From assembly GCA_022496805.1 (NCBI GenBank), contig CM040094.1:682001-746000 (forward strand): a DNA stretch of 64,000 nucleotides. The letters are read 5' to 3'. This stretch comes from Pohlia nutans (taxonomy: Eukaryota > Streptophyta > Bryopsida > Bryales > Mniaceae). This document shows positions 1-64,000 of this stretch, one piece after another. Numbering within the stretch: position 1 is the first letter of the stretch; each line of letters opens with the position of its first letter. The notes beneath the pieces were generated by a model that saw nothing but the letters and a program-made list of their open reading frames with translations, ran no database searches and was not told the origin of the DNA. The translations under genes and the position numbers were made by a program.

Positions 1-1
1 A

Positions 2-3000
2 AAACCTATTTCAAAGAGAAAATTTGTTGTACAAAAAGGTTATACTAGAGGCCAATGGACTGAAGAATTGATGCAAACTACTATCCAGAGTATTAAATCA
101 GGACAAAGATCAATTAGAAATGCATCCAAGTTCTTCTCTATTCCTACCTCATCTGTTAGGGATTGGATGTCAGGGAAGACAAGGACCAAAAGACATGGTC
201 ATGATCCCTACCTAACAGAGGTAGAGGAACGGGAACTTAAAACCTGGTGTTTTAAAATGCAAGAGATGGCATTTTCAGTAACCTTACCTATCCTCAAGAA
301 TACAGTAAGAGACATTGTGCAACGATTCCCACGGCAACATCCTTTCAAAGATGACCTTCCTGGCCAAACCTGGTGGGAATGTTTCAAGTCCCGGCATCCA
401 GATGTGGTGTTAAGACTTGGTGAAGGTTTAGAAATGAAGAGATGCGTTGGCTTAAACCACAAATCATGTTCACATTTTTATAGTGGATTAACCACTGTGA
501 TTACCTCTCATGGATATGAAGCATCTCACATATGGAATATGGATGAAACTGGGGTCCAGACAATAGGGAAAAATAGTACCCTAAAAGTTGTAGCAAAAAG
601 GGGTTCCAGAAATGTGAACATTCCAGCAGGTGACAACAGGGAATGGTTGACTATCGTTGTGTGCATCAGTGCTCATGGTACTTACATTCCTCCTTACTAT
701 ATATTCAAGGGAAAATATTTGCTTCAAAATTATGTGGAGCTATGTGGACCTGGAGCAGCAATGAACGTTCAAGAAAATGGTTGGATTACGAATGAGATAT
801 TTTGTGACTGGCTTGAACATTTTAAATCAAATGTTCCTGGAGGAGTCAGCAAACAAAATAAGCATCTTCTTATTTTAGATGGACATTGCAGCCACGTTAG
901 TGCTACTGCACTTGATACTTGCATCAGAATGGGAATTGATATCATGAGTATTCCGTCACATACTTCACACAAAATGCAGCCATTGGATGTATCATGTTTT
1001 AAACCTTTTAAACAGTATCTCCAAGAAGATAAAGCAAGTATGGCATTGAAGAATCCAAATTGGGCGAATAGCATCATGCTGAGAACAACCTTAGCTGGAA
1101 TGGCTGCAAATGCTCTTAAAAAAGCTTTGCAATCATCTACCATAATAGCAGGATTTAAGGCAACAGGTACTTCCTCGATTCTATTTTCATCTTCGTTACT
1201 TTTGCAATTGAATCACATTCAATTTATGTCAAAAATAATAATTTTTTTATTATATATTAAATATGTGGTTGAGATTGGGTTTGCTAAACAACAGGTATTT
1301 TTCCAATAAATTCGAAGGCCATGGAGAGCTTTTATGGACCAAGTATCCCTCATTCAACAAGTTCAATTTTACTTGAAGCTGTGAAGGATGAAAAAGGACC
1401 TGAAGATCAAGCGATTTCAGAATCAAATGACAATATTGAACAGGTGTTGCACAAAAACGTTGACGAAGTAATTAATATGATTCTTGAAGAGGTGCTCAAG
1501 GAAGAAGACACCAATCATGTCTTTTCTGAAGAGGATCCCATTGTTGTGTCAAATGAGGCATCTAAAACAGCTCAAGAAGTTGTTTGGCCATTAAATGACC
1601 CTAATCCAGTTGTAATTAGGGCTATTGATTTTCATTCCCTTAATGAAGGTCAATGGTTAACAGATACTCTCGTGGATTTCTATCTCAAATACCAGGAAAG
1701 AAAATATGAGTGTTTGAAAGGTTTTCATTTCTTCAACAGCTTTTTCTTTAGAAAATTGGTACTTGTTCATCAAGAGGATGGAATATATGGATTTGAAAAG
1801 ATTGGACGTTGGATAAAAGGTATCAACATCTTCAACTGTGACTATATCTTCTTGCCAATTCTACTAAGGTAATATTTCATTTCATTTCATTTGAAATTTC
1901 ATGACTGTTATTCAAAATTTCAATAATTTACTCATATATAAGTGATACTAATATTGTGTTCTTCCATGAAATGCAGTGGACATTGGAGCATGATTGTTAT
2001 CTGTAACCTTTGGAGCTCCATAGCTTGTTTACTCCATCTGAATTCAATGAAATCAACAACTCATTTGGATTTAATGGCACACGTTAAATTGTAAGATTTC
2101 TAAAGTATTTTTCAAGTTTATCAACATTATCCTTTCATTGATGTGTAGATGCTCGAAATATTACTGCAATTGATATGTTATTTGTATTGCAGTCTTTTGA
2201 GCTCAGAGTGGGACAGACAAAACAATATGGCGCCTTTACAAATTCCACGAAAGAAACTCCTTGAGCTTCAGATCCAAGTGATTGATGTAAGCCATTACTA
2301 AACTTGTGCAATTTCTTTATACAATAGAGTAGCAATTTGTACTATCACATATAAAAAGCACTAATTAGAGTAGGCTTGTCCACAATCTATGTTTAGTTTT
2401 TGTTCATTTAGGTACTGATTCTTGGTGATTCTTTTCACTTGTGGTGATTCTTTTCACTTATGGTGATTTTTTTCATATGTGGTGATTGGTGAAAGTTGCA
2501 ACGATTATGTGCAAAATTGTGAGAATGCAGGTTCCTCAACAGCCTGAAGGTAATGGAATAGATTGTGGCATCTATATGCTGAAAAACATGGAGATTGTTT
2601 TAGATACCATTGCTGAAGCTTTTACTTTGGGTCAAAACAGTGAATACACAGTAAGTATACACTTCTTTTAATTAATTTCTTGGTAAATTGTATAAATTAA
2701 TTGAGGTTAACTTAATTATTTGTTAGGCTCAGATAGTGCAACGCTTCCCATGTTTACTCGATTGTTTGTTAGGCTCAGATAGTGCAATGCTTCCCATGTT
2801 CATTTGATTATTTGTTAGGCTCAGATAGTGCAATGCTTCCCATGCTCACTTGATTATTTTACGTATGCAAAGCTTCCATGTTAATTTTGAACGTTTTTTA
2901 TGATTGAACAGTTAAGGAAAGTGAAGTGGGAGCTCAAAAATGTTATATTTCAAGATTTAGAAGCAAATGCAAAGAGAATGAGTATCAAACAAACAATATT

Positions 3001-3590
3001 GATGTTCCAAGGTGGATCAATTTTCTTATCAAATTCCAATGACAAGTAAGACAATATTTTCAATTTGATTATGTAAACTTGATTTTGCTTCACGTCAGTA
3101 TCTCAACCTCTCAATTTTTACACGCATTATTGATTTTCAAATATTTGATTATGTATGTTGTTACAGGACCAATGTCCATCAACAGGAAGACCTCTCCAGC
3201 ATCTTGAAGATTCCTTCATTCCCTACAGCTTCGAGAAGAAAGCCTAAGAATCCCAGAAGATTGAATCCTCATGGAAAATGCTTAACTTCACAAAAATATA
3301 CTTTGGAGAGGCAAAGAGTTGCAAAAGAACTGGAAGATGAGTTTAATAAGCAAGAGGAGAAGAAGCAGAGAAGAGCGAGCCTTGCAAAAGCCAAAAAGGA
3401 TGAAAAAATCTGGAAGCAGCTGGAAAAGGAGAGGGTAGCAGAATTGAAGAAGAAAGAAAAAAAAGAATGCCCAACAGAAAATAAGGTCGAGAAAAAACAA
3501 GAAATGAGGCTTAAAAGCCAACAGCGTCCAACAGTCATGCCTGTCAAAAAAAGAGCTTCTTTTGTAACGCCTCTAGTTAAAGTTGAATGA
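2..3590 (+). CDS. pogo/Tigger-like DDE transposase fused to an Ulp1 (C48) cysteine protease; 5' end outside window
   Basis: Seven exons read in one frame: 2-1166, 1295-1868, 1977-2090, 2193-2286, 2531-2650, 2912-3045 and 3167-3590 (874 codons plus stop). All introns are GT-AG and every phase matches. Exon 1 encodes a psq/CENP-B-type helix-turn-helix (WTEELMQTTIQ onward) and a pogo-type DDE core with acidic residues in NMDETG, LILDGHCSH and PLDVSCFKPFK. The first splice restores the family motif GFKATGIFP. Exons 2-5 encode an Ulp1 fold: WLTDTLVDFYLKY, catalytic His in GHWSMIVICN, Gln in VPQQP and Cys in DCGIYML. The expected Asp after the His is Asn (LLHLNSMK). Exons 6-7 give a Lys/Glu-rich, probably coiled-coil tail. 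Family knowledge: pogo transposases cut and paste at TA, and Ulp1 proteases process SUMO. The joint role is inferred. The start codon and left terminal repeat lie outside the window. It could be an autonomous transposon or a domesticated gene. Confidence 0.85.
2721..2860 (+). repeat. three-copy ~46-bp minisatellite in an intron of the pogo-Ulp1 gene
   Basis: Three direct copies of a ~46-bp unit starting TGTTAGGCTCAGATAGTGCA begin near 2721, 2766 and 2813, within the intron between the fifth and sixth exons (2651-2911). Copies differ by a few transitions. Confidence 0.9.
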
Positions 3591-3598
3591 ACATTGAT

Positions 3599-3815
3599 TG
3601 TGCACGGTTAGTAGTTAATGTAGTTAATTTCCAATGCCCAATACATTTGTATAAACAACTATGAAAAGGTCATGACTTTTCAATAAAAAATTCCATTTTA
3701 CTTTTCAACACTAATATTAAGTGAGCAATTATTTGAATTCAAATACCAAAATTGGAAAACTGTGGTACCCACCTCATAAAAAACAAAATCAAAGTCAAAT
3801 GTGCACGGTTAGTAG
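3599..3815 (+). repeat. 16-bp direct repeat downstream of the pogo-Ulp1 stop codon
   Basis: TGTGCACGGTTAGTAG occurs at 3599-3614 and again at 3800-3815. The pair may be subterminal repeats of the element or a small duplication. The other element end is outside the window, so the terminal inverted repeat cannot be tested. Confidence 0.6.
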
Positions 3816-3819
3816 CCTG

Positions 3820-4361
3820 TTTACGATACAGGAAGAGCTACAGAGAAGATTCTGTAGAAACCCAGCCCCTGGGGCGGGGGTTGACGTTTAAGGGTTAAAT
3901 AATTTGCGCAGACAGTTCACGGCTACCCGCCCCAGTTCCTCCTTTGTCGACTTTGATGCGGGCCTTTATTCGTGAAGCGCGTGGGCGACACACGTCTCCT
4001 TTGAGATCTCCACCGTCCGATCCAACCTCTCCGATCTAACGGCCCACACTTACTGCATGACACACGCCTCGATGGAATGGAATGGCGCCACGTCAAACCT
4101 GGCTTGTGCTCGGCACGATCTCTAGCCATTCCATCTCATTCCAGTACTCCACTTTTGAATTGGTCTAAATAGATTAGCAATTTAATATTAGTTCATGCTA
4201 ATTCATCCAGACTAGTTCCGTAGGAGTTATAGCATTCCCACCAGTGACTGGACCAGTTCAGAAGGAGTTATAGCGTTCCTACAGGTGACTGGTATCCTCA
4301 AATTTCTTGCTAAAAGTCAAGGTCCCAATTTGACTTGGAAAGACTTAACCCCTTTACGACA
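3820..4361. other. non-coding spacer with a GC-rich promoter-like patch
   Basis: No coding exon is seen. Positions 3840-4110 are richer in GC than the surroundings and contain CGTCCGATCC- and GCCACGTCA-like words that resemble plant promoter elements. At 4210-4290 there is a short imprecise direct duplication containing AGGAGTTATAGC. Any regulatory function is speculation. Confidence 0.4.
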
Positions 4362-4556
4362 GGCTTCCATGTGGGGATCGGTATGGGTGGTCGGTCCTCA
4401 AAAGGAGGAAGTTCTACCGAAATGGGTGAAAACATGAGAAGACAAGAGTGTATATTTCATTTGTACCAAAATGGATGGAGCATGGGTGGTTCTTCAGACC
4501 TCAATTCTTGTCTTCTAGTGCCTTCCACCCAACCGATCCCCACATAGAAGGAGGCC
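4362..4556. mobile_element. MITE family A, copy 1
   Basis: About 195 bp bounded by inverted repeats: left CATGTGGGGATCGGT near 4369, right ACCGATCCCCACAT near 4532. A second copy, nearly collinear over its whole length, lies at 43059-43256. Short ORFs across it are by-products. No transposase is present, so it would be non-autonomous. Confidence 0.8.
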
Positions 4557-4588
4557 CCTAGTGTCCAGGGTGGTTCTAGAAAAACCAT

Positions 4589-4651
4589 AATTTTTTGGGT
4601 GATGTTTCTTTAAAACTCTTTGTTGAAATTAAGAAACATCACCCAAAAAAC
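4589..4651. repeat. near-perfect hairpin, ~22-bp stem
   Basis: TTTTTTGGGTGATGTTTCTT is followed after a short spacer by its reverse complement AAGAAACATCACCCAAAAAA. The stem is about 22 bp and the loop about 15 bp. It may be a tiny foldback element or a transcribed hairpin. Confidence 0.8.
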
Positions 4652-5363
4652 TCATAGTATTCAACCGTATGAATGGCATACCTTAATGAAACAAGTGTCG
4701 ATTAAATCTTGGTAAGATTGGACCGTTGAATTGAAAGATTACAGTGTGTCTTTGAATTGTATAATGCACACTCAAAAATGAGATTTTGGGGGGTGTGTGA
4801 CTTCAAGGTTAAATAGAATTTGGGTTAAATTTTCAAAAATGAAAGTGAGGATGTTCAGCAATGACCTGTGTCAACAACTCTTCATTGCAATCATTCATGT
4901 CAAGAACAAACTCATGTATAATTATTGTGAATTTTATAAGTGAGAGTGACTTATCCATGTACGGTTCAGGACAAAATTTATACATTAAAATAAGAAAGGA
5001 GTTGGTACATTGATGAAGATCACATTGCATACACTAATGGAACATGAATAAGAGAACATAATCCAAAAAAATACAAGATAACAAATACAAGAAATACCAC
5101 ATAGTATGTGTGTTGTATTTCTATTTTAGACAAAAGAGTGTTGTCTTGTTTTGCAAATCAAAGAGGTTTCATCAAAATGATTAATAGCAGGGTTAGCCAA
5201 AATTAAATTACAATTTAAGTTAAAAAGAATATGATAAGCACCAAATATGATAGCCTAGTTGTGCATTACAATTAGTTGCTTGTGAGTCCAAAACTTCTAT
5301 ACATGTCCATTAATAAACTATTGATTTCATCAGGAAACTCCAAGGAAGGCGAATGCATATTAT

Positions 5364-5747
5364 CCCCTAAAGGATGTTGGGGGATTTAATATGCTCGTAG
5401 TATCAGGCGATGCTCGGGGGTGTAGAAGTGTGAATTTAGAGGGGAGATTTGTTGAGGAGGTGCATATCTATGCACTGTACATATGGTGATTTTCAAGAAC
5501 ATTTCCATCCGTTGTAAGATCATAAAACAATTACGTATTTTCTCAAAATACGAAAAAAATGCCCTTTCAGTAGCCATATCTTTTTTTTTGCGTCAAATAT
5601 TATCAAATAAAAAAATTGTCTATTTAGTTCGCATTCCAAACTCCAATCTTCATATGTGCAGTTTCTATCAATACTATAGTCTTCATGATGAAATACCATC
5701 TCGAAGAACACTTGCAACCCTTTTTGGCATGCAACCTCCTTTAGGGG
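5364..5747. mobile_element. TTAA-flanked MITE family F, copy 1
   Basis: About 385 bp starting CCCCTAAAGGATG and ending CCTCCTTTAGGGG before TTAA at 5748-5751. The left TTAA has decayed to TTAT. It is homologous over its full length to the copy at 42120-42522. Open frames inside it are not conserved and are not considered genes. Confidence 0.75.
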
Positions 5748-6203
5748 TTAACCAACTGCAATTAGGAATGTGTACGACATTGCAAGTTTTATACTGTTTC
5801 TATATTGAAAACATTTGGAAATAATAGAGTTATCCGAAAACAAACAAAGAGTTTAAGAGGAGCTCAAAGAAGGGTTTGTTGACTTTGTTCTCTATGAATA
5901 CAATTTGTGACAATCACAATCATTGTTCATGAATAGTCCCCATGCAGCGATGTGTAATGTGTGATGCTTCGGAAATGATTTGTGAAGTGGTTTACTGTTT
6001 TGTTGTGAACAGCCAGGTTTGAAGTTTATATGGGAAATGGTTAGTTGTCTTAAGTTAATTCTCTGTGACCTCTCTAAACATTGTGCAGGGAGGTTGTCAC
6101 CAAATGCAACTTTGAAAGGAGACATACTAGTGAATGGGAGGAAGAAACAGCTCTCTTTCGGCATAGCTGTAAGTGCAACACGACATTGTTACTAGTCTAT
6201 TAC

Positions 6204-6453
6204 TGTTGAAACAAACTGATTAACCACACAGGTAGCTTTTACTATCACATTAAGTGAATATATAACATAAGGTTAGTTACTCAGTTACTAACTAACTGTC
6301 CTCGTTTTACTGTTACTAACAATCAGGCTAACAACTATTCTACGTGACTGTGTACTAAGTACTAACAACGGTATCGTTACTAAACTGTATTGTTACTAAC
6401 TACCTCACGTCAGGTGTGACCATGAGAAGCCGTATGGTCCACTTGATCCAACA
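6204..6453 (-). repeat. Copia 3' LTR
   Basis: This 250-bp repeat matches 14939-15188 with about four substitutions. It is preceded by the target-site copy ATTAC at 6199-6203. Internal AGTTACTAAC-type words are repeated. Confidence 0.96.
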
Positions 6454-6462
6454 TCCCCCCGC
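6454..6462 (-). other. Copia polypurine tract
   Basis: On the minus strand GCGGGGGGA immediately precedes the 3' LTR, the expected plus-strand priming site of an LTR retrotransposon. Confidence 0.8.
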
Positions 6463-6525
6463 ACACCTGACCAAGGGTGAGTCCAGATTCGTTGATGCCT
6501 GTAGAGCTTATCTCGAGCTTGTTGT

Positions 6526-7230
6526 GTGATCTTCGTCATGAGTCTTTTGAGGCGTCTGATCCGTGCATGGGTCCAAGACATTGCAGAGAGGGTTTCTCTC
6601 TGGGATTCCTTTGTCCACTTCGTATTATCCTTCTTGGTCTTGTTGAGGAAGGTGAAGGAATTCCTTTCCACTGAGGAATTGCACGAAGACCTTGATGAGT
6701 TCTACGATTCGTTCTCTTCGTTGTCTTTGGATGATTCGGCTGCTTCCATCCTAATTGGAGAAGTTCAAGTGTCTTCGACAGTTACGCTTCCTTCGATGGA
6801 GACCAACACGCTATCCTTGGCTCTCCCTGACTCGATCATACAGGGTTGTCTTTGGTCTCGCCTCAATTCTCCTCCATCAATTTCTGTACTGCGTCGGCTT
6901 CGTCAAGTCAACCATGCTTGGAGAAGCTTCGTGGATTCAACGCTGGAAGGAGTCGCATTGGAGTTTACGAGACTCGACACTCCTGGTTATGCTCAGTACG
7001 TGGCTCAACAACAGCATGTGCTTAGACGCAGAATTAGATACCAGACTCGGTATGAACGTTTTAATCTAGAGATAGGTAATTTTAGGGTAGTGCTTGACAA
7101 ACCTCTATATCCTATGTATAACTTAACCTGGTGTACTACCTCTACTCAAAATGATGCACCAGTTTTATCACACGTAGAGCCTGATACGGAATTATCCTAC
7201 TTCTCTCGCCTAGCGATGGAGTATCACTAA
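6526..7230 (+). CDS. antisense ORF between Copia pol and the 3' LTR, F-box-like protein
   Basis: An uninterrupted 234-codon frame runs opposite to the Copia genes, between the end of RNase H and the 3' LTR. Residues ~95-150 (LPDSIIQGCLWSRL, then VLRRLRQVNHAWRSFV and EFTRLDTPGY) look like an F-box-type helix followed by a conserved Trp/Arg motif. This is pattern recognition, not a search result. Additional antisense ORFs at this position are known from some plant LTR elements. It is intact although pol is broken, so it may be a captured host fragment or an accessory gene. The first 60 residues are hydrophobic and less convincing, so the true start could be an internal Met. Confidence 0.5.
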   Translation: MIFVMSLLRRLIRAWVQDIAERVSLWDSFVHFVLSFLVLLRKVKEFLSTEELHEDLDEFYDSFSSLSLDDSAASILIGEVQVSSTVTLPSMETNTLSLALPDSIIQGCLWSRLNSPPSISVLRRLRQVNHAWRSFVDSTLEGVALEFTRLDTPGYAQYVAQQQHVLRRRIRYQTRYERFNLEIGNFRVVLDKPLYPMYNLTWCTTSTQNDAPVLSHVEPDTELSYFSRLAMEYH

Positions 7231-7248
7231 ATGTAATCTTATTTGCTA

Positions 7249-10200
7249 TCAAAGGATGTGCTGAGTTTCTTTTGTGTCCACCATCTTGAGCATGTCTTGA
7301 ATTTCTATAAAGCGTGTCTTACTCAAGGGTTTGGTTAGTCCATCTGCTGCCTGAAGAGAGGACCGGACAAACTCAACTTGGATTCGCCCCTTCTTGATGT
7401 AATCACGGATCAAGTGACACTGCGCTTCGATGTGCTTGGTACGCGGGTGTAGGACTGGATTTTTCGCCATCTTGATGCAAGACTGGTTATTGCACGAGAT
7501 GATGATTGGTGCGTCGAGCTTCACTTCCATGTCACTGAGCAAGTGTCAAAGCCATTGAGCTTCCTTCGCTGCTTCTGCAAGTGCTCGGTACTCAGCTTCC
7601 GAGGATGATTGTGCTACTTCGGTTTGCCTCTTGCTTGTCCACGAAATTGGCCCACTGTCGAGAGAAAATACAAAACCTGTTGTGGACCTCCTGCCATCTA
7701 CATCCCCTGCGAAATCACTATCTGAATAGCCTGATGGTCTAATAATTTCCCCCCTTTGATAGTGAGTCACTAGAGAGGGATGAGCCTTGACATACCGAAA
7801 TATCTGTTGAGCAGCGTCAAGGTGAGGTTGCTGGGGAGCAGCCATAAAGCGTGAGACGAGCCCCACTACGAAGGCAATGTCGGGGCGCGAGGTTTGAAGA
7901 TGAAGTAATTTTCCTACAGTAATGCGATAGTATGTAGGATCAACTAACGGAGTGCCCATATCTGTGGCCAATTTTGTACCGGGATCTAGTGGGACACATG
8001 TCCCATAACAGTCTTGTAAACCAAGATCACGGAGACATTTGAGAACATACCTTTCATGGGACATGAAGACGCCGGTGGCAGTGTAGAGAAATTGCACGCC
8101 CAAGTAAATTGCCAGGCGGCCAAGCATGGTCATCTCGAATTTTTCGCAAAGCTCGGAAATCAGCCACGAGATCTTGGATGTGTGAGAGCCGATGATGAGT
8201 ACGTCGTCAACGTAGATGACCAAAAGAACTATCAGAGGCCCCTCCTGAAAAACATACAGACTCGGGTCTGCAATTGAAGCGGAGAGACCTACTTCATGAA
8301 GATAGCCATCTATACGCTTGTTCCAAGCTCGTAGAGATTGACGGAGGCCGTAGAGTAATCAATGAAGTTTGCAGACCTTGGATTCTTTGCCTGCAATTAC
8401 AAAACCGGGGGGTTGAACAAGATAGACGTCTTCTTTGAGAATCCCGTTCAAGAAGGCAGACTTGACGTTGAGGTGCAGAACCTGCCAGTCTTGTTGAGCG
8501 GCCAGTGACACCAATGTGCGCATAGTGGTCCAACGTACGACCGGCGCAAAGGTCTCATGATAATCCAGACCTTCAATTTGTTCGTTTTCGCGTGCCACGA
8601 GACGAGCTTTATGAGTCAAAGTACTGTCGGAGCCTGTCTTCAATTTGTAAATCCATTTGGCATGGATGGGACGGCAACCTGTAGGAAGGTCAACAATCGA
8701 CCAGGTCTAATTGCGCTCAACGGAGGCAATCTCTGCTTCCATAGTGCTGAGTCACTGAGGCTGAGAAACAACTTGTCGATAATTTAGAGGCTCACCAGAG
8801 TCTGTCTCCACAACAGTAAGAATATCGTCCATAGTTTGCACAGTAGCCACGTAGTTGCGAAGCCAAGTGGATGGAGCACGAGACCGTGATGATCGATGTA
8901 GAACTGAAGAGTCGTCATCTTGCAAAAACTCGGTGTCGACGAGCCCCGAACCAGCTGGGTTGTCATCAAGATCGGCAGGACGTGGGCGGCGAGTGTAGAC
9001 TCGTAGTGACGGTGATGATGGAGCATGCTCGAACTGGCTGTGATCAGGCAGTGGTGACTGCATAGGGTCGGACTGCAGTGACGGTGCTGGAGATTGGACT
9101 GTGCTGGAAGTCGGAGTCGACAATCTCGGCGGTGACGGCATCGGATTGACGGGAACCAGTGGCTGACGGGAGCCAGTGGCAGACTGCGAGGAGCATGGAG
9201 ATCAGGAGAATCAGTAGATCCTTGAGTCCGGATCTGACTTGATGACGGTCTGGTCGAGGCGTAGGCAGGGTCAAGAACTTCGATGGCTGCATTGTCTTCT
9301 GTCAAAGACTCAATCGAAACACTAGATCGGCCCAGAGAGTTGGGAGGTGAGTACCAAAATCTGTGTTCGTCGAATTTCACGTCGCTACTCACTAGAACTT
9401 TGCGAGTCGCTGGGTTGTAGCAGCGATAAGCCCGGGTGTCATCTGAGAACACGAGCATAATGCACGGTGTAGATTTTGCGTCGAGCTTTGTGCGATGCTC
9501 ATCAGGAACATGCACATGAGCGATACAACCATATACTCGTAAGTGTGCTAGATTAGGAACTTTGCCAAAGAGGCGTTGATAGGGTGAAACCTCCCCGTTG
9601 GCCCGTGTAGGTGACCGGTTAGTGAGATAATTGGCACAATTGACAACCTCACTCCAAAGAAATCTGGGGGCACGGACATCAGCCACCATGGCTCTCGCTT
9701 TTTCAAGCAACGTTCGGTTCTTGCGTTCCGATACACCATTCTGGCGAGGCGTGTGTGCCTGGATGAGTTCTCTAGTGATCCATGTGGATTCACAGAAGGC
9801 ATTGAACTCCTGACTAAGAAACTCTCCTCCTCAGTCGCTCCGCAATGCTAAGATTTTGTGATCTAGGAGATTCTCAACCTTCACTTTGAAGATTTGAAAG
9901 AAGTGAAATGTCTGGGATTTGTTGCACAAGAAGTACAACCACGTAAAACGTGAGAAGTCATCAGTGAAAGAAGAAAAATAAAGAGAGCCTCCTAGCGATG
10001 CTGGTCAAATCATTCTACAGAGATCGGTATGAATAAGAGCAAGGGGACGTTTGGCTCGACGTTCACTGGACTTGACAGCACGTTCTCTAGACTGTTTACC
10101 CTCAATACAACTATTGCAAGGTTTATCAGACCCTGGCATGAGCGGCACTCCTTGAGCAAGTCTGTGTTGGCCTATGAACCTCACACTATGTTGGTTTAAA

Positions 10201-10757
10201 TGTCCAAGACGACGATGCCAGAGGTGTGGCACAATCGGGGACTGAACTGCACAAATTAGAAAGGAAGGTTTTTCTACAATATAGCGATACAATCCTGTGT
10301 CCTCACGAATTCCCCGAGTCACTATCTTATGTGGACCGTCATATACGAGACATTTTTTGTGGTCAAAGACTAAGATGAATCCTTCATCTGCAATTTTGCC
10401 TACAGAAAGTAAATTGCGAGTTAATCCTGGGACGTAGTAAACATCTCGAATGTTTATTTCAGCAGAGGAACCAAAAGATACAGAACTTGTTCCTTGAACA
10501 GATAAGGTCTCGTTGCCAGCAGTAGAGATACTCGCTGAACCTGGGCTAAGGTCTAGGCTGTTGAAAACATTCCGGTCTCCGCTGACATGACGAGAGGCTC
10601 CGGAGTCTACCAGCCACTCTTCCTTTCCAAGGTCTAAGCCTGCTAAGGCAACTTCAAACACGTCTAGCTCTTTCTCAGAACTGTTGTCAAGTTCTTCTAT
10701 CACGACGTTAGAAACACACAATTCGCTATTTACGCACTTGGCTATATAATCATGCAC
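7249..10757 (-). pseudogene. Copia pol: protease, integrase, RT and RNase H, disrupted
   Basis: On the minus strand, 10757-10005 encodes the protease (LVDSGASRHVSG) and the gag-pre-integrase motif (HLWHRRLGHLNQHS). Next come a broken integrase core (FTDDFSRFTW, ALRSD then a stop, GGEF) and the integrase C-terminus (FLWSEVVNCANYLTNRSP, 9710 onward). A frameshift near 9.2 kb moves the reading to the frame that continues to 7249: KARLVAREN, LNVKSAFLNG, YVDDVLIIG, then RNase H (SEAEYRALAEAAKEAQWL, TKHIEAQCHLIRDYI). In-frame stops occur near 8750, 8357 and 7544. The first RT aspartate (normally LDVKSAFLNG) is Asn. The enzyme is therefore dead. Confidence 0.93.
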
Positions 10758-11227
10758 TTGGTCCCCGAGCGCATGATTTAATTTGTCTAACTTTTATTTT
10801 TAAAAAACCAACGATTATTGTCTTTCTTCAATCCCTTACATTGTAAACAAATAATTATTTTAATAAATTTTTATTCTCATCTTTATCTTTTCTTTTATCT
10901 TTTCTTTTTTATCTTGATTTCTTTCTCGTCTTCTTTCTTGTCTCCCTCTTGTCTTTCTTCTTGTCTTCCTTTTGTCTTCGTTGTCTTTTTTTTCTTCTAC
11001 TTTTTCTTCAGTTGTGGCTGCTGAACCCTAAACAATGGGAGCAAACCAAAAAAAAAAAAAAAAAACAAGTTTTTTTTTTTTTTTTTTTTTTCGTTTTTCG
11101 GGTTGGCCGTGGGGTGCTGAATGGCAGCCACCAAAAAAATAAAAATAAAAATAAAAATAAAATAAAATTTCCCTTTTTCTTGGCCGTGGGGTGCTGCTGA
11201 ACCATGAAGGCCTGAATGGCAGCTGCC

Positions 11228-11258
<31 letters not shown>

Positions 11259-11376
11259 TTTTTTTTTGACTTTCTTGACTTTTTCTAAAAATTACTATTT
11301 TTAGTCGCTGGGGTGCGCGGCCGCGCACCCAAAGACTTTTCTTCCTCTTCTTCTCCTTCCCCTCTCCTCATATATA

Positions 11377-12978
11377 CAGTGACTTTAAAAAATGAGTCTT
11401 TGAGGGTATTTAATTTAGAAAAGTAACAACGTAGAGAGTATGAAGAATCAAAGCAATAAATTTTGAACATGAAAGTTTGAGAGCATGAAGTAATTGACAA
11501 CCTCAAGAAAATTGAAAAGAAATTGCCACTAGATTAAAAAAATACATAGTGCCAAAGTTGACTATGTACATAGACTCATTTTTTGAGGCGTTATAGAAAG
11601 AGTGGTCAAAATCTTGTCCACTTTCCACGAGCAGCCAAAACAGCTGCAATTCGATCTGGCATGCTAGCATACAATCTCTCACACTGCTCTGTAGTGATCG
11701 TCTTATAAGTCTCCTCCACACGCTCCCATAATTGCAAAAGACCTACAGGAGGAGTTGGATAGGAATTCAAACGATGTTTGAGAATTGCCCAAACATGTTC
11801 TATGGGATTTAGGTCTGGGGATTGAGCTGGCCACTCTAAAACAGTGAATGGCTGCTCTAAGAACCATTTCTGAACAATCTTTGCCTTATGTATAGGAGCA
11901 TTATCATGCTGGAAAATGACGTTACCGAGGTTCAAGTATCCTAATCTCTCTAAACTCAAGTACAAATCTCCATGCAAGATTGTAATATAGTCCTTCGCAT
12001 TTATACGCCCGTCCACCCTTTGTAAATCACCTACACCTCTTGCTGTCATACAACTCCATAGCATCAAAGACCCTCCACCATGCTTCACTGTTTGCTTCAC
12101 CGCACGATCAGGGAAGATTTTTTGGTCATTGACCCAGCACCAAGTCCTCCCATCCGCATTGAAACGATTTATCTTCGTTTCATCACTAAATACAACTCTC
12201 TTCCAATCCTCTACTGTCCACTCTTCATGAATTCTTGCAAATCGTAGCCTCTCTCGTACATTTTTCTTTGACAAACAAGGCTTAGGAATCTTCTCACAGG
12301 CATTCAATCCAGCATCTCTCAAAACAGACCGCAAAGTGTTATCACAGAAACCCACTTCTCTACCCTCTCTCAACACTTTTGCTGCATGTACTGTCGTTTC
12401 TAGCCCTCCAACCGTGACCAAACGCACTGCACGTCGTATCTCTGAAGCGCTAAGAATCTTTGGAACACCTCGTTTTGGCAATTCTAAGTCACTACAATGT
12501 TTCTTCCTCACTCTATTCACTGTACTCTGTGAGAAACCCAATGACTTCGCAACCACTCTTGTACTCTTGCCTTTCATCAAAAGAGCAACAATATCTCTCA
12601 CTTTGTCTCCTGAAATTGGCTTCATCATGCCAATTCTAATTCCTATTCTCCACAGTATGTTCCACAAGAGGGAAGAGAAGAGAAAGCACAAAAAAATTCA
12701 TCAAAAAACACAAATTTCTCTATGTTCTACACTCAAATGTTGCCATGTGAAGTTGCTCCACAAGCCACCTCAAAAAATGAGTCTATAAGGGAACATGCAC
12801 ATTTGTGATCTTAACTCACAATGTAGATATTATTTAGGCAAAGCGCCATGTGGCATGTGTTAAGAGTTCATGAGTCACAATAGATTTTTTTGCTCGGCTT
12901 CATCTGCCTTAATGTTTCCCGGCTAGCCCCCATCAATGCTCCTTGATAGGGGCATTGACTCATTTTTTGAAGTCACCG
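11377..12978 (-). mobile_element. Tc1-type DNA transposon, copy 1, structurally complete
   Basis: A 1602-bp element. Left end CAGTGACTTTAAAAAATGAG, right end CTCATTTTTTGAAGTCACCG, each about 22 bp, with TA on both sides (11375-11376 and 12979-12980). A further inverted copy of the GACTCATTTTTT motif lies ~200 bp inside each end (11573 and 12783). The element holds one intact transposase gene. It sits at the centre of the surrounding palindrome, exactly between the two arms. Confidence 0.93.
11606..12628 (-). CDS. Tc1/mariner transposase, DD34E, intact
   Basis: A 340-codon uninterrupted frame from MMKPISGDKVRDIV; an in-frame upstream ATG at 12691 would add 21 hydrophobic residues and is less likely. 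An N-terminal paired-type helix-turn-helix (STRVVAKSLGFSQSTVNRVRKKH) is followed by a second HTH region. The catalytic residues are Asp in VVFSDETKINRF, Asp in FQHDNAPIHKAK and Glu in SPDLNPIEHVW. Exactly 34 residues separate the last two, the Tc1 DD34E pattern. The glycine-rich loop GGGSLMLW and the C-terminal RLYASMPDRI motif are normal. Such proteins bind their own ends and move by cut and paste into TA. Length and motifs fit an active enzyme, but activity is inferred. The DD34E type is typical of animals and fungi; plant mariner-like elements are usually DD39D. Confidence 0.93.
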   Translation of the reverse strand: MMKPISGDKVRDIVALLMKGKSTRVVAKSLGFSQSTVNRVRKKHCSDLELPKRGVPKILSASEIRRAVRLVTVGGLETTVHAAKVLREGREVGFCDNTLRSVLRDAGLNACEKIPKPCLSKKNVRERLRFARIHEEWTVEDWKRVVFSDETKINRFNADGRTWCWVNDQKIFPDRAVKQTVKHGGGSLMLWSCMTARGVGDLQRVDGRINAKDYITILHGDLYLSLERLGYLNLGNVIFQHDNAPIHKAKIVQKWFLEQPFTVLEWPAQSPDLNPIEHVWAILKHRLNSYPTPPVGLLQLWERVEETYKTITTEQCERLYASMPDRIAAVLAARGKWTRF

Positions 12979-13359
12979 TATATAGGGGAGAGGTGAGGGG
13001 AGGGAGAGGGAGTTGCAGAATGAATGGCAGAGACCCTCTCCTCTCCCCTATATATATGAAGAGAGGGGAGGGATGGAGAGGGAGGGATGGAGATGAAAAT
13101 GAGGGAGATGAGAAGGTTTATGGGTGCGCGGCCGCGCACCCAAGCGGCTAAAAATAGTAATTTTTAGAAAAAGTCAAAAAAGTCAAAAAAAAAAATTTTT
13201 TTTTTTTTTTGGCAGCTGCCATTCAGGGTTTAGCAGCACTCCACGGCCAAGGAAAAGGGAATTTTTATTTTATTTTATTTTTTGGCGGCTGCCATTCAGG
13301 ATTCAGCAGCACTCCACAGCCAACCCGAAAAACGAAAAAAAATAAAAAATAAAAAATAA

Positions 13360-13361
13360 AA

Positions 13362-13392
<31 letters not shown>

Positions 13393-13393
13393 T
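13360..13393. repeat. (TAA)n microsatellite
   Basis: About eleven AAT/TAA units in the right arm of the foldback element, next to A-rich and T-rich homopolymers. The left arm has A and T homopolymers at the equivalent site. Confidence 0.9.
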
Positions 13394-13775
13394 TTTTTTG
13401 GTTTGCTCCCATTGTTTAGGGTTCAGCAGCCACAACTGAAGAAAAAGTAGAAGAAAAAAAAGACAACGAAGACAAAAAGGAAGACAAGAAGAAAGACAAA
13501 AAGAAGACAAGAAGAAAGACAAGAGGGAGACAAGAAAGAAGACAAGAAAGAAATCAAGATAAAAAAGAAAAGATAAAAGAAAAGGTAAAAGAAAAGATAA
13601 AGATGAGAATAAAAATTTATTAAAATAACTATTTGTTTACAATGTGGGGGATTGAAGAAAGACAACATTGATGCTTTTTAGAGAACTATTTAACCAACTT
13701 TAAGTTTTTAAAAGTCAAATATGCTTATGAAATGAGCGCACTTGGCCAAGTGCATAAATAGCGAATTGCGTGTTT

Positions 13776-14636
13776 AGATTGCAGTGACGGTGACCCCATC
13801 GAATGCTTGCCCTGGCGTTCTCGAGCACGCCTTGCCATCTCATGCGCTAGCTCATGACAGTTGCGCATGAAGTGGCCGGGTTTCCCGGACCAGTTGCAAC
13901 ACATTGGAGCACGATTTTGGCCACTACTGCCATGACCCCGATAAGTTAGAGGCTGCGTGTTGGGCCTTGGGGAGAAGCTTCATGGCTGATAACTGCTTGG
14001 ACCGTTGCTCCTAAAGCGCATCGCAAGAGCTTCGTCTTTAGTCGAGGCAGACATGTTAGCACGCATCTTGTTGCGGCTCTCATCTTGTAGGAGTCTTGCT
14101 GACACTTGTTCAAAACTAGGAAGAACTGCGCTAGTACAGAAACTCTGATACACTGAGTCAAAGCTTGGTGGTAGCGTGTTTAATATACGCTCGACAATTT
14201 CACTCTCAGGGACTTGTTGTCCTATGCCTGCTAACTCGACTTGTATCTCTTGGATCTGCCGCAGATAGTCAGAGACTGATCCTCCTTCATAGAGTCTGAC
14301 TTGGCTCAATTTGTCCTTCAGCATTAACCGAGATGCATTGTTTCCGGTTCGGAAACGAGCTGCAAGTCTGTTCCATGCGTCCCTAGGATCGACACTTAAT
14401 TGAGTGATGGGATACAGCTCTTCCTTGAGTGCAAGATTAATATCTGTCAAAGCTTTAATTCTACCTTGAGCGATGTCTGTTGGCTCTCCCGGAACCTTTA
14501 CGTTGGTTCCTTGGGGATCTACGTACTGCCAGTTGTTGTTCCTCAGGTGAATCATTTTCATCCTGAACTTCCAAGTTTGATAGTTTGAGTAACCTCCCAG
14601 CTTGCTAGTTTCTGGGAAATTGTCAGAGGACGACAT
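13776..14636 (-). pseudogene. Copia gag (UBN2-type) with zinc knuckle
   Basis: From ATG at 14636 (MSSSDNFPETSKLGG) the frame encodes a Copia gag (YQTWKFRMKMI, DAWNRLAARF, YLRQIQEIQVELAG, VERILNTLPPSFDSVY) to a TGA near 13978. The same frame continues to a zinc-knuckle-like CNWSGKPGHFMRNC. Its second position is Ser where Cys is usual in CX2CX4HX4C. The frame ends at the edge of the nested insertion. An upstream in-frame ATG at 14690 is possible but lies closer to the primer-binding site. Confidence 0.88.
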
Positions 14637-14920
14637 GGCTAAGAACTTGACTGAGATCCTGACGTAACTGAACTTTAAAACGTAAGACAAACACTATGAG
14701 TATTATAAGTAAACACTGAGAACTTGACTTTGCTTCTATATTGTCAGTAAACACAACTATTGTTACAACTGCCTCTTGTAGACTCTGAGCAAAGCTCAAG
14801 CGTCCTTTCTGTCATAATCTCTTAATACGGTCTGAACTACGGAGCAGTGCTCACGTTGATCGATCGAAATAACTATAAACTTTGATGCACGGAGCAATGC
14901 TCACGTATGACTTGATTTAC

Positions 14921-14938
14921 TGCTCTGCTCTGATACCA
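14921..14938 (-). other. Copia primer-binding site (initiator Met tRNA)
   Basis: Directly inside the 5' LTR, the minus strand reads TGGTATCAGAGC, complementary to the 3' end of plant initiator methionine tRNA, the standard primer for Copia reverse transcription. Confidence 0.95.
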
Positions 14939-15188
14939 TGTTGAAACAAACTGATTAACCACACAGGTAGCTTTTACTATCACATTAAGTGAATATATAA
15001 CATAAGGTTAGTTACTCAGTTACTAACTAACTATCCTGGTTTTACTGTTACTAACAACCAGGCTAACAACTATTCTACGTGACTGTGTACTAAGTACTAA
15101 CAACGGTATCGTTACTAAACTGTATTGTTACTAACTACCTCACGTCAGGTGTGACCTTGAGAAGCCGTATGGTCCACTTGATCCAACA
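14939..15188 (-). repeat. Copia 5' LTR
   Basis: This 250-bp repeat matches 6204-6453. It begins TGTTGGATCA on the minus strand and is followed on the plus strand by ATTAC, the second copy of the target duplication. Confidence 0.96.
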
Positions 15189-17858
15189 ATTACCAGTCTG
15201 TCAATGATGGATGTTTCATGTGTAGACCTGAGTTCTGGAGTTGACACATTTGGATGCGATCTTCAATCGTATGGTTGGTTGGCAGGCCTTTGTGACGCAA
15301 TCAGACGAACTCATAGGAACTCTCACTGTCCGCGAAACCATCTATTATTCTGCACAACTGCGGCTCTCCAGCTCCACTTCTCCAGCTGAGAAGAAAGCGA
15401 TTGTGGAGAGCACAATCCTTGAAATGGGTCTTCAAGACTGCGCTGACACGCCCATTGGAAACTGGCACATTCGTACGTGGACTCAGCGGGGGCGAGAAGC
15501 GACGCGTCAGTATTGCCATTGAAATCTTAACCCGGCCACGAATGCTCTTTCTAGATGAACCTACCAGCGGCCTTGACAGGTGAGCCTTGACGGTCACGAC
15601 GTTTTTCCAGACTTTTGTGACTGAAGAATCAATGAGTGTTTTGTTGAAAGTCAGTTTTAGAACGTTGTGCATCCAGCTTAAAGTTTGGTGAATGATCATG
15701 ATGGACTGCGTCAGGATTTAGGATTTAGTCAAGGCTTCTAACATGGGCGAGTGCTCTGTTTGGAAATTTTGTGCAGTGCTTCCGCTTACTTTGTAATTAC
15801 GACGTTGAAGAACTTAGCAAGGGACGGTCGCACTGTCATAGCCTCCATTCACCAGCCCAGCAGCGAAGTCTTCAATCTTTTCGAGAACTTATTCCTTCTC
15901 TCGAGTGGCCAAACGATTTTCTTTGGCGCAGCTGCTTCTGCTCATGAGGTAAATATATCCTGACAATGCACTGGAAGTACATTGGAGCCTCTCCAGACTA
16001 ACATGTGTTTTTGCATCTGTTTTCTTAAGATGTTTGTGGAAGAACGATGTGCTCTTAAGTCTACAGAGTACCTTTCGATTACCTTCTTTAGATTCTTTGT
16101 TGATCTTCAATTTCTTGTCACAACGTTCGAAGGTTTTTCTTATCTGAGTCTAAACATTTTAATCATCGTTGTAAACCGGATTTCAGAAAGGTACTATTCT
16201 GGAGTCAGGCGGCAGTCAAGCAGGGTTTTTTCGCCAGTGCTTTACGTTAATGCGACGATCATACGTTGATATGTCAAGAGACATGGGTTACTATTGGCTT
16301 CGTCTCGTGATTTATATCATGCTCACGGTCTGCATTGGAAGTATTTACTTCAAAGTCGGAAACGAGTTTTCAGCTATCATGGTATGCTCTCAAGATCTCA
16401 AATGTTTATAACGTGATTTGAATCTATGTTACCTAATTCATGCTGTGGGATTGTTTTAACATAATATTGTCTCTTCCTTTCCAGGGAAGGGCAGGTTGCA
16501 TGTCCTACGTCGCTGGTTTCTTAACATTCATGTCCATCGGAGGGTTTCCATCATTTGTTGAAGACATGAAGGTAACCAGCAATATATGCTAGATCATTGT
16601 TGCTTTTCTACAAAAAAGTTGGTTGAATGGAGTGGTACGGTTTTCAGGAAGCATGAGTTAGTGATCCATAAATCTTTAGCTGAAGTGTACAATTGGATGC
16701 AAAATGTCAGGTCTTCAGCCGGGAGAGATTAAACGGACACTACGGAGTGGCAGCTTTCGTGATAGGCAACTCCCTGTCATCCCTCCCATTCTTGTTCCTC
16801 ATATCGCTGGTTTCCAGAACTATAGTCTATTTCATGGTTCAATTCCATCCAGGCTGGGATCATTTCGTTTACTTCGTGCTCATGCTCTTCGCTTGCGTTG
16901 CATGCGTGGAAAGCTTGATGATGGCTGTGGCTAGTACTGTAGTTCCCAATTTTCTAATGGGCATCATCACAGGGGCTGGCATTCAGGTAATTTCGGTCAC
17001 ATTTCACGCCAAATTCTGAATGCTCTACTTTATTGCATTCTGATGCTTGCTGTGAAGTTGCTCTGAGAGCTTTCAATCTTCGTCAATTCAAGAGCAGTAG
17101 GTGCCGGTTGGCTGATCGCTCTATGTCGTGCAACAGGGGATTTTCATGCTGGTTGCTGGATTCTTTTTATTACCCAATGATCTTCCCAAATTTGTGTGGA
17201 AATATCCAATGTCCTACATTGGCTTCCACATGTACGCACTTCAGGTGAGGACACCTCCTTCTCGCTCCACTTTCACTGCGAAGAGTCTATCAAGTCGGTC
17301 ATTATATGCTCATTCAAGAATCACTGTTAGAGGAACAGTTGATACATGTTCACTTCATCACCTGATCGTTGAAAGCGTTCTTTGTTTAAAACAAAAGGGA
17401 TGTACCAAAATGACTTCCTGGGATTGACCTTTTCGAATTTTATCCTAAATGGCGTATCCACGGGTGCTCCTATCAGCGGGGATTACGTCGTGGAGCAGCT
17501 GTACCAGATTGATACAACACGTTCAAAGTGGGAAGATTTGGCAGTTGTGTTTGGCATGGTGATCGGCTACAGAATCATTTTCTTCATCATGATCAAGTTT
17601 TCACAGAATTTTGGGCCGAAATTGCGTTCCAAGTTCATTAACCCAATTGTGGCCTACTTCACGTCTCGAAGTCCGGCAGTCAGGAATACGATTCGACCTC
17701 TGTCGATTCAACCATCTCCTGCTCATGACAGTGTCCCTCTCCGATATCAGCAGATTGCCATGCCAAGTGAGTTTAAGAAAAGCCTACCCCGGAACAGCAC
17801 CATACACAGCCTGACACTCATGGTTTTCTTTCATCACATGCATTGTGAACTAGACTAA

Positions 17859-18896
17859 CCTTCGCAAGATCTTGGGCTTACTGTGAATGTGAGAAACCTG
17901 TCCGTAGTTGAAGGTGTGAGAACAACAATCAATCGGATTTCAGAACTAATAGAAGCACTCGGTTTCGTCTAGGGGTTTCCTCGCCAGTTCAATATGGCAG
18001 TTCAAAATAGTCAATAGAGCTACAACTTAGATTCTCAGCTGAAGAGTTTGTTTTACTTCAGCATGACTTAGCATATGCAAGAATTTTTGGGACGTCCTCA
18101 TAAGCAGCAAGCGTTACAGCACGTACTGCATTCGAGGCTTTCTATGTAACATTCATGACTTATGAACCTTGGAGAAAATAGGGGGTTCATATTTTGATTC
18201 AGAATAAAAATGACATACAAGGCAGCCAGGGATCTTGGTCTAGTGCAACGAAGCAGCTTATTGATCTAATGGTACTGCGCTTAATTGTCTGCTACTTTCT
18301 ACGTATGTACAGTCTGGTGCAAGCTCTCAAACTCTTCTGTTTCATGATAGCACATTACAAACTCAGGAAAGACGCGTATGCAACTGAAGAACACCACTGC
18401 AAAATTTCGATGTGACTCTTCCCTTGAGGAACTTCTAGACCAGTGTCGCTTCCAATTTCTTGTAGTCTAAGCAAGTGATTTCCCATCATTTTAAATCAGC
18501 ATCTATGTGCCGGTGGTCGAAGCATGAAGTTCGTTCTCCGATTACATGATCATCTCCGCAGACTTTCTGAGCAACATCTTTCAAATACAAAGAGAACATC
18601 CATAGGAGTCCATTCCTTCATGTAAGTACCTGTGTCACAATGGGCCACGTTATGTACAGTACAATGTGAACTTCAACCATTTGTGATTTTATAAAAATAA
18701 TTCAAATTTCTTTTTCTTTTAAAAAGAGCAGTGACACAACGAAACTGCAGGAAAATTCTGTCCCAAACAATTTATCAATGGTTCAGTAAGGATGTTTACC
18801 TCGTACGTAAACGTGACATATTTTTGCAAATACATGAACCCTTCCACATTGAACACTTGTGGAAGCTAAGCAAGTATTTCTCTGTTGCCTTCCGAT
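17859..18896. other. spacer between ABCG pseudogene and LRR gene
   Basis: No supported gene. A short frame near 17873-17972 (beginning LGLTVNVRNLSVVE) could be a leftover exon, but nothing confirms it. Both flanking genes end here, so 3' untranslated regions are expected. Confidence 0.5.
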
Positions 18897-21383
18897 TCAA
18901 ATCTCTTCATCGAATCCACAGCGTCTCTTCATCGAATCCACAGCGGAGTGAGTACTGAGGGTGCTGAGAGACTCAGCAACTCGAAGTCGTGACAACTGAC
19001 ACTGGGGAGCAAACGAATCTGCATTTGACTCATTGCGAACCAGATCCGAGTCGCTGTCCCACCATTTCTGGATCAACCGCCTCTCCTTAGTGGGTTTCTT
19101 AAAGTCACGAGTTCTGTAAAGGCTGTCAATGTGTGCCGCCTCTGGGATATTCCGCACAAATCTCAAGTGCTCTTCGTTAAAAACCTTCCGGTCGATACCG
19201 ACACCATAAACAGCTTCGATGTTCTTCTTCAGATGGAGGCGGAGTCTATCATGCAACTTACGGTCTGTAAACAACCCCTTCTCTACGATTTCAACGTCGA
19301 TCAAAGAATTGCATGTCAGAGCTGCCTCGATAACAGTCTTCACCCCCACTGTTGTCAAGCCAGTATGGCTCACTGAGACGGACTTCAGGACTTGGTTGTC
19401 CTTCATCAACTCTGCAACGGCTACTGCACCTGCATCCTCGATCCGGTTTGGAAGCTCCCCCATGTCGGCTGTGGAGACATACAACCCGAGATCAAAGCGA
19501 TGTAGAGTGGGATGACCCTTCAAAGCAGCACAGAGTGCTTTGGCTCCTTCGCTCTCAATCCGCTGTGAACCGAGAACAAGTCGCTGGAGATGCCGATTAT
19601 GAGATAGTCCTTTAGCTATTGCAATTGCCCCTTCATCCCCGATCCTGCCAAAAAACAATCAAATTCCACGCATTCATTTTCAATAAATCAACGCAAACAA
19701 GGTACTTCCATGTACTTGAATGCAACCCAGAGATTTGATACTTAGTTCCCCATGAATGCAGTATAAGATTCCTGTAATGACGACAATATATGACACCAAA
19801 CAGACATTGACCACTGTCAAGCCATGGACACTAAACCCTAAACCCTAAAACCTGGCCAGCAAAGAGAGCAAAGTTCCAAGCATCAAATCTTACCTATTAA
19901 CGCACATCATGAGGTTTACAATCCCTTTTCGGCCAGTTTGATGACAGTTCTCGTAATAGGCCCCAATCGCCCTCGCTCCTCGAGCTGTGATTCCATTCGC
20001 AGTAAGGTACAATGTCTCCAAAGTATCATTCTCTCGTAAGCCTGTCATCAGCGCCTCTGTACCATCATCCAGAAGCCCAGTGTTGTCGAGATCTAGGATT
20101 CTCAAGCATGTATTGACCTTCAGCATCCCTGCCAAGTGCTCAACCCCAGCAAGCAAGAGCGGGTTCCGTTTCAACCACAAAGCCTGGACTAGGTTGTCGG
20201 TCCTCAATGCTTGAGCGATCTCAATCACAGCCTCAGCATCAAGCATATTTCCAGCCAAATACCAGGTAATGATTCGCGAGTTGGGTGAAGCAATATGTTT
20301 CGCAATGGCCTTTCCTCCCCGAGGGCCGATAATATCGTTTCCTGAAAAAACACAATCACAACTAGATAAGATATCGAAACAATGGCGATAATCCAGCAAG
20401 AAAATCTATACGCCTGTCACAAATACAAAAAAAGAAAACTTATCAAAACTGGATTAGGGGTGCTGTGTCAAACCTAGAAGAAAATGGACAACATGCGTGT
20501 TGTGGATCAGGGCATCGAGCACTTGTTCAATCGTCGTAGACCCAACTCCCTGCTTGCAAAGGTCCATGCGTCCATCAGAGTAGAGAATCCCTCTCTCAAA
20601 CTCAGCCTGCGTTTCTGATCCCACCCCTTGCTTGCAAAGATCCATGCGCCCATCAGAGTAGACGATGCCCCTCTCAAACTCAGCCCGGGTGTCGGTCCCA
20701 ACCCCTTGCTTACAAAGATCCATACGCCCGTCAGGGTACACAATTCCTCGTTGAAACTCAGCTGGGTGCTCGGCAACAGACTTGTTTCCTCTCAGGAAGG
20801 TGATGAAAGGCTGAAACTCTTCAACTGGAGCTGGCTTGATCGGCATGGGCATGGGGAACTTGACAGCTTCGGAAACTGGACGCAGCTTCATCTCATCATA
20901 CACTTGGCGGCTCAAATGCGCTACAGTTGCCTCAGTCTTCAACCGCCGGACAATCTCCTTCCGGGAGGCGATCTCGCGTCGATGCGCGGCCAGCTTGGCT
21001 ATCAATTGCTTATACCTGGTGATCACACCATCCCGTCAAAGGCAGGAAGAGATTCATTTTCCAAAACCAAACCCGCAACTAAACATTCTCAAAAACACAG
21101 TTGCCTACGCATACCTGATGAGCGCCCACACTCGCAGGGGCTCAGATTCGGTATCTCCCGGCGGCCACATCACCTCGGCAACACGATGCGCCAACCGATT
21201 CGCTTTATCGACTTTGCCATGGATGCGCGGAGCACGGTCACTGAGATCCGAAACCTCGCCCCCGCATTCCAGCGCCTTCGCATCCGCATGTAACTGCTCT
21301 GCCAGGCGCCGCGCCAGAGCTTCAAGCTCACTCTCCCCCAGTGCGAGGCTCTCCGCTACCATCGTTGCCCAGTCCGTCGTCAT
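18897..21383 (-). CDS. leucine-rich-repeat protein, ribonuclease-inhibitor type
   Basis: Four exons on the minus strand: 21383-21115, 21015-20474, 20341-19894 and 19644-18897. All introns are GT-AG and phases match, giving 668 residues. Residues ~1-150 are helical and charged (MTTDWATMVAES, VDKANRLAHRVAEV, ALIRYKQLIAKLAAHRREI). Residues ~175-260 hold three copies of a ~26-residue motif ending DGRMDLCKQGVG. Then come RI-type LRRs (HFLLGNDIIGPRGGKAIA, LWLKRNPLLLAGVEHLAGML, LRILDLDNTGLLDDGTEAL, LETLYLTANGITARGA, LVLGSQRIESEGAKAL). A charged tail ends MKRRCGFDEEI. RI-type LRRs bind proteins; the partner is unknown. The frame stays open upstream of the chosen ATG to 21677, so the start is uncertain. 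No nucleotide-binding or kinase domain is visible. Confidence 0.88.
19829..19852. repeat. short plant-type telomere repeat in LRR intron
   Basis: CTAAACCCTAAACCCTAAAA sits in the intron between the third and fourth exons (19645-19893). It could be a telo-box or a relic of repair; on the coding strand it reads TTTAGGG. Confidence 0.8.
20524..20765 (-). repeat. triplicated ~78-bp coding repeat in LRR gene
   Basis: Three tandem units each encode AEF-RGI-Y-DGRMDLCKQGVG plus a few residues. They preserve frame and differ by scattered substitutions, so the duplication is recent but not brand new. Confidence 0.93.
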
Positions 21384-22405
21384 ACCCACGTGGTCCAACT
21401 CCACCACTGCCGACTCAATACTGGCACCGAACCACCAGTGCTGTCCGCTCGATGCTTGCCACTGTCGACGTTGCAGTTGACAACTCCACCAAGCATTTGT
21501 CGCCGTCTCAACGCCTCTCAACGCTAACACATAGTACCTACAATAACCTTTCCGCATCATGATAAAATTGAAAATAAAAACAGAATTCCCAATGTAAATT
21601 ACCACATTTGTAAAACACATAGTGACATTAACAACGTAATTCATTTCGCAAGAAACTGAACAGCAACCAGAACTCAAAAGGGATAACCTGAAGAGATGAA
21701 GTGAAAGGAGCCAAACCTGGAAAGCCGGAGAATTGCCACCGATGACAGTGAACTCCTCAACTCAAACACTCAAACACTCATTTCCGCACGATTCATCATT
21801 AAGAACTTCAAGTCACAAACGAACTCGCAGAAACAAAACAGAATTCAAATTACAACAAAATCAAAGAAACGTGACTTCAAAGAAAGTGCATAACCAAGAA
21901 ACGTGACTGTTAGTAAAAAAACACACCTAAAACGCAACAGAAGCTTTCGGAAAACGTAAGAATCGCTCAAACTTCGCACATGACATCGCACAGTTGCAAA
22001 CTCGAAACAAAAGTTCGAAAACAGAGCACGGAAGCAAAAACTTACCAAATTGTTCCAAATAAAAGCTGCTTCGCCAAATTTCTGTGTCTAGGGCACCAGA
22101 TTACCTGCAGTGAGAAGATGATAATGGCTGACGATCAGCCATATTTGCTTTTGAGTCTTGCATGCCAAGCAAATGGAATTGAGCGCGGTGAGCTTCGGGG
22201 CCTCCTCGACGAGCGAGCTTTGGCAAGTTCCATGACGAATGAATGAATGGGTTACAAATTATCATCCACATCCCTCGTGTTTCTATCCAACCCAACACGG
22301 TGGTCACTTTCAACATAAATTAATTGAAAATTATCTTGAGAAATTAGAGTTAACCGAAAAGAAGCCCATCTAACCTCCTTTTTGCCCTCCTTCTTTGAGC
22401 GGATT
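21384..22405. other. upstream region of LRR gene
   Basis: Probable promoter and 5' leader on the minus strand. A candidate acceptor GTAG/GTACTATG lies near 21534, so a leader intron is possible. No separate coding gene is supported. Confidence 0.4.
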
Positions 22406-22669
22406 TCTCTAAATCCTCCAGTGGTCTTCAATGAATGGGGACAAAAGTGCCCCCTATTTTTGTCCGGTCCAGGGCCCACCTTAAAAAAAAATCCCCTCCT
22501 CCAATGGTTTTTAATTCCCAAATAGGTCCCCTTCGGATAATTTAGAACCGTAGGCCTCAAATATGCAAAAAAAATTGCCAAAAAAAGCACCGGTGCCCAA
22601 AATGGAAATTTCAGAAAAGGGGGGGCCATGAACAGTGGCCTGCATTAAAGACCACCGGGGATTTAGAGA
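22406..22669. mobile_element. MITE family B, copy 1
   Basis: About 264 bp with inverted ends: left TCTCTAAATCCTCCAGTGG, right CCACCGGGGATTTAGAGA. The core GCCCCCTATTTTTGTCCGG is shared with copies at 36675, 41876 and 42773. There is no coding capacity. Confidence 0.85.
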
Positions 22670-22877
22670 CGGGGCTTTTGAGCTATAGTTGGGATGAATA
22701 GTGTCGTGTCATAACTTGTTCCCTTGTGGGCCATAGGCTTGGAGCTTTGGTAGGAGGTGTGGGAGTCATTACGAGGTGTGGAGAATAATGGCAGTGGCTT
22801 GCTTTAGATTGTCTCCCAACAAATCGTGAACTAGTTTTTGGTCTATTTATATTTCCATATGAGTTCATTATGCATTA

Positions 22878-23223
22878 GAGTTATCCGTAAAGTGGGAACT
22901 AGGTAACCTCTATGCCACTATGTGTTTTCAATTTTGATATAGAATTTTCTGACACAAGTTACCAAGCTCCTTCCATTGGAGAAATATGAGGTTGGTATAG
23001 GGGTACGTGCAGATTCCTCTGTGGGAACTCAAGTCAGGTTTGGGGGAGCTACTCTTGCATTCGGGAGAGTCAAGGTTCAAATCTTTATGACAACGCAGTG
23101 CGCTGTGTTTAGTCAATAATAAAGGGACCGAACCTCATTTTCACCGCCTTTCAAACTAAAAAAACCAGTTCTACCTTGTTTTTCCTCTTGTGAAATTTTT
23201 TTGCTCGACTTTACGGATAACTC
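22878..23223. mobile_element. TA-flanked MITE, 16-bp perfect terminal repeats
   Basis: GAGTTATCCGTAAAGT at the left and its exact reverse complement at the right, with TA on both sides (22876-22877 and 23224-23225). The size is 346 bp. The TA duplication suits mobilisation by a Tc1/mariner-type enzyme. The ends do not match the two Tc1 elements in this window. Confidence 0.85.
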
Positions 23224-23576
23224 TATTGTCTTGAGAAATTATGCATTGTGGTTTTTTGAATGTGCAAAATTGATTCACTTATCCGTTGGATATAAAATTT
23301 TGCAAATGAATATGAAATTATTCAAATGAATGTGAAATTGTTCAAGTGAATGTGAAATTGTTCACATGGATGAAATTTTAATGTTTCAAAATTTTGTATT
23401 CGAAGTGAAAAAGATCAAGTCTCTTAGAAATAATCAATTATGACAGAAGTGTGTAGAAACTGGCCACAAGGTACAATAATATATACAAACAGTGTCAAAA
23501 TTTCATCGACGTTATGATTTCATTTGTAGTTCTCATTTACAGATTGTTGAAGGTAATTCAATGGGTTGTGGTAGTT

Positions 23577-23745
23577 CATTAATTATTGCTATTACTGTGA
23601 GTCACAGAATTGTGAGATTTCCCACACAATCTTCACTACTCACCGTGAGAATTTTCAACTACTGCGAGTCACAGTTTGTTCCAATATCACAATTCCTGTG
23701 AGAATGTTGAATTATTGTGACTCATAGTAATGGCAATAATTAGTG
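23577..23745. mobile_element. small inverted-repeat element
   Basis: About 169 bp with ~29-bp near-perfect arms: left CATTAATTATTGCTATTACT, right AGTAATGGCAATAATTAGTG. TGAGTCACA words recur inside. No clear target duplication was found. Confidence 0.75.
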
Positions 23746-24161
23746 TAGTACCCAATTGCAATACAATTTAGATAGGATTTTCATTTTGATTTTGAAATCT
23801 AAGAAACCCATTGAGCATATGGTACTGAGGTACACTATCTTAATTAGATGGCAAATTGTGCATATGGACAATTAATCCCAAAATGACTGAACAACCATTT
23901 TATGATCGCTACCCTTTTTATACGGGTTGTTCAGGATGATAACTTTCTTGCTCATGATAACCTACTAGCAGCACCAAGTCATGTATATCACATTACTGTC
24001 ACGATTACTATTCAAATGGACTCAACAAGAATCAAACTTGGACCATATACAACGCCTTCTACCAACAGCAGCCGCGGTACCCATGACTTGGCAATCATCA
24101 CTAAGACAAATTTTTGACAATACCCAACAACCACTAGATTATGGTAGCTTTTGTATTAGTT

Positions 24162-24317
24162 AGTAGTCACTAGAGTGTCTATTCTCAAAAGAGGAGAGTA
24201 TTCTTATACCAATGACCCTTTGTCCAATGGACATTGGCTCATTGTCAAAACGAACAAACACTTCATTCGCGCTTGAAAGACGACTGGAGTTTCTCATCTA
24301 TCTTCTATCTATCTAGA
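24162..24317 (-). repeat. dispersed repeat family G, copy 1 (reverse)
   Basis: The reverse complement matches 43661-43817 along its length: GATAGATAGA start, CGCGAATGAAGTGT in the middle, and ACACTATAGTGAC-like end. A third, half-length copy lies at 52507-52585. The class is unknown, since terminal repeats are not evident. Confidence 0.75.
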
Positions 24318-24462
24318 GAAAGTAGCTGAGATTTTCCTTGAACATGTTGGAGCTTCTATTAGAATGAAAGACTGAGGTGCATTATGCTTCTTGAAAAAGC
24401 ACATGAGAGTGTACAAGAAAGTTCAAAGACAATATGTTGTTCTATAAGATAAAATCACTATA

Positions 24463-24596
24463 TTCGTTTAATTGGGAATTTTTGTCATATTGGGACTCTT
24501 CGAAATCTACAACTAGCATAGATTCAATGGGAAAACCTATACGTTCTGTAAATTGCAAAGAGTCCCAACATGACGGAAATTCCCAATTAAACAAAC
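24463..24596. repeat. 134-bp foldback with ~37-bp arms
   Basis: GTTTAATTGGGAATTT and GTCATATTGGGACTCTT on the left pair with AAGAGTCCCAACATGACGG and AAATTCCCAATTAAAC on the right. It may be a small MITE or a hairpin precursor. Confidence 0.75.
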
Positions 24597-25175
24597 ATGG
24601 CTAATAAAGTAGTTTTGTAGCTCAAGAAGCTCAATGGAAGGCAAGATTAGAAAACATTTCTGCATGGGTTCCGTTTGTAGATGATGCATGTCAAAAAAAA
24701 ACTCCTTTAGTTTTTATGAGATTGAGACATAAAGACATGGAGATAAAGACATTCCCACATGGGATTTCATATGGGAAGTGGGACAAAATTCCCGCAATTG
24801 TAACTTTCATGGATGATTGTAGTCGTTGTACTGTATTTTTATCTGAGAAAGTTACAATTGCGGAAAATTTGTCTGCGTTTATCAGATGCGTTTATCAGAT
24901 GGGAATCTTGTATTTATCTCCCTGTATGAATAGAGACGGCCTTCTTGGAGTAGTACACTGACACTGCTTTAGAAGCTGGTGCAGTCTCTGCCATTGTCCA
25001 TGAAGACATTTTGGAGCCCGTGATTTCCGCCATCTAGCAACATGTTGCAAAAGGCCATGAAGGACACTCTAAGATCAAAGGAAATCCGACATCGGGCGTC
25101 TTTGATATTAATAGGATCTCCTACTTAGCAAATATTTGCTCCGCAATGTAGGCACTTGCACAATGTAGACACTTG

Positions 25176-25354
25176 CACTACAAGGAGAAGGCGTCGCTTT
25201 TCACTCATGTGAGTCAAACGGCGCCACTTCGCACTCACCATTTTTTTGGTTGGATTTGGTGAGTGCGATTCGTCACGTAGGACAAGTGTGTACAGTGAAA
25301 AGCGACAACAAAAAGAACCCTCCGGAGTGAGAAACAACGCCTCTGCTTGTAATG
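25176..25354 (+). mobile_element. CACTA-type MITE, copy 1
   Basis: 179 bp starting CACTACAAGGAGAAGGCG and ending CGCCTCTGCTTGTAATG. TTG is duplicated on both sides (25173-25175 and 25355-25357). Ends beginning CACTACAAG and a 3-bp duplication are hallmarks of En/Spm (CACTA) elements. There is no coding capacity. Confidence 0.9.
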
Positions 25355-25541
25355 TTGGTGGTTTAGAATGAATTGTAGAATTTGAATAGAGCTGGAATAT
25401 AATACCCTTGGATAGTTTATTTGCACAAGGATTTTTGAGAATATTTTATGGTCCCCAATGAAGAGGGATTGACCACATTGGACAACCTTGCGCAAGGCGA
25501 ATCATAAATATTGTTACAACTTGTGGAACAATATGTTACTA

Positions 25542-25714
25542 GACTACTAGCAAAGGCGTCGCTTCTCACTAAAAACAGTATCAGAGTTCATTGTAAACAC
25601 TTGTCCTACATGACGTATAGCACTCACCAAGTCTTGAGCGCATGTGCAGTGAGTGCGAAGTGGCGTTGTTTGACTCACCTACTAAGTGAAAAGCAACGCC
25701 TTTTCCTCGTAGTA
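25542..25714 (-). mobile_element. CACTA-type MITE, copy 2
   Basis: In opposite orientation to copy 1, with decayed tips (GACTACTAGCAAAGGCGTC and CGCCTTTTCCTCGTAGTA). The internal TTGTCCTACATGACG and GTGAGTGCGAAGTGGCG blocks match the other copies. Confidence 0.85.
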
Positions 25715-25804
25715 CCAAATCATGCAAGCCGAAGACAACGGTGATATGGCAATGAAGATTATCCAATGTGGAAACTTGAGTGTAGTGAGCGATGAGCAAG
25801 TGGA

Positions 25805-25975
25805 CACTACAAGCAGAAGCGTCATTTCTCACTTTGGAGGATCATGTTCATTGTTGCTTTCACTGCACACGCTTGTCCTACATGACAAATCGCACTCACC
25901 AAAAAATTGGTGAGTGCAAAGTGGCGCCATTTGACTCACAGAAGGAGTGAAAAGCAACGCCTTCTCCTTGCAGTG
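25805..25975 (-). mobile_element. CACTA-type MITE, copy 3
   Basis: 171 bp from CACTACAAGCAGAAGCG to CTTCTCCTTGCAGTG. GGA is duplicated at 25802-25804 and 25976-25978. Same family as copies 1, 2 and 4. Confidence 0.9.
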
Positions 25976-27151
25976 GGACTAGTTGTCGAGCGGCTTGGAC
26001 ACTGTATTAACACCACTAAAGAGAATTGGGAACATGTGAAAGACAACGATGATATAGTGTGCAATTTGCCTCATTCGGGCAAGTTTCTCATCACTTTGGC
26101 TTCTGCTTGAATGGATCAGCAAACATGGACATGGATCTTGGATTAGCCACATTTGTGAAAGAAAAATCTCCATGTATAAAGCAAAAAATCAACGCAATTT
26201 ATAGAGATCACTTAGAACTTCAAATGCTAATCTTGGGATGAAGGCAAAGGCATCTGAACTAAGAGTTAAACAGAATATTTTACAATATTCTACAATGTAT
26301 CAATACTAAGAGTACACATATCATATTCTTAGAGTATACACAAAATATTCTACAGCATCCTTGGATATTCAAGGATATTCAAGGATTATTTTATTTTATT
26401 TTTTGAAGCAAATGGTGAATTTATTCCACAGCAAAATCACAAAACCAAGATACAAAACAAACAGCACCACTGCAAAGCCGAGAAGGCACCAGGCCAACTG
26501 GCAGCTACCAATTTATTCAAGGATATTTCATCCAAGTTGTGTAACATATAACACACTCATCTAATTAGACAACCGGCCTTAGGCATCTAATACAATGTCA
26601 ATTGAAAATGATGAATTTGTAATTGGTCAAGGAGGCCATTCAAGCAACTAGAATATTAACACGTGCTAATTTGTGCTGACATAAGAAGGAAAAACTCAGA
26701 AAATGCTTGCAGAGAACCATAAAAAAAGCTTCAAGAGCAGGTCGAGGGAAAGAATTGCAAGGCAGACAATTTCCACTGAGGTAAAGAGACTGCAGCATGT
26801 TAATATCTGCAGTTTACCGGTAGTCCTTAGGTAGGAACTGCTTGTAATTGTGAAGTTCTTAAATTCAAAAGCCACTATCTATGAGTAGCATACCGTTCTT
26901 TAGAGGCCCATTGTTGCACCTCCGAATCTCAAGCATCTATCACGGGATCAAAAATATCACAAAGCATTTCCTCTAACTTCAACTGGACCAAAGCAACAAG
27001 GGTTGGAGAGTTGAATTATTTTATTCGCAATTTCTCCAGTGTTAAGGTTGTGGTTCAGCAAGGGTTTAAGAACGTTATGAGATTCAATTCTACCGAGAAA
27101 GGCAATTAACGATACTTTTCTTTTATCCGGGGTGAGTCAGGTGTCGATTAC
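25976..27151. other. spacer without supported gene
   Basis: AT-rich, with short repeated words such as AGAATATTTTACAATATTCT near 26275 and GGATATTCAAGGATATTCAA near 26365. No convincing exons. Confidence 0.5.
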
Positions 27152-27517
27152 ATGGACTCAAGTGAAGATGAAGATGACCAAGATTTACTCAATATAAAAG
27201 TTGCGGGTAGTGCATATTCGACCTTCGGAGTCAAAGACCAAGCCTGCAAACCCATACTGCAAGAAGGCCTTGAATCTACAAACTACGCGAAATCCATGAT
27301 CAGATCGGAAGGCCATGAATACTGTACACCCGACGTGAGAAGCTCTCCTGAAAGAAGGTCGCCTTACTTGCCTAGTTCGGGAAACAATCGAACGTTCTCA
27401 TTGCAGAGTTTGAACAAGTACCTCATGGGGTCGCTATTTTCCTCATCGTGCAGCATGGCAGTACACTCGACTGTTAAACCTCCTTTTTCTCCAGTTCATA
27501 GTAAAATGAAATGTTAG
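27152..27517 (+). CDS. possible small acidic protein, unidentified
   Basis: A 121-codon frame begins MDSSEDEDDQDLLNIK, then a Ser/Pro-rich middle (DVRSSPERRSPYLPSSG) and a basic end. The acidic start and composition look protein-like, and the frame is longer than most in this AT-rich spacer. I recognise no domain. It may be an exon of a larger or broken gene, or chance. It converges on the BASS gene end at 27756. Confidence 0.25.
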   Translation: MDSSEDEDDQDLLNIKVAGSAYSTFGVKDQACKPILQEGLESTNYAKSMIRSEGHEYCTPDVRSSPERRSPYLPSSGNNRTFSLQSLNKYLMGSLFSSSCSMAVHSTVKPPFSPVHSKMKC

Positions 27518-27755
27518 CACAGGTTAGAAACTAAAATAAAATGTTAGCAAACGAAAGTGTGCTCACAAACCAACAAGTCAATCATGCTCTCAACTGATGG
27601 ACGATGACAAAATGAATGAACTCAACAATAATTATGCTTGCTTTATAATACAGATACCGATGCTACTTGGTGAATCCATGGCATACCTATTAATAAATTT
27701 ACAAGGATAACCCCATAGTGGCATATATCAGAAGCTCTCCAAAATCTTCCAATGT

Positions 27756-29893
27756 TTAGGCGTATGATACACGATCTCCGAGCCTATGGACGACGTTCCG
27801 AATCTGATGGCCTTTCCCCCAGAAGGAGGCGAGCGACAAGCCCATAATAGCCATGACAACCACGGAGCAAGCAGGAGGAACTGCATGACTTCCTCCCAGA
27901 AATTGGGTGGCCAACAGCATTGCCAGAGTGGAGCTTTGCATGCCTGTGCACAAGCTGATCGTCCGTGCCACTTTCTCCTCTTGCTTCCAGAACGGCAATC
28001 TGGGAACCCAATATCCCAGAACAAAAGCGCTCACGTGGAAGGCCAACACAGGGAATAGAAGCCGAAATCCTTCCATGGACACAATACGACTTCTGTTCAA
28101 GGCTAACGGGCTTCCAATACACAACGACGTGCACACCATCGCCATCAGAGGCATAAATGGCCTAATCTTGTCCACAAAGCTTTTAGCATATGTGTTCAGA
28201 CTGAGACCAAGCACAATGGGCAGGATCACCACCTGCAAACCACCACACGTACATAGACAATGATATGAGTTGCCCGCACAAACTATCCCCAAGATAACAA
28301 AATAACAAAGACGATAACTAAATAACAACGATGATAACAATGGAATTGCCCTACAAATGATGTCGCTTAATTGTACATCATTCACCAAAGCAGCCTCGTC
28401 TACAGGTGATATTACCTGAAGGATGGATTTGCCCATAGCAATGACGTCCACCGGCACCACAGATCCGATCAGAAGTTTCGTCAGCAGAGGGGTAATAATT
28501 ACTGAAGAGACAGTGGTCAAACTAGTCAAGATGATGCTCAAGGCAACATCGCCTTCACTTAGAAAAGCAGCATAACTTGAGAGTTGAGCCCCAGCGACGC
28601 ATGATGTCAGGATCAACCCAGACGAGAACGCTGGCGAAACACTGAATGCCGCACACACCAGTAGTCCCAGAACAGGCTTCACCATGTACTGAGCGACATA
28701 TCCTACGAGCACAGGCAGAGGCCTGGAACAATCAAACAGTACAAGCCTTAGAACTTGTAAAGAGACACATTCTGGACAAGTAAGAGATCCTAGAACGGTC
28801 TAGTTTTGCGCAAAAGAAAATCTATAGTACGTGGAACATCTATTAGTTTTGGAAAGAACGATCGATTTCAAAAAGACCATACCTTTTCAACACAAGAGCA
28901 AAATCGGAAACGGAGAGCTGCACACCGATTGATAGCATGATTCCCCCTAGGGCCGGAGCATAATAATCTTTACTGACCCTGCACATAAAATTAAATGCAA
29001 CGGTGAGCCCTAAAACCTGAGGAAAATGAACCCTTCCTGTCCAATTCTCCAGATAATCCAGAATCTCTGAATAAGTAGAAGAAAAGACATAATTTGTTTT
29101 CCGTTCACACATCAACAATGAGACCGTCGCTACATTTAACAAGAGCCACGAATAATATTGATCAATAGGTTACAAGGAAGATCGATTGCCACATACCAAG
29201 CAAAAGAAGCGGGTTGAGTCAACGCAGCTACTGCCGTTGCTAAAACAACGTAAGGAAGCATTTGAGATAGTGACTTGGTGAGATCAACTTTCTGTCCCTT
29301 CTTGTCACGCTTGACTTTGATTCCGAACGACGCCAGTGACACATTGCCTTCTCGTATGTACGTACCGACTCTGCCTTTGTCGCGAGCTCTGACCATCTCA
29401 ATAGCAGCCACCTCCTGTCCCTCGTAGGACGTGGAGGCGCGAGGATTCTGAGAGGAGGCTTGAGAATTGCCAGCATTCACATCCGAATGGCGCTTACTCT
29501 TATCACAGATTTTTTTATGATGAGATGGTCTGCTCTTGTCTCCAGAAGGACCTCTATCTGTAACAAAAAGATCACACGGACACACTTGGGTCAGTTTTAG
29601 CTCAGGTAAGCATGCCAGCCTCGTCGACACGAAGAGGAAATTTCGCAAAGTGATCTGCGAATATGTAAGAGGGACTTACATTTGGCACTACACTGTAAGA
29701 CATGATGGAACAATTCTGCGCGCCTAATAAATCCATAATAGAAGAGATCGTGCTTGGGAAGACGGGAGCCGAGGAAAACGCTGCTTCTACTTGATGATGA
29801 GCGGTTGCTCAATGCGTCAGATCGAATAGAGATCCCAGATAGTGTTGGTAAACTTCGAATACTGTGTCCAGCATTCGCAATACTAGCAGCCAT
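27756..29893 (-). CDS. bile acid:sodium symporter (BASS) family transporter, plastid-targeted
   Basis: Five exons on the minus strand: 29893-29680, 29557-29197, 28978-28883, 28722-28416 and 28232-27756. All are GT-AG with matching phases and give 484 residues. The first ~75 residues are Ser/Arg-rich with few acidic residues, like a chloroplast transit peptide. The membrane region has the family blocks ALGGIMLSIGVQLSVSDFAL, GYVAQYMVKPVLG, SCVAGAQLSSYA, SILQVVILPIVLGL, MVCTSLCIGSPLALNR, ISLCTGMQSSTLAMLLA and CSVVVMAIMGLSLASFWG. Plant relatives co-transport organic acids with sodium across the plastid envelope. Substrate here is unproven; BASS1-like is my closest match. An in-frame ATG at 29944 could extend the start. 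The last intron (28233-28415) is 183 nt with no stop in frame, so retention would insert 61 residues. Confidence 0.92.
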
Positions 29894-31127
29894 TACAACA
29901 GCGGCCGCGCGATTCCGAAGGTGCACGTCAAAGATCTTGCGCAATAACTTTACTTATCCAGTTTAACCTGTCAAAGAATTCCACAGAAATAATGGTCAGT
30001 CACAGTGTGACTACCACAAGCATTCTGCTGCAATTTACTCCCTGCTGCCCAACAGCACGAAAGTCATTATACGACACAGACGGTGGATCCGGCATTTTGA
30101 ACTTGCTGACTTGCAAGTTCATAGACATACTGCATGTCAGCGCATACACATACTCCTCTCCAAACTACGTCGAGTTTTCAAAGAGGTCGGAAACAATTCT
30201 CGGCAAAATTTCAGCACGATGAACGGCTTCTCATTTCACTGCTAGATTGTCTCATCATTTCACTACTTCTACGACCGTCAATGAAAACCTAAGTCAACAC
30301 AAGTAATAGCTCAGCGAAATCTCACTTCACTCTGCTACTATCTGAATCGCAGTCAAAAAAATTGTCACAGATCGATGGATAAGCCACCCTAAATTAAGAA
30401 TATTCAATTACTGTAGAAACGTTCGACTGGCATTTGTCAAAATATCTCGCCGAGTACACAGTCGTGCAAGGCCCGGATTGGAGGGGATAGGCATAGTATC
30501 TCCACACAGAGCCGAAACCACAACCACGAGAAAAACATGTTTCACGGCGAAATATACTTAAGGCGTAATCACATTAGGAAACAAGCCTAACACTTACGAG
30601 AATAATTCCTTCAAAGACAAAATAAATAAAATAATAAAATAATAACAGAGCTACTAATATACTAACCACGCAGTTCTGAAACTCACAAAATCATTATCCT
30701 GAATCCTCTCAGATAAACAGGAACTGTAAGAAGCCTTGAAATCAAATGTACCTTACCAGATAGGGAAAGAAAGAGTTAAGTTCTGAAAAACAAGAGGCAA
30801 GCATACACAAGAATGATGAAAAGCAACTACGCCTGCGAACCAGAAAAACGACACACTACAGTACTCAAGCAAAAAATACAACACTACATTAAAGAAACGA
30901 AGAGCTCACTCACCATGAAAACTTCTGCGGGCTCAATAACGCGCCGCGCCGTAGTGTTCCGTAAAATTCCGAGGAAAGCGAATGCGGCGCTCAAAATACA
31001 CGATCAAAAATTTATCAAACCAGAACACACTATTCTGGCTCTAAATTTCACCAAACTTTCTCTACCAAAATTTAGCTGGAAAATACACCTCCGCCGTTCG
31101 TGACACCAATGCAGCCAGCAAGACAAG
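29894..31127. other. upstream region of BASS gene
   Basis: Likely 5' leader, promoter and perhaps a leader intron. There is a GC-rich patch near 30935-30980. No coding exon is supported. Confidence 0.4.
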
Positions 31128-31493
31128 GACTAACAGGAATTGACAAACTTGAAGCAACAGGCTCAAAAAAAGTCGAAAAAAATCGAGAAAAAAAACACTC
31201 CTGTCAGTGTTTCCAAGAGTTTCTAAATGACTATGAAAAACTAGTTCCTCTACACTGAGCCCGATGCTGAAAAAAGGCTCGGAGGCCAAACTGCGCAAGG
31301 CACACAATAAGAACTAACAGGAATTGACAAAATTGAAGCTACAGGCTTAAAAAAAGTCGGAAAAAATCGAGAAAAAAAACACTCCTGTCAGTGTTTCCAA
31401 GAGTTTCTAAATGACTATGAAAAACTAGTTCCTCTACACTGAGCCCGATGCTGAAAAAAGGCTCAGAGGCCAAACTGCGCAAGGCACAGAATA
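31128..31493. repeat. tandem duplication, two ~183-bp units
   Basis: Unit 1 (31128-31311) and unit 2 (31312-31493) are almost identical: both contain CACTCCTGTCAGTGTTTCCA, CTAGTTCCTCTACACTGAGC and CCAAACTGCGCAAGGCACA. The pair lies ~1.2 kb upstream of the BASS start. Confidence 0.95.
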
Positions 31494-31914
31494 AAGAAAA
31501 CGTGGTGTTGAGAGTTTCCCTTGTGAGGGAGAGAGAGATCGTATCCGTATCGAGGTGTATAATACGCCGTATGTATGGGAGAGTATACGGACTGGGCAGC
31601 GAGAGACGTGGCTACATTGTGCGGTATTAGGACTCCCTGCCCGCTGGTCTTAGGGCTCCCTATGAAATGCGGTAAGCATATTAATCTAATTCGTTTCTGA
31701 TGACATTGCATTTTTTTCTTTTTCCAAAGGAAGATTCTGGTAGTATACTGTAGAGGGCTCTATTTTGAATTAAAAAATTTAAATCTTGTTATATATCATT
31801 CTTATATTGCTTGAATTTCATGTGGGAATTAATAATAGGATGAACAAATAAATATGGATGATTTTATTCATTCTTCTCTACATGGCTACATTCTAGGGTG
31901 AATATGGCTTTGTG

Positions 31915-32182
31915 TCAGGAATTCGGATTTCAAACAATTTTCGTGCAACATCCGATATTTCATGAGTTCGTGCATTTTTCACACGGATTTTGCAAGGTTT
32001 TTGTGTTAATTCCGCACGAATTCTGCACTATCTTAAATAACAAAAAAAAATGAATGTAGAAGCTATTTGGATTCAGTGTAGAATTAGCGCAAAATCCATG
32101 CAAAAATTGTATAAACCCATGAAATATCGAATGTCACACGAAAATCGTTAAAAATCAGCGAGTTTCTAAATTCCTAATGATT
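31915..32182. mobile_element. inverted-repeat element, ~270 bp
   Basis: Long imperfect arms: TTTTCGTGCAACATCC and GATATTTCATGAGTTCGTG on the left mirror CATGAAATATCGAATGTC and ACACGAAAATCG on the right. Most of the sequence folds on itself. No coding region. Confidence 0.75.
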
Positions 32183-32250
32183 GCTAATGGAAAAACCCAA
32201 AAAAAAATGACTTTCACTTGTGACATTTTTTGACCAAAAAAATTGGTTAA

Positions 32251-32469
32251 CCCCTACAGAACCAAGAAGTTCAAATTGGGCCTCATGTTTTTTTAGAAGT
32301 ATTGAGTAGGTCTTAACTGAACTCAAATTTATTCATTTTTATCTACACATGCAATATCCTTCACTATTTTCATTGATTAAAATTTTGGTTCTATCTAAAT
32401 TATATTTTCCACAAGATAATCAATTCAAATTTTCAATTTGAAAACCATGAATCCTTGGTTCTTCAAGGG
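32251..32469. mobile_element. TTAA-flanked MITE, family E
   Basis: 219 bp with ends CCCCTACAGAACCAAG and CTTGGTTCTTCAAGGG, an inverted pair, and TTAA immediately outside both (32247-32250 and 32470-32473). Confidence 0.85.
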
Positions 32470-32913
32470 TTAATGCCGATACTAAGTAACCTCGACGTAG
32501 AATAACGACTAAAATGGAACACAAAGATACTCCTCTGTCCCTGAAAAAAGCTTCTAGTACCCATATTCATTTTGTCTCAAAATAAACTTCCAATTTTCTT
32601 AAACTAACACTGCTTCAATTGGCCAAGAGTTCACACCACTATGCTCAAGGTTCACACCATAGGACTACAATGACATTAGGGGCTTCTTTTTTTAACTTCT
32701 TCGAGCCAGATTCCAATGTTGTGACACAGTCACAATGGTTTAAATCTAAAAGGACCACCGTCCATTGCATGCATGGTGTACTACTACAGTGCAAAAGAGT
32801 TAATTTTTCAATTTTCCTTCGACGAGAAGTGTTTTTTTCTTTTGGGCAGAGTTGAGCTTGAATCACGGTCATGGGCTCCACCCTAGAGTAGGCATTAGGC
32901 AGCCATTAATTAA

Positions 32914-33453
32914 CCCCTAAGTGACCGAACGACCATTTTATGGTCACTGCCCTTTTTTTACGGGTTGCCCGAGATGAAAAATAAACTTTTTTGAAAAATA
33001 AAAAATATTTTCAAATAGGAAATCAAGTCTACTTTCCAACCCAATTTGAATTATGTCAATCCGAGTTAAACTCCATCAAGGAGAATTTTTCAAAGACAAA
33101 CACCTCAACATTGTCCTAGTGTTACAAAACTTACTATTTCGGGAAAGTAATGATATTCCCTCTTTGAAATTTTTTGCTTTTTTGAACTTTAGAATAGAAT
33201 GTCTAGTTTCAACCAATCATACCAAATTTCAAATTCTAAAAATAAAATTTGTAATTTTGGTGAATATTCAACGATAAATGCTTCTAAATTTGTTTAATGA
33301 GTATCGAAAACATTTTTTGAAAGTTTGACCGTATAGATAATTATTAAACATCGTGCTTCTCATTTTCTCTTTTGAACCAAACTTCATCGAAGTTGTAGAA
33401 GCAACATTTTATAGCACATTTAGGTTTGGCCCTTACCCCTCTGTCAATTAGGG
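32914..33453 (+). mobile_element. TTAA-flanked element family C, copy 1
   Basis: 540 bp beginning CCCCTAAGTGACCGAACGA between TTAA at 32910-32913 and 33454-33457. Collinear with 55999-56508, 63150-63679 and the reverse copy near 54816; all share TTTGAATTATGTCAAT and CTCAACATTGTC blocks. Non-coding. Confidence 0.85.
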
Positions 33454-33593
33454 TTAAGACAGAGCAGTACGGAACATAATTTCAGTTACGGTATAAACCA
33501 AAGACACAGACAATCATTAGAAACACACTTGGTAGGCCGTAATTTCTCAAAGGCAGCGGCAATAGGGTCCACAAACCAACCCACAGTCTTAAA

Positions 33594-33780
33594 CCCTCCA
33601 CGTCTCCGCAATATCCACCGTCAGATCAAGCCCTCCACGCCTCCACGATATCCACCGTCAGATCAAGCCGTAGGATGCATCCACGTGTTTAATATAAAAG
33701 ATGCGACGCTCGATAAAGATAGACAGCTCCCATCTTTCGGGAATCCAGCCCCGCTATCTTTCCCGGGACCCCGGGATAAA
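33594..33780. promoter_or_regulatory. orphan promoter-like fragment with a 37-bp tandem duplication
   Basis: Two 37-bp units starting CCCTCCACG (33594 and 33631) are followed by a G-box (CCACGTG near 33680), a TATAAAAG box near 33695 and GATAAAG. The layout resembles light-regulated plant promoters, but no gene follows. Function is speculative. Confidence 0.3.
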
Positions 33781-34147
33781 GTAAATTTTGCAGTCCACTC
33801 GTTGAATGGGTTCAGTTTGCAGTGATTTTCTTTTTCCAACCATTTTTATGATGTGGATAAATCACGTCAAATATGTCATTTATTCATCCAAAACGTGTAC
33901 ATTCATCTAACAATAGCGGTGTTGGAGTAAGGGCAAAATAAGTATCCTAAACGGTGTTTCCTATAATCCGAGCTTATGAAAGATTTGCAAAAGAAAGCTT
34001 ACGAAAGAATGTTTGCTTTCTATTTGTTAATCAAAATCGTTGGATTTTGCCACCACCCTTCAATGGTTTGCAGTGGTTTTTTTTTCAATATTTTCATGAT
34101 GTGAATAAATCATGTAAAATATGTCATTTATTCATCCAAAACATATA

Positions 34148-35769
34148 CAGTGTCTAGCAAAACTGAGTCAAATTTTTGAAATTTTTGATTCAATCGACAA
34201 TGTAAAGAATTTGGTAACAGGTCATTACAAGCTATAAAATGTGTAAGATAATACTTTAAGTAGGCTACATTTTCATGGGAAAAAAAGTATCTTTCACATT
34301 AATATGTACAAAGAAATTACATTTAACGGAAACTATATTCCGTGACTCACTTTTGCATCCTCTATCACAAAACAATTTAGTACTTTGTCCACTTGCCTTT
34401 GCTAGCTATAACAGCTTGGATTCGCTTTGGCATGCTCTCATATAACCTTCTACACTCCTCTGGTGTAATGGAAGCCCAACATTCTTCAATACGCTCCCAC
34501 AATTCTAAAATTCCCTTTGGAGCACTTTCATATTGATTGAGACGGTGTTTTAGCCTTGCCCAAAGGTGCTCAATAGGATTTAAATCAGGGGATTGCGCAG
34601 GCCATTGAAGAACATTAAGCCCATGTAATTTCAACCATTGGCGAACACTTTTTGCTGTATGTTTGGGATCATTATCATGCTGAAAAATTAGATGGGAAGG
34701 ATCAAGATCATAAGCTATAATACTGTACAATAAATCTTTCTGCAAGATTTCCTTGTATTGATGTTGATCCATTCTTCTTTCAACTCTACAACAAATACCA
34801 AGACCCTGGAACGTCATGCAACCCCACACCATCACCGAACCACCACCAAACTTTACTGTTTGTTGAAATTGTCTTGAATTAGAAGATTGTCCATCACGAA
34901 TTCAACACCAACTGCGACCATCTGAGCAAAATCAGTTTACCTTTGTCTCATCAGAGAAGATCACGCGCTCCCAATCACAAATGGTCCAATGTTCATGGCG
35001 CCTAGCAAATTCAAGTCGCTCCTTGATGTGTTTCTGGTTCAATTTTGGCTTCTTCTGCTTCACTTTTGATTTGAGCCCTGCAGCACGTAACACCCTTCTC
35101 ACTGTATCAACACTTACAGTAACATGGCATTCGCCACGCACATGTTGAGCAATCTGTGTTGCAGCATCAATGCCTCCTAACGTAGCAGCTTTGATGCATA
35201 CTCTCTTCTGTGCATCTGTAAGCGCTTGTGGTCTACCTCCACAACTAGCTTCAAGATCAAGCAATCTCTTCTTTTTAATCCGTGCAATATAACTCTGAGA
35301 CACCTGCAACTCATTTGCTACATCTCTTGTAGAACTACCAGCTTCCAACTTGACAACAATAGAGTTGTTGAGGTCTCTTCTAGCACTAGCAGAAAGCTCC
35401 TTCAAATGTACCATGATGATAAAACAAGATCAACAAAAAATAGGTAAAGAGCTTCCAGTGAAGGACTATGCAATGAGTATGACCCCCTGGATCTTGAACC
35501 TCTTGCTTTGCCTTAATATTCATGATCATGAAGCTCATTGTGTTCAATGTGGAAGAGGCATGCAAAACTGAGTCATGCCACATTTCTGAGTTGCATCATC
35601 AATATCTCATCCAAACTTTGACATATGGCTATGTGGATTGATTGCCATGTACCACACTTGAAGCAATATCTTCTGACAATATTGATTAAAAAAATAATGC
35701 TTTGTTTTATGTGTAATTTAAGGTCAAAATTACATTTATGACAAGTTGACTCAGTTTTGCTACTCACTG
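34148..35769 (-). mobile_element. Tc1-type DNA transposon, copy 2
   Basis: 1622 bp with ends CAGTGTCTAGCAAAACTGAG and CTCAGTTTTGCTACTCACTG, and TA at 34146-34147 and 35770-35771. Inverted subterminal copies of the GCAAAACTGAGTCA motif lie ~200 bp inside each end (34342-34362 and 35555-35576). Its sequence differs from copy 1 but the design is the same. Confidence 0.94.
34377..35414 (-). pseudogene. Tc1/mariner DD34E transposase with two nonsense codons
   Basis: One frame runs from MVHLKELSASARRDLNNSIV at 35414 to KWTKY at 34377, about 346 codons, broken only by two TGA codons between 34932 and ~34890 (KVN-stop-FCSDGRSWC-stop-IRDG). Copy 1 has Arg and Trp at these places (NRFNADGRTWCWV), so both stops fit C-to-T or G-to-A transitions. 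An HTH (SSTRDVANELQVSQSYIARIK), Asp in FSDETK, Asp in FQHDNDPKHTAK and Glu in SPDLNPIEHLW at 34-residue spacing are preserved. The element is therefore dead but young. Confidence 0.92.
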
Positions 35770-35940
35770 TACATTCATTTACAAATAGGGGTGTTGGAGT
35801 GTGAGCATGTGAATACAAGCTTGTGACAAGGCTCCTACATGGTGTATCCCATAATCCATACTTATAATTGAAAGCTTTTCATTAAAACATTGGTCTTATA
35901 TTCTCAAATTGAAATCGATGTATTCTGCCTTTGCCACTAC

Positions 35941-36674
35941 TCTCCAAAGAGGTTAGGATTACGTTCTTTGCTTGAGAGCTCGTTGCAAAGGTGGGACAAA
36001 CAGACGCATTGTAATACATCCTATTGTAACAATGTTACTCTTGAATTATGTTACTCTTGAATTACATCTTGTTTCAGCAATGCTAGCAATATTTTTCAGT
36101 TATATAGTCAATTTAGTGATAAACACCAACCCCACCAAAAAAAATAAAAAATAAAAAAATGTTGAGGTTTAGAGCATCTCTACAGGCAAGGTCATGCCTA
36201 CATCTAAAACAAATGCCGCTAAAGTTGCTCTCTCCATTCCACACACGGCCTTCACAACATCATGAACAGTGATCTCAAAACTGGCTAATATTAGCTGGAT
36301 TTCTACCCAAAAAATGAGGCTGCTAAACATACAAAGAAAGAAAATGAAAAGAAAATTGAAATGTAGCGAGAATGCTCATCATGTTATAAATATGTAGCAA
36401 GGGTATCATTATGGTATCACCATGGTATCACCTTAATATATCAAGGGTATTGCCGGATATTATAGAGGTATCGTAAGTACTACATTCACAAGGTAGCAAA
36501 AGTATCTACCATTTATGTGGGAGGTAGCACCCTGTGCTAAATGTCATAAAGTAGTTCTAAGAGCACTGATCATGAACAACTCACAAGTAACCACATGTGG
36601 AACGGCATCATTATCTAAATAAATATGTTTTCACACTTAATTTCCCTGTGGAGTTAAAAGCTCTCGTGCCGAAT
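35941..36674. other. spacer, no supported gene
   Basis: AT-rich. 36380-36540 contains imperfectly repeated GTAGCAA and GGTATCA words. No splice-linked coding blocks. Confidence 0.5.
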
Positions 36675-36865
36675 TCTTTGAAATTTCCATTTTGGGTCTT
36701 TTTTTGGGATCTATTTAGGATCTACGGTCCCTATTTAGCCAAGTAGGACCCTCAAAAAATTTAAACCATTGAAAGAGGTGTTAGTTATAAAACTCGGCCC
36801 CAGCCGATTCAAAATAGGGGCAATTTTTGTCCTTATGCATTAACGTCATGGGAGGAATTTAAAGT
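36675..36865 (-). mobile_element. MITE family B, copy 4 (reverse)
   Basis: The reverse complement of the family core: CCAAAATGGAAA-type end, then AATAGGGGCAATTTTTGTCC and TGCATTAACGTC at the right end. This is an uninterrupted version of the end where a TTAA element inserted in copy 3. Confidence 0.7.
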
Positions 36866-37308
36866 CCGGGAGTTGAGAGGGCTCTATATTTGCCATTTTG
36901 TTTGTACCCTCTCCAAACACACTCCGAAGGAGCCCAAAAATACATGCTTTGCCCGTGCGTAAAAGCCTCGCCGCCATGGAGAACCTCGTAGAGTCGTAGG
37001 AGAACCTTGTAGTTGAACTCCATTGGAACTTTGTGGGAACAGAATGAGAACAGGTAATCCAGTATCATGGATATGCCAATGGGAAAAGCTAGCCACCACC
37101 AACAAAAGCTACACAAGCCACATGGGCTCATGAACACCACAACTGGTCATATTCATGTGGTCACACCAAAAGTGGGAATACTCCCACAAATCTGACTCAT
37201 ACAAAGTTCAAAACCCAAGCACATGCAACTTGAATTTCCCTTCCACTCAATCATTGCCCACATTAAAGTTTAGGTATTTTGTTGTCCTTTTGAGGACTCT
37301 CGGCTGTG
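36866..37308. other. spacer, no supported gene
   Basis: Short frames here show no recognisable motif or splice context. Confidence 0.4.
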
Positions 37309-37701
37309 TGCTGACAGAGAAGGCATCGTTTTTCACTCGGTAGGTGAGTCAAATGACTCCACTCAACACTCACTCCCCAAATGCTCAAGACTTGGTAAGT
37401 GTGGTTTGTCATGTAGGACAAGTGTTCCCAGCGAACTCTGACACTATTCTGAGTAAGAATTGACGCCTTTGCTGGTACACTAAATAGGTAGATTAGTGTT
37501 AGATACAGTAATTTACATAAACATGTTGTAAGTTTTTACTGTTGACCAATTTTTTTACCCTCTATATTGGTCAAGATGGGGATCTTTCAATAGTATTGGA
37601 ATCAATGTCTTTGTTAATTTTTTTTGTCAAGAGTAAAAATCTATAATGTTTTCAAATCTTATAATTATCTAACACTAATCTACCTATTTAGTGTAATGGG
37701 A
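37309..37701 (+). mobile_element. CACTA-type MITE, copy 4, interrupted near its end
   Basis: 37309-37477 matches the family (GAGAAGGCATCG, TAGGACAAGTGT, GACGCCTTTGCTGGTA). The last bases (AATG, as in copy 1) reappear at 37696 after a 216-bp insertion. The left tip is degraded. Confidence 0.75.
37478..37693. mobile_element. TA-flanked MITE with ~28-bp perfect terminal repeats
   Basis: 216 bp. Left CACTAAATAGGTAGATTAGT and right ACTAATCTACCTATTTAGTG are exact reverse complements, extending through GTTAGATA. TA lies on each side (37476-37477 and 37694-37695). Confidence 0.92.
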
Positions 37702-40700
37702 ATATGTTTTTTTTTTGTCCTAATTAGAGCAGCTCCACCGCATCACCTGAACAACGAACAAGAAAAGCAAGTTTGAAGGGACAAGCCATGGGCCACATTC
37801 CATTGACGGTTTTGGCCTAGCTACCACCGCTTATCTTAACGCCTTGTGCGTGCATCAAATTGTCATATTGTTGGGCACAATCAATCTTTTGTTGTAGCGC
37901 TCAAAGAACGGAGAGCGGTGTGAAAGAACAAACGGAAGAGGGTAAAAGCACGAAAAATTCTACCGGAGTGATTGCAAGCTACGGTCTACCAAATGGAGAG
38001 TGCAGCTTGTGCAGCTAAGGGCCTTGCAACTCATGCACTAGGGTTGTAATGTGCATCTCTCAACTTTCAATTAGATCAAAAATTTCACCATCCCAAATAG
38101 GGTTCATGCTAATACTTTCATTTTAGCAATTGATAAGTTAATTTCAAGACTTTGGGCTTTCCTCAACAACCTTTTTTGCTTTTTTACCCAACATGGGTAA
38201 TTAGAGCATTTTTTACATAACATCCATAGCTAGGTTTTATGAAAAATGCATTTCATATCCCACCTCTGAAATTGGACCATTACTTTATTTCCCAAAAAAA
38301 AAATCCAAAAAAAAAGTTTTAACTGCACAAAAATCTAAAAAAACAATAACATCTCGAAACAATTAACTAAAAAATAAGTAAGCGTAATACCAAAAATAAT
38401 AAAATATGGTAGCTTTGTACATACTTGTGGTATGTTGCTGTAATTTTTTGAAGTTCAAATTTGACCCCCTTCTAGCATTTCCCATAAATTAGATGCACTT
38501 TTGACAAGCGACACGCTACCAAATCCAAGTAGAAATTTTTAATTTGGATAGAAAGATTAAAATTTTGCACACTTTATTGTGGTAAATATCTTAACTTTGG
38601 AATTTTAAAAACAATGCAATTTGTTTCATCACAAAATTCCATCCCAATATTTATTGGTGATTTTTCAAAGATTGAAAAAGTGCACCAATTCCTACACCGC
38701 GACAAAAAATGTGGGTGACCGTAGCTTGCAATCACCTACCGCTTCTAACTCTTATGACCATTCAACAATGCAAGGTTCAAAAATACATTATAAATTTGAA
38801 TTTTGTAAATAAATAAATATAAATAAAATGAAACATGTGTGTTTTTATGAAGTATACCAAAAACAATTGAGAAAACGATCTTCAATAAGTAATCATAAAC
38901 TTTTTATTGACGTAGAAGTGGCCAAAATTGAAAAAAGTAGTTAAGTACTAATCAACAAAGTTGGTATAAAACAAGCAAAATGTATATGAAAACATTTTTT
39001 TAATTTTCTTTTTGGACAAGGACCTCAATTCTATCATTATTTCAAAGGTCATGAAAATTATATTTATGTTGAGTGTATTTAAGGCCATCAACTTTGTAAC
39101 TGAGATTGGATTTAGGCATTCATTTTCAAACACTGCTTTTTGTAAAGTTTTTTGAAGATTTATTTTGTTTTGAAAATTTGGGTTCAAACACCTATAAGAA
39201 CCCTAGAGGTCTTCATGAAATTAAAATCAAAATACAATATATTTTGATATAAATTTATGGCCTTTGACCAAAACTATTATGATTTTAGTATAGCAAACTA
39301 ACTTTAGTCGTTCCAAGAGCTATGGCGCGGACTTGATAGAGCAGCAAAATGGCGGGTCGCAAAGGGGAGTAGCGTGTGCTTTTCCAACTGGAAGGTTGTT
39401 CAAAGGTCACGGTAGGGCATCGTTTTCTAATTAGAGCCAAAACGGTTGCGGTCATGGATCAAGCTTCGTTCGCGGTAATGCTGCTCTAAGAGTATCGCCA
39501 CCGTGTTGCCTCAAATGTGCATGTCATTCACAACATAGCGTTTCTAAGGTCACTTACATACTCCACCTAGACTAGGTCAATTGTGTCTCAAATCTCACTC
39601 TCAAACATTAAGATTAATACCAAATTATTCTTAATAACACATTCCATACTAAAAATGTTAAAACAAGCCTATCAATCGTAGAATCTGATGGTGATTGGAG
39701 GGATGCAAAACATACAACATCCTTCTAGGCAAGGGCCAAAATTTCAAGGCACCCGAGTTTTTAATTGCAATAGCCCTAGCGCCGAGGAACGAGGAAGGCG
39801 CCACATCTTGTTGGTGCAGCCCAACGTTCACGCGGTGGCAATGCTCTAAATTAGAAATGCCTAAAAATGTACTTTTAAGTGATTCAACACTTTTTCAAGG
39901 CAAAATAATTATGTAGTATCAATAATTAAAAATGATGATTTCACCAATTAAAAAGAAAAATTTAATCCCTAAAAGCCCAACCAACCCGTATTAGGTTGAT
40001 GGTATTTTTTTCCTTCTATATCTCCTTCCTCATGGACCTCTTCACCATGAAGCATTTTTGAGAAACACTTCATCAAGTTGTTGCATTATCCAACGATGGG
40101 ATTTGGTGTTACTAGTGTACATACTTCTCTAAAACCAAAAATATGTGAAGTACGTGAAGTTTTGACAAAACTAAAAATGCATTGACTTTGTATTTTGAAA
40201 AAGGATAGGATCACAATGTGAAATATTACAAGGTTAAGGATAGGTCATGTAATTGCCATGAATTTTCTAAGTAGGAGTTTCTTAAATCACTTAAATTGTC
40301 ACAGAGACTTGTCATAAAACCAAACTCTATAAAATCCAAACTCAATCAATGAGGGTTGAATTTGGAAATGGTTTTAAAGTGAGTGTTATATGAGGTGGTT
40401 TCAAAACAAATCTATAGTGTGCAAATAGGTGCAAGGACAAAATTTGATGTTGTTTTTAATGATGAATTCTTTACATTTCCATCATTGCTAAGTGTAAAGA
40501 ATTTCTTTTTAAATCCATTGGAAAATTAATTAAAAATTAATTCATCTTAAGTTGGACCATTGTAAGTCATACAAATACGCATTAATATAGTGCAATTTGC
40601 TAAAGAAATGTACACACAAAAAATATTAGCTTAGAAAATAAATAATTGGAAGAAAAAGAGGTCATTATAGCAAAAGAAAGCACGAGTGGATTTGAGCTTC

Positions 40701-40739
40701 GTAAAAAGCAAGAGGTAAAGAAAATGAAATGTATAGCAT
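37702..40739. other. AT-rich spacer, no supported gene
   Basis: No exons, RNA genes or terminal repeats that I can support over this 3-kb stretch. Some GC-richer islands (39310-39480, 39770-39850) lack coding motifs. Confidence 0.5.
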
Positions 40740-40850
40740 ATGCAACTATTGCATAACATTCAGTAGCCTTCAAAGCGACTGCCTTTTAGTTTCATCCACC
40801 TTTATATACAGAGTGACCAGTGATTTCTAATTGAATGAACTACTGAATCA

Positions 40851-41005
40851 AATAAACAATGACAAAACATTGTTGCGTTGAGAATGAATCGAATAAACAA
40901 TGACAAACACTATTGAGTTGGGAATCAATCAAATAAACAATGACAAACACTATTGAGTTGAGAATCAATCAAATAAACAATGACAAACACTATTGAATTT
41001 TGATT
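40851..41005. repeat. four-copy ~40-bp minisatellite
   Basis: Units start near 40851, 40892, 40932 and 40972, each AATAAACAATGACAAA plus ATTGAGTTG-type sequence. Confidence 0.92.
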
Positions 41006-41083
41006 CAATGAGTGCTTTCGATTACTGTGCACCATGGTTGCTTGCTCTTGCCTAATGCCACGTGCCCCCGTAGCTACTGATTT

Positions 41084-41144
41084 GATGTGGAATATCCCAC
41101 ATCATTTCATTGGGGGGATGAAATGATGTGGGATATTCCACATC
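41084..41144. repeat. perfect 27-bp-stem hairpin with TGGGGGG loop
   Basis: GATGTGGAATATCCCACATC begins the left arm and GATGTGGGATATTCCACATC ends the right arm; the full 27-bp arms are exact reverse complements. Each arm itself contains GATGTGG...CCACATC symmetry. Confidence 0.93.
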
Positions 41145-41875
41145 ATTCTGTTGGAGGGAGGCAGTACTCACAAAGGCTACTGAATGTTATGTTGCAATTA
41201 TCATACTACCATGCATTTCTTACTATTTTGACGTTCATTTTTCCTTTTTTTTCTTTTTTAGAATACATCCATAAAATGGCATTGCTTGTAAATATGTGCT
41301 TTGATCTTGATTGATTGAATTTATGCATTATACAACTAGAGTATATAAATGTCATGAATGAACATTTGTTTAGTTTTCTATCCAAATAGAACTTTATAAA
41401 GAAACATCACAAATTTTCCAATTTTTTTTAAAACAAAACTTATTTGAAAAATCAATATATGAAATCTAAGCTTAATCAATATATCAATGCACCTTAAGAC
41501 CACAAATACATGTTATAATCTTCAACTTCTTCAACTTTCTTCATTGGATATGGTTTTCTTTTGGGCACACTATCCTTGTGTTTCGTTATTGTATGATTGG
41601 AATAAATGTAGCCTTTGAGGGCATCAATAAAAGAGCAACAATGCCCATGGGTATAAAAAAACTCATTTTGTCAAAACATATATAGTTGCTAAAGGATTCA
41701 AATCCTTGGAACATTTGAAAGCATCTCAAGATTAGTTTTTGTTGACAACTTTGCAATTTCTTGACAAAACACACAAATTAAAAACCATGCTTTTTGAACC
41801 AAAAAGAAATCGTTTCAATATTAAGGCGTCAAATCAAACCTTCAAGTAATCTATGACAATTAGATCATTCTCCAA

Positions 41876-42550
41876 CTCTAAATCCCCACCCTGCTATTAA
41901 TGCAAGAGAACAAAAACTACCCCCTATTTTGTGCAATTAGGGCCCACATTAAAAAACAACCCCCTCTTCCAAGGGTTAAAAATTCCCAAGGGGGTCCTCC
42001 TAAACTAATTTGGAGCCGTAGGCCCCAAATTTGCAAAACAAATTTCCAAATAAAAACCCTAGGGTGCCCAAATGAAAATTTTGGAAAATGGGGCCTATGG
42101 GTGATAGTGCTTGCATTAACTCCTAAAGGATGTTGTGTATTTTATACGTTGGTAGTATCAGCATACATGTGATACTAAGGGATGTAAAAGTGTAAATTTG
42201 GAGGCGAGATTTTTTTAGGAGGTGCATATTCATGCATTGTGCATATGATGATTTTCAAGAGCATTTCCATGTGTTGTAGGATCATAAAACAATTATGTAT
42301 TTCTCCAATACATGATTCAAAATACGTAAAAAACGCCCTTTGAGTAATCATATCTTTTTTTCCGCGTAACATATCATTACATTAAAAAATTGTATATTTA
42401 ATTCCCATTCCAAACTCCATTTTTCATATTTGGAGTTTCTATCAATACCATAGTCTTCCTGGTGAAATATCATCTAGAAGAACACTTGCAACCCTTTTTG
42501 ACATGCAATCTCCTTTTAGGGGTTAATGTCAAGGGAATTTAAAGTCAGGG
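41876..42550 (+). mobile_element. MITE family B, copy 3, split by a TTAA element
   Basis: Left end TCTAAATCCCCACC and core CCCCCTATTTTGTGC match the family. The right end reads TGCATTAA, then the 403-bp element at 42120-42522, then TTAATGTCAAGGGAATTTAA. Confidence 0.75.
42120..42522. mobile_element. TTAA-flanked MITE family F, copy 2
   Basis: 403 bp between TTAA at 42116-42119 and 42523-42526, with ends CTCCTAAAGGATG and CTCCTTTTAGGGG. Full-length homologue of 5364-5747. Confidence 0.9.
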
Positions 42551-42772
42551 TTGTTCGTTCTACATTGCATGTGATATTGGTCATGTGATATTGACAAGAA
42601 AATGACAGCAGTCTCATCACCGGTGAAAAGACAGGTGTAAAATACAGCCTAGAGCTTACCTCAAAAGTTCACAAAAAGTAACAAATCCATGTATCATAAT
42701 ATCATACATCCTGGAATGATCTTATTTTAAGCCATGGGAGCAGATCATAGCTCATCAGTTTGAATAGGGATT

Positions 42773-43058
42773 TCTCTAGAACCCTGGTGGTCTGGAATGA
42801 ACCCCGGTGGTCTGGAATGAATAGGACAAAAGTGCCCCCTATTTTTGTCCGGTTGAGGCCTCATCTAAAAAACAACCCCTTCCTCCAATGGTTTTTTATT
42901 CTCAAGTAAATCCCTTTACAGTAATTCGGGACGTACGGCCCAAATTATCAAAAACAATTGCCAATAAAAGCACCACAAGTGGCCCAAAATGAAAAGTTTA
43001 GAAAAACGAGGGGTGGATGAATAGTGCCTGCATTCAGGGATCACCGAGGGATTTAGGG
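42773..43058 (+). mobile_element. MITE family B, copy 2
   Basis: Ends TCTCTAGAACCCTGGTGG and CACCGAGGGATTTAGGG are inverted. The core GCCCCCTATTTTTGTCCGG is identical to copy 1. It abuts a family A MITE. Confidence 0.82.
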
Positions 43059-43258
43059 CAGGTTTCTATGTGGGGATCGGTGTGGGTGGCCGGTCCTCAA
43101 AAGGAGGAAGCTCTACCGAAATGGGTGAAAACAGGAGAAGACAAGAGTATATATTTCATTTGTACCGAAATGGGTGGAGCATGGGTGGTTCTTGAGACCT
43201 CAAATTCTTGTCTTCTAGTGCCTTCCACCCAACCGATCCCCACATGGAAGGAGGCCCT
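43059..43258. mobile_element. MITE family A, copy 2
   Basis: Ends CTATGTGGGGATCGGT and ACCGATCCCCACATGG. Nearly collinear with 4362-4556 throughout. Confidence 0.82.
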
Positions 43259-43660
43259 TAGAGACGAGAATTTGAATAGGTGGTCAAAATTTTAAGGTAG
43301 AATGTTCTAAAACCACCACCTCCTCCAATTAAGACTCAAATCCACCAATTTCACTATTCAAGTAAACCAATGGCATGCCAAGCATTGCGAAGAAATAGTT
43401 ACTGGTTTTCGGTTAACTCATGAGTGGATCTAGGAACAACAAAGTGTGAATTTAGGAAATTAGTATGTGATGTATGGGTCACAGGTTACTTTCTACTTTG
43501 GAATTTTGTATAAAATTGACAAATGTGAATTAGGTGGTGCAAAATTTTGCAATCCTCATCAAAACCTATTTCGAATGCGATTACATTTCTTTTTTCGAAT
43601 TTGGCACTATCAAAAATACACCAGATTGCTTAAGTTGCTGGTTTTAGGACAATCAACCAG

Positions 43661-43817
43661 ATAGATAGAATAGATAGAAAACTCCGGTCCCTTTTTAGCA
43701 AGGAGCCGGCGCGAATGAAGTGTCCGTTCGTAATGTCAATGGCTCGGTGCCCATCGGACAAGGGGACATTGGGACAATACTACTGTCCCCTTTCGGGGAT
43801 GGACACTATAGTGACAC
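43661..43817 (+). repeat. dispersed repeat family G, copy 2
   Basis: Runs from GATAGATAGAATAGATAG through GGCGCGAATGAAGTGTCC to GACACTATAGTGACAC. Homologous to the reverse copy at 24162-24317. Confidence 0.75.
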
Positions 43818-44017
43818 ACCCGTGGACACACCATACTAGTTCCTAGCTAGCCACTAGTGCCTTGAAGATACTGGACATGGTATCCCCTTCCAAAGGGCTT
43901 TGAGGCACCTATACAACAAGATCCAAGGACCCCACCATAGTTAGGTGGACTATGGTGGTGACAATCAACCATAGATTTCATCTGGCTAAGAATTGAAAAA
44001 AGCACAATAAAAAAGAA

Positions 44018-44315
44018 ATGTCAAAAAATATTATAAAAGATTGTAAAAAGAATGTAGAAAAGAATGTCAAAAGGAGTGTTAAAAAACAATGTCAAAATGG
44101 CAATGTTGAGAATAATGTTAAAAATATGTCAAAAGGAGTGTTAAAAAACAATGTCAAAATGGCAATGTTGAGAATAATGTTAAAAATATGTCAAAAGAGA
44201 GTGTAAAAAACAATGTCAAGAATAGTGTTAGAAATAATGTCAAAAAACATGTCAAAAACAATGTTAAAAATCTTGTCAAAAAAATGTTGAAATTAATGTT
44301 GAAAAGAATGTCAAA
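44018..44315 (+). repeat. degenerate minisatellite rich in AATGT(C/T)AAAA
   Basis: Includes two perfect ~64-bp units (about 44068 and 44132) with GGAGTGTTAAAAAACAATGT, flanked by shorter variants. Frames through it translate to Lys/Asn/Val repeats and are not considered genes. Confidence 0.9.
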
Positions 44316-44524
44316 CCAATGCTTTGTAGCTTTGTATTTTTATATTTTGGAAATAATCAATGTAACTTTGTAGCTTATTTCATATTTTGTCATAAAGTGC
44401 TGAAAACAATAGAGTTAACCAAAAGAGTGTCTCAAAGTGGAATCTCACCTCATACAATACTCACCTTAGACTCGTTTTCAATTCAAAAGACTGCAAAACT
44501 AGTCTAAGGTGAGTTGGAAAATAA

Positions 44525-44625
44525 TTTAAAGCAAGGCCTTACACCACCCATGAAGTGGAACTAGTGACCTCCCCAATGCTAAAGGAGAGTACCCACAAGT
44601 CCCCCAAGCCTAATGAACTATTCAT
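44525..44625 (+). repeat. short dispersed repeat, copy 1
   Basis: Shares GCAAGGCC, CACCACC, GTGACCTCC and CAATGCTA blocks in order with 63875-63970. Class unknown. Confidence 0.6.
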
Positions 44626-44654
44626 GAAGGAACCAAGGGGCTATTCATGAATAA

Positions 44655-45017
44655 GGGCTGCTTCACACTATGGCCGAAGGTCGAGAGGCTGTCGATTTCC
44701 ACCAATCAAATTGCAAGAAACTATGGTTTTGGCCTCTCGACCCTTCACACTAGAGGCCAAAGTCCAAAGGCCGTGGACCTTCAAAATGCTTACATGCCAA
44801 CACTTTTTGACCAAGGTGACGGCCTCTCGAGAGGAAGTTTGGGTCCTACATTTTGCAAGACCCATCACTATGGTCGAGAGGCCGTCGATTTCTTTTCATA
44901 AAAAATGAAACTATATTTTATTGGCTATTTTCAGTAGATTTCTTTGGACTCTCAACAAAGTTTGGACTCTCAATCCCACGGCCTCTCAACTTGGACGGCC
45001 ATAGTGTGAAGCGGCCC
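44655..45017. mobile_element. Harbinger/Tourist-type MITE, copy 1
   Basis: 363 bp with ends GGGCTGCTTCACACTATGGC and GCCATAGTGTGAAGCGGCCC, and TAA duplicated on both sides (44652-44654 and 45018-45020). A 3-bp TAA target and GGGCC-type ends fit PIF/Harbinger MITEs. GGTCGAGAGGC words recur inside. Confidence 0.92.
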
Positions 45018-45020
45018 TAA

Positions 45021-46848
45021 GCATTGTTAGAAATTGATAACACACCTACATTGATTAGTTAGCTTAGTATTATGGAATACCTCAACATAAGATATATTGA
45101 GGGAAGAGACATTGCATCAACATAAGATATATCTATAGTTAAGTGAGAAACTGAGAAAGTGAAGAGATATTGCATCGACATAAGTTACATCTTTAGTTAA
45201 GTGAAAAAGTGAGAAAGTTTGAGTAGGTTCTTCAGTAGGTTCTTCTATACAAGGTTAGTTGCTATAGTAGTCAAAAACTGAGTCTAGTCCCTGCGTAGAA
45301 ATAAAATAACATCTATACTGCAAGTTACACTTTGAAATAAGTTGAGCCTAATCAAAACTGAGCCCTAGTCCCTAACAAGAATTAAAGTGACATGTACAAT
45401 GCAAGCTACACTTTGAAAAAAGCTACAGAGCCTCCACTAGCTTTATAGTTGCACTACAAAAGGACCAGAGCCCTCTAGTAGCGACAGCATAGCTACTTGT
45501 TCTCCTTGCACAGTTGAACCTCCTGGACTGAATTTTGAAGGACAGAAATTCATCATTAATCCTAAGCAGAAGTGTGTTAAAAAAATCATATATTTAAGTA
45601 ATACCGGTAGTACCAAGATGATGAGGACAAAGCCAAGTGTCACACAACTTTCTAGTTTCACTCAAATGCATGATCAGTAGCTAACAGCGCGAGTCAGTTT
45701 CTAGTGGAATGAGATCCTTTCTCAAAGTTTTGCTATGGACATTACAACCTGCAGCGGTTTTGCATGTAATTGAAAAATCACAAACAGTTGAATATCTAAC
45801 CCAAGGTAAACTACCCTATTTGCGCCACGATTTGGAAGTCACCTTATTTGTGCCACTATGTACTAGTACTATACATATCAAATTTCAAAATGTAGGACAC
45901 TAATACATAGTGACCACAAAATGACACAGATAGTCACATGGCACAAATAGGGTGATTTACCTTATGGATTTTCAAGCAAGTGAAATTAATCAAGTATTTT
46001 TTCTGTCAAGAAACCGACTCAGTTTCTGCAGAAGTAGAGCATGCAAGATGTTCAAAATTATAATATCAACCTCTCCAATGCAGCCACCTGCCTTACTCTC
46101 TTCAAGCTGCACCATATGACTTCAAAGTCAAAGGAGGGTTATTTCGTAATCTTTCAGCAGCTTGAGCCAAGCTAGGCTCCAAAAATCCTAGTCTGCACAA
46201 CACAAAATTCCCCCATGATGATCCTTCGTGAATAGAATCTCCAGAGCATTTGTGATACTTGAACTGCCCTCGACTGTGCCTTAAAAGTTGTTCAATGATA
46301 TCTCAACAATAAGGCAAGCCACCCCACTTGGAAGTCATCCTATTTGTGTTGCTATGTACAAAGTGACAAATAGTCACATGGCACAAATAGGGTGGTTTAC
46401 CTTAGTGAGTTTTAGAGCAGTTTAGGAGACAAAACGTTCATAAATTACATCCTAGAAGCTCCAATTTTGCCCAAATATAAAATCCCCAATTGAATCAGAA
46501 GTAGTCAATTTTAGGTTTTTGGGGGGATTACAAGTGGTTGGTTTTAGATTCCTTGTGCGATTGTTGTTGAGACACCTACATGACAAGAAATGGGGGGTTG
46601 GGCGGTTATGGGGCATTCTGCCTTCATGGTGGGGTTCAATAGTGGGGTTCCAGACAAAGTTCAAAGAAGGGACGACAGCCGTTAAACGACAATAATGCTA
46701 TTCTGTTCTGTTCACAAGGCCAGGAGGGATGCACATCAAACTTATTGGCAGTGCTCTACTCCATGAGGGCGTTTGTTTCAATGACGAAAATTGGAATTTG
46801 AGCGTTGAAATGGTGAAACTCACCCAATCTTCAGTAGGGCATGATGTC
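45021..46848. other. spacer, no supported gene
   Basis: Contains a repeated ACATAAGATATATC motif (45080-45190) and two related blocks with CACAAATAGGGTG-TTTACCTTA (45935-45965 and 46380-46405). No coding exons. Confidence 0.5.
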
Positions 46849-49551
46849 CTACCTGCAGAATATACAGGTGAAGAGAAACAGCATTCTATATGAATATGGT
46901 CCTATGAATTTTCAACAATCTTCATCATGGTTGTGATGCCACTGAGAGTCACATAGCATGAGTAACATACCTGTATATTGCTGAGGCCAATGAAGCTCCA
47001 AAGCAAGGACCAAACCAGTAAATTACATGAGCTCGACCCCAATGTCCACTCACTAAAGCAGGCCCAAAGCTTCTTGCAGGGTTCATGGATGCTCCTGTGT
47101 AGGGCACCCCTACAAGATGATCCACCAACACAGCAAAACCAATGGGTATCGGAGCAATAACACCTGCAAATGAACGAGAAATTTTCAGTATGAGAAACTT
47201 TTAATACCGCTGCCAATCTCAATAGCTACTTTTAAATTAAGATTTCTCTTGGAACACCAGCAGACTCCCGGCATTTTGCTATATAAAAACGAAACAAGAA
47301 CACCGCAAAGTTGGTTGTCAAGACCTCTCAATGAAAATTGTTAGGAACTAACCAGGTCCACGACGGTCAACAGCGACACCAAATATGACAAATATAAGCA
47401 TGAAGGTGAGCACAATCTCCATCAAGCAACCTTGGCTGTCGAATATATTTCTCCCAAGGTCATGGGAGCCCAAACTCCTCTGCAAGTAATCGGGAGTACA
47501 ACCTCGTATCAACAATGCCCCTATTACTGCTCCAAAGAGCTGCACGCACAGCAGCCCCAGCTCAAGGGTGACTTTTTGAGGACTAATGACACGTGAGGAA
47601 ATTACACATGAGGAAATTTTGAAAAATTGTTGGGAGGATCAAGAAGTGATAAATGTCTCAGTGAATAGGATATATACTCCTGATTGGAAGAGGATGATCC
47701 ATTTCTGTTCACTAATTCACCGAGAGGATTGTATCAATTAACCCAGGACAATCTTAGAATAAGAGGGGCTAAAAAAAATTCCTCATTAGCCCCCTGCTTT
47801 TCCAATGGCCCTTTTGGCACAAGAATTTTAGCTCCAGGCTAAACCAACTTCTGCATATTCTGGATTCTCCTTCTGCTTTCTAACTTCGTCACGCTAAAAA
47901 CATCATCAAAGCAGAGAATATTAAACCGTTTGCTAGGGACCTGATCTCGTCTCCTATTGACTGACCCCCGGAACTCATCTAACTTATTCATACACTTGGC
48001 TGGCCTTATTCATACACTTGGCTGGCCCATGAAAAAAAGTATCTTTCAGTGATTAAAAAAAAAGTATCTACAGTGATTAAAAAAAATTGATCTCAACGGA
48101 TTTGGCTCTTGTACCCAAAGATCTCTTCACAGCTCTACACATCTCCCAAATACCACATTCCTAAATATGTTAAAATGCTTGAATTAGAATACACTACCTT
48201 ATGTGAGACTTTCAAAACTACCCAACTAACTCAAGACCCAAATGACAGGCATCCCATGCAAGAAAGAGGGGTTATTCAGTTTTACAACTTGAAATTAAAT
48301 GTTTCAACTGGAAATTGAAAATACATTTAGTGCATCCTCATTCTGACAATGAAATTCGGTGTATAGAGCTGTGAAAAGAGGCTGTGAAGAGAGGCTGTTA
48401 AAGAAGCTATATAGAGAACAGCAAGAGAGGCTGTTGCATTGCGTACCTGAGCTCCTACATACAAGCCAGCACGGATTAGGGTCTCCTTTCCAGCCACAAC
48501 GAAGGCCAATGTTACAGCAGGATTCAGATGGCCTCCTGAAATGGCTCCAGTTGCTGCTGCCAGACAGCAGATAGCAGCACCATGGGCCACGGCTATGATG
48601 ACTATCCTTGCACAGGTCATGTCTCGCGATATCATTCCTGCATCACTTCTTACACATTATTTAATGAGAAATACCGTGTGTCTCTATTGCATGTATGAGA
48701 TTCGAATAATTGTAATCAAACAGCTTTGGAATTAAATTGAGGCGGCGGGTAAGTTCTACAATGGTCTGAATTTTTCTGAAAATATTAAAAGAATGAATGT
48801 TTCAATGGAATGATACAGGTGCACAAAGACATGCCTGATGCAATCACAGACCCGCATCCAAGAAACACAAACAACATGGTGCCAATGAACTCAGCAGCCG
48901 CAGCTCGCCATTGCTCCATAGACCGCAAGGTTTTAGTTTCTCCTAGCTCAACCTGCATATAAGATGATAATAGATTAGAATCTGTAATAGGATTAGTAAG
49001 GAATTCCTAATTCTCTTGTCTGGATGCATCTGGAGGAGAAACGTTCCTTAAGTTATCTGTTCCTTGGTCTATGCAAACTGATTCAAAAGCAGAGAGTAGA
49101 GGTAAAAGTGAATCACCTTCATGAAGTTCAACATGGTGACCATCTTGACCATCGTTTGAATGGCTTGTGGTTGATCTGCAAGAATGCCTCCACCCTCATG
49201 AAGCTCCACCACTTCATGATCGGATCTTGATCGGGCTTCCACGGGGTGCTTCTCGTGCTCATCGTAAGGCGGTGGCTCTCGATCACTCATATTCAACGAA
49301 ACGTAAGGATCCGCGTTTTTCTTCGTCATTTGAAGTTCGTAGGGTGAGCCAGTCGGTTTTGCGGAAGCAGGATTTCCAGAAGCAGAATTGGTGCCAGTTC
49401 TCGATGCACCAGTTCCCTGTAGTATTGTTTGACTGTAACCGCCCGGTTCTGGAGAGGTTCTCTGTGGCGGAGCCCGAACTGGATTCGAAGAAGAAGCGTC
49501 CAGCATTTGAACGCTGTATGGACTAGGTCTCGGACCGCCTCGAGTATCCAT
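46849..49551 (-). CDS. MIP-family aquaporin (TIP/HIP-like) with long N-terminal extension
   Basis: Exons on the minus strand: 49551-49117, 48952-48835, 48637-48447, 47539-47353, 47163-46971, and a last one from 46852 to a stop at 46849. Phases match and give 375 residues. Residues 1-145 form a Pro/Ser-rich, polar extension. The pore domain follows: RAAAAEFIGTMLFVFLGCG, VAHGAAICC, first box SGGHLNPAVTLAF, MEIVLTFMLIFVIFGV, second box GASMNPARSFGPALV. His in VAHG at the filter position and GASMNPA resemble TIP/HIP types; water or small-solute transport is inferred. The second intron begins GC, not GT. The chain ends right after the sixth helix (SAIYR). A later acceptor near 46830 would instead add about 22 residues. 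The extension is unusual, since plant MIPs are normally 230-300 residues. Confidence 0.9.
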
Positions 49552-51584
49552 GTCCAAGTAATTGCAACTCCTGAATTTGTATTAAAATTGAGGGAAGGTT
49601 CGAAACCTTTTTCTGACTGATGTTAAGAATGAGGTCCTCTTATCCATAGATGCTCCGTCTGCCTGCCGGCATCTTGACTACACATGTGGCTTCATCAAAT
49701 TTCTCGGCGGAAAGTCGATTGCGGCATGACCTGTGATGTTCTTCATTCTTTTAGGGTTCCCTGTACACAAGGCTTCAAGAGCCGTGGCAATGCATTATTG
49801 TTCCGCTTCGCAATGCCTTTTAAATCTTTTGAACAAAGATAGCATGAAGAGCTCCTTCAAACCAGAGTGGATTCACGCCGAGGACAATCTCCAAGAGGAA
49901 AACAGCGTATTGCCTGCACAGCAACTGCTGAGGTCTCGTAATCCCCGGCCATGGAGGATCCGCAAGGGTCGTAGGTCTCAATGTACAGAAATTGGAAGTT
50001 AATACGGTTAAGAGGTAGTGTACGAGATACTGCATATTCACCATTGATATCCATCCAGTTTGATCTGCGCAAGGGGAGGCAATGGGAATGGACGCAATCA
50101 ATCGGCAGAAGAGCGGACGATCTTGCGTTTATATATACGGCCGATCGTCATGCTGCAGCTCCTCGTGCGCATCACTTTGCGAAAGCCGATTTATGTTCTC
50201 ATCCTCCCGATCGAACTTGTTCACTTCATAGAACTATGTCTGCATGAAAAAGTATGAGAATACCGTATGTAGCCGAATATTAAGAGTCGCAGAATGTATT
50301 CCGGTCGACAGCATTTCTAATATCACTCTTTACTAATAACTCGCCTTTGAGACAAATTGATGTTTCCTATTTTCATACAATAGGGCTTTCGGGAATAGGT
50401 GCAGAGAATGCATATATTCCGACTCGCTCATGAGTGAGCTGTTGATAACTCGGACAGTGGACGAGGTCATTATTCGAGTGACAGAGTGAGGCACGGACAT
50501 ACCTGGTCCCACTGTCAAGGTGGCCGTCCTTAAAGTCTATCAACACTGACTCAAGTTGCCGCCCTTCCATAAAACAGAATGGGCTTCTCCTTACTGCTCC
50601 TTATTATGAAGAAATCGAGAGGAATACGATCGCAACTTTGAATCAGCGGCAAGACAATGGAGCCTGTCACTGGCACCTTTGTAATGTAGTCAGATATTCC
50701 TACAATCTCTGGAAGCAAAGTGCGCTGCTTCTCACCTCGCTGATCCGACAAAAAGCTTTTCGGCCTTCCTCATGAGCTGTTCTCAAGTATATATCGTTTC
50801 ATCTCCCGATGCACCAGTCGACGTCTACTCAACGAGCTGATGGATAAAAGCTTGATGGATATATACTGGTGAACCTTCTTGCAGATTTCATAATTTCTTT
50901 TAATTATTACATTAAAGTTGCAGCCGAGATGGATATGGTTGGAGAGTGACATACGTATTACCTTTTTTGAATTTTGAGCAACCAGACCGTGTTTGACAGT
51001 GTCAATAAACGCTGGCTGAGTCAACATCGTATGATTAAATGAACAATACTCTGACTCGATTCACAAGGTAAAGACGCTGTTCTGGCAAGAGAAAGAGACC
51101 GCATACAGACAGTACAGAACAGTACTGGCAAGAGAAAGAGGATATGCTACAATTGGATCGTTCGTTCTCTTGATCATGCGCTCACACGATCAAGCTCGTT
51201 GTAATTGAGATTATCAGGCTTGATCAATTCGGCAGTCCTCTTAATACATTTCGACAAGGACAACTTGACAAGGAATCTGGAAAAGCAAGACGTACGGCTT
51301 ATCTCGTCGTACCTGTTCTGCACATGTGCTTGTGACTTTGTGAGCATCCCTTGCTTGCTGACCGTGAGGATCCAAAAATAGGCTCATCAAAAGATCGCGT
51401 GAATTCACTGTAAATCTTGAAAACAACTTATTCTGAATCCCGTCAATAATAGACCTCTCAACCCTGTGATTCTGTCTCAATCTAACCGTGCCTTCTAAAG
51501 AGCTGTACTATACTAAGGTTCCTCCCACCACATGCTCACCGTACAGAGTTCACATGGCCTGCAACTTGCTCTCACCTTTAGAAG
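49552..51584. other. upstream region of aquaporin gene and spacer
   Basis: Probable promoter next to 49551. Beyond ~50 kb base composition is more balanced than elsewhere, but I could link no exons or conserved motifs; several short overlapping frames are not convincing. Confidence 0.4.
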
Positions 51585-51835
51585 CACAACTACAACGAGC
51601 ATTGATCTCTCACCTAAGCGCAATTACAACGAGCTCTGATCTCTCGCCTAAGCAAAATTACAACAAGCTCTGATCTCACACCTAAGCAAAATTACAACAA
51701 GCTCTGATCTCACACCTAAGCAAAATTACAACGAGCTCTGATCTCTCGCCTAAGCAAAATTACAAGAAGCTCTGATCTCACACCAAATTACAACCAGCTC
51801 CGATCTCTCACCTAAGCAAAATTACAACGAGCAAT
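51585..51835 (+). repeat. ~35-bp minisatellite, about seven units
   Basis: Units of type ATTACAACGAGCTCTGATCT followed by C(A/T)C(G/A)CCTAAGCAAA, alternating between CTCGCC and CACACC versions, which suggests higher-order duplication. Confidence 0.95.
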
Positions 51836-53550
51836 TGAAGCAATATTACAGAGCAAGATCGTGTCGTAATTCCAATAAACGACGACAACAGGTCATTGTC
51901 AAGTCCGGCCATGTGATTTACTCGCCCGTGCTTGAAAAAAGATTCACACACAAGAACATGCAGGCGGAAGTACGCAACACGAGTAAACAACTTCTTCAAG
52001 AGGTGTGAAAAAGAATATCGTCGGAGTTAGGGTTTGCATGCGCGTGCGCAGCAGCAAAGTGAGTGGTCTAGTGCAGAGTTTTTTTTTTTCTCCACCATGT
52101 CTTCACTTCCCTGCGGCAAGTTAAGCTTTCCTTCATCTTTTCTTCCATCTATTGAACAGTGAATTGCATGAGCGGCGGACAGTGGTGAACTTCATGATGT
52201 GTGCCTGGCCTGGGAATTCCTCCTTTTGTGTCTCAATTGAACTCGCACGTCGCCATAGCTGAATGTGCGAAGAATTGAAGAGGAACCCAGAAGCTGAAGA
52301 CTCAAACCAACTCGTATAAAATAATTAACCCTTAACCCAAGTTATACCCATTGCCAAGGTTGTTAAGGTTATATTTGTAAAGACAAAGGTGTAACCACTA
52401 ATGTTGTGTAAGCGTGCTCAAAGAGCTTATACATTTGCCACATTTTGTTGTGTTGTTGGAATCTCCACAGCTTGCTTTTCATATCAAATGCGTCTCGATC
52501 ACAATTAGATAGATAGATAAAAACTTCGGACCTTTTTCAAGGCGGGCGTGAATGAAGTGTCTGTTCGTAATGTAAATGACGCGTCTCGATCACTTACTAT
52601 TGCATTAGAATAGATGTGTTACAATTGCCTCCACTTACATTGGAAATTGTCAATGATTATTGATATATCAGTAAAGTTCCTCAAAACCTGAGTTTTTGAC
52701 CTGTAATTTGGAAAGGAAAGGATCGGCATGATCTCACTGTAGACCCAGAATAGAAAACTGGATAGATTGAAATTTTTATTCATAAAAATTTGGAGGGAGG
52801 GAGAAGAATTGGGAAGTGGGGTGGGACTGTGAGGAGGAGTGGTGTTAGATTGATGACGACCGGCTCTGGTACCAGCTCTGGTCCATGAAAAAAGGAGGAC
52901 AAAATACCGGATGCCTTTACAAATAACTCTATCATGTATAAAATGTGGTAATTGTAAATACACGTGAAGGCCAACAATGACTTATATATGAATTGGAACA
53001 TATTGTGTTTACCACATAATTGGCTTTAAGTTTGCAATTTGTGTATTTTATCTCTTATTGGATAGTTCGAGATGATGATTATGGACATATATAAATGAGC
53101 AATACTTGAATTGTTGCTCCAATCCCTTGTCGTCAATGTTGAGGTACTAATGTTTTGACAAAATGTAAGTGTATTACATAAATGAAACATAAACACTATA
53201 ACAATTTGGAGAAAAGGTTCATTGTAGCAACTATCTAGCAAAATCAAGGCCAAAGATTGAAATATGATGCTAAGATTGTGCAAATTCATTAACATATATT
53301 TGTAGGCATAAATGCCAATGCCAATGTCAAAGTTTGGAATTTATAGTGTAGTCACTTCTTTGTTGTCTCTGTATTTTTCAAATATATTTACATGACTGGT
53401 AAGAAATTGTTGATCATATCACTTGTTTGTTCTGTTTTGGAGTTTACAACGAATTTTTTTTTTTTGCCTTCAAAACAAATTAATATTATGATTCTTTGAA
53501 TAGCACTTGCAGAATACATATTGCAAAATACAAAGGTCTTGTGAGTCTAC
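51836..53550. other. AT-rich spacer
   Basis: Holds a half copy of repeat family G at 52507-52585 (GATAGATAGA, GCGTGAATGAAGTGT). No supported gene. Confidence 0.5.
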
Positions 53551-53856
53551 TAAGGTAGAGGACCCAATTTCCGACCGGGTCCAATTCCCAACCACTGACA
53601 GGGCGTACATTTTAGGTCAGACCTCGAAATTCTCATATAGTCAGTATGAACATTTTAGGGATGGACGGTTTTTGGCACCTCTACATCTCTAACTTCAAAA
53701 ATTCATAAGTAATTCAATAATAGTCTGAAAAATATGGTTCAAGTTGGATTGGGCTTGTACAAACTCTGCACATATTTCTGAATCATTTTGATAGCCACTC
53801 CAGAAACAAAACTTGCTGAACCTGAAATTCCGACGGGAATTGGGTCCGCTACCTTA
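53551..53856. mobile_element. inverted-repeat MITE, 306 bp
   Basis: Ends TAAGGTAGAGGACCCAATTT and GAATTGGGTCCGCTACCTTA, about 28 bp with few mismatches. Target duplication unclear. Confidence 0.82.
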
Positions 53857-54815
53857 TTTGTAATTATGTTGAGTCACAAAGCAAATCCCATAGAGGACTC
53901 ATGATTAGATGGTAGAACAGTAGAGCCACGCAGCTACTTAGTCAATATTCTTGTTAAAAATAACAAGTGCAGCTTAGCCTTAACCCGCTAGAAATGATCA
54001 CAATAATATGATTTTAACCTTTTGACATGCATGCGTCCACATAGTGGACAATAAACACATTCAAATTATTCTCTTAGCTACATACATAGACAGTTTTCAT
54101 CCCATTCAAATTTTCCTTAGTTCTTGTGCTAGTTGAAAATCATTTGTATAGTGTGAATCTTCAAAATAAAATATTGTGATTTTTTTCAATAAAAAAACTG
54201 GTTTATGTCAAATTTCATTCTTAGTCCAAAAAATGATACTTTAAACATGATTTTCCTAAAACAAGTAGAATCAAATAATGAAAATCATACCATCTCATAG
54301 TGCATGTTATTCTAAATTCGTTACAAAAAAATTAAAATTAAAATTAAAAAATGGTTAGTTTGGAATTTTCAATTGAACTTCAAAAGAAAATTTTGAAAAT
54401 TTAATTACAATTTAGTAATTGAAAAAATGATAAATCTTGTTATACAGATATGATCTTCACATTGACATTTACAATTTGGCTTTGTACATCAACTCCATTT
54501 TTGTTATTCATCAAATGTTTTATAATGCATCTTCGAAATCAATATTGAATCAGACGCTAAAGGATTAAAGGGTCAGATATAGGTCACAACACAAGTTTAT
54601 TGTTTACTTATTTATCAAAATAAAATAACAACAATTTTATTTTATTCTAAATTGTAAAAGTTGATCATTTCTAACCTTCAACATAGTATAAATTTTAAAA
54701 TTTATGTTATTGGTTTGGATGGTAAAAAAATATTTAAAATATTTGATGAGATCCCTCAAATTTAAGTGAAAATGAGACCTAAAGAGTATAAATATAAAAG
54801 AACATGGCTAGTTTA

Positions 54816-55340
54816 GCCCCTAAAAGCCCGAGGGATATTGGACAAAACATAGATGTGTTATAATATGTGTCTTCCATATGTTTGATGAAGTTTGGTTCAA
54901 TTAACAAAATGTAGAGTATCATCTCTACAAATTACGGTCGAACTTCCAAAAATGACTTTAGATCATTTTTTAATGAATTTAAAAGCATTAACATTTGAAA
55001 ATTTATATAAATTATAATTTTCAATTTTAGAGTTCAAAATTTAGTATGATTGGTTAAAGTTGGGCTATCTATTATAAACTTCAAAAAAGAAAAAGAAATG
55101 ATGGAGGGATCATCAATACTTTCCCCAAATAGAAAATTTTATAACACTAAGTCAATGTTGAGGTGATCTACTTTGAAAAATTCTCCCGGGTGGAGTTTAA
55201 CTTGGATTGTCATAATTCAAATTGGGTTAGAAAGTAGACTTGATGTAGTACTTTAAAATAAAAAAATAAAAATTCAAAGTTTTTTTTGGTTTCAGGCAGC
55301 CCGTTAAAATTAGGTTGCGACCAGAAAAGTGGATGAAATT
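54816..55340 (-). mobile_element. TTAA-type element family C, copy 4 (reverse, degraded)
   Basis: The reverse complement follows the family order: CCCTAAAAGCCCGAGGG at the left, TGATGAAGTTTGGTTCA, CAATGTTGAGGTGA, AAATTGGGTTAGAAAGTAGA and GGCAGCCCGTTA at the right. The left TTAA has become TTTA. Confidence 0.75.
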
Positions 55341-55396
55341 GTCAAAACCTTCAAATAATAATAAGATAAAACAGTCATTGTTTAGATGAAAGTTCT

Positions 55397-55399
55397 ATA

Positions 55400-55433
<34 letters not shown>

Positions 55434-55462
55434 TATATATTTATATATTTATATATTTATAT

Positions 55463-55497
<35 letters not shown>

Positions 55498-55504
55498 TAT
55501 TTAT
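55397..55504. repeat. (TA)n, (TTTATA)n and (TTTA)n microsatellite
   Basis: About eleven TA units pass into TTTATA and then TTTA units. Confidence 0.97.
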
Positions 55505-55994
55505 TTCCATGAATGAGCTTGTATGTTCTATTCATTTTTTCCATACCCGGTGCATTTCAAGATGTGTGTCGCTCAACTAACAGATTATTTTTTTAATTAA
55601 AAATTTAAAAAAAACAAAAAATTGGTTGGTACCAACTGTAGGAAAATAGTTGTGAGTGAAAGGAAAGACCCAAAAAGTCTCAAAAAGAGAGCATTGGAAA
55701 GCTCTTTTTGGAACACTGACCAGGACTATTCATGAGATGTGCAATTTCTACTGGGACAATCTGTAGCTGAGCAACCCAAGTGGATTTGGAGAATCCCACA
55801 AGCACACTCACAGTCTCACATGATGCCAGACTGGTGATTGGAGTTGTAATGAATGTGAGTTAGTGGAATCCTAACCTATTTGTAATTAATCATGTTGACT
55901 AGAACATGTTTGTTTTTTATTTATTTTTTTAAATTATTAACTGTCTTTTTAAGTTACCTTTTCTTTTGGAGGTGAGTGGTTGGTTTCGGTTCTA
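55505..55994. other. spacer, no supported gene
   Basis: No coding or terminal-repeat signal found. Confidence 0.4.
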
Positions 55995-55998
55995 TTAA

Positions 55999-56508
55999 TC
56001 CCTAAACGTTCAAACGATCATTTTTTTTTGATTGTTGCCTGTATCTAATGGGTTGCCCAGAACCAAAATAAAATTAAAATCGACTTCAAGTTTACATTCC
56101 AACACAATTTAAATTATGTCAAATCAAATTAAACTCAATCCGGGATAATCTTTCAAAGTGAATCACTTCAACATTGTCTTAGTGTTTAAATTTTGCTATT
56201 TGGGGAAAGCAATGATGTTCCCTCCATCATTTCATTAAAAAATTTGAAGTTTACAATATTAGGTAAACAAAATTTATCCAATCATAATAAATTTTAAACT
56301 CTCAAAGTGAAAATTATAATTTATACAAATTCTCAAAGGTTAATGCTTTTAAATTCATTTATAAAAAAATAAAAATCTAAAGTTATTTTTGGAAGTTTGA
56401 CTATGCGGGTAATTTGTAGAGATGATGTCCTGGCTATTGAACCAAACTTCATTAAACATATGAAAGACACATCTATGTTTTGTCCAATACCCCTCGGGCT
56501 TTTAGGGA
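55999..56508 (+). mobile_element. TTAA-flanked element family C, copy 2
   Basis: 510 bp with ends TCCCTAAACGTTCAAACGA and TCGGGCTTTTAGGGA, between TTAA at 55995-55998 and 56509-56512. Confidence 0.88.
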
Positions 56509-56512
56509 TTAA

Positions 56513-57064
56513 TCCCTGAAGGCCCATCCTCTTCTGAGTGTAGTCAAACTTAGATCTACAACTCAATTTCTCGTTTTAAATTTGAGAACATTATTTTGAA
56601 TTTTTTTATTTTTTTTGCATGAACCTATATGTTTACTATAAATCTTAAAATTTTCATGATTTTCTTTTGGAAATTAAAATTATTTTGATTTTCTTAAGCT
56701 TTATGTCTTCAAAAATTCATATTAATTACAATAAGTACTCAGAATTGATGAAATTTTCACATTGCGTGTAAATTTCAATTTAAAACACTTTAATATATTT
56801 AAAAGCCACATAAAAAAATTAATTTGAAAAATTGGATAGGAAAACTATGTTTACAAACAAACTAGCTATTAATTCATTGTATTGGTAATTGCTGTAAAAA
56901 AATTAAGAATTAGAATTTTGATGAATCGTACGATGAAATAGAAATTAAACTTGATTATTTTGACTTTTTCAGTTCAACTTAAATGAAAAAAAATGATTGT
57001 TTCAATGTGAAAACTATGTTTGACCGCATAAGAGCCACTTTTAAGCCTCTTGGACCTTGAGGGG
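56513..57064 (+). mobile_element. TTAA-flanked element family D
   Basis: 552 bp with ends TCCCTGAAGGCCC and GGACCTTGAGGGG, between TTAA 56509-56512 (shared with the previous element) and 57065-57068. The interior differs from family C. Confidence 0.82.
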
Positions 57065-57068
57065 TTAA

Positions 57069-59542
57069 GGTAGATTTGTAGCACCTTGGGCACCCCAATG
57101 CCCCAATAATTAATAAAAGTTGGAAAAAAGTGTTGGGAAAAAAAATGATTTCCCACATTTCGGTATTTTCAAATTTAATTGCAAAAAATTGGGCACGCCA
57201 TAGTGTAAATCTTTAAATATGATGGATAAACTAGTTATATGTTAAATATTATTGGATCATAAATTTTCTAATTTTTTTCCATGATTTGGGCATTTTTCAA
57301 ATGTAGTTATTGTTTATTTGGGTAAGTATGTGCTAAATAATTTCTAAAACTTGGGCATAAGTTTAGCAATTATTTTTTTGTACAAGGTGCTACCGACCTA
57401 CGATAACGATAGACTATCGCCATCCATGAATGTTACACTAACTTGCTTGATGGGGATGATATTCAAAAACCAAAGTCACTCAAGCCACTTTTTCCACCTT
57501 TGATCATGCATTAAGTCATGCTCTATAGATGAATTTTATATTAATAGGTTGGTGCATAAAAGGTATGGATATAATTGTAGAGTTCGAGGAGTCAATTGAA
57601 GAGATACTCTTATCTTTGCACAGGGCTCAATTTGAAGTGCTCGGACTAGTGTTGTATGCAGTGTGGCACAAGTTTGGTTGGAGTTGCACTTCTTCCGCAT
57701 GGCGAGTTTGTGACAAGCCATACACTATATCAATGCTTTTATTGTAGATAGAAAGGCACGGTTGGTGGAATACAATTCATTTTTAAGAATTGCCAATTTT
57801 TTTGGAATTTCTTGTTATGACGTAAAAGTGAAGAATATGAAATTAAAAGCTAATCGGATCCCACATTCAATCCATAGTATTAAGTAAACTAATGATTCAA
57901 TTTATACTATGAATAAATGGTTATTTTTTCTCAAAAAAATCAACTAGATCCTCCCTAAAAAATATTACGTAAGAAGAAATAGGGGTCAATTACCTTTACA
58001 ACAAAACAAAGCAAAACAAAAAAACAAAAAACAAAAAAACTATTTTTCTTGCTATGTAAAATTACAAAACTTCAATCAATTCCTAAACATGTGTAAGGTT
58101 CTACATGTAAACCATTGTATGTTTCGCCATATAATCCATCTCATGTGTTAAAATATGATGATGTACCCAAATACTTTATATACTTAAATACAATGATATA
58201 CTTAAACAAATTGGAGTAGTAAAATGACATGACATCAATTACTATGTGCTTGTATGCAAATACACATGCAAGAAGGCATTGTGAGAGAGGGCTTTTATGA
58301 CATTTAGCAGTTAAATTACTTTGTATAAGATCAAAATCCAACAAAGGATGGAAATCACAACCGTTCATTGTCATTACTTTGGGTCCTAAAGTGGCCACAC
58401 ATATTCCCTCAATGAAAATTATCAAAGAAAAATTCCAAACACTAGAAACATTCATTAAAAATACCTTCAAAGAAATCAACACCATTGGATGCGATGTCAA
58501 TGCTCCTCCATAAAAAAATAGAAAACAACCAACTCCTTTACCGATACAACTAGACCCACCTTGAAAACTACACATAAATTATTTAAAATAAAAAAATCTT
58601 GATAACTAATTATTTTTTGTTAACACATTAAACAATTGTTACAAATTTGGAGACAAGGCTAGTTGGTTGTTAAAACTTTCCACCCTGCGATAGTTCACCA
58701 AGTCACTCATATCTCATAGCCGCTCAAATGAATTCAACCGGAATCTAACCCGGACCACCTAGAGAAATAAACAACTATTCACAACCAACCATTGAATTCA
58801 TGACTTCGTTACATTCTATAACAATAGGATTCTGGACCACTTACTATTTTGTTTGAATTTTGTTGATACAATAGCTTTCCTTGGAATTGGAGTGAAAGAC
58901 AACACTTGCCATTAAATGAGAGGATTTAGTAGGAGTCAACAAGTAATGAAGACAAAATTAAGATGTAAAAACAAAGAGCATCCAAGAGTATTCAAGAGAA
59001 TCTTGGAAATTTTAATAGGGATACAAAGTCTATGACTTAACAATGTTATCTTGGCATTCACTAAAAGAGAAATAAAAAGATAATATACAACATCATCTAC
59101 GTCTAAAATCTTAGGCCCCATCTTACACAACTATTTGGCTTTCATGCTTACATGGTTGTTTGGTTACAAGTTACTATAGTGTCCATCCTAGAAAGAAGAA
59201 AGTAGTCCGGCACCATCGGTTCCTTATTTAGTGAACAACGAACCAACATAAAATTGAATAGCCTTTATGCCCACTACCTTTCTTTCATGCACTATGCTCA
59301 TCACCTTGAGCCTTTATATGTTCACTTAGTTACCGATCAAGTACTATTGGGTGTGGAATATTCTACACCATCTATTGTAAAGCCAAGGCACAAACAATGC
59401 ACGCTACTAAATATTATGAAGGGTAGATCAAACATACACTTTATTCACACCGGCCTCGAAAGGGGACCGGAGTTCTTACCAATGCAAGACCAAATAGTAA
59501 TACCGTATTTGAATTCCCAAAGAAAAGATGGGAGAAAACTAA
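57069..59542. other. AT-rich spacer, no supported gene
   Basis: Frames such as 58141-58575 on the minus strand lack motifs or splice support. A short ACTATAGTGTCCATCCTAG piece near 59172 resembles the end of repeat family G. Confidence 0.5.
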
Positions 59543-59906
59543 AGACCGCTTCACACTATGGCCGAAGGTCGAGAGGCCATTGATTCCCACCAATCAAATT
59601 GCGAGAAACCATGGGTTCGGCCTCTCGACCCTTCACACTAGAGGCTAAAGTCCAACGGCCGTCGCTCTCCAAAATGCCTACGTGCCACTACTTTTTAATC
59701 AAGGCGACGGCCTCTTGAATGAAAGTTTGGGTCGGATGGGAATGGAAACCCAAACTATGGTCGAGAGGCCGTTGATTTCTTTTCATTAAAGAATGAAAAC
59801 TATATTTTATTGCCTATTTTCAGTAGATTTCTTTGGACTCTCAACAAAGTTTGGACTCTCAATTCCACGGCCTCTAGACTTGGACGGCCATAGTGTGAAG
59901 CGGCCC
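59543..59906. mobile_element. Harbinger/Tourist-type MITE, copy 2
   Basis: 364 bp with ends AGACCGCTTCACACTATGGC and GCCATAGTGTGAAGCGGCCC, and TAA at 59540-59542 and 59907-59909. Very similar to 44655-45017. Confidence 0.92.
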
Positions 59907-59944
59907 TAAGTCAGATCTTTGGGGTCCTGGCACTTATACATTTA

Positions 59945-60510
59945 AGAGTAATTCCGTCGACGAGGAACTCGGAGAGGGTTTTACTCCAGAAAAATATGAA
60001 GGAAAATTGTCGTCGTCGTCGTCGTGACCGTCGTCGTCATGTCCTTTGGTATTATTGGTCCTACATGGTCGTGAAAAGAAAGAAGAGATTGAAGTTGGAG
60101 TTGGAAACTTGAAAGGTTGTTTGAAAGGTTATATAGATGGCTATTCAAAAGGTTATTGCAAAAGTTATTTCAAACAATATTTAAAAATCAATTGACATAT
60201 TTTAAAAACAAAAGCAAAGATCGACTTCATTCATTTTTTGTGTAAATTTTATTTTATTTCATTTTTATATGAACACCTTTCATTTCTTACTTGTTAGTTT
60301 TGATTTTTCTGGAATTTTTTTCACAAAGTGGTCTTCAAGAAGTTTTCAAATTTACACTGCAAACCATCATCCAAAAAAGAGTAACTTTGTTTTTAACTTT
60401 ACTTTAATTTCGTCGACGAGGTACTCGGAGAGGGTTTTTATTCAAGAAAATTACAAAGGGAATCGGAAGGCGTAGGCGTCGGCGTGGTCGTGGTCGTCGT
60501 CAACCTAGCC
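59945..60510 (+). repeat. pair of ~100-bp direct repeats with GTC-triplet tails
   Basis: 59945-60050 and 60408-60505 both contain CGTCGACGAGG-ACTCGGAGA and GGGTTTT, then a GTC/GGC-rich triplet tract (GTCGTCGTCGTC in one, GTCGGCGTGGTCGTGG in the other). Confidence 0.85.
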
Positions 60511-62188
60511 TCGCTTGCAACTTCCTAAATATACATCTAAATATACATCTAAAAATACATTTATTTATTTACTTCCTAAATGTGAGAAATTTAAGAGTGT
60601 AACTCAGTCACCCTTCACACTTCTTTGGCGAGTGCCGCAATAGACACTTCATTGTGAAATATTTTAATTTATATTCAAATTAAAAAATATGGAGTTTGTA
60701 CCAAAGGACATGATAGATTATGATTTTAGTCGACGGTTGTGCGTAGCATTGCATAGCCCTAGTTTTATTTTGTTTGGAATCTGAATAGAATAAAGTTGTC
60801 ATTCTCTTCCTAAATGTAAGAATTATTTATTGATACTACGGACGAGGATGACAACTTCTCTACTGTAACTAACTTGTAAAGTATTTTGGTTATTTTTCTT
60901 GAAATCATAGAGTTTTTGTCATAAAAGGAGAGGTTCAATTTTCACAAAAAACAAATTCCTAAATTATTGAGGACATTTCAATGCAAGATCTTGAAGTTAT
61001 CTTCTTGGACATCAACCTCAAAAAATTCAGCTCTCAATTTCATGAGTCAAAATCATAAAATTCAAACATAAAAGGTTCTTATTTTTATTTTTTTAAATAA
61101 ATTTCTTGAGTCAAAATCATGTTGAATTTTATTTTATTTACTATTTTCTTTTATTTTATTTTATTTTTGGGAAATTGCATGTCAATCAAGTTGAAAATAC
61201 ATGTGTTAATTTTGAGCTTTAGAAAATGAGGTGGAAGGAGTGGTCTTTATTCAAATCTCCAACACTATGGAACTATTTTTTTAATTTAATAAATTCAAAA
61301 ACTCCAAATTCAAATCCAAGTGGTCACATCAAATAGAACATTATGTAGAACCATCGTGATGTACCGTAGCTTCCTAGCAAGCTTAGTCAAAAATTAAATA
61401 ATTAAAGGACTGCCTAAATTTTTGGGAAATTTTTGACCAAGTTTGCCCAAAAAAATATGAAATATTAAAATATCAACAAGTTTAATATTATTATTTAGCA
61501 TGCTATTGTTTAATTTTAATATATTATTTTTGTATTGCCTTACTAATTTTTGCACTTCGATTAATTATTACATAGAAAGTTGTTCAAGCTATTGAGAAGC
61601 TATGGTATTCTTTAAATAGAACCATGATGGAACTCTGATAGAACTCTGATGGGTCTTAAATAGAATTTGAGTGTGTTATAAAATATGTCTTCTACAACTT
61701 TTCTGAAGTTCTCATAACACAAAATTATAATATGTAGTAAGAATAGACATGAGAGTCTATCCTTTGTGCCTTCTCCATTCATGATGGTCCCCTTGATAAA
61801 GATTACTATCATTCATTATCATCGTTTATAGAAATCATCTATGTAGTTGAATCTTAACAAATATTTTTTATAACAATTTCAAAGCATTTCACTTTGAAAA
61901 TTCACTAAATATATCTTTCAATATATATTGATTAGCTTAAAAAAAGACCAAATATTTGATCATAAAAACATCATTGTTATCCCCTAAAAGTAAATTTTTA
62001 ACACCAAATTAATATTGCACTCTTTGTGTTCCTTGTTATATAGGAAAAACTAACAATAGGCAATAGCAATTTCAACTTGTAACACACGCATACAAAGAAA
62101 ATCCATATTATTGTGCATTCAATTAATTTGAAAAAGAAAAAGAAAAAGAAAATTCCCACCACAAAATGGTTGCGTGGGTCATTAGGAA
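60511..62188. other. AT-rich spacer, no supported gene
   Basis: No coding or structural RNA signal I can support. Confidence 0.5.
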
Positions 62189-62192
62189 TTAA

Positions 62193-62717
62193 CCCCTAAA
62201 GGAGGTCGGTTGCCCATGTTCACAGAGTGCGCATGCAAGGAAGAACATTTGCATACATGTGACGTTTATAGTAACTGAACATGTCCCATTGAGGCAATTT
62301 CTTTTGTCAACCTTGTAAAAACTACAAGACATACCGTACCAGGAAGGCAAGGTTGGCAAAAAATAATTCCCCAAAAAAATGCCGAAAAAATAAATAAATT
62401 TATCAAGTATTTTGTCGAAATCAACAAAAATGAAGTCAACAAAAATTGTAGACAAAAAACAAAGGAAAACATGTAGTGGCTAGTAAACTTCAATGTTAGT
62501 TATTAATAGCCGAATTTTTAATAATTATTTTTGAAAGTGCCGACCCCTACTTTTCAAACTTTAATTAATTATTCGACATGAAAGTGCCGACCCTGCCTTC
62601 CTACTACGGTATTGCTCTAAAATTTTCAGAATATTTTCTTGTACAAATGATGGTAAAAAAAATTCCTATACAAATGTGGTAGTGAGAAGCAATAGAGCAC
62701 ATTGAATGCATTAGGGG
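62193..62717. mobile_element. possible TTAA-flanked element
   Basis: 525 bp from CCCCTAAAGGAGG to CATTAGGGG with TTAA outside both (62189-62192 and 62718-62721). Terminal similarity is only about 8 bp, so this is weaker than the others. Confidence 0.5.
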
Positions 62718-63149
62718 TTAACTCATTGGCGACAAGAATCATGACGTATCTGTTGCCTATTCCCAGGGTTGAATAGTCCAGGGTTTCCTATTCCGGTAAT
62801 TCAAAATAATTCAAAATAATTTAAATAATGATTTTCTAATCAATAGTAATATAAATACAAATAATTATAATAAAAATAATACATGTAATAATTTTCTAAT
62901 CACCATGTCATCACTGCAGGAGGCGACTAAAATGTGTGAGATTCCTCATGAAGCATGGCCAATGCTCCACGTGAGACACTATTTCATTACCCATGAACAG
63001 GTGGCACATTTAAGGCATTGCATCAAAAATAGACGGAATTGCATGGTCAGGGGCATATTCGTGTAAATTTAGCACTCAATGTTGTAAAATGTAAACTGTA
63101 TGTTTTTATAGATTCTCAAATTTCCAAGTAGGATTGGAGTTGACCTTAA

Positions 63150-63679
63150 CCCCTAAACGCTTAAACTATCATTTTTTTTGCTGCCCAAATCTAACGGGCT
63201 GCCTGGAACAAAAGTAATTTTTTTTTAAAATACAGTATATTTTAATATACTACATCAAGTTTACTTTTCAACGCAATTTGAATTATGTCAATTCAAGTTA
63301 AACTCAACCTGGAAGAATTTCCCAAAGTGAATTACCTCAACATTGTCTTAGTATTATAAAATTTACTATTTGAGAAAAGTAACAATGTTCCCTTCATTAT
63401 TTCTTTTTCTTTTTTGAAGTTTACAATAGATAAACCAACTTTAACCAATAAATAAAACTTTTAAAGTGAAATTTTTATTTTATACAAATCTTCAAAGGTT
63501 AATGTTTTTGAATTCATAAAAAACATATCTAAAGTTTTTTTTGGAAGTTTGACCGTACGGATAATTAGTAGAAATGATGCCCTACGTTTTGTTCATTGAA
63601 CCAAACTTCATCAAGCATATGGGTGGCACATATTATAACACATCTATGTTTTTTCAAATACTCCTCAAGCTTTTAGACG
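63150..63679 (+). mobile_element. TTAA-flanked element family C, copy 3
   Basis: 530 bp with ends CCCCTAAACGCTTAAACT and AAGCTTTTAGACG, between TTAA 63146-63149 and 63680-63683. Confidence 0.88.
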
Positions 63680-63874
63680 TTAAATGTGAAGAGGGCCCTA
63701 CGTGGGCAGCCCAAAGGAATATAAATAATAAAAAGAGCTGCCCTCAACAGTAGCCCCCTGAGTAACGTGAACAACGAATGAAAATTCCTCAAATCCTCTA
63801 TGAATAGTGAATGGAGTGAACAATCCCATTCCAAAAACAAAATTTTAAAATACAATGATCCCGACAATTTTAAA

Positions 63875-63975
63875 TCTAAAACAAGGCCCCGCACCACCAT
63901 GGAATGTAGAACTTGTGACCTCCACAATGCTAGGGTAGACTTCCCACACGTCCTCCAAAGTCAAAATTCCCGACC
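63875..63975 (+). repeat. short dispersed repeat, copy 2
   Basis: Collinear with 44525-44625 (AACAAGGCCCC, CACCACC, GTGACCTCCACAATGCTA). Confidence 0.6.
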
Positions 63976-64000
63976 ATGGAAATAATTCATGAACAACGCT

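Follow-up and report, generated by a model that had tools for sequence, protein, structure and literature searches.

A pogo transposon of the moss Pohlia nutans with a predicted transposase gene that carries a ULP2-type SUMO-protease domain

Positions 2-3590 of a 64,000-nucleotide stretch of Pohlia nutans DNA (the window) make up the coding region of a DNA transposon 5.28 kb long. The reading that we favor, with a probability of roughly 0.55, is that this is an autonomous-type pogo transposon of the moss whose transposase gene bears a captured ULP2-type SUMO-protease module. The predicted 909-aa protein is arranged in the order HTH region, pogo DDE_1 core (DD35D), linker, ULP2/SENP7-type Peptidase_C48 domain and basic tail. 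That the element and its fused gene are real is, in our judgment, close to certain, and that the Ulp1 part is functional at the protein level we consider probable.

A predicted gene with two domains

The original prediction had placed seven exons with matching phases in this region, encoding at least 874 residues. The spliced model in the window consists of seven exons separated by six GT-AG introns, and its phases match to give 874 aa and a stop codon (Table 1). The left window edge cuts an open frame, and the genomic sequence beyond it gives an ATG and 35 codons, bringing the full prediction to 909 aa. Residue numbers in this text refer to the 909-aa protein, and Pfam spans to the 874-aa model.

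Searches of the 874-aa model with Pfam returned DDE_1 (E 2.2e-24, 213-384) and Peptidase_C48 (E 5.3e-23, 508-680), as well as HTH_Tnp_Tc5 (E 4.4e-5, 73-136), which at 23.8 bits was just over its cut-off of 22.2, and HTH_psq (E 0.025, 20-63), which was under its cut-off. No Mutator domain and no integrase domain were found in this model at E 0.1, and neither Rfam nor a tRNA scan gave a match in the window. The catalytic residues Asp216, Asp328 and Asp364, with a spacing of 35, were present in all five young copies of the element. These residues and the DDE_1 match, together with the TA and terminal inverted repeats described below, bear out the proposal of a pogo-type transposase, and the C48 match, with those to SENP7 and SENP2, does the same for the Ulp1 domain.

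The joint between the two parts lies inside exon 2, in one uninterrupted open frame. Splicing of 1166 to 1295 restores a GIFPIN end to the transposase core, the counterpart of which is GIYPL in the database protein P0001 and GIFPL in P0002. Intron 1 is absent from the diverged relatives L050 and L057, in which the core reads through at its place. The joint therefore does not depend on splice guesses alone, since exon 2 is open throughout and these two relatives lack intron 1. As was originally proposed, a single gene is predicted to join a pogo-type transposase to a SUMO-protease domain.

Table 1. Features of the element. Positions are those of the window, except for the left-end TA, which is given on contig C10.
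Feature	Position	Strand	Remarks
Left-end TA, target-site duplication	C10:680541-680542		Outside window
Exon 1: HTH region and DDE_1 catalytic core	2..1166	+	35 codons further left, mostly outside window
Catalytic Asp codons, exon 1	542-544, 878-880, 986-988	+	
Intron 1, GT-AG	1167..1294	+	Decayed counterpart in L043, L044, L045; absent from L050, L057
Exon 2: GIFPIN (transposase core end), linker, first half of Ulp1/C48	1295..1868	+	Single open frame
Exon 3: catalytic His617 (1981-1983), Asn637 (2041-2043)	1977..2090	+	C48 matches have Asp at Asn637
Exon 4: Ulp1 part	2193..2286	+	
Exon 5: Gln688 (2540-2542), catalytic Cys696 (2564-2566)	2531..2650	+	
Exon 6: Ulp1 region end	2912..3045	+	
Exon 7: basic, coiled-coil-like tail and stop codon	3167..3590	+	Coiled-coil-like judged by eye
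3' non-coding end: two GTGCACGGT motifs, then right terminal inverted repeat (...CGGTTAGTAGCCTGTTTACGA)	3591..3826	+	
Right-end TA, target-site duplication	3827..3828	.	

Copies, derivatives and diverged relatives

The genome sequence that was searched contained 697,796,988 bases in 332 contigs; the published genome of this Antarctic moss is given as 698.20 Mb, with 22 chromosomes and 313 scaffolds (PMC9247546). Five near-identical copies with TA-flanked ends, as envisaged in the original prediction, were found. They lie on five large contigs (C10, which holds the window, and C2, C3, C4 and C6), align end to end over ~5.28 kb and differ by 24-34 substitutions per pair (0.46-0.64%). Each copy begins with TCGTATATAGGCCACTTACCG directly after a TA and finishes with CGGTTAGTAGCCTGTTTACGA directly before a TA; the TA is present at both ends in all five, the flanks are unrelated, and the terminal inverted repeat, judged by eye, is 21 bp long and contains 4 mismatches. 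Chance is excluded because the five copies align over their full length. Among the gap-free variable columns 66 were singleton and 1 was shared, a star-like pattern such as a recent burst would leave. The gene model was free of internal stops in C10 and C4, the latter being 15 bases shorter, in frame; C6 and C3 had one internal stop each, and C2 had two.

Two further features of the ends were noted. A motif that we had picked by eye before counting, ACCG(T/C)(G/T)C, occurred (both strands) five times in the left 260 bp and twice in the right 260 bp, and was absent from the 4688 bp between. A DNA search of the moss genome with window positions 1-3840 gave at least 46 matches (best 40 of 57 candidates scored), and by our own count at least 26 of the matches listed were confined to the 3' portion of the query. 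Fourteen of these 3'-part matches were examined, and 11 proved to be stretches of 466-532 bp with inverted-repeat ends, each of which could differ from the element ends by up to 3 mismatches; the other three, L024, L034 and L037, had no such ends. In the control for this test a pair of ends turned up in 2 of 280 shuffles and in none of 12 unrelated loci. These ~0.5-kb stretches, whose ends are related to those of the element, look like MITE-like derivatives.

Ten loci were taken from the DNA search, one of which (L048) was the fifth young copy, and L057 was added since its DDE_1 and C48 matches lie near each other. Six loci with a DDE match were diverged and decayed (L043, L044, L045, L049, L050 and L057). 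The original prediction had considered that homologues might always keep the two parts as separate genes, but in four of these six (L043, L044, L050 and L057) the parts lie in order, with Ulp1 downstream of DDE on the same strand, a proportion that is not an unbiased estimate because the loci were picked by similarity. The Ulp1 match of L045 was just 21 residues long, and L049 had no Ulp1 match in the 9.9 kb taken. L046 and L047 had Ulp1 and tail with no DDE match in 9.9 kb of each, and L051 and L052 had a tail match only. The one-sided matches of L049, L046 and L047 weigh against the favored reading.

We also surveyed the genome for fusions by eye, comparing the best 150 of 449 DDE_1 candidates with at least 73 C48 matches (150 of 172 candidates scored). 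Among the matches listed, C48 followed DDE_1 by a few kb on the same strand at C10:682638, C2:38863150, C4:38209675, C6:4391083 and C6:5629468, and the two occurred in reverse order at C16:6564840. The comparison misses cases, because the fused young copy on C3 had no C48 entry among the matches listed. On this evidence, the fused form is a minority of the pogo-like elements in this genome, among the matches listed.

Signs of constraint were seen in both halves of the gene. Nei-Gojobori dN/dS values, calculated with our own script for tblastn-picked stretches against the window copy, were 0.23 (L043), 0.14 (L044), 0.29 (L046), 0.27 (L047) and 0.28 (L050) for the Ulp1 part, with 1.70 for L045 over 20 codons only. 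For the DDE part they were 0.41 (L043), 0.22 (L044), 0.64 (L045) and 0.17 (L049), and for the linker 1.06 (L043) and 0.48 (L044); neither was computable for L050. These values reflect constraint in outline only, because similar stretches were picked, dS exceeded 1 in several, the copies contain stops and all share one reference.

The transposase-core tree comprised 27 rows; besides the rows from this genome it had DDE_1 database hits, none from a named pogo family, and a length filter had removed P0005 and P0008. The five fused rows formed one clade with P0001 and P0002 (97/93), in which L057 branched first and the remaining six, P0001 and P0002 included, grouped together at 86/81. A tree forcing the fused rows alone into a clade was not rejected (p 0.108). 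The moderately supported place of P0001 and P0002 inside the fused clade hints at a wider spread. A pattern-based search for relatives confirmed none in genome contigs (exon-2 piece, 23 pattern matches) or in viral contigs (exon 1, 6 pattern matches). None of the proteins among at least 24 transposase-type hits (7990 candidates scored) and 10 Ulp1-type hits was annotated with both domains, some of these being possibly intron-truncated predictions. A larger picture, which we consider less likely than not, is of an old plant pogo lineage extending beyond this moss and independent of Mutator and Ginger1, in which a 'SUMO-editing transposase' would act in cis, possibly by means of a papain-like Cys-His-Asn triad, and thereby prevent SUMO-dependent silencing or degradation of its own complex and of the MITE derivatives.

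The basic tail shares an LTS motif with P0005, P0008 and P0009, and was considered as an ordinary pogo C-terminal tail; such homology, if true, would have meant that Ulp1 was inserted into a transposase. Profile scores led us to reject this. Against a profile built from those three tails the window tail reached -18.7 bits, a score equaled or exceeded by 1999 of 2000 shuffles of it, the HMMER composition correction being large. In BLAST the tail alone matched P0009 at E 0.15, and the whole protein, compared with 34 proteins, had its best tail match in P0008 at E 0.004.

Origin and possible role of the Ulp1 domain

The best annotated match of the Ulp1 part, among the 10 hits, was ULP2A of the moss Physcomitrium patens (P0025; 6.3e-25, 30% identity), and the best solved structures were of SENP7 (3eay, 6.1e-18; 7r2e, 8e-18), with SENP2 also matched. 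Two loci of the Pohlia genome, L004 and L008, appear from their sequence to be host-type ULP2 genes. Directly before the xHW motif, the window copy and L057 have an intron that agrees in position and phase with one in both L004 and L008. The intron before VPQQ (exon 5) is common in position and phase to the window copy and L008 and is absent from L004; in L057 its acceptor side only was observed. The positions and phases shared with a host-type ULP2 gene suggest that the Ulp1 part was taken up as genomic DNA from a gene of this type. In the Ulp1 tree C10, L043, L044, L046, L047 and L050 were united (93/84) and L057 fell outside, and an AU test disfavored a single clade of the seven fused rows (p 0.037), with the L057 row typed from exon pieces and one exon missing. 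On the question of a single capture, C10 and L057 point in the opposite direction to this tree, as they have a donor site at roughly matching position and phase that is lacking from L008 and L004 (by eye).

None of the five young copies has lost His617, Gln688 or Cys696. The usual catalytic Asp is replaced by Asn637 in all five, a position assigned by the alignments to SENP2 and SENP7, and Asn is also found in L046, L047 and L050. This replacement makes protease activity uncertain. Papain-type proteases have a Cys-His-Asn triad. By analogy, proteolysis by the Asn637 form is possible. The diverged relative L057 retains Asp (HW, HLDSM, DCG), and the older state was thus probably active.

How such a protein might work can be pictured as follows. 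The HTH region would bind the repeated subterminal ACCG(T/C)(G/T)C motifs and the DDE core would perform cut-and-paste at TA. The tethered Ulp1 domain would strip or edit SUMO on proteins at the element ends, candidates being the transposase itself, repair proteins and SUMO-dependent silencing factors. As an outcome, the transposition complex may stay active, or the element copies may be less silenced. In the original prediction, action on host silencing or on the protein's own stability was likewise given as a possibility. SUMO editing at the element's own ends seems the most likely role, VANDAL elements with their captured Ulp1 genes being the analogy, and for catalytic deSUMOylation in cis we would put the chances at even. 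VANDAL elements have an anti-silencing protein, VANC, which works via motifs in non-coding regions that are often tandem repeats (PMC5735166); that text mentions neither Ulp1 nor SUMO. The precise role of Ulp1 in VANDAL-type elements is given as unknown in a review (PMC13317346), and a role of Ulp1 in transposition is offered as speculation in PMC2836005.

Other explanations were weighed against this reading. The Ulp1 domain could have lost proteolysis, or had it much reduced, and serve as a SUMO-binding reader, recruiting the transposase to SUMO-rich chromatin or retaining SUMOylated partners. This would suit the Asn in place of Asp in the five copies and in L046, L047 and L050, and a domain that is nonetheless constrained in five of six dN/dS comparisons. 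However, the intact His617, Gln688 and Cys696, the papain-type character of a Cys-His-Asn triad and the motifs kept by L057 (HW, LDSM, DCG) all count against it, and we regard a reader as rather unlikely. The two parts might also be made as two products, a transposase translated through intron 1 to the stop at 1307-1309 and a separate Ulp1 protein from the ATG at 1321. Intron 1 of the window copy indeed contains no in-frame stop, that ATG is present, and in copy C6 the intron 1 acceptor is AT instead of AG. Read-through would, however, lose the GIFPIN end, of which P0001 and P0002 have their own forms, the intron-1 counterpart has an in-frame stop in L043 and L044 (by eye; decayed copies), and L050 and L057 continue in frame where the intron would lie, so that separate products seem decidedly improbable.

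Plant elements commonly capture genes, and most captured sequence decays (review PMC13317346), a background from which the Ulp1 part could be seen as a passenger of gene capture without a role. Its place in order at several diverged loci, its signs of constraint and the His, Gln and Cys left intact in the young copies make this very unlikely. We can give hardly any credence to a domesticated host gene in place of a mobile element: an open gene model in two of the five copies would fit one, but this is countered by five copies only 0.46-0.64% apart with unrelated flanks and TA-flanked inverted-repeat ends, and by the short derivatives with related ends.

Comparison with known systems

The element has in common with the pogo superfamily, as described in PMC7386202, a TA target site, terminal inverted repeats, an HTH with a DDE_1 core, and three Asp, whose spacing of 35 is within the range given there (DD29-56D). 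It differs in having Ulp1/C48 in the same gene and, according to our model, seven coding exons. The same survey lists for land plants just Lemi, in 23 eudicot species, whereas the present host is a moss; Ulp1, protease and moss are absent from its main text. The present element adds to this known range of land-plant pogo elements. The domain itself has its best sequence matches in plant ULP2 and human SENP6/SENP7 and has two intron positions in common with the moss gene L008, and differs from moss ULP2A (~30% identity) in the Asn for the catalytic Asp and in being fused to a transposase.

The original prediction had regarded the fusion as an undescribed system. This held in part: a pogo element with Ulp1, SUMO protease or C48 was not found described in searches of 5.39 million open papers. 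As a kind of system the term is too strong, because Ulp1 is joined to a DDE core in Ginger1 (PMC2836005) and Ulp1 genes occur in VANDAL elements (PMC13317346). Its statement that Ulp1 occurs in plant Mutator-like elements of the Kaonashi type agrees with the latter source. As far as the open literature goes, then, Ulp1 in transposons is already known (Mutator/Kaonashi, Ginger1) and the pogo case appears to be new. This suggests that a further kind of transposon took up part of the host SUMO machinery.

Mutator-like elements, Ginger1 and Cryptons have all adopted Ulp1/C48 domains, the role of which is not established in the cited papers. The apparent addition of a further superfamily, in which the transposase gene itself includes the domain, matters in this respect: young copies (two of them open), diverged relatives, derivatives and ULP2 genes in one genome open to direct testing the question of why a transposon should want a SUMO protease. 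Ginger1 likewise encodes one transposase protein with Ulp1 downstream of the DDE core, but that core is Gypsy-integrase-like, not DDE_1, and the Ulp1-bearing families tabulated are from Hydra and not from a plant (PMC2836005). CryptonF and CryptonS are also mobile elements with a C48 peptidase, though as tyrosine-recombinase elements of oomycetes they are unlike the present one (PMC3212892). The Kaonashi/KIU genes of VANDAL Mutator-like elements are, as here, a case of a host-derived Ulp1 long retained in a plant element; there, Ulp1 lies in one of three element genes, whereas in Pohlia nutans it is predicted to lie in the transposase gene itself (PMC13317346).

Features within and around the transposon copy

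Within intron 5 of the predicted transposase–Ulp1 gene (window 2706-2887), a stretch of ~100 bp was observed in two adjacent copies that are 79% identical. The adjacent duplicate of ~100 bp was also found in intron 5 of the transposon copies on contigs C4, C6, and C2. Elsewhere in the window there were sequences of other mobile elements, and one open frame, assigned to the sodium bile acid symporter family, is probably a host gene.

Other features of the window
Feature	Window position	Strand	Domain matches and remarks
Copia-type retrotransposon pieces	7549-14693	-	RVT_2, Pol_BBD, gag_pre-integrs, Retrotran_gag_2
Tc1/mariner-type transposase frame	11609-12697	-	DDE_3 + HTH_Tnp_Tc3_2; open over 363 codons
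Open frame, sodium bile acid symporter family	27759-28799	-	SBF 7.1e-26
Tc1/mariner-type transposase frame	34380-35429	-	DDE_3 + HTH_Tnp_Tc3_2

Another ULP2-like family

Another multi-copy ULP2-like family was noted, comprising loci L001 (C17), L002 (C5), and L003 (C15), and also L004-L007. L001 and L002, which lie on separate contigs, are 99.5% identical across the entire 3.3 kb fetched, and L003 is ~99% identical to each of them over 2.36 kb. The HW, HLD, and DCG motifs were found in L001. This family may be a further SUMO-protease gene that is mobile or was duplicated recently.

Pogo-like transposases in the genome

On contig C16 (C16:6564840-6568277, minus strand), the C48 match L005 and a DDE_1 match share a strand, with C48 ~2.7 kb upstream. 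This is the opposite order to that in the window gene (2-3590), in which DDE_1 precedes C48. At least 150 DDE_1 (pogo-like) matches in the Pohlia nutans genome exceeded the cut-off (150 of the 449 candidates were scored), and many of those scored have open frames of >500 aa. This abundance in a single moss genome contrasts with the restricted occurrence of pogo in land plants described in PMC7386202.
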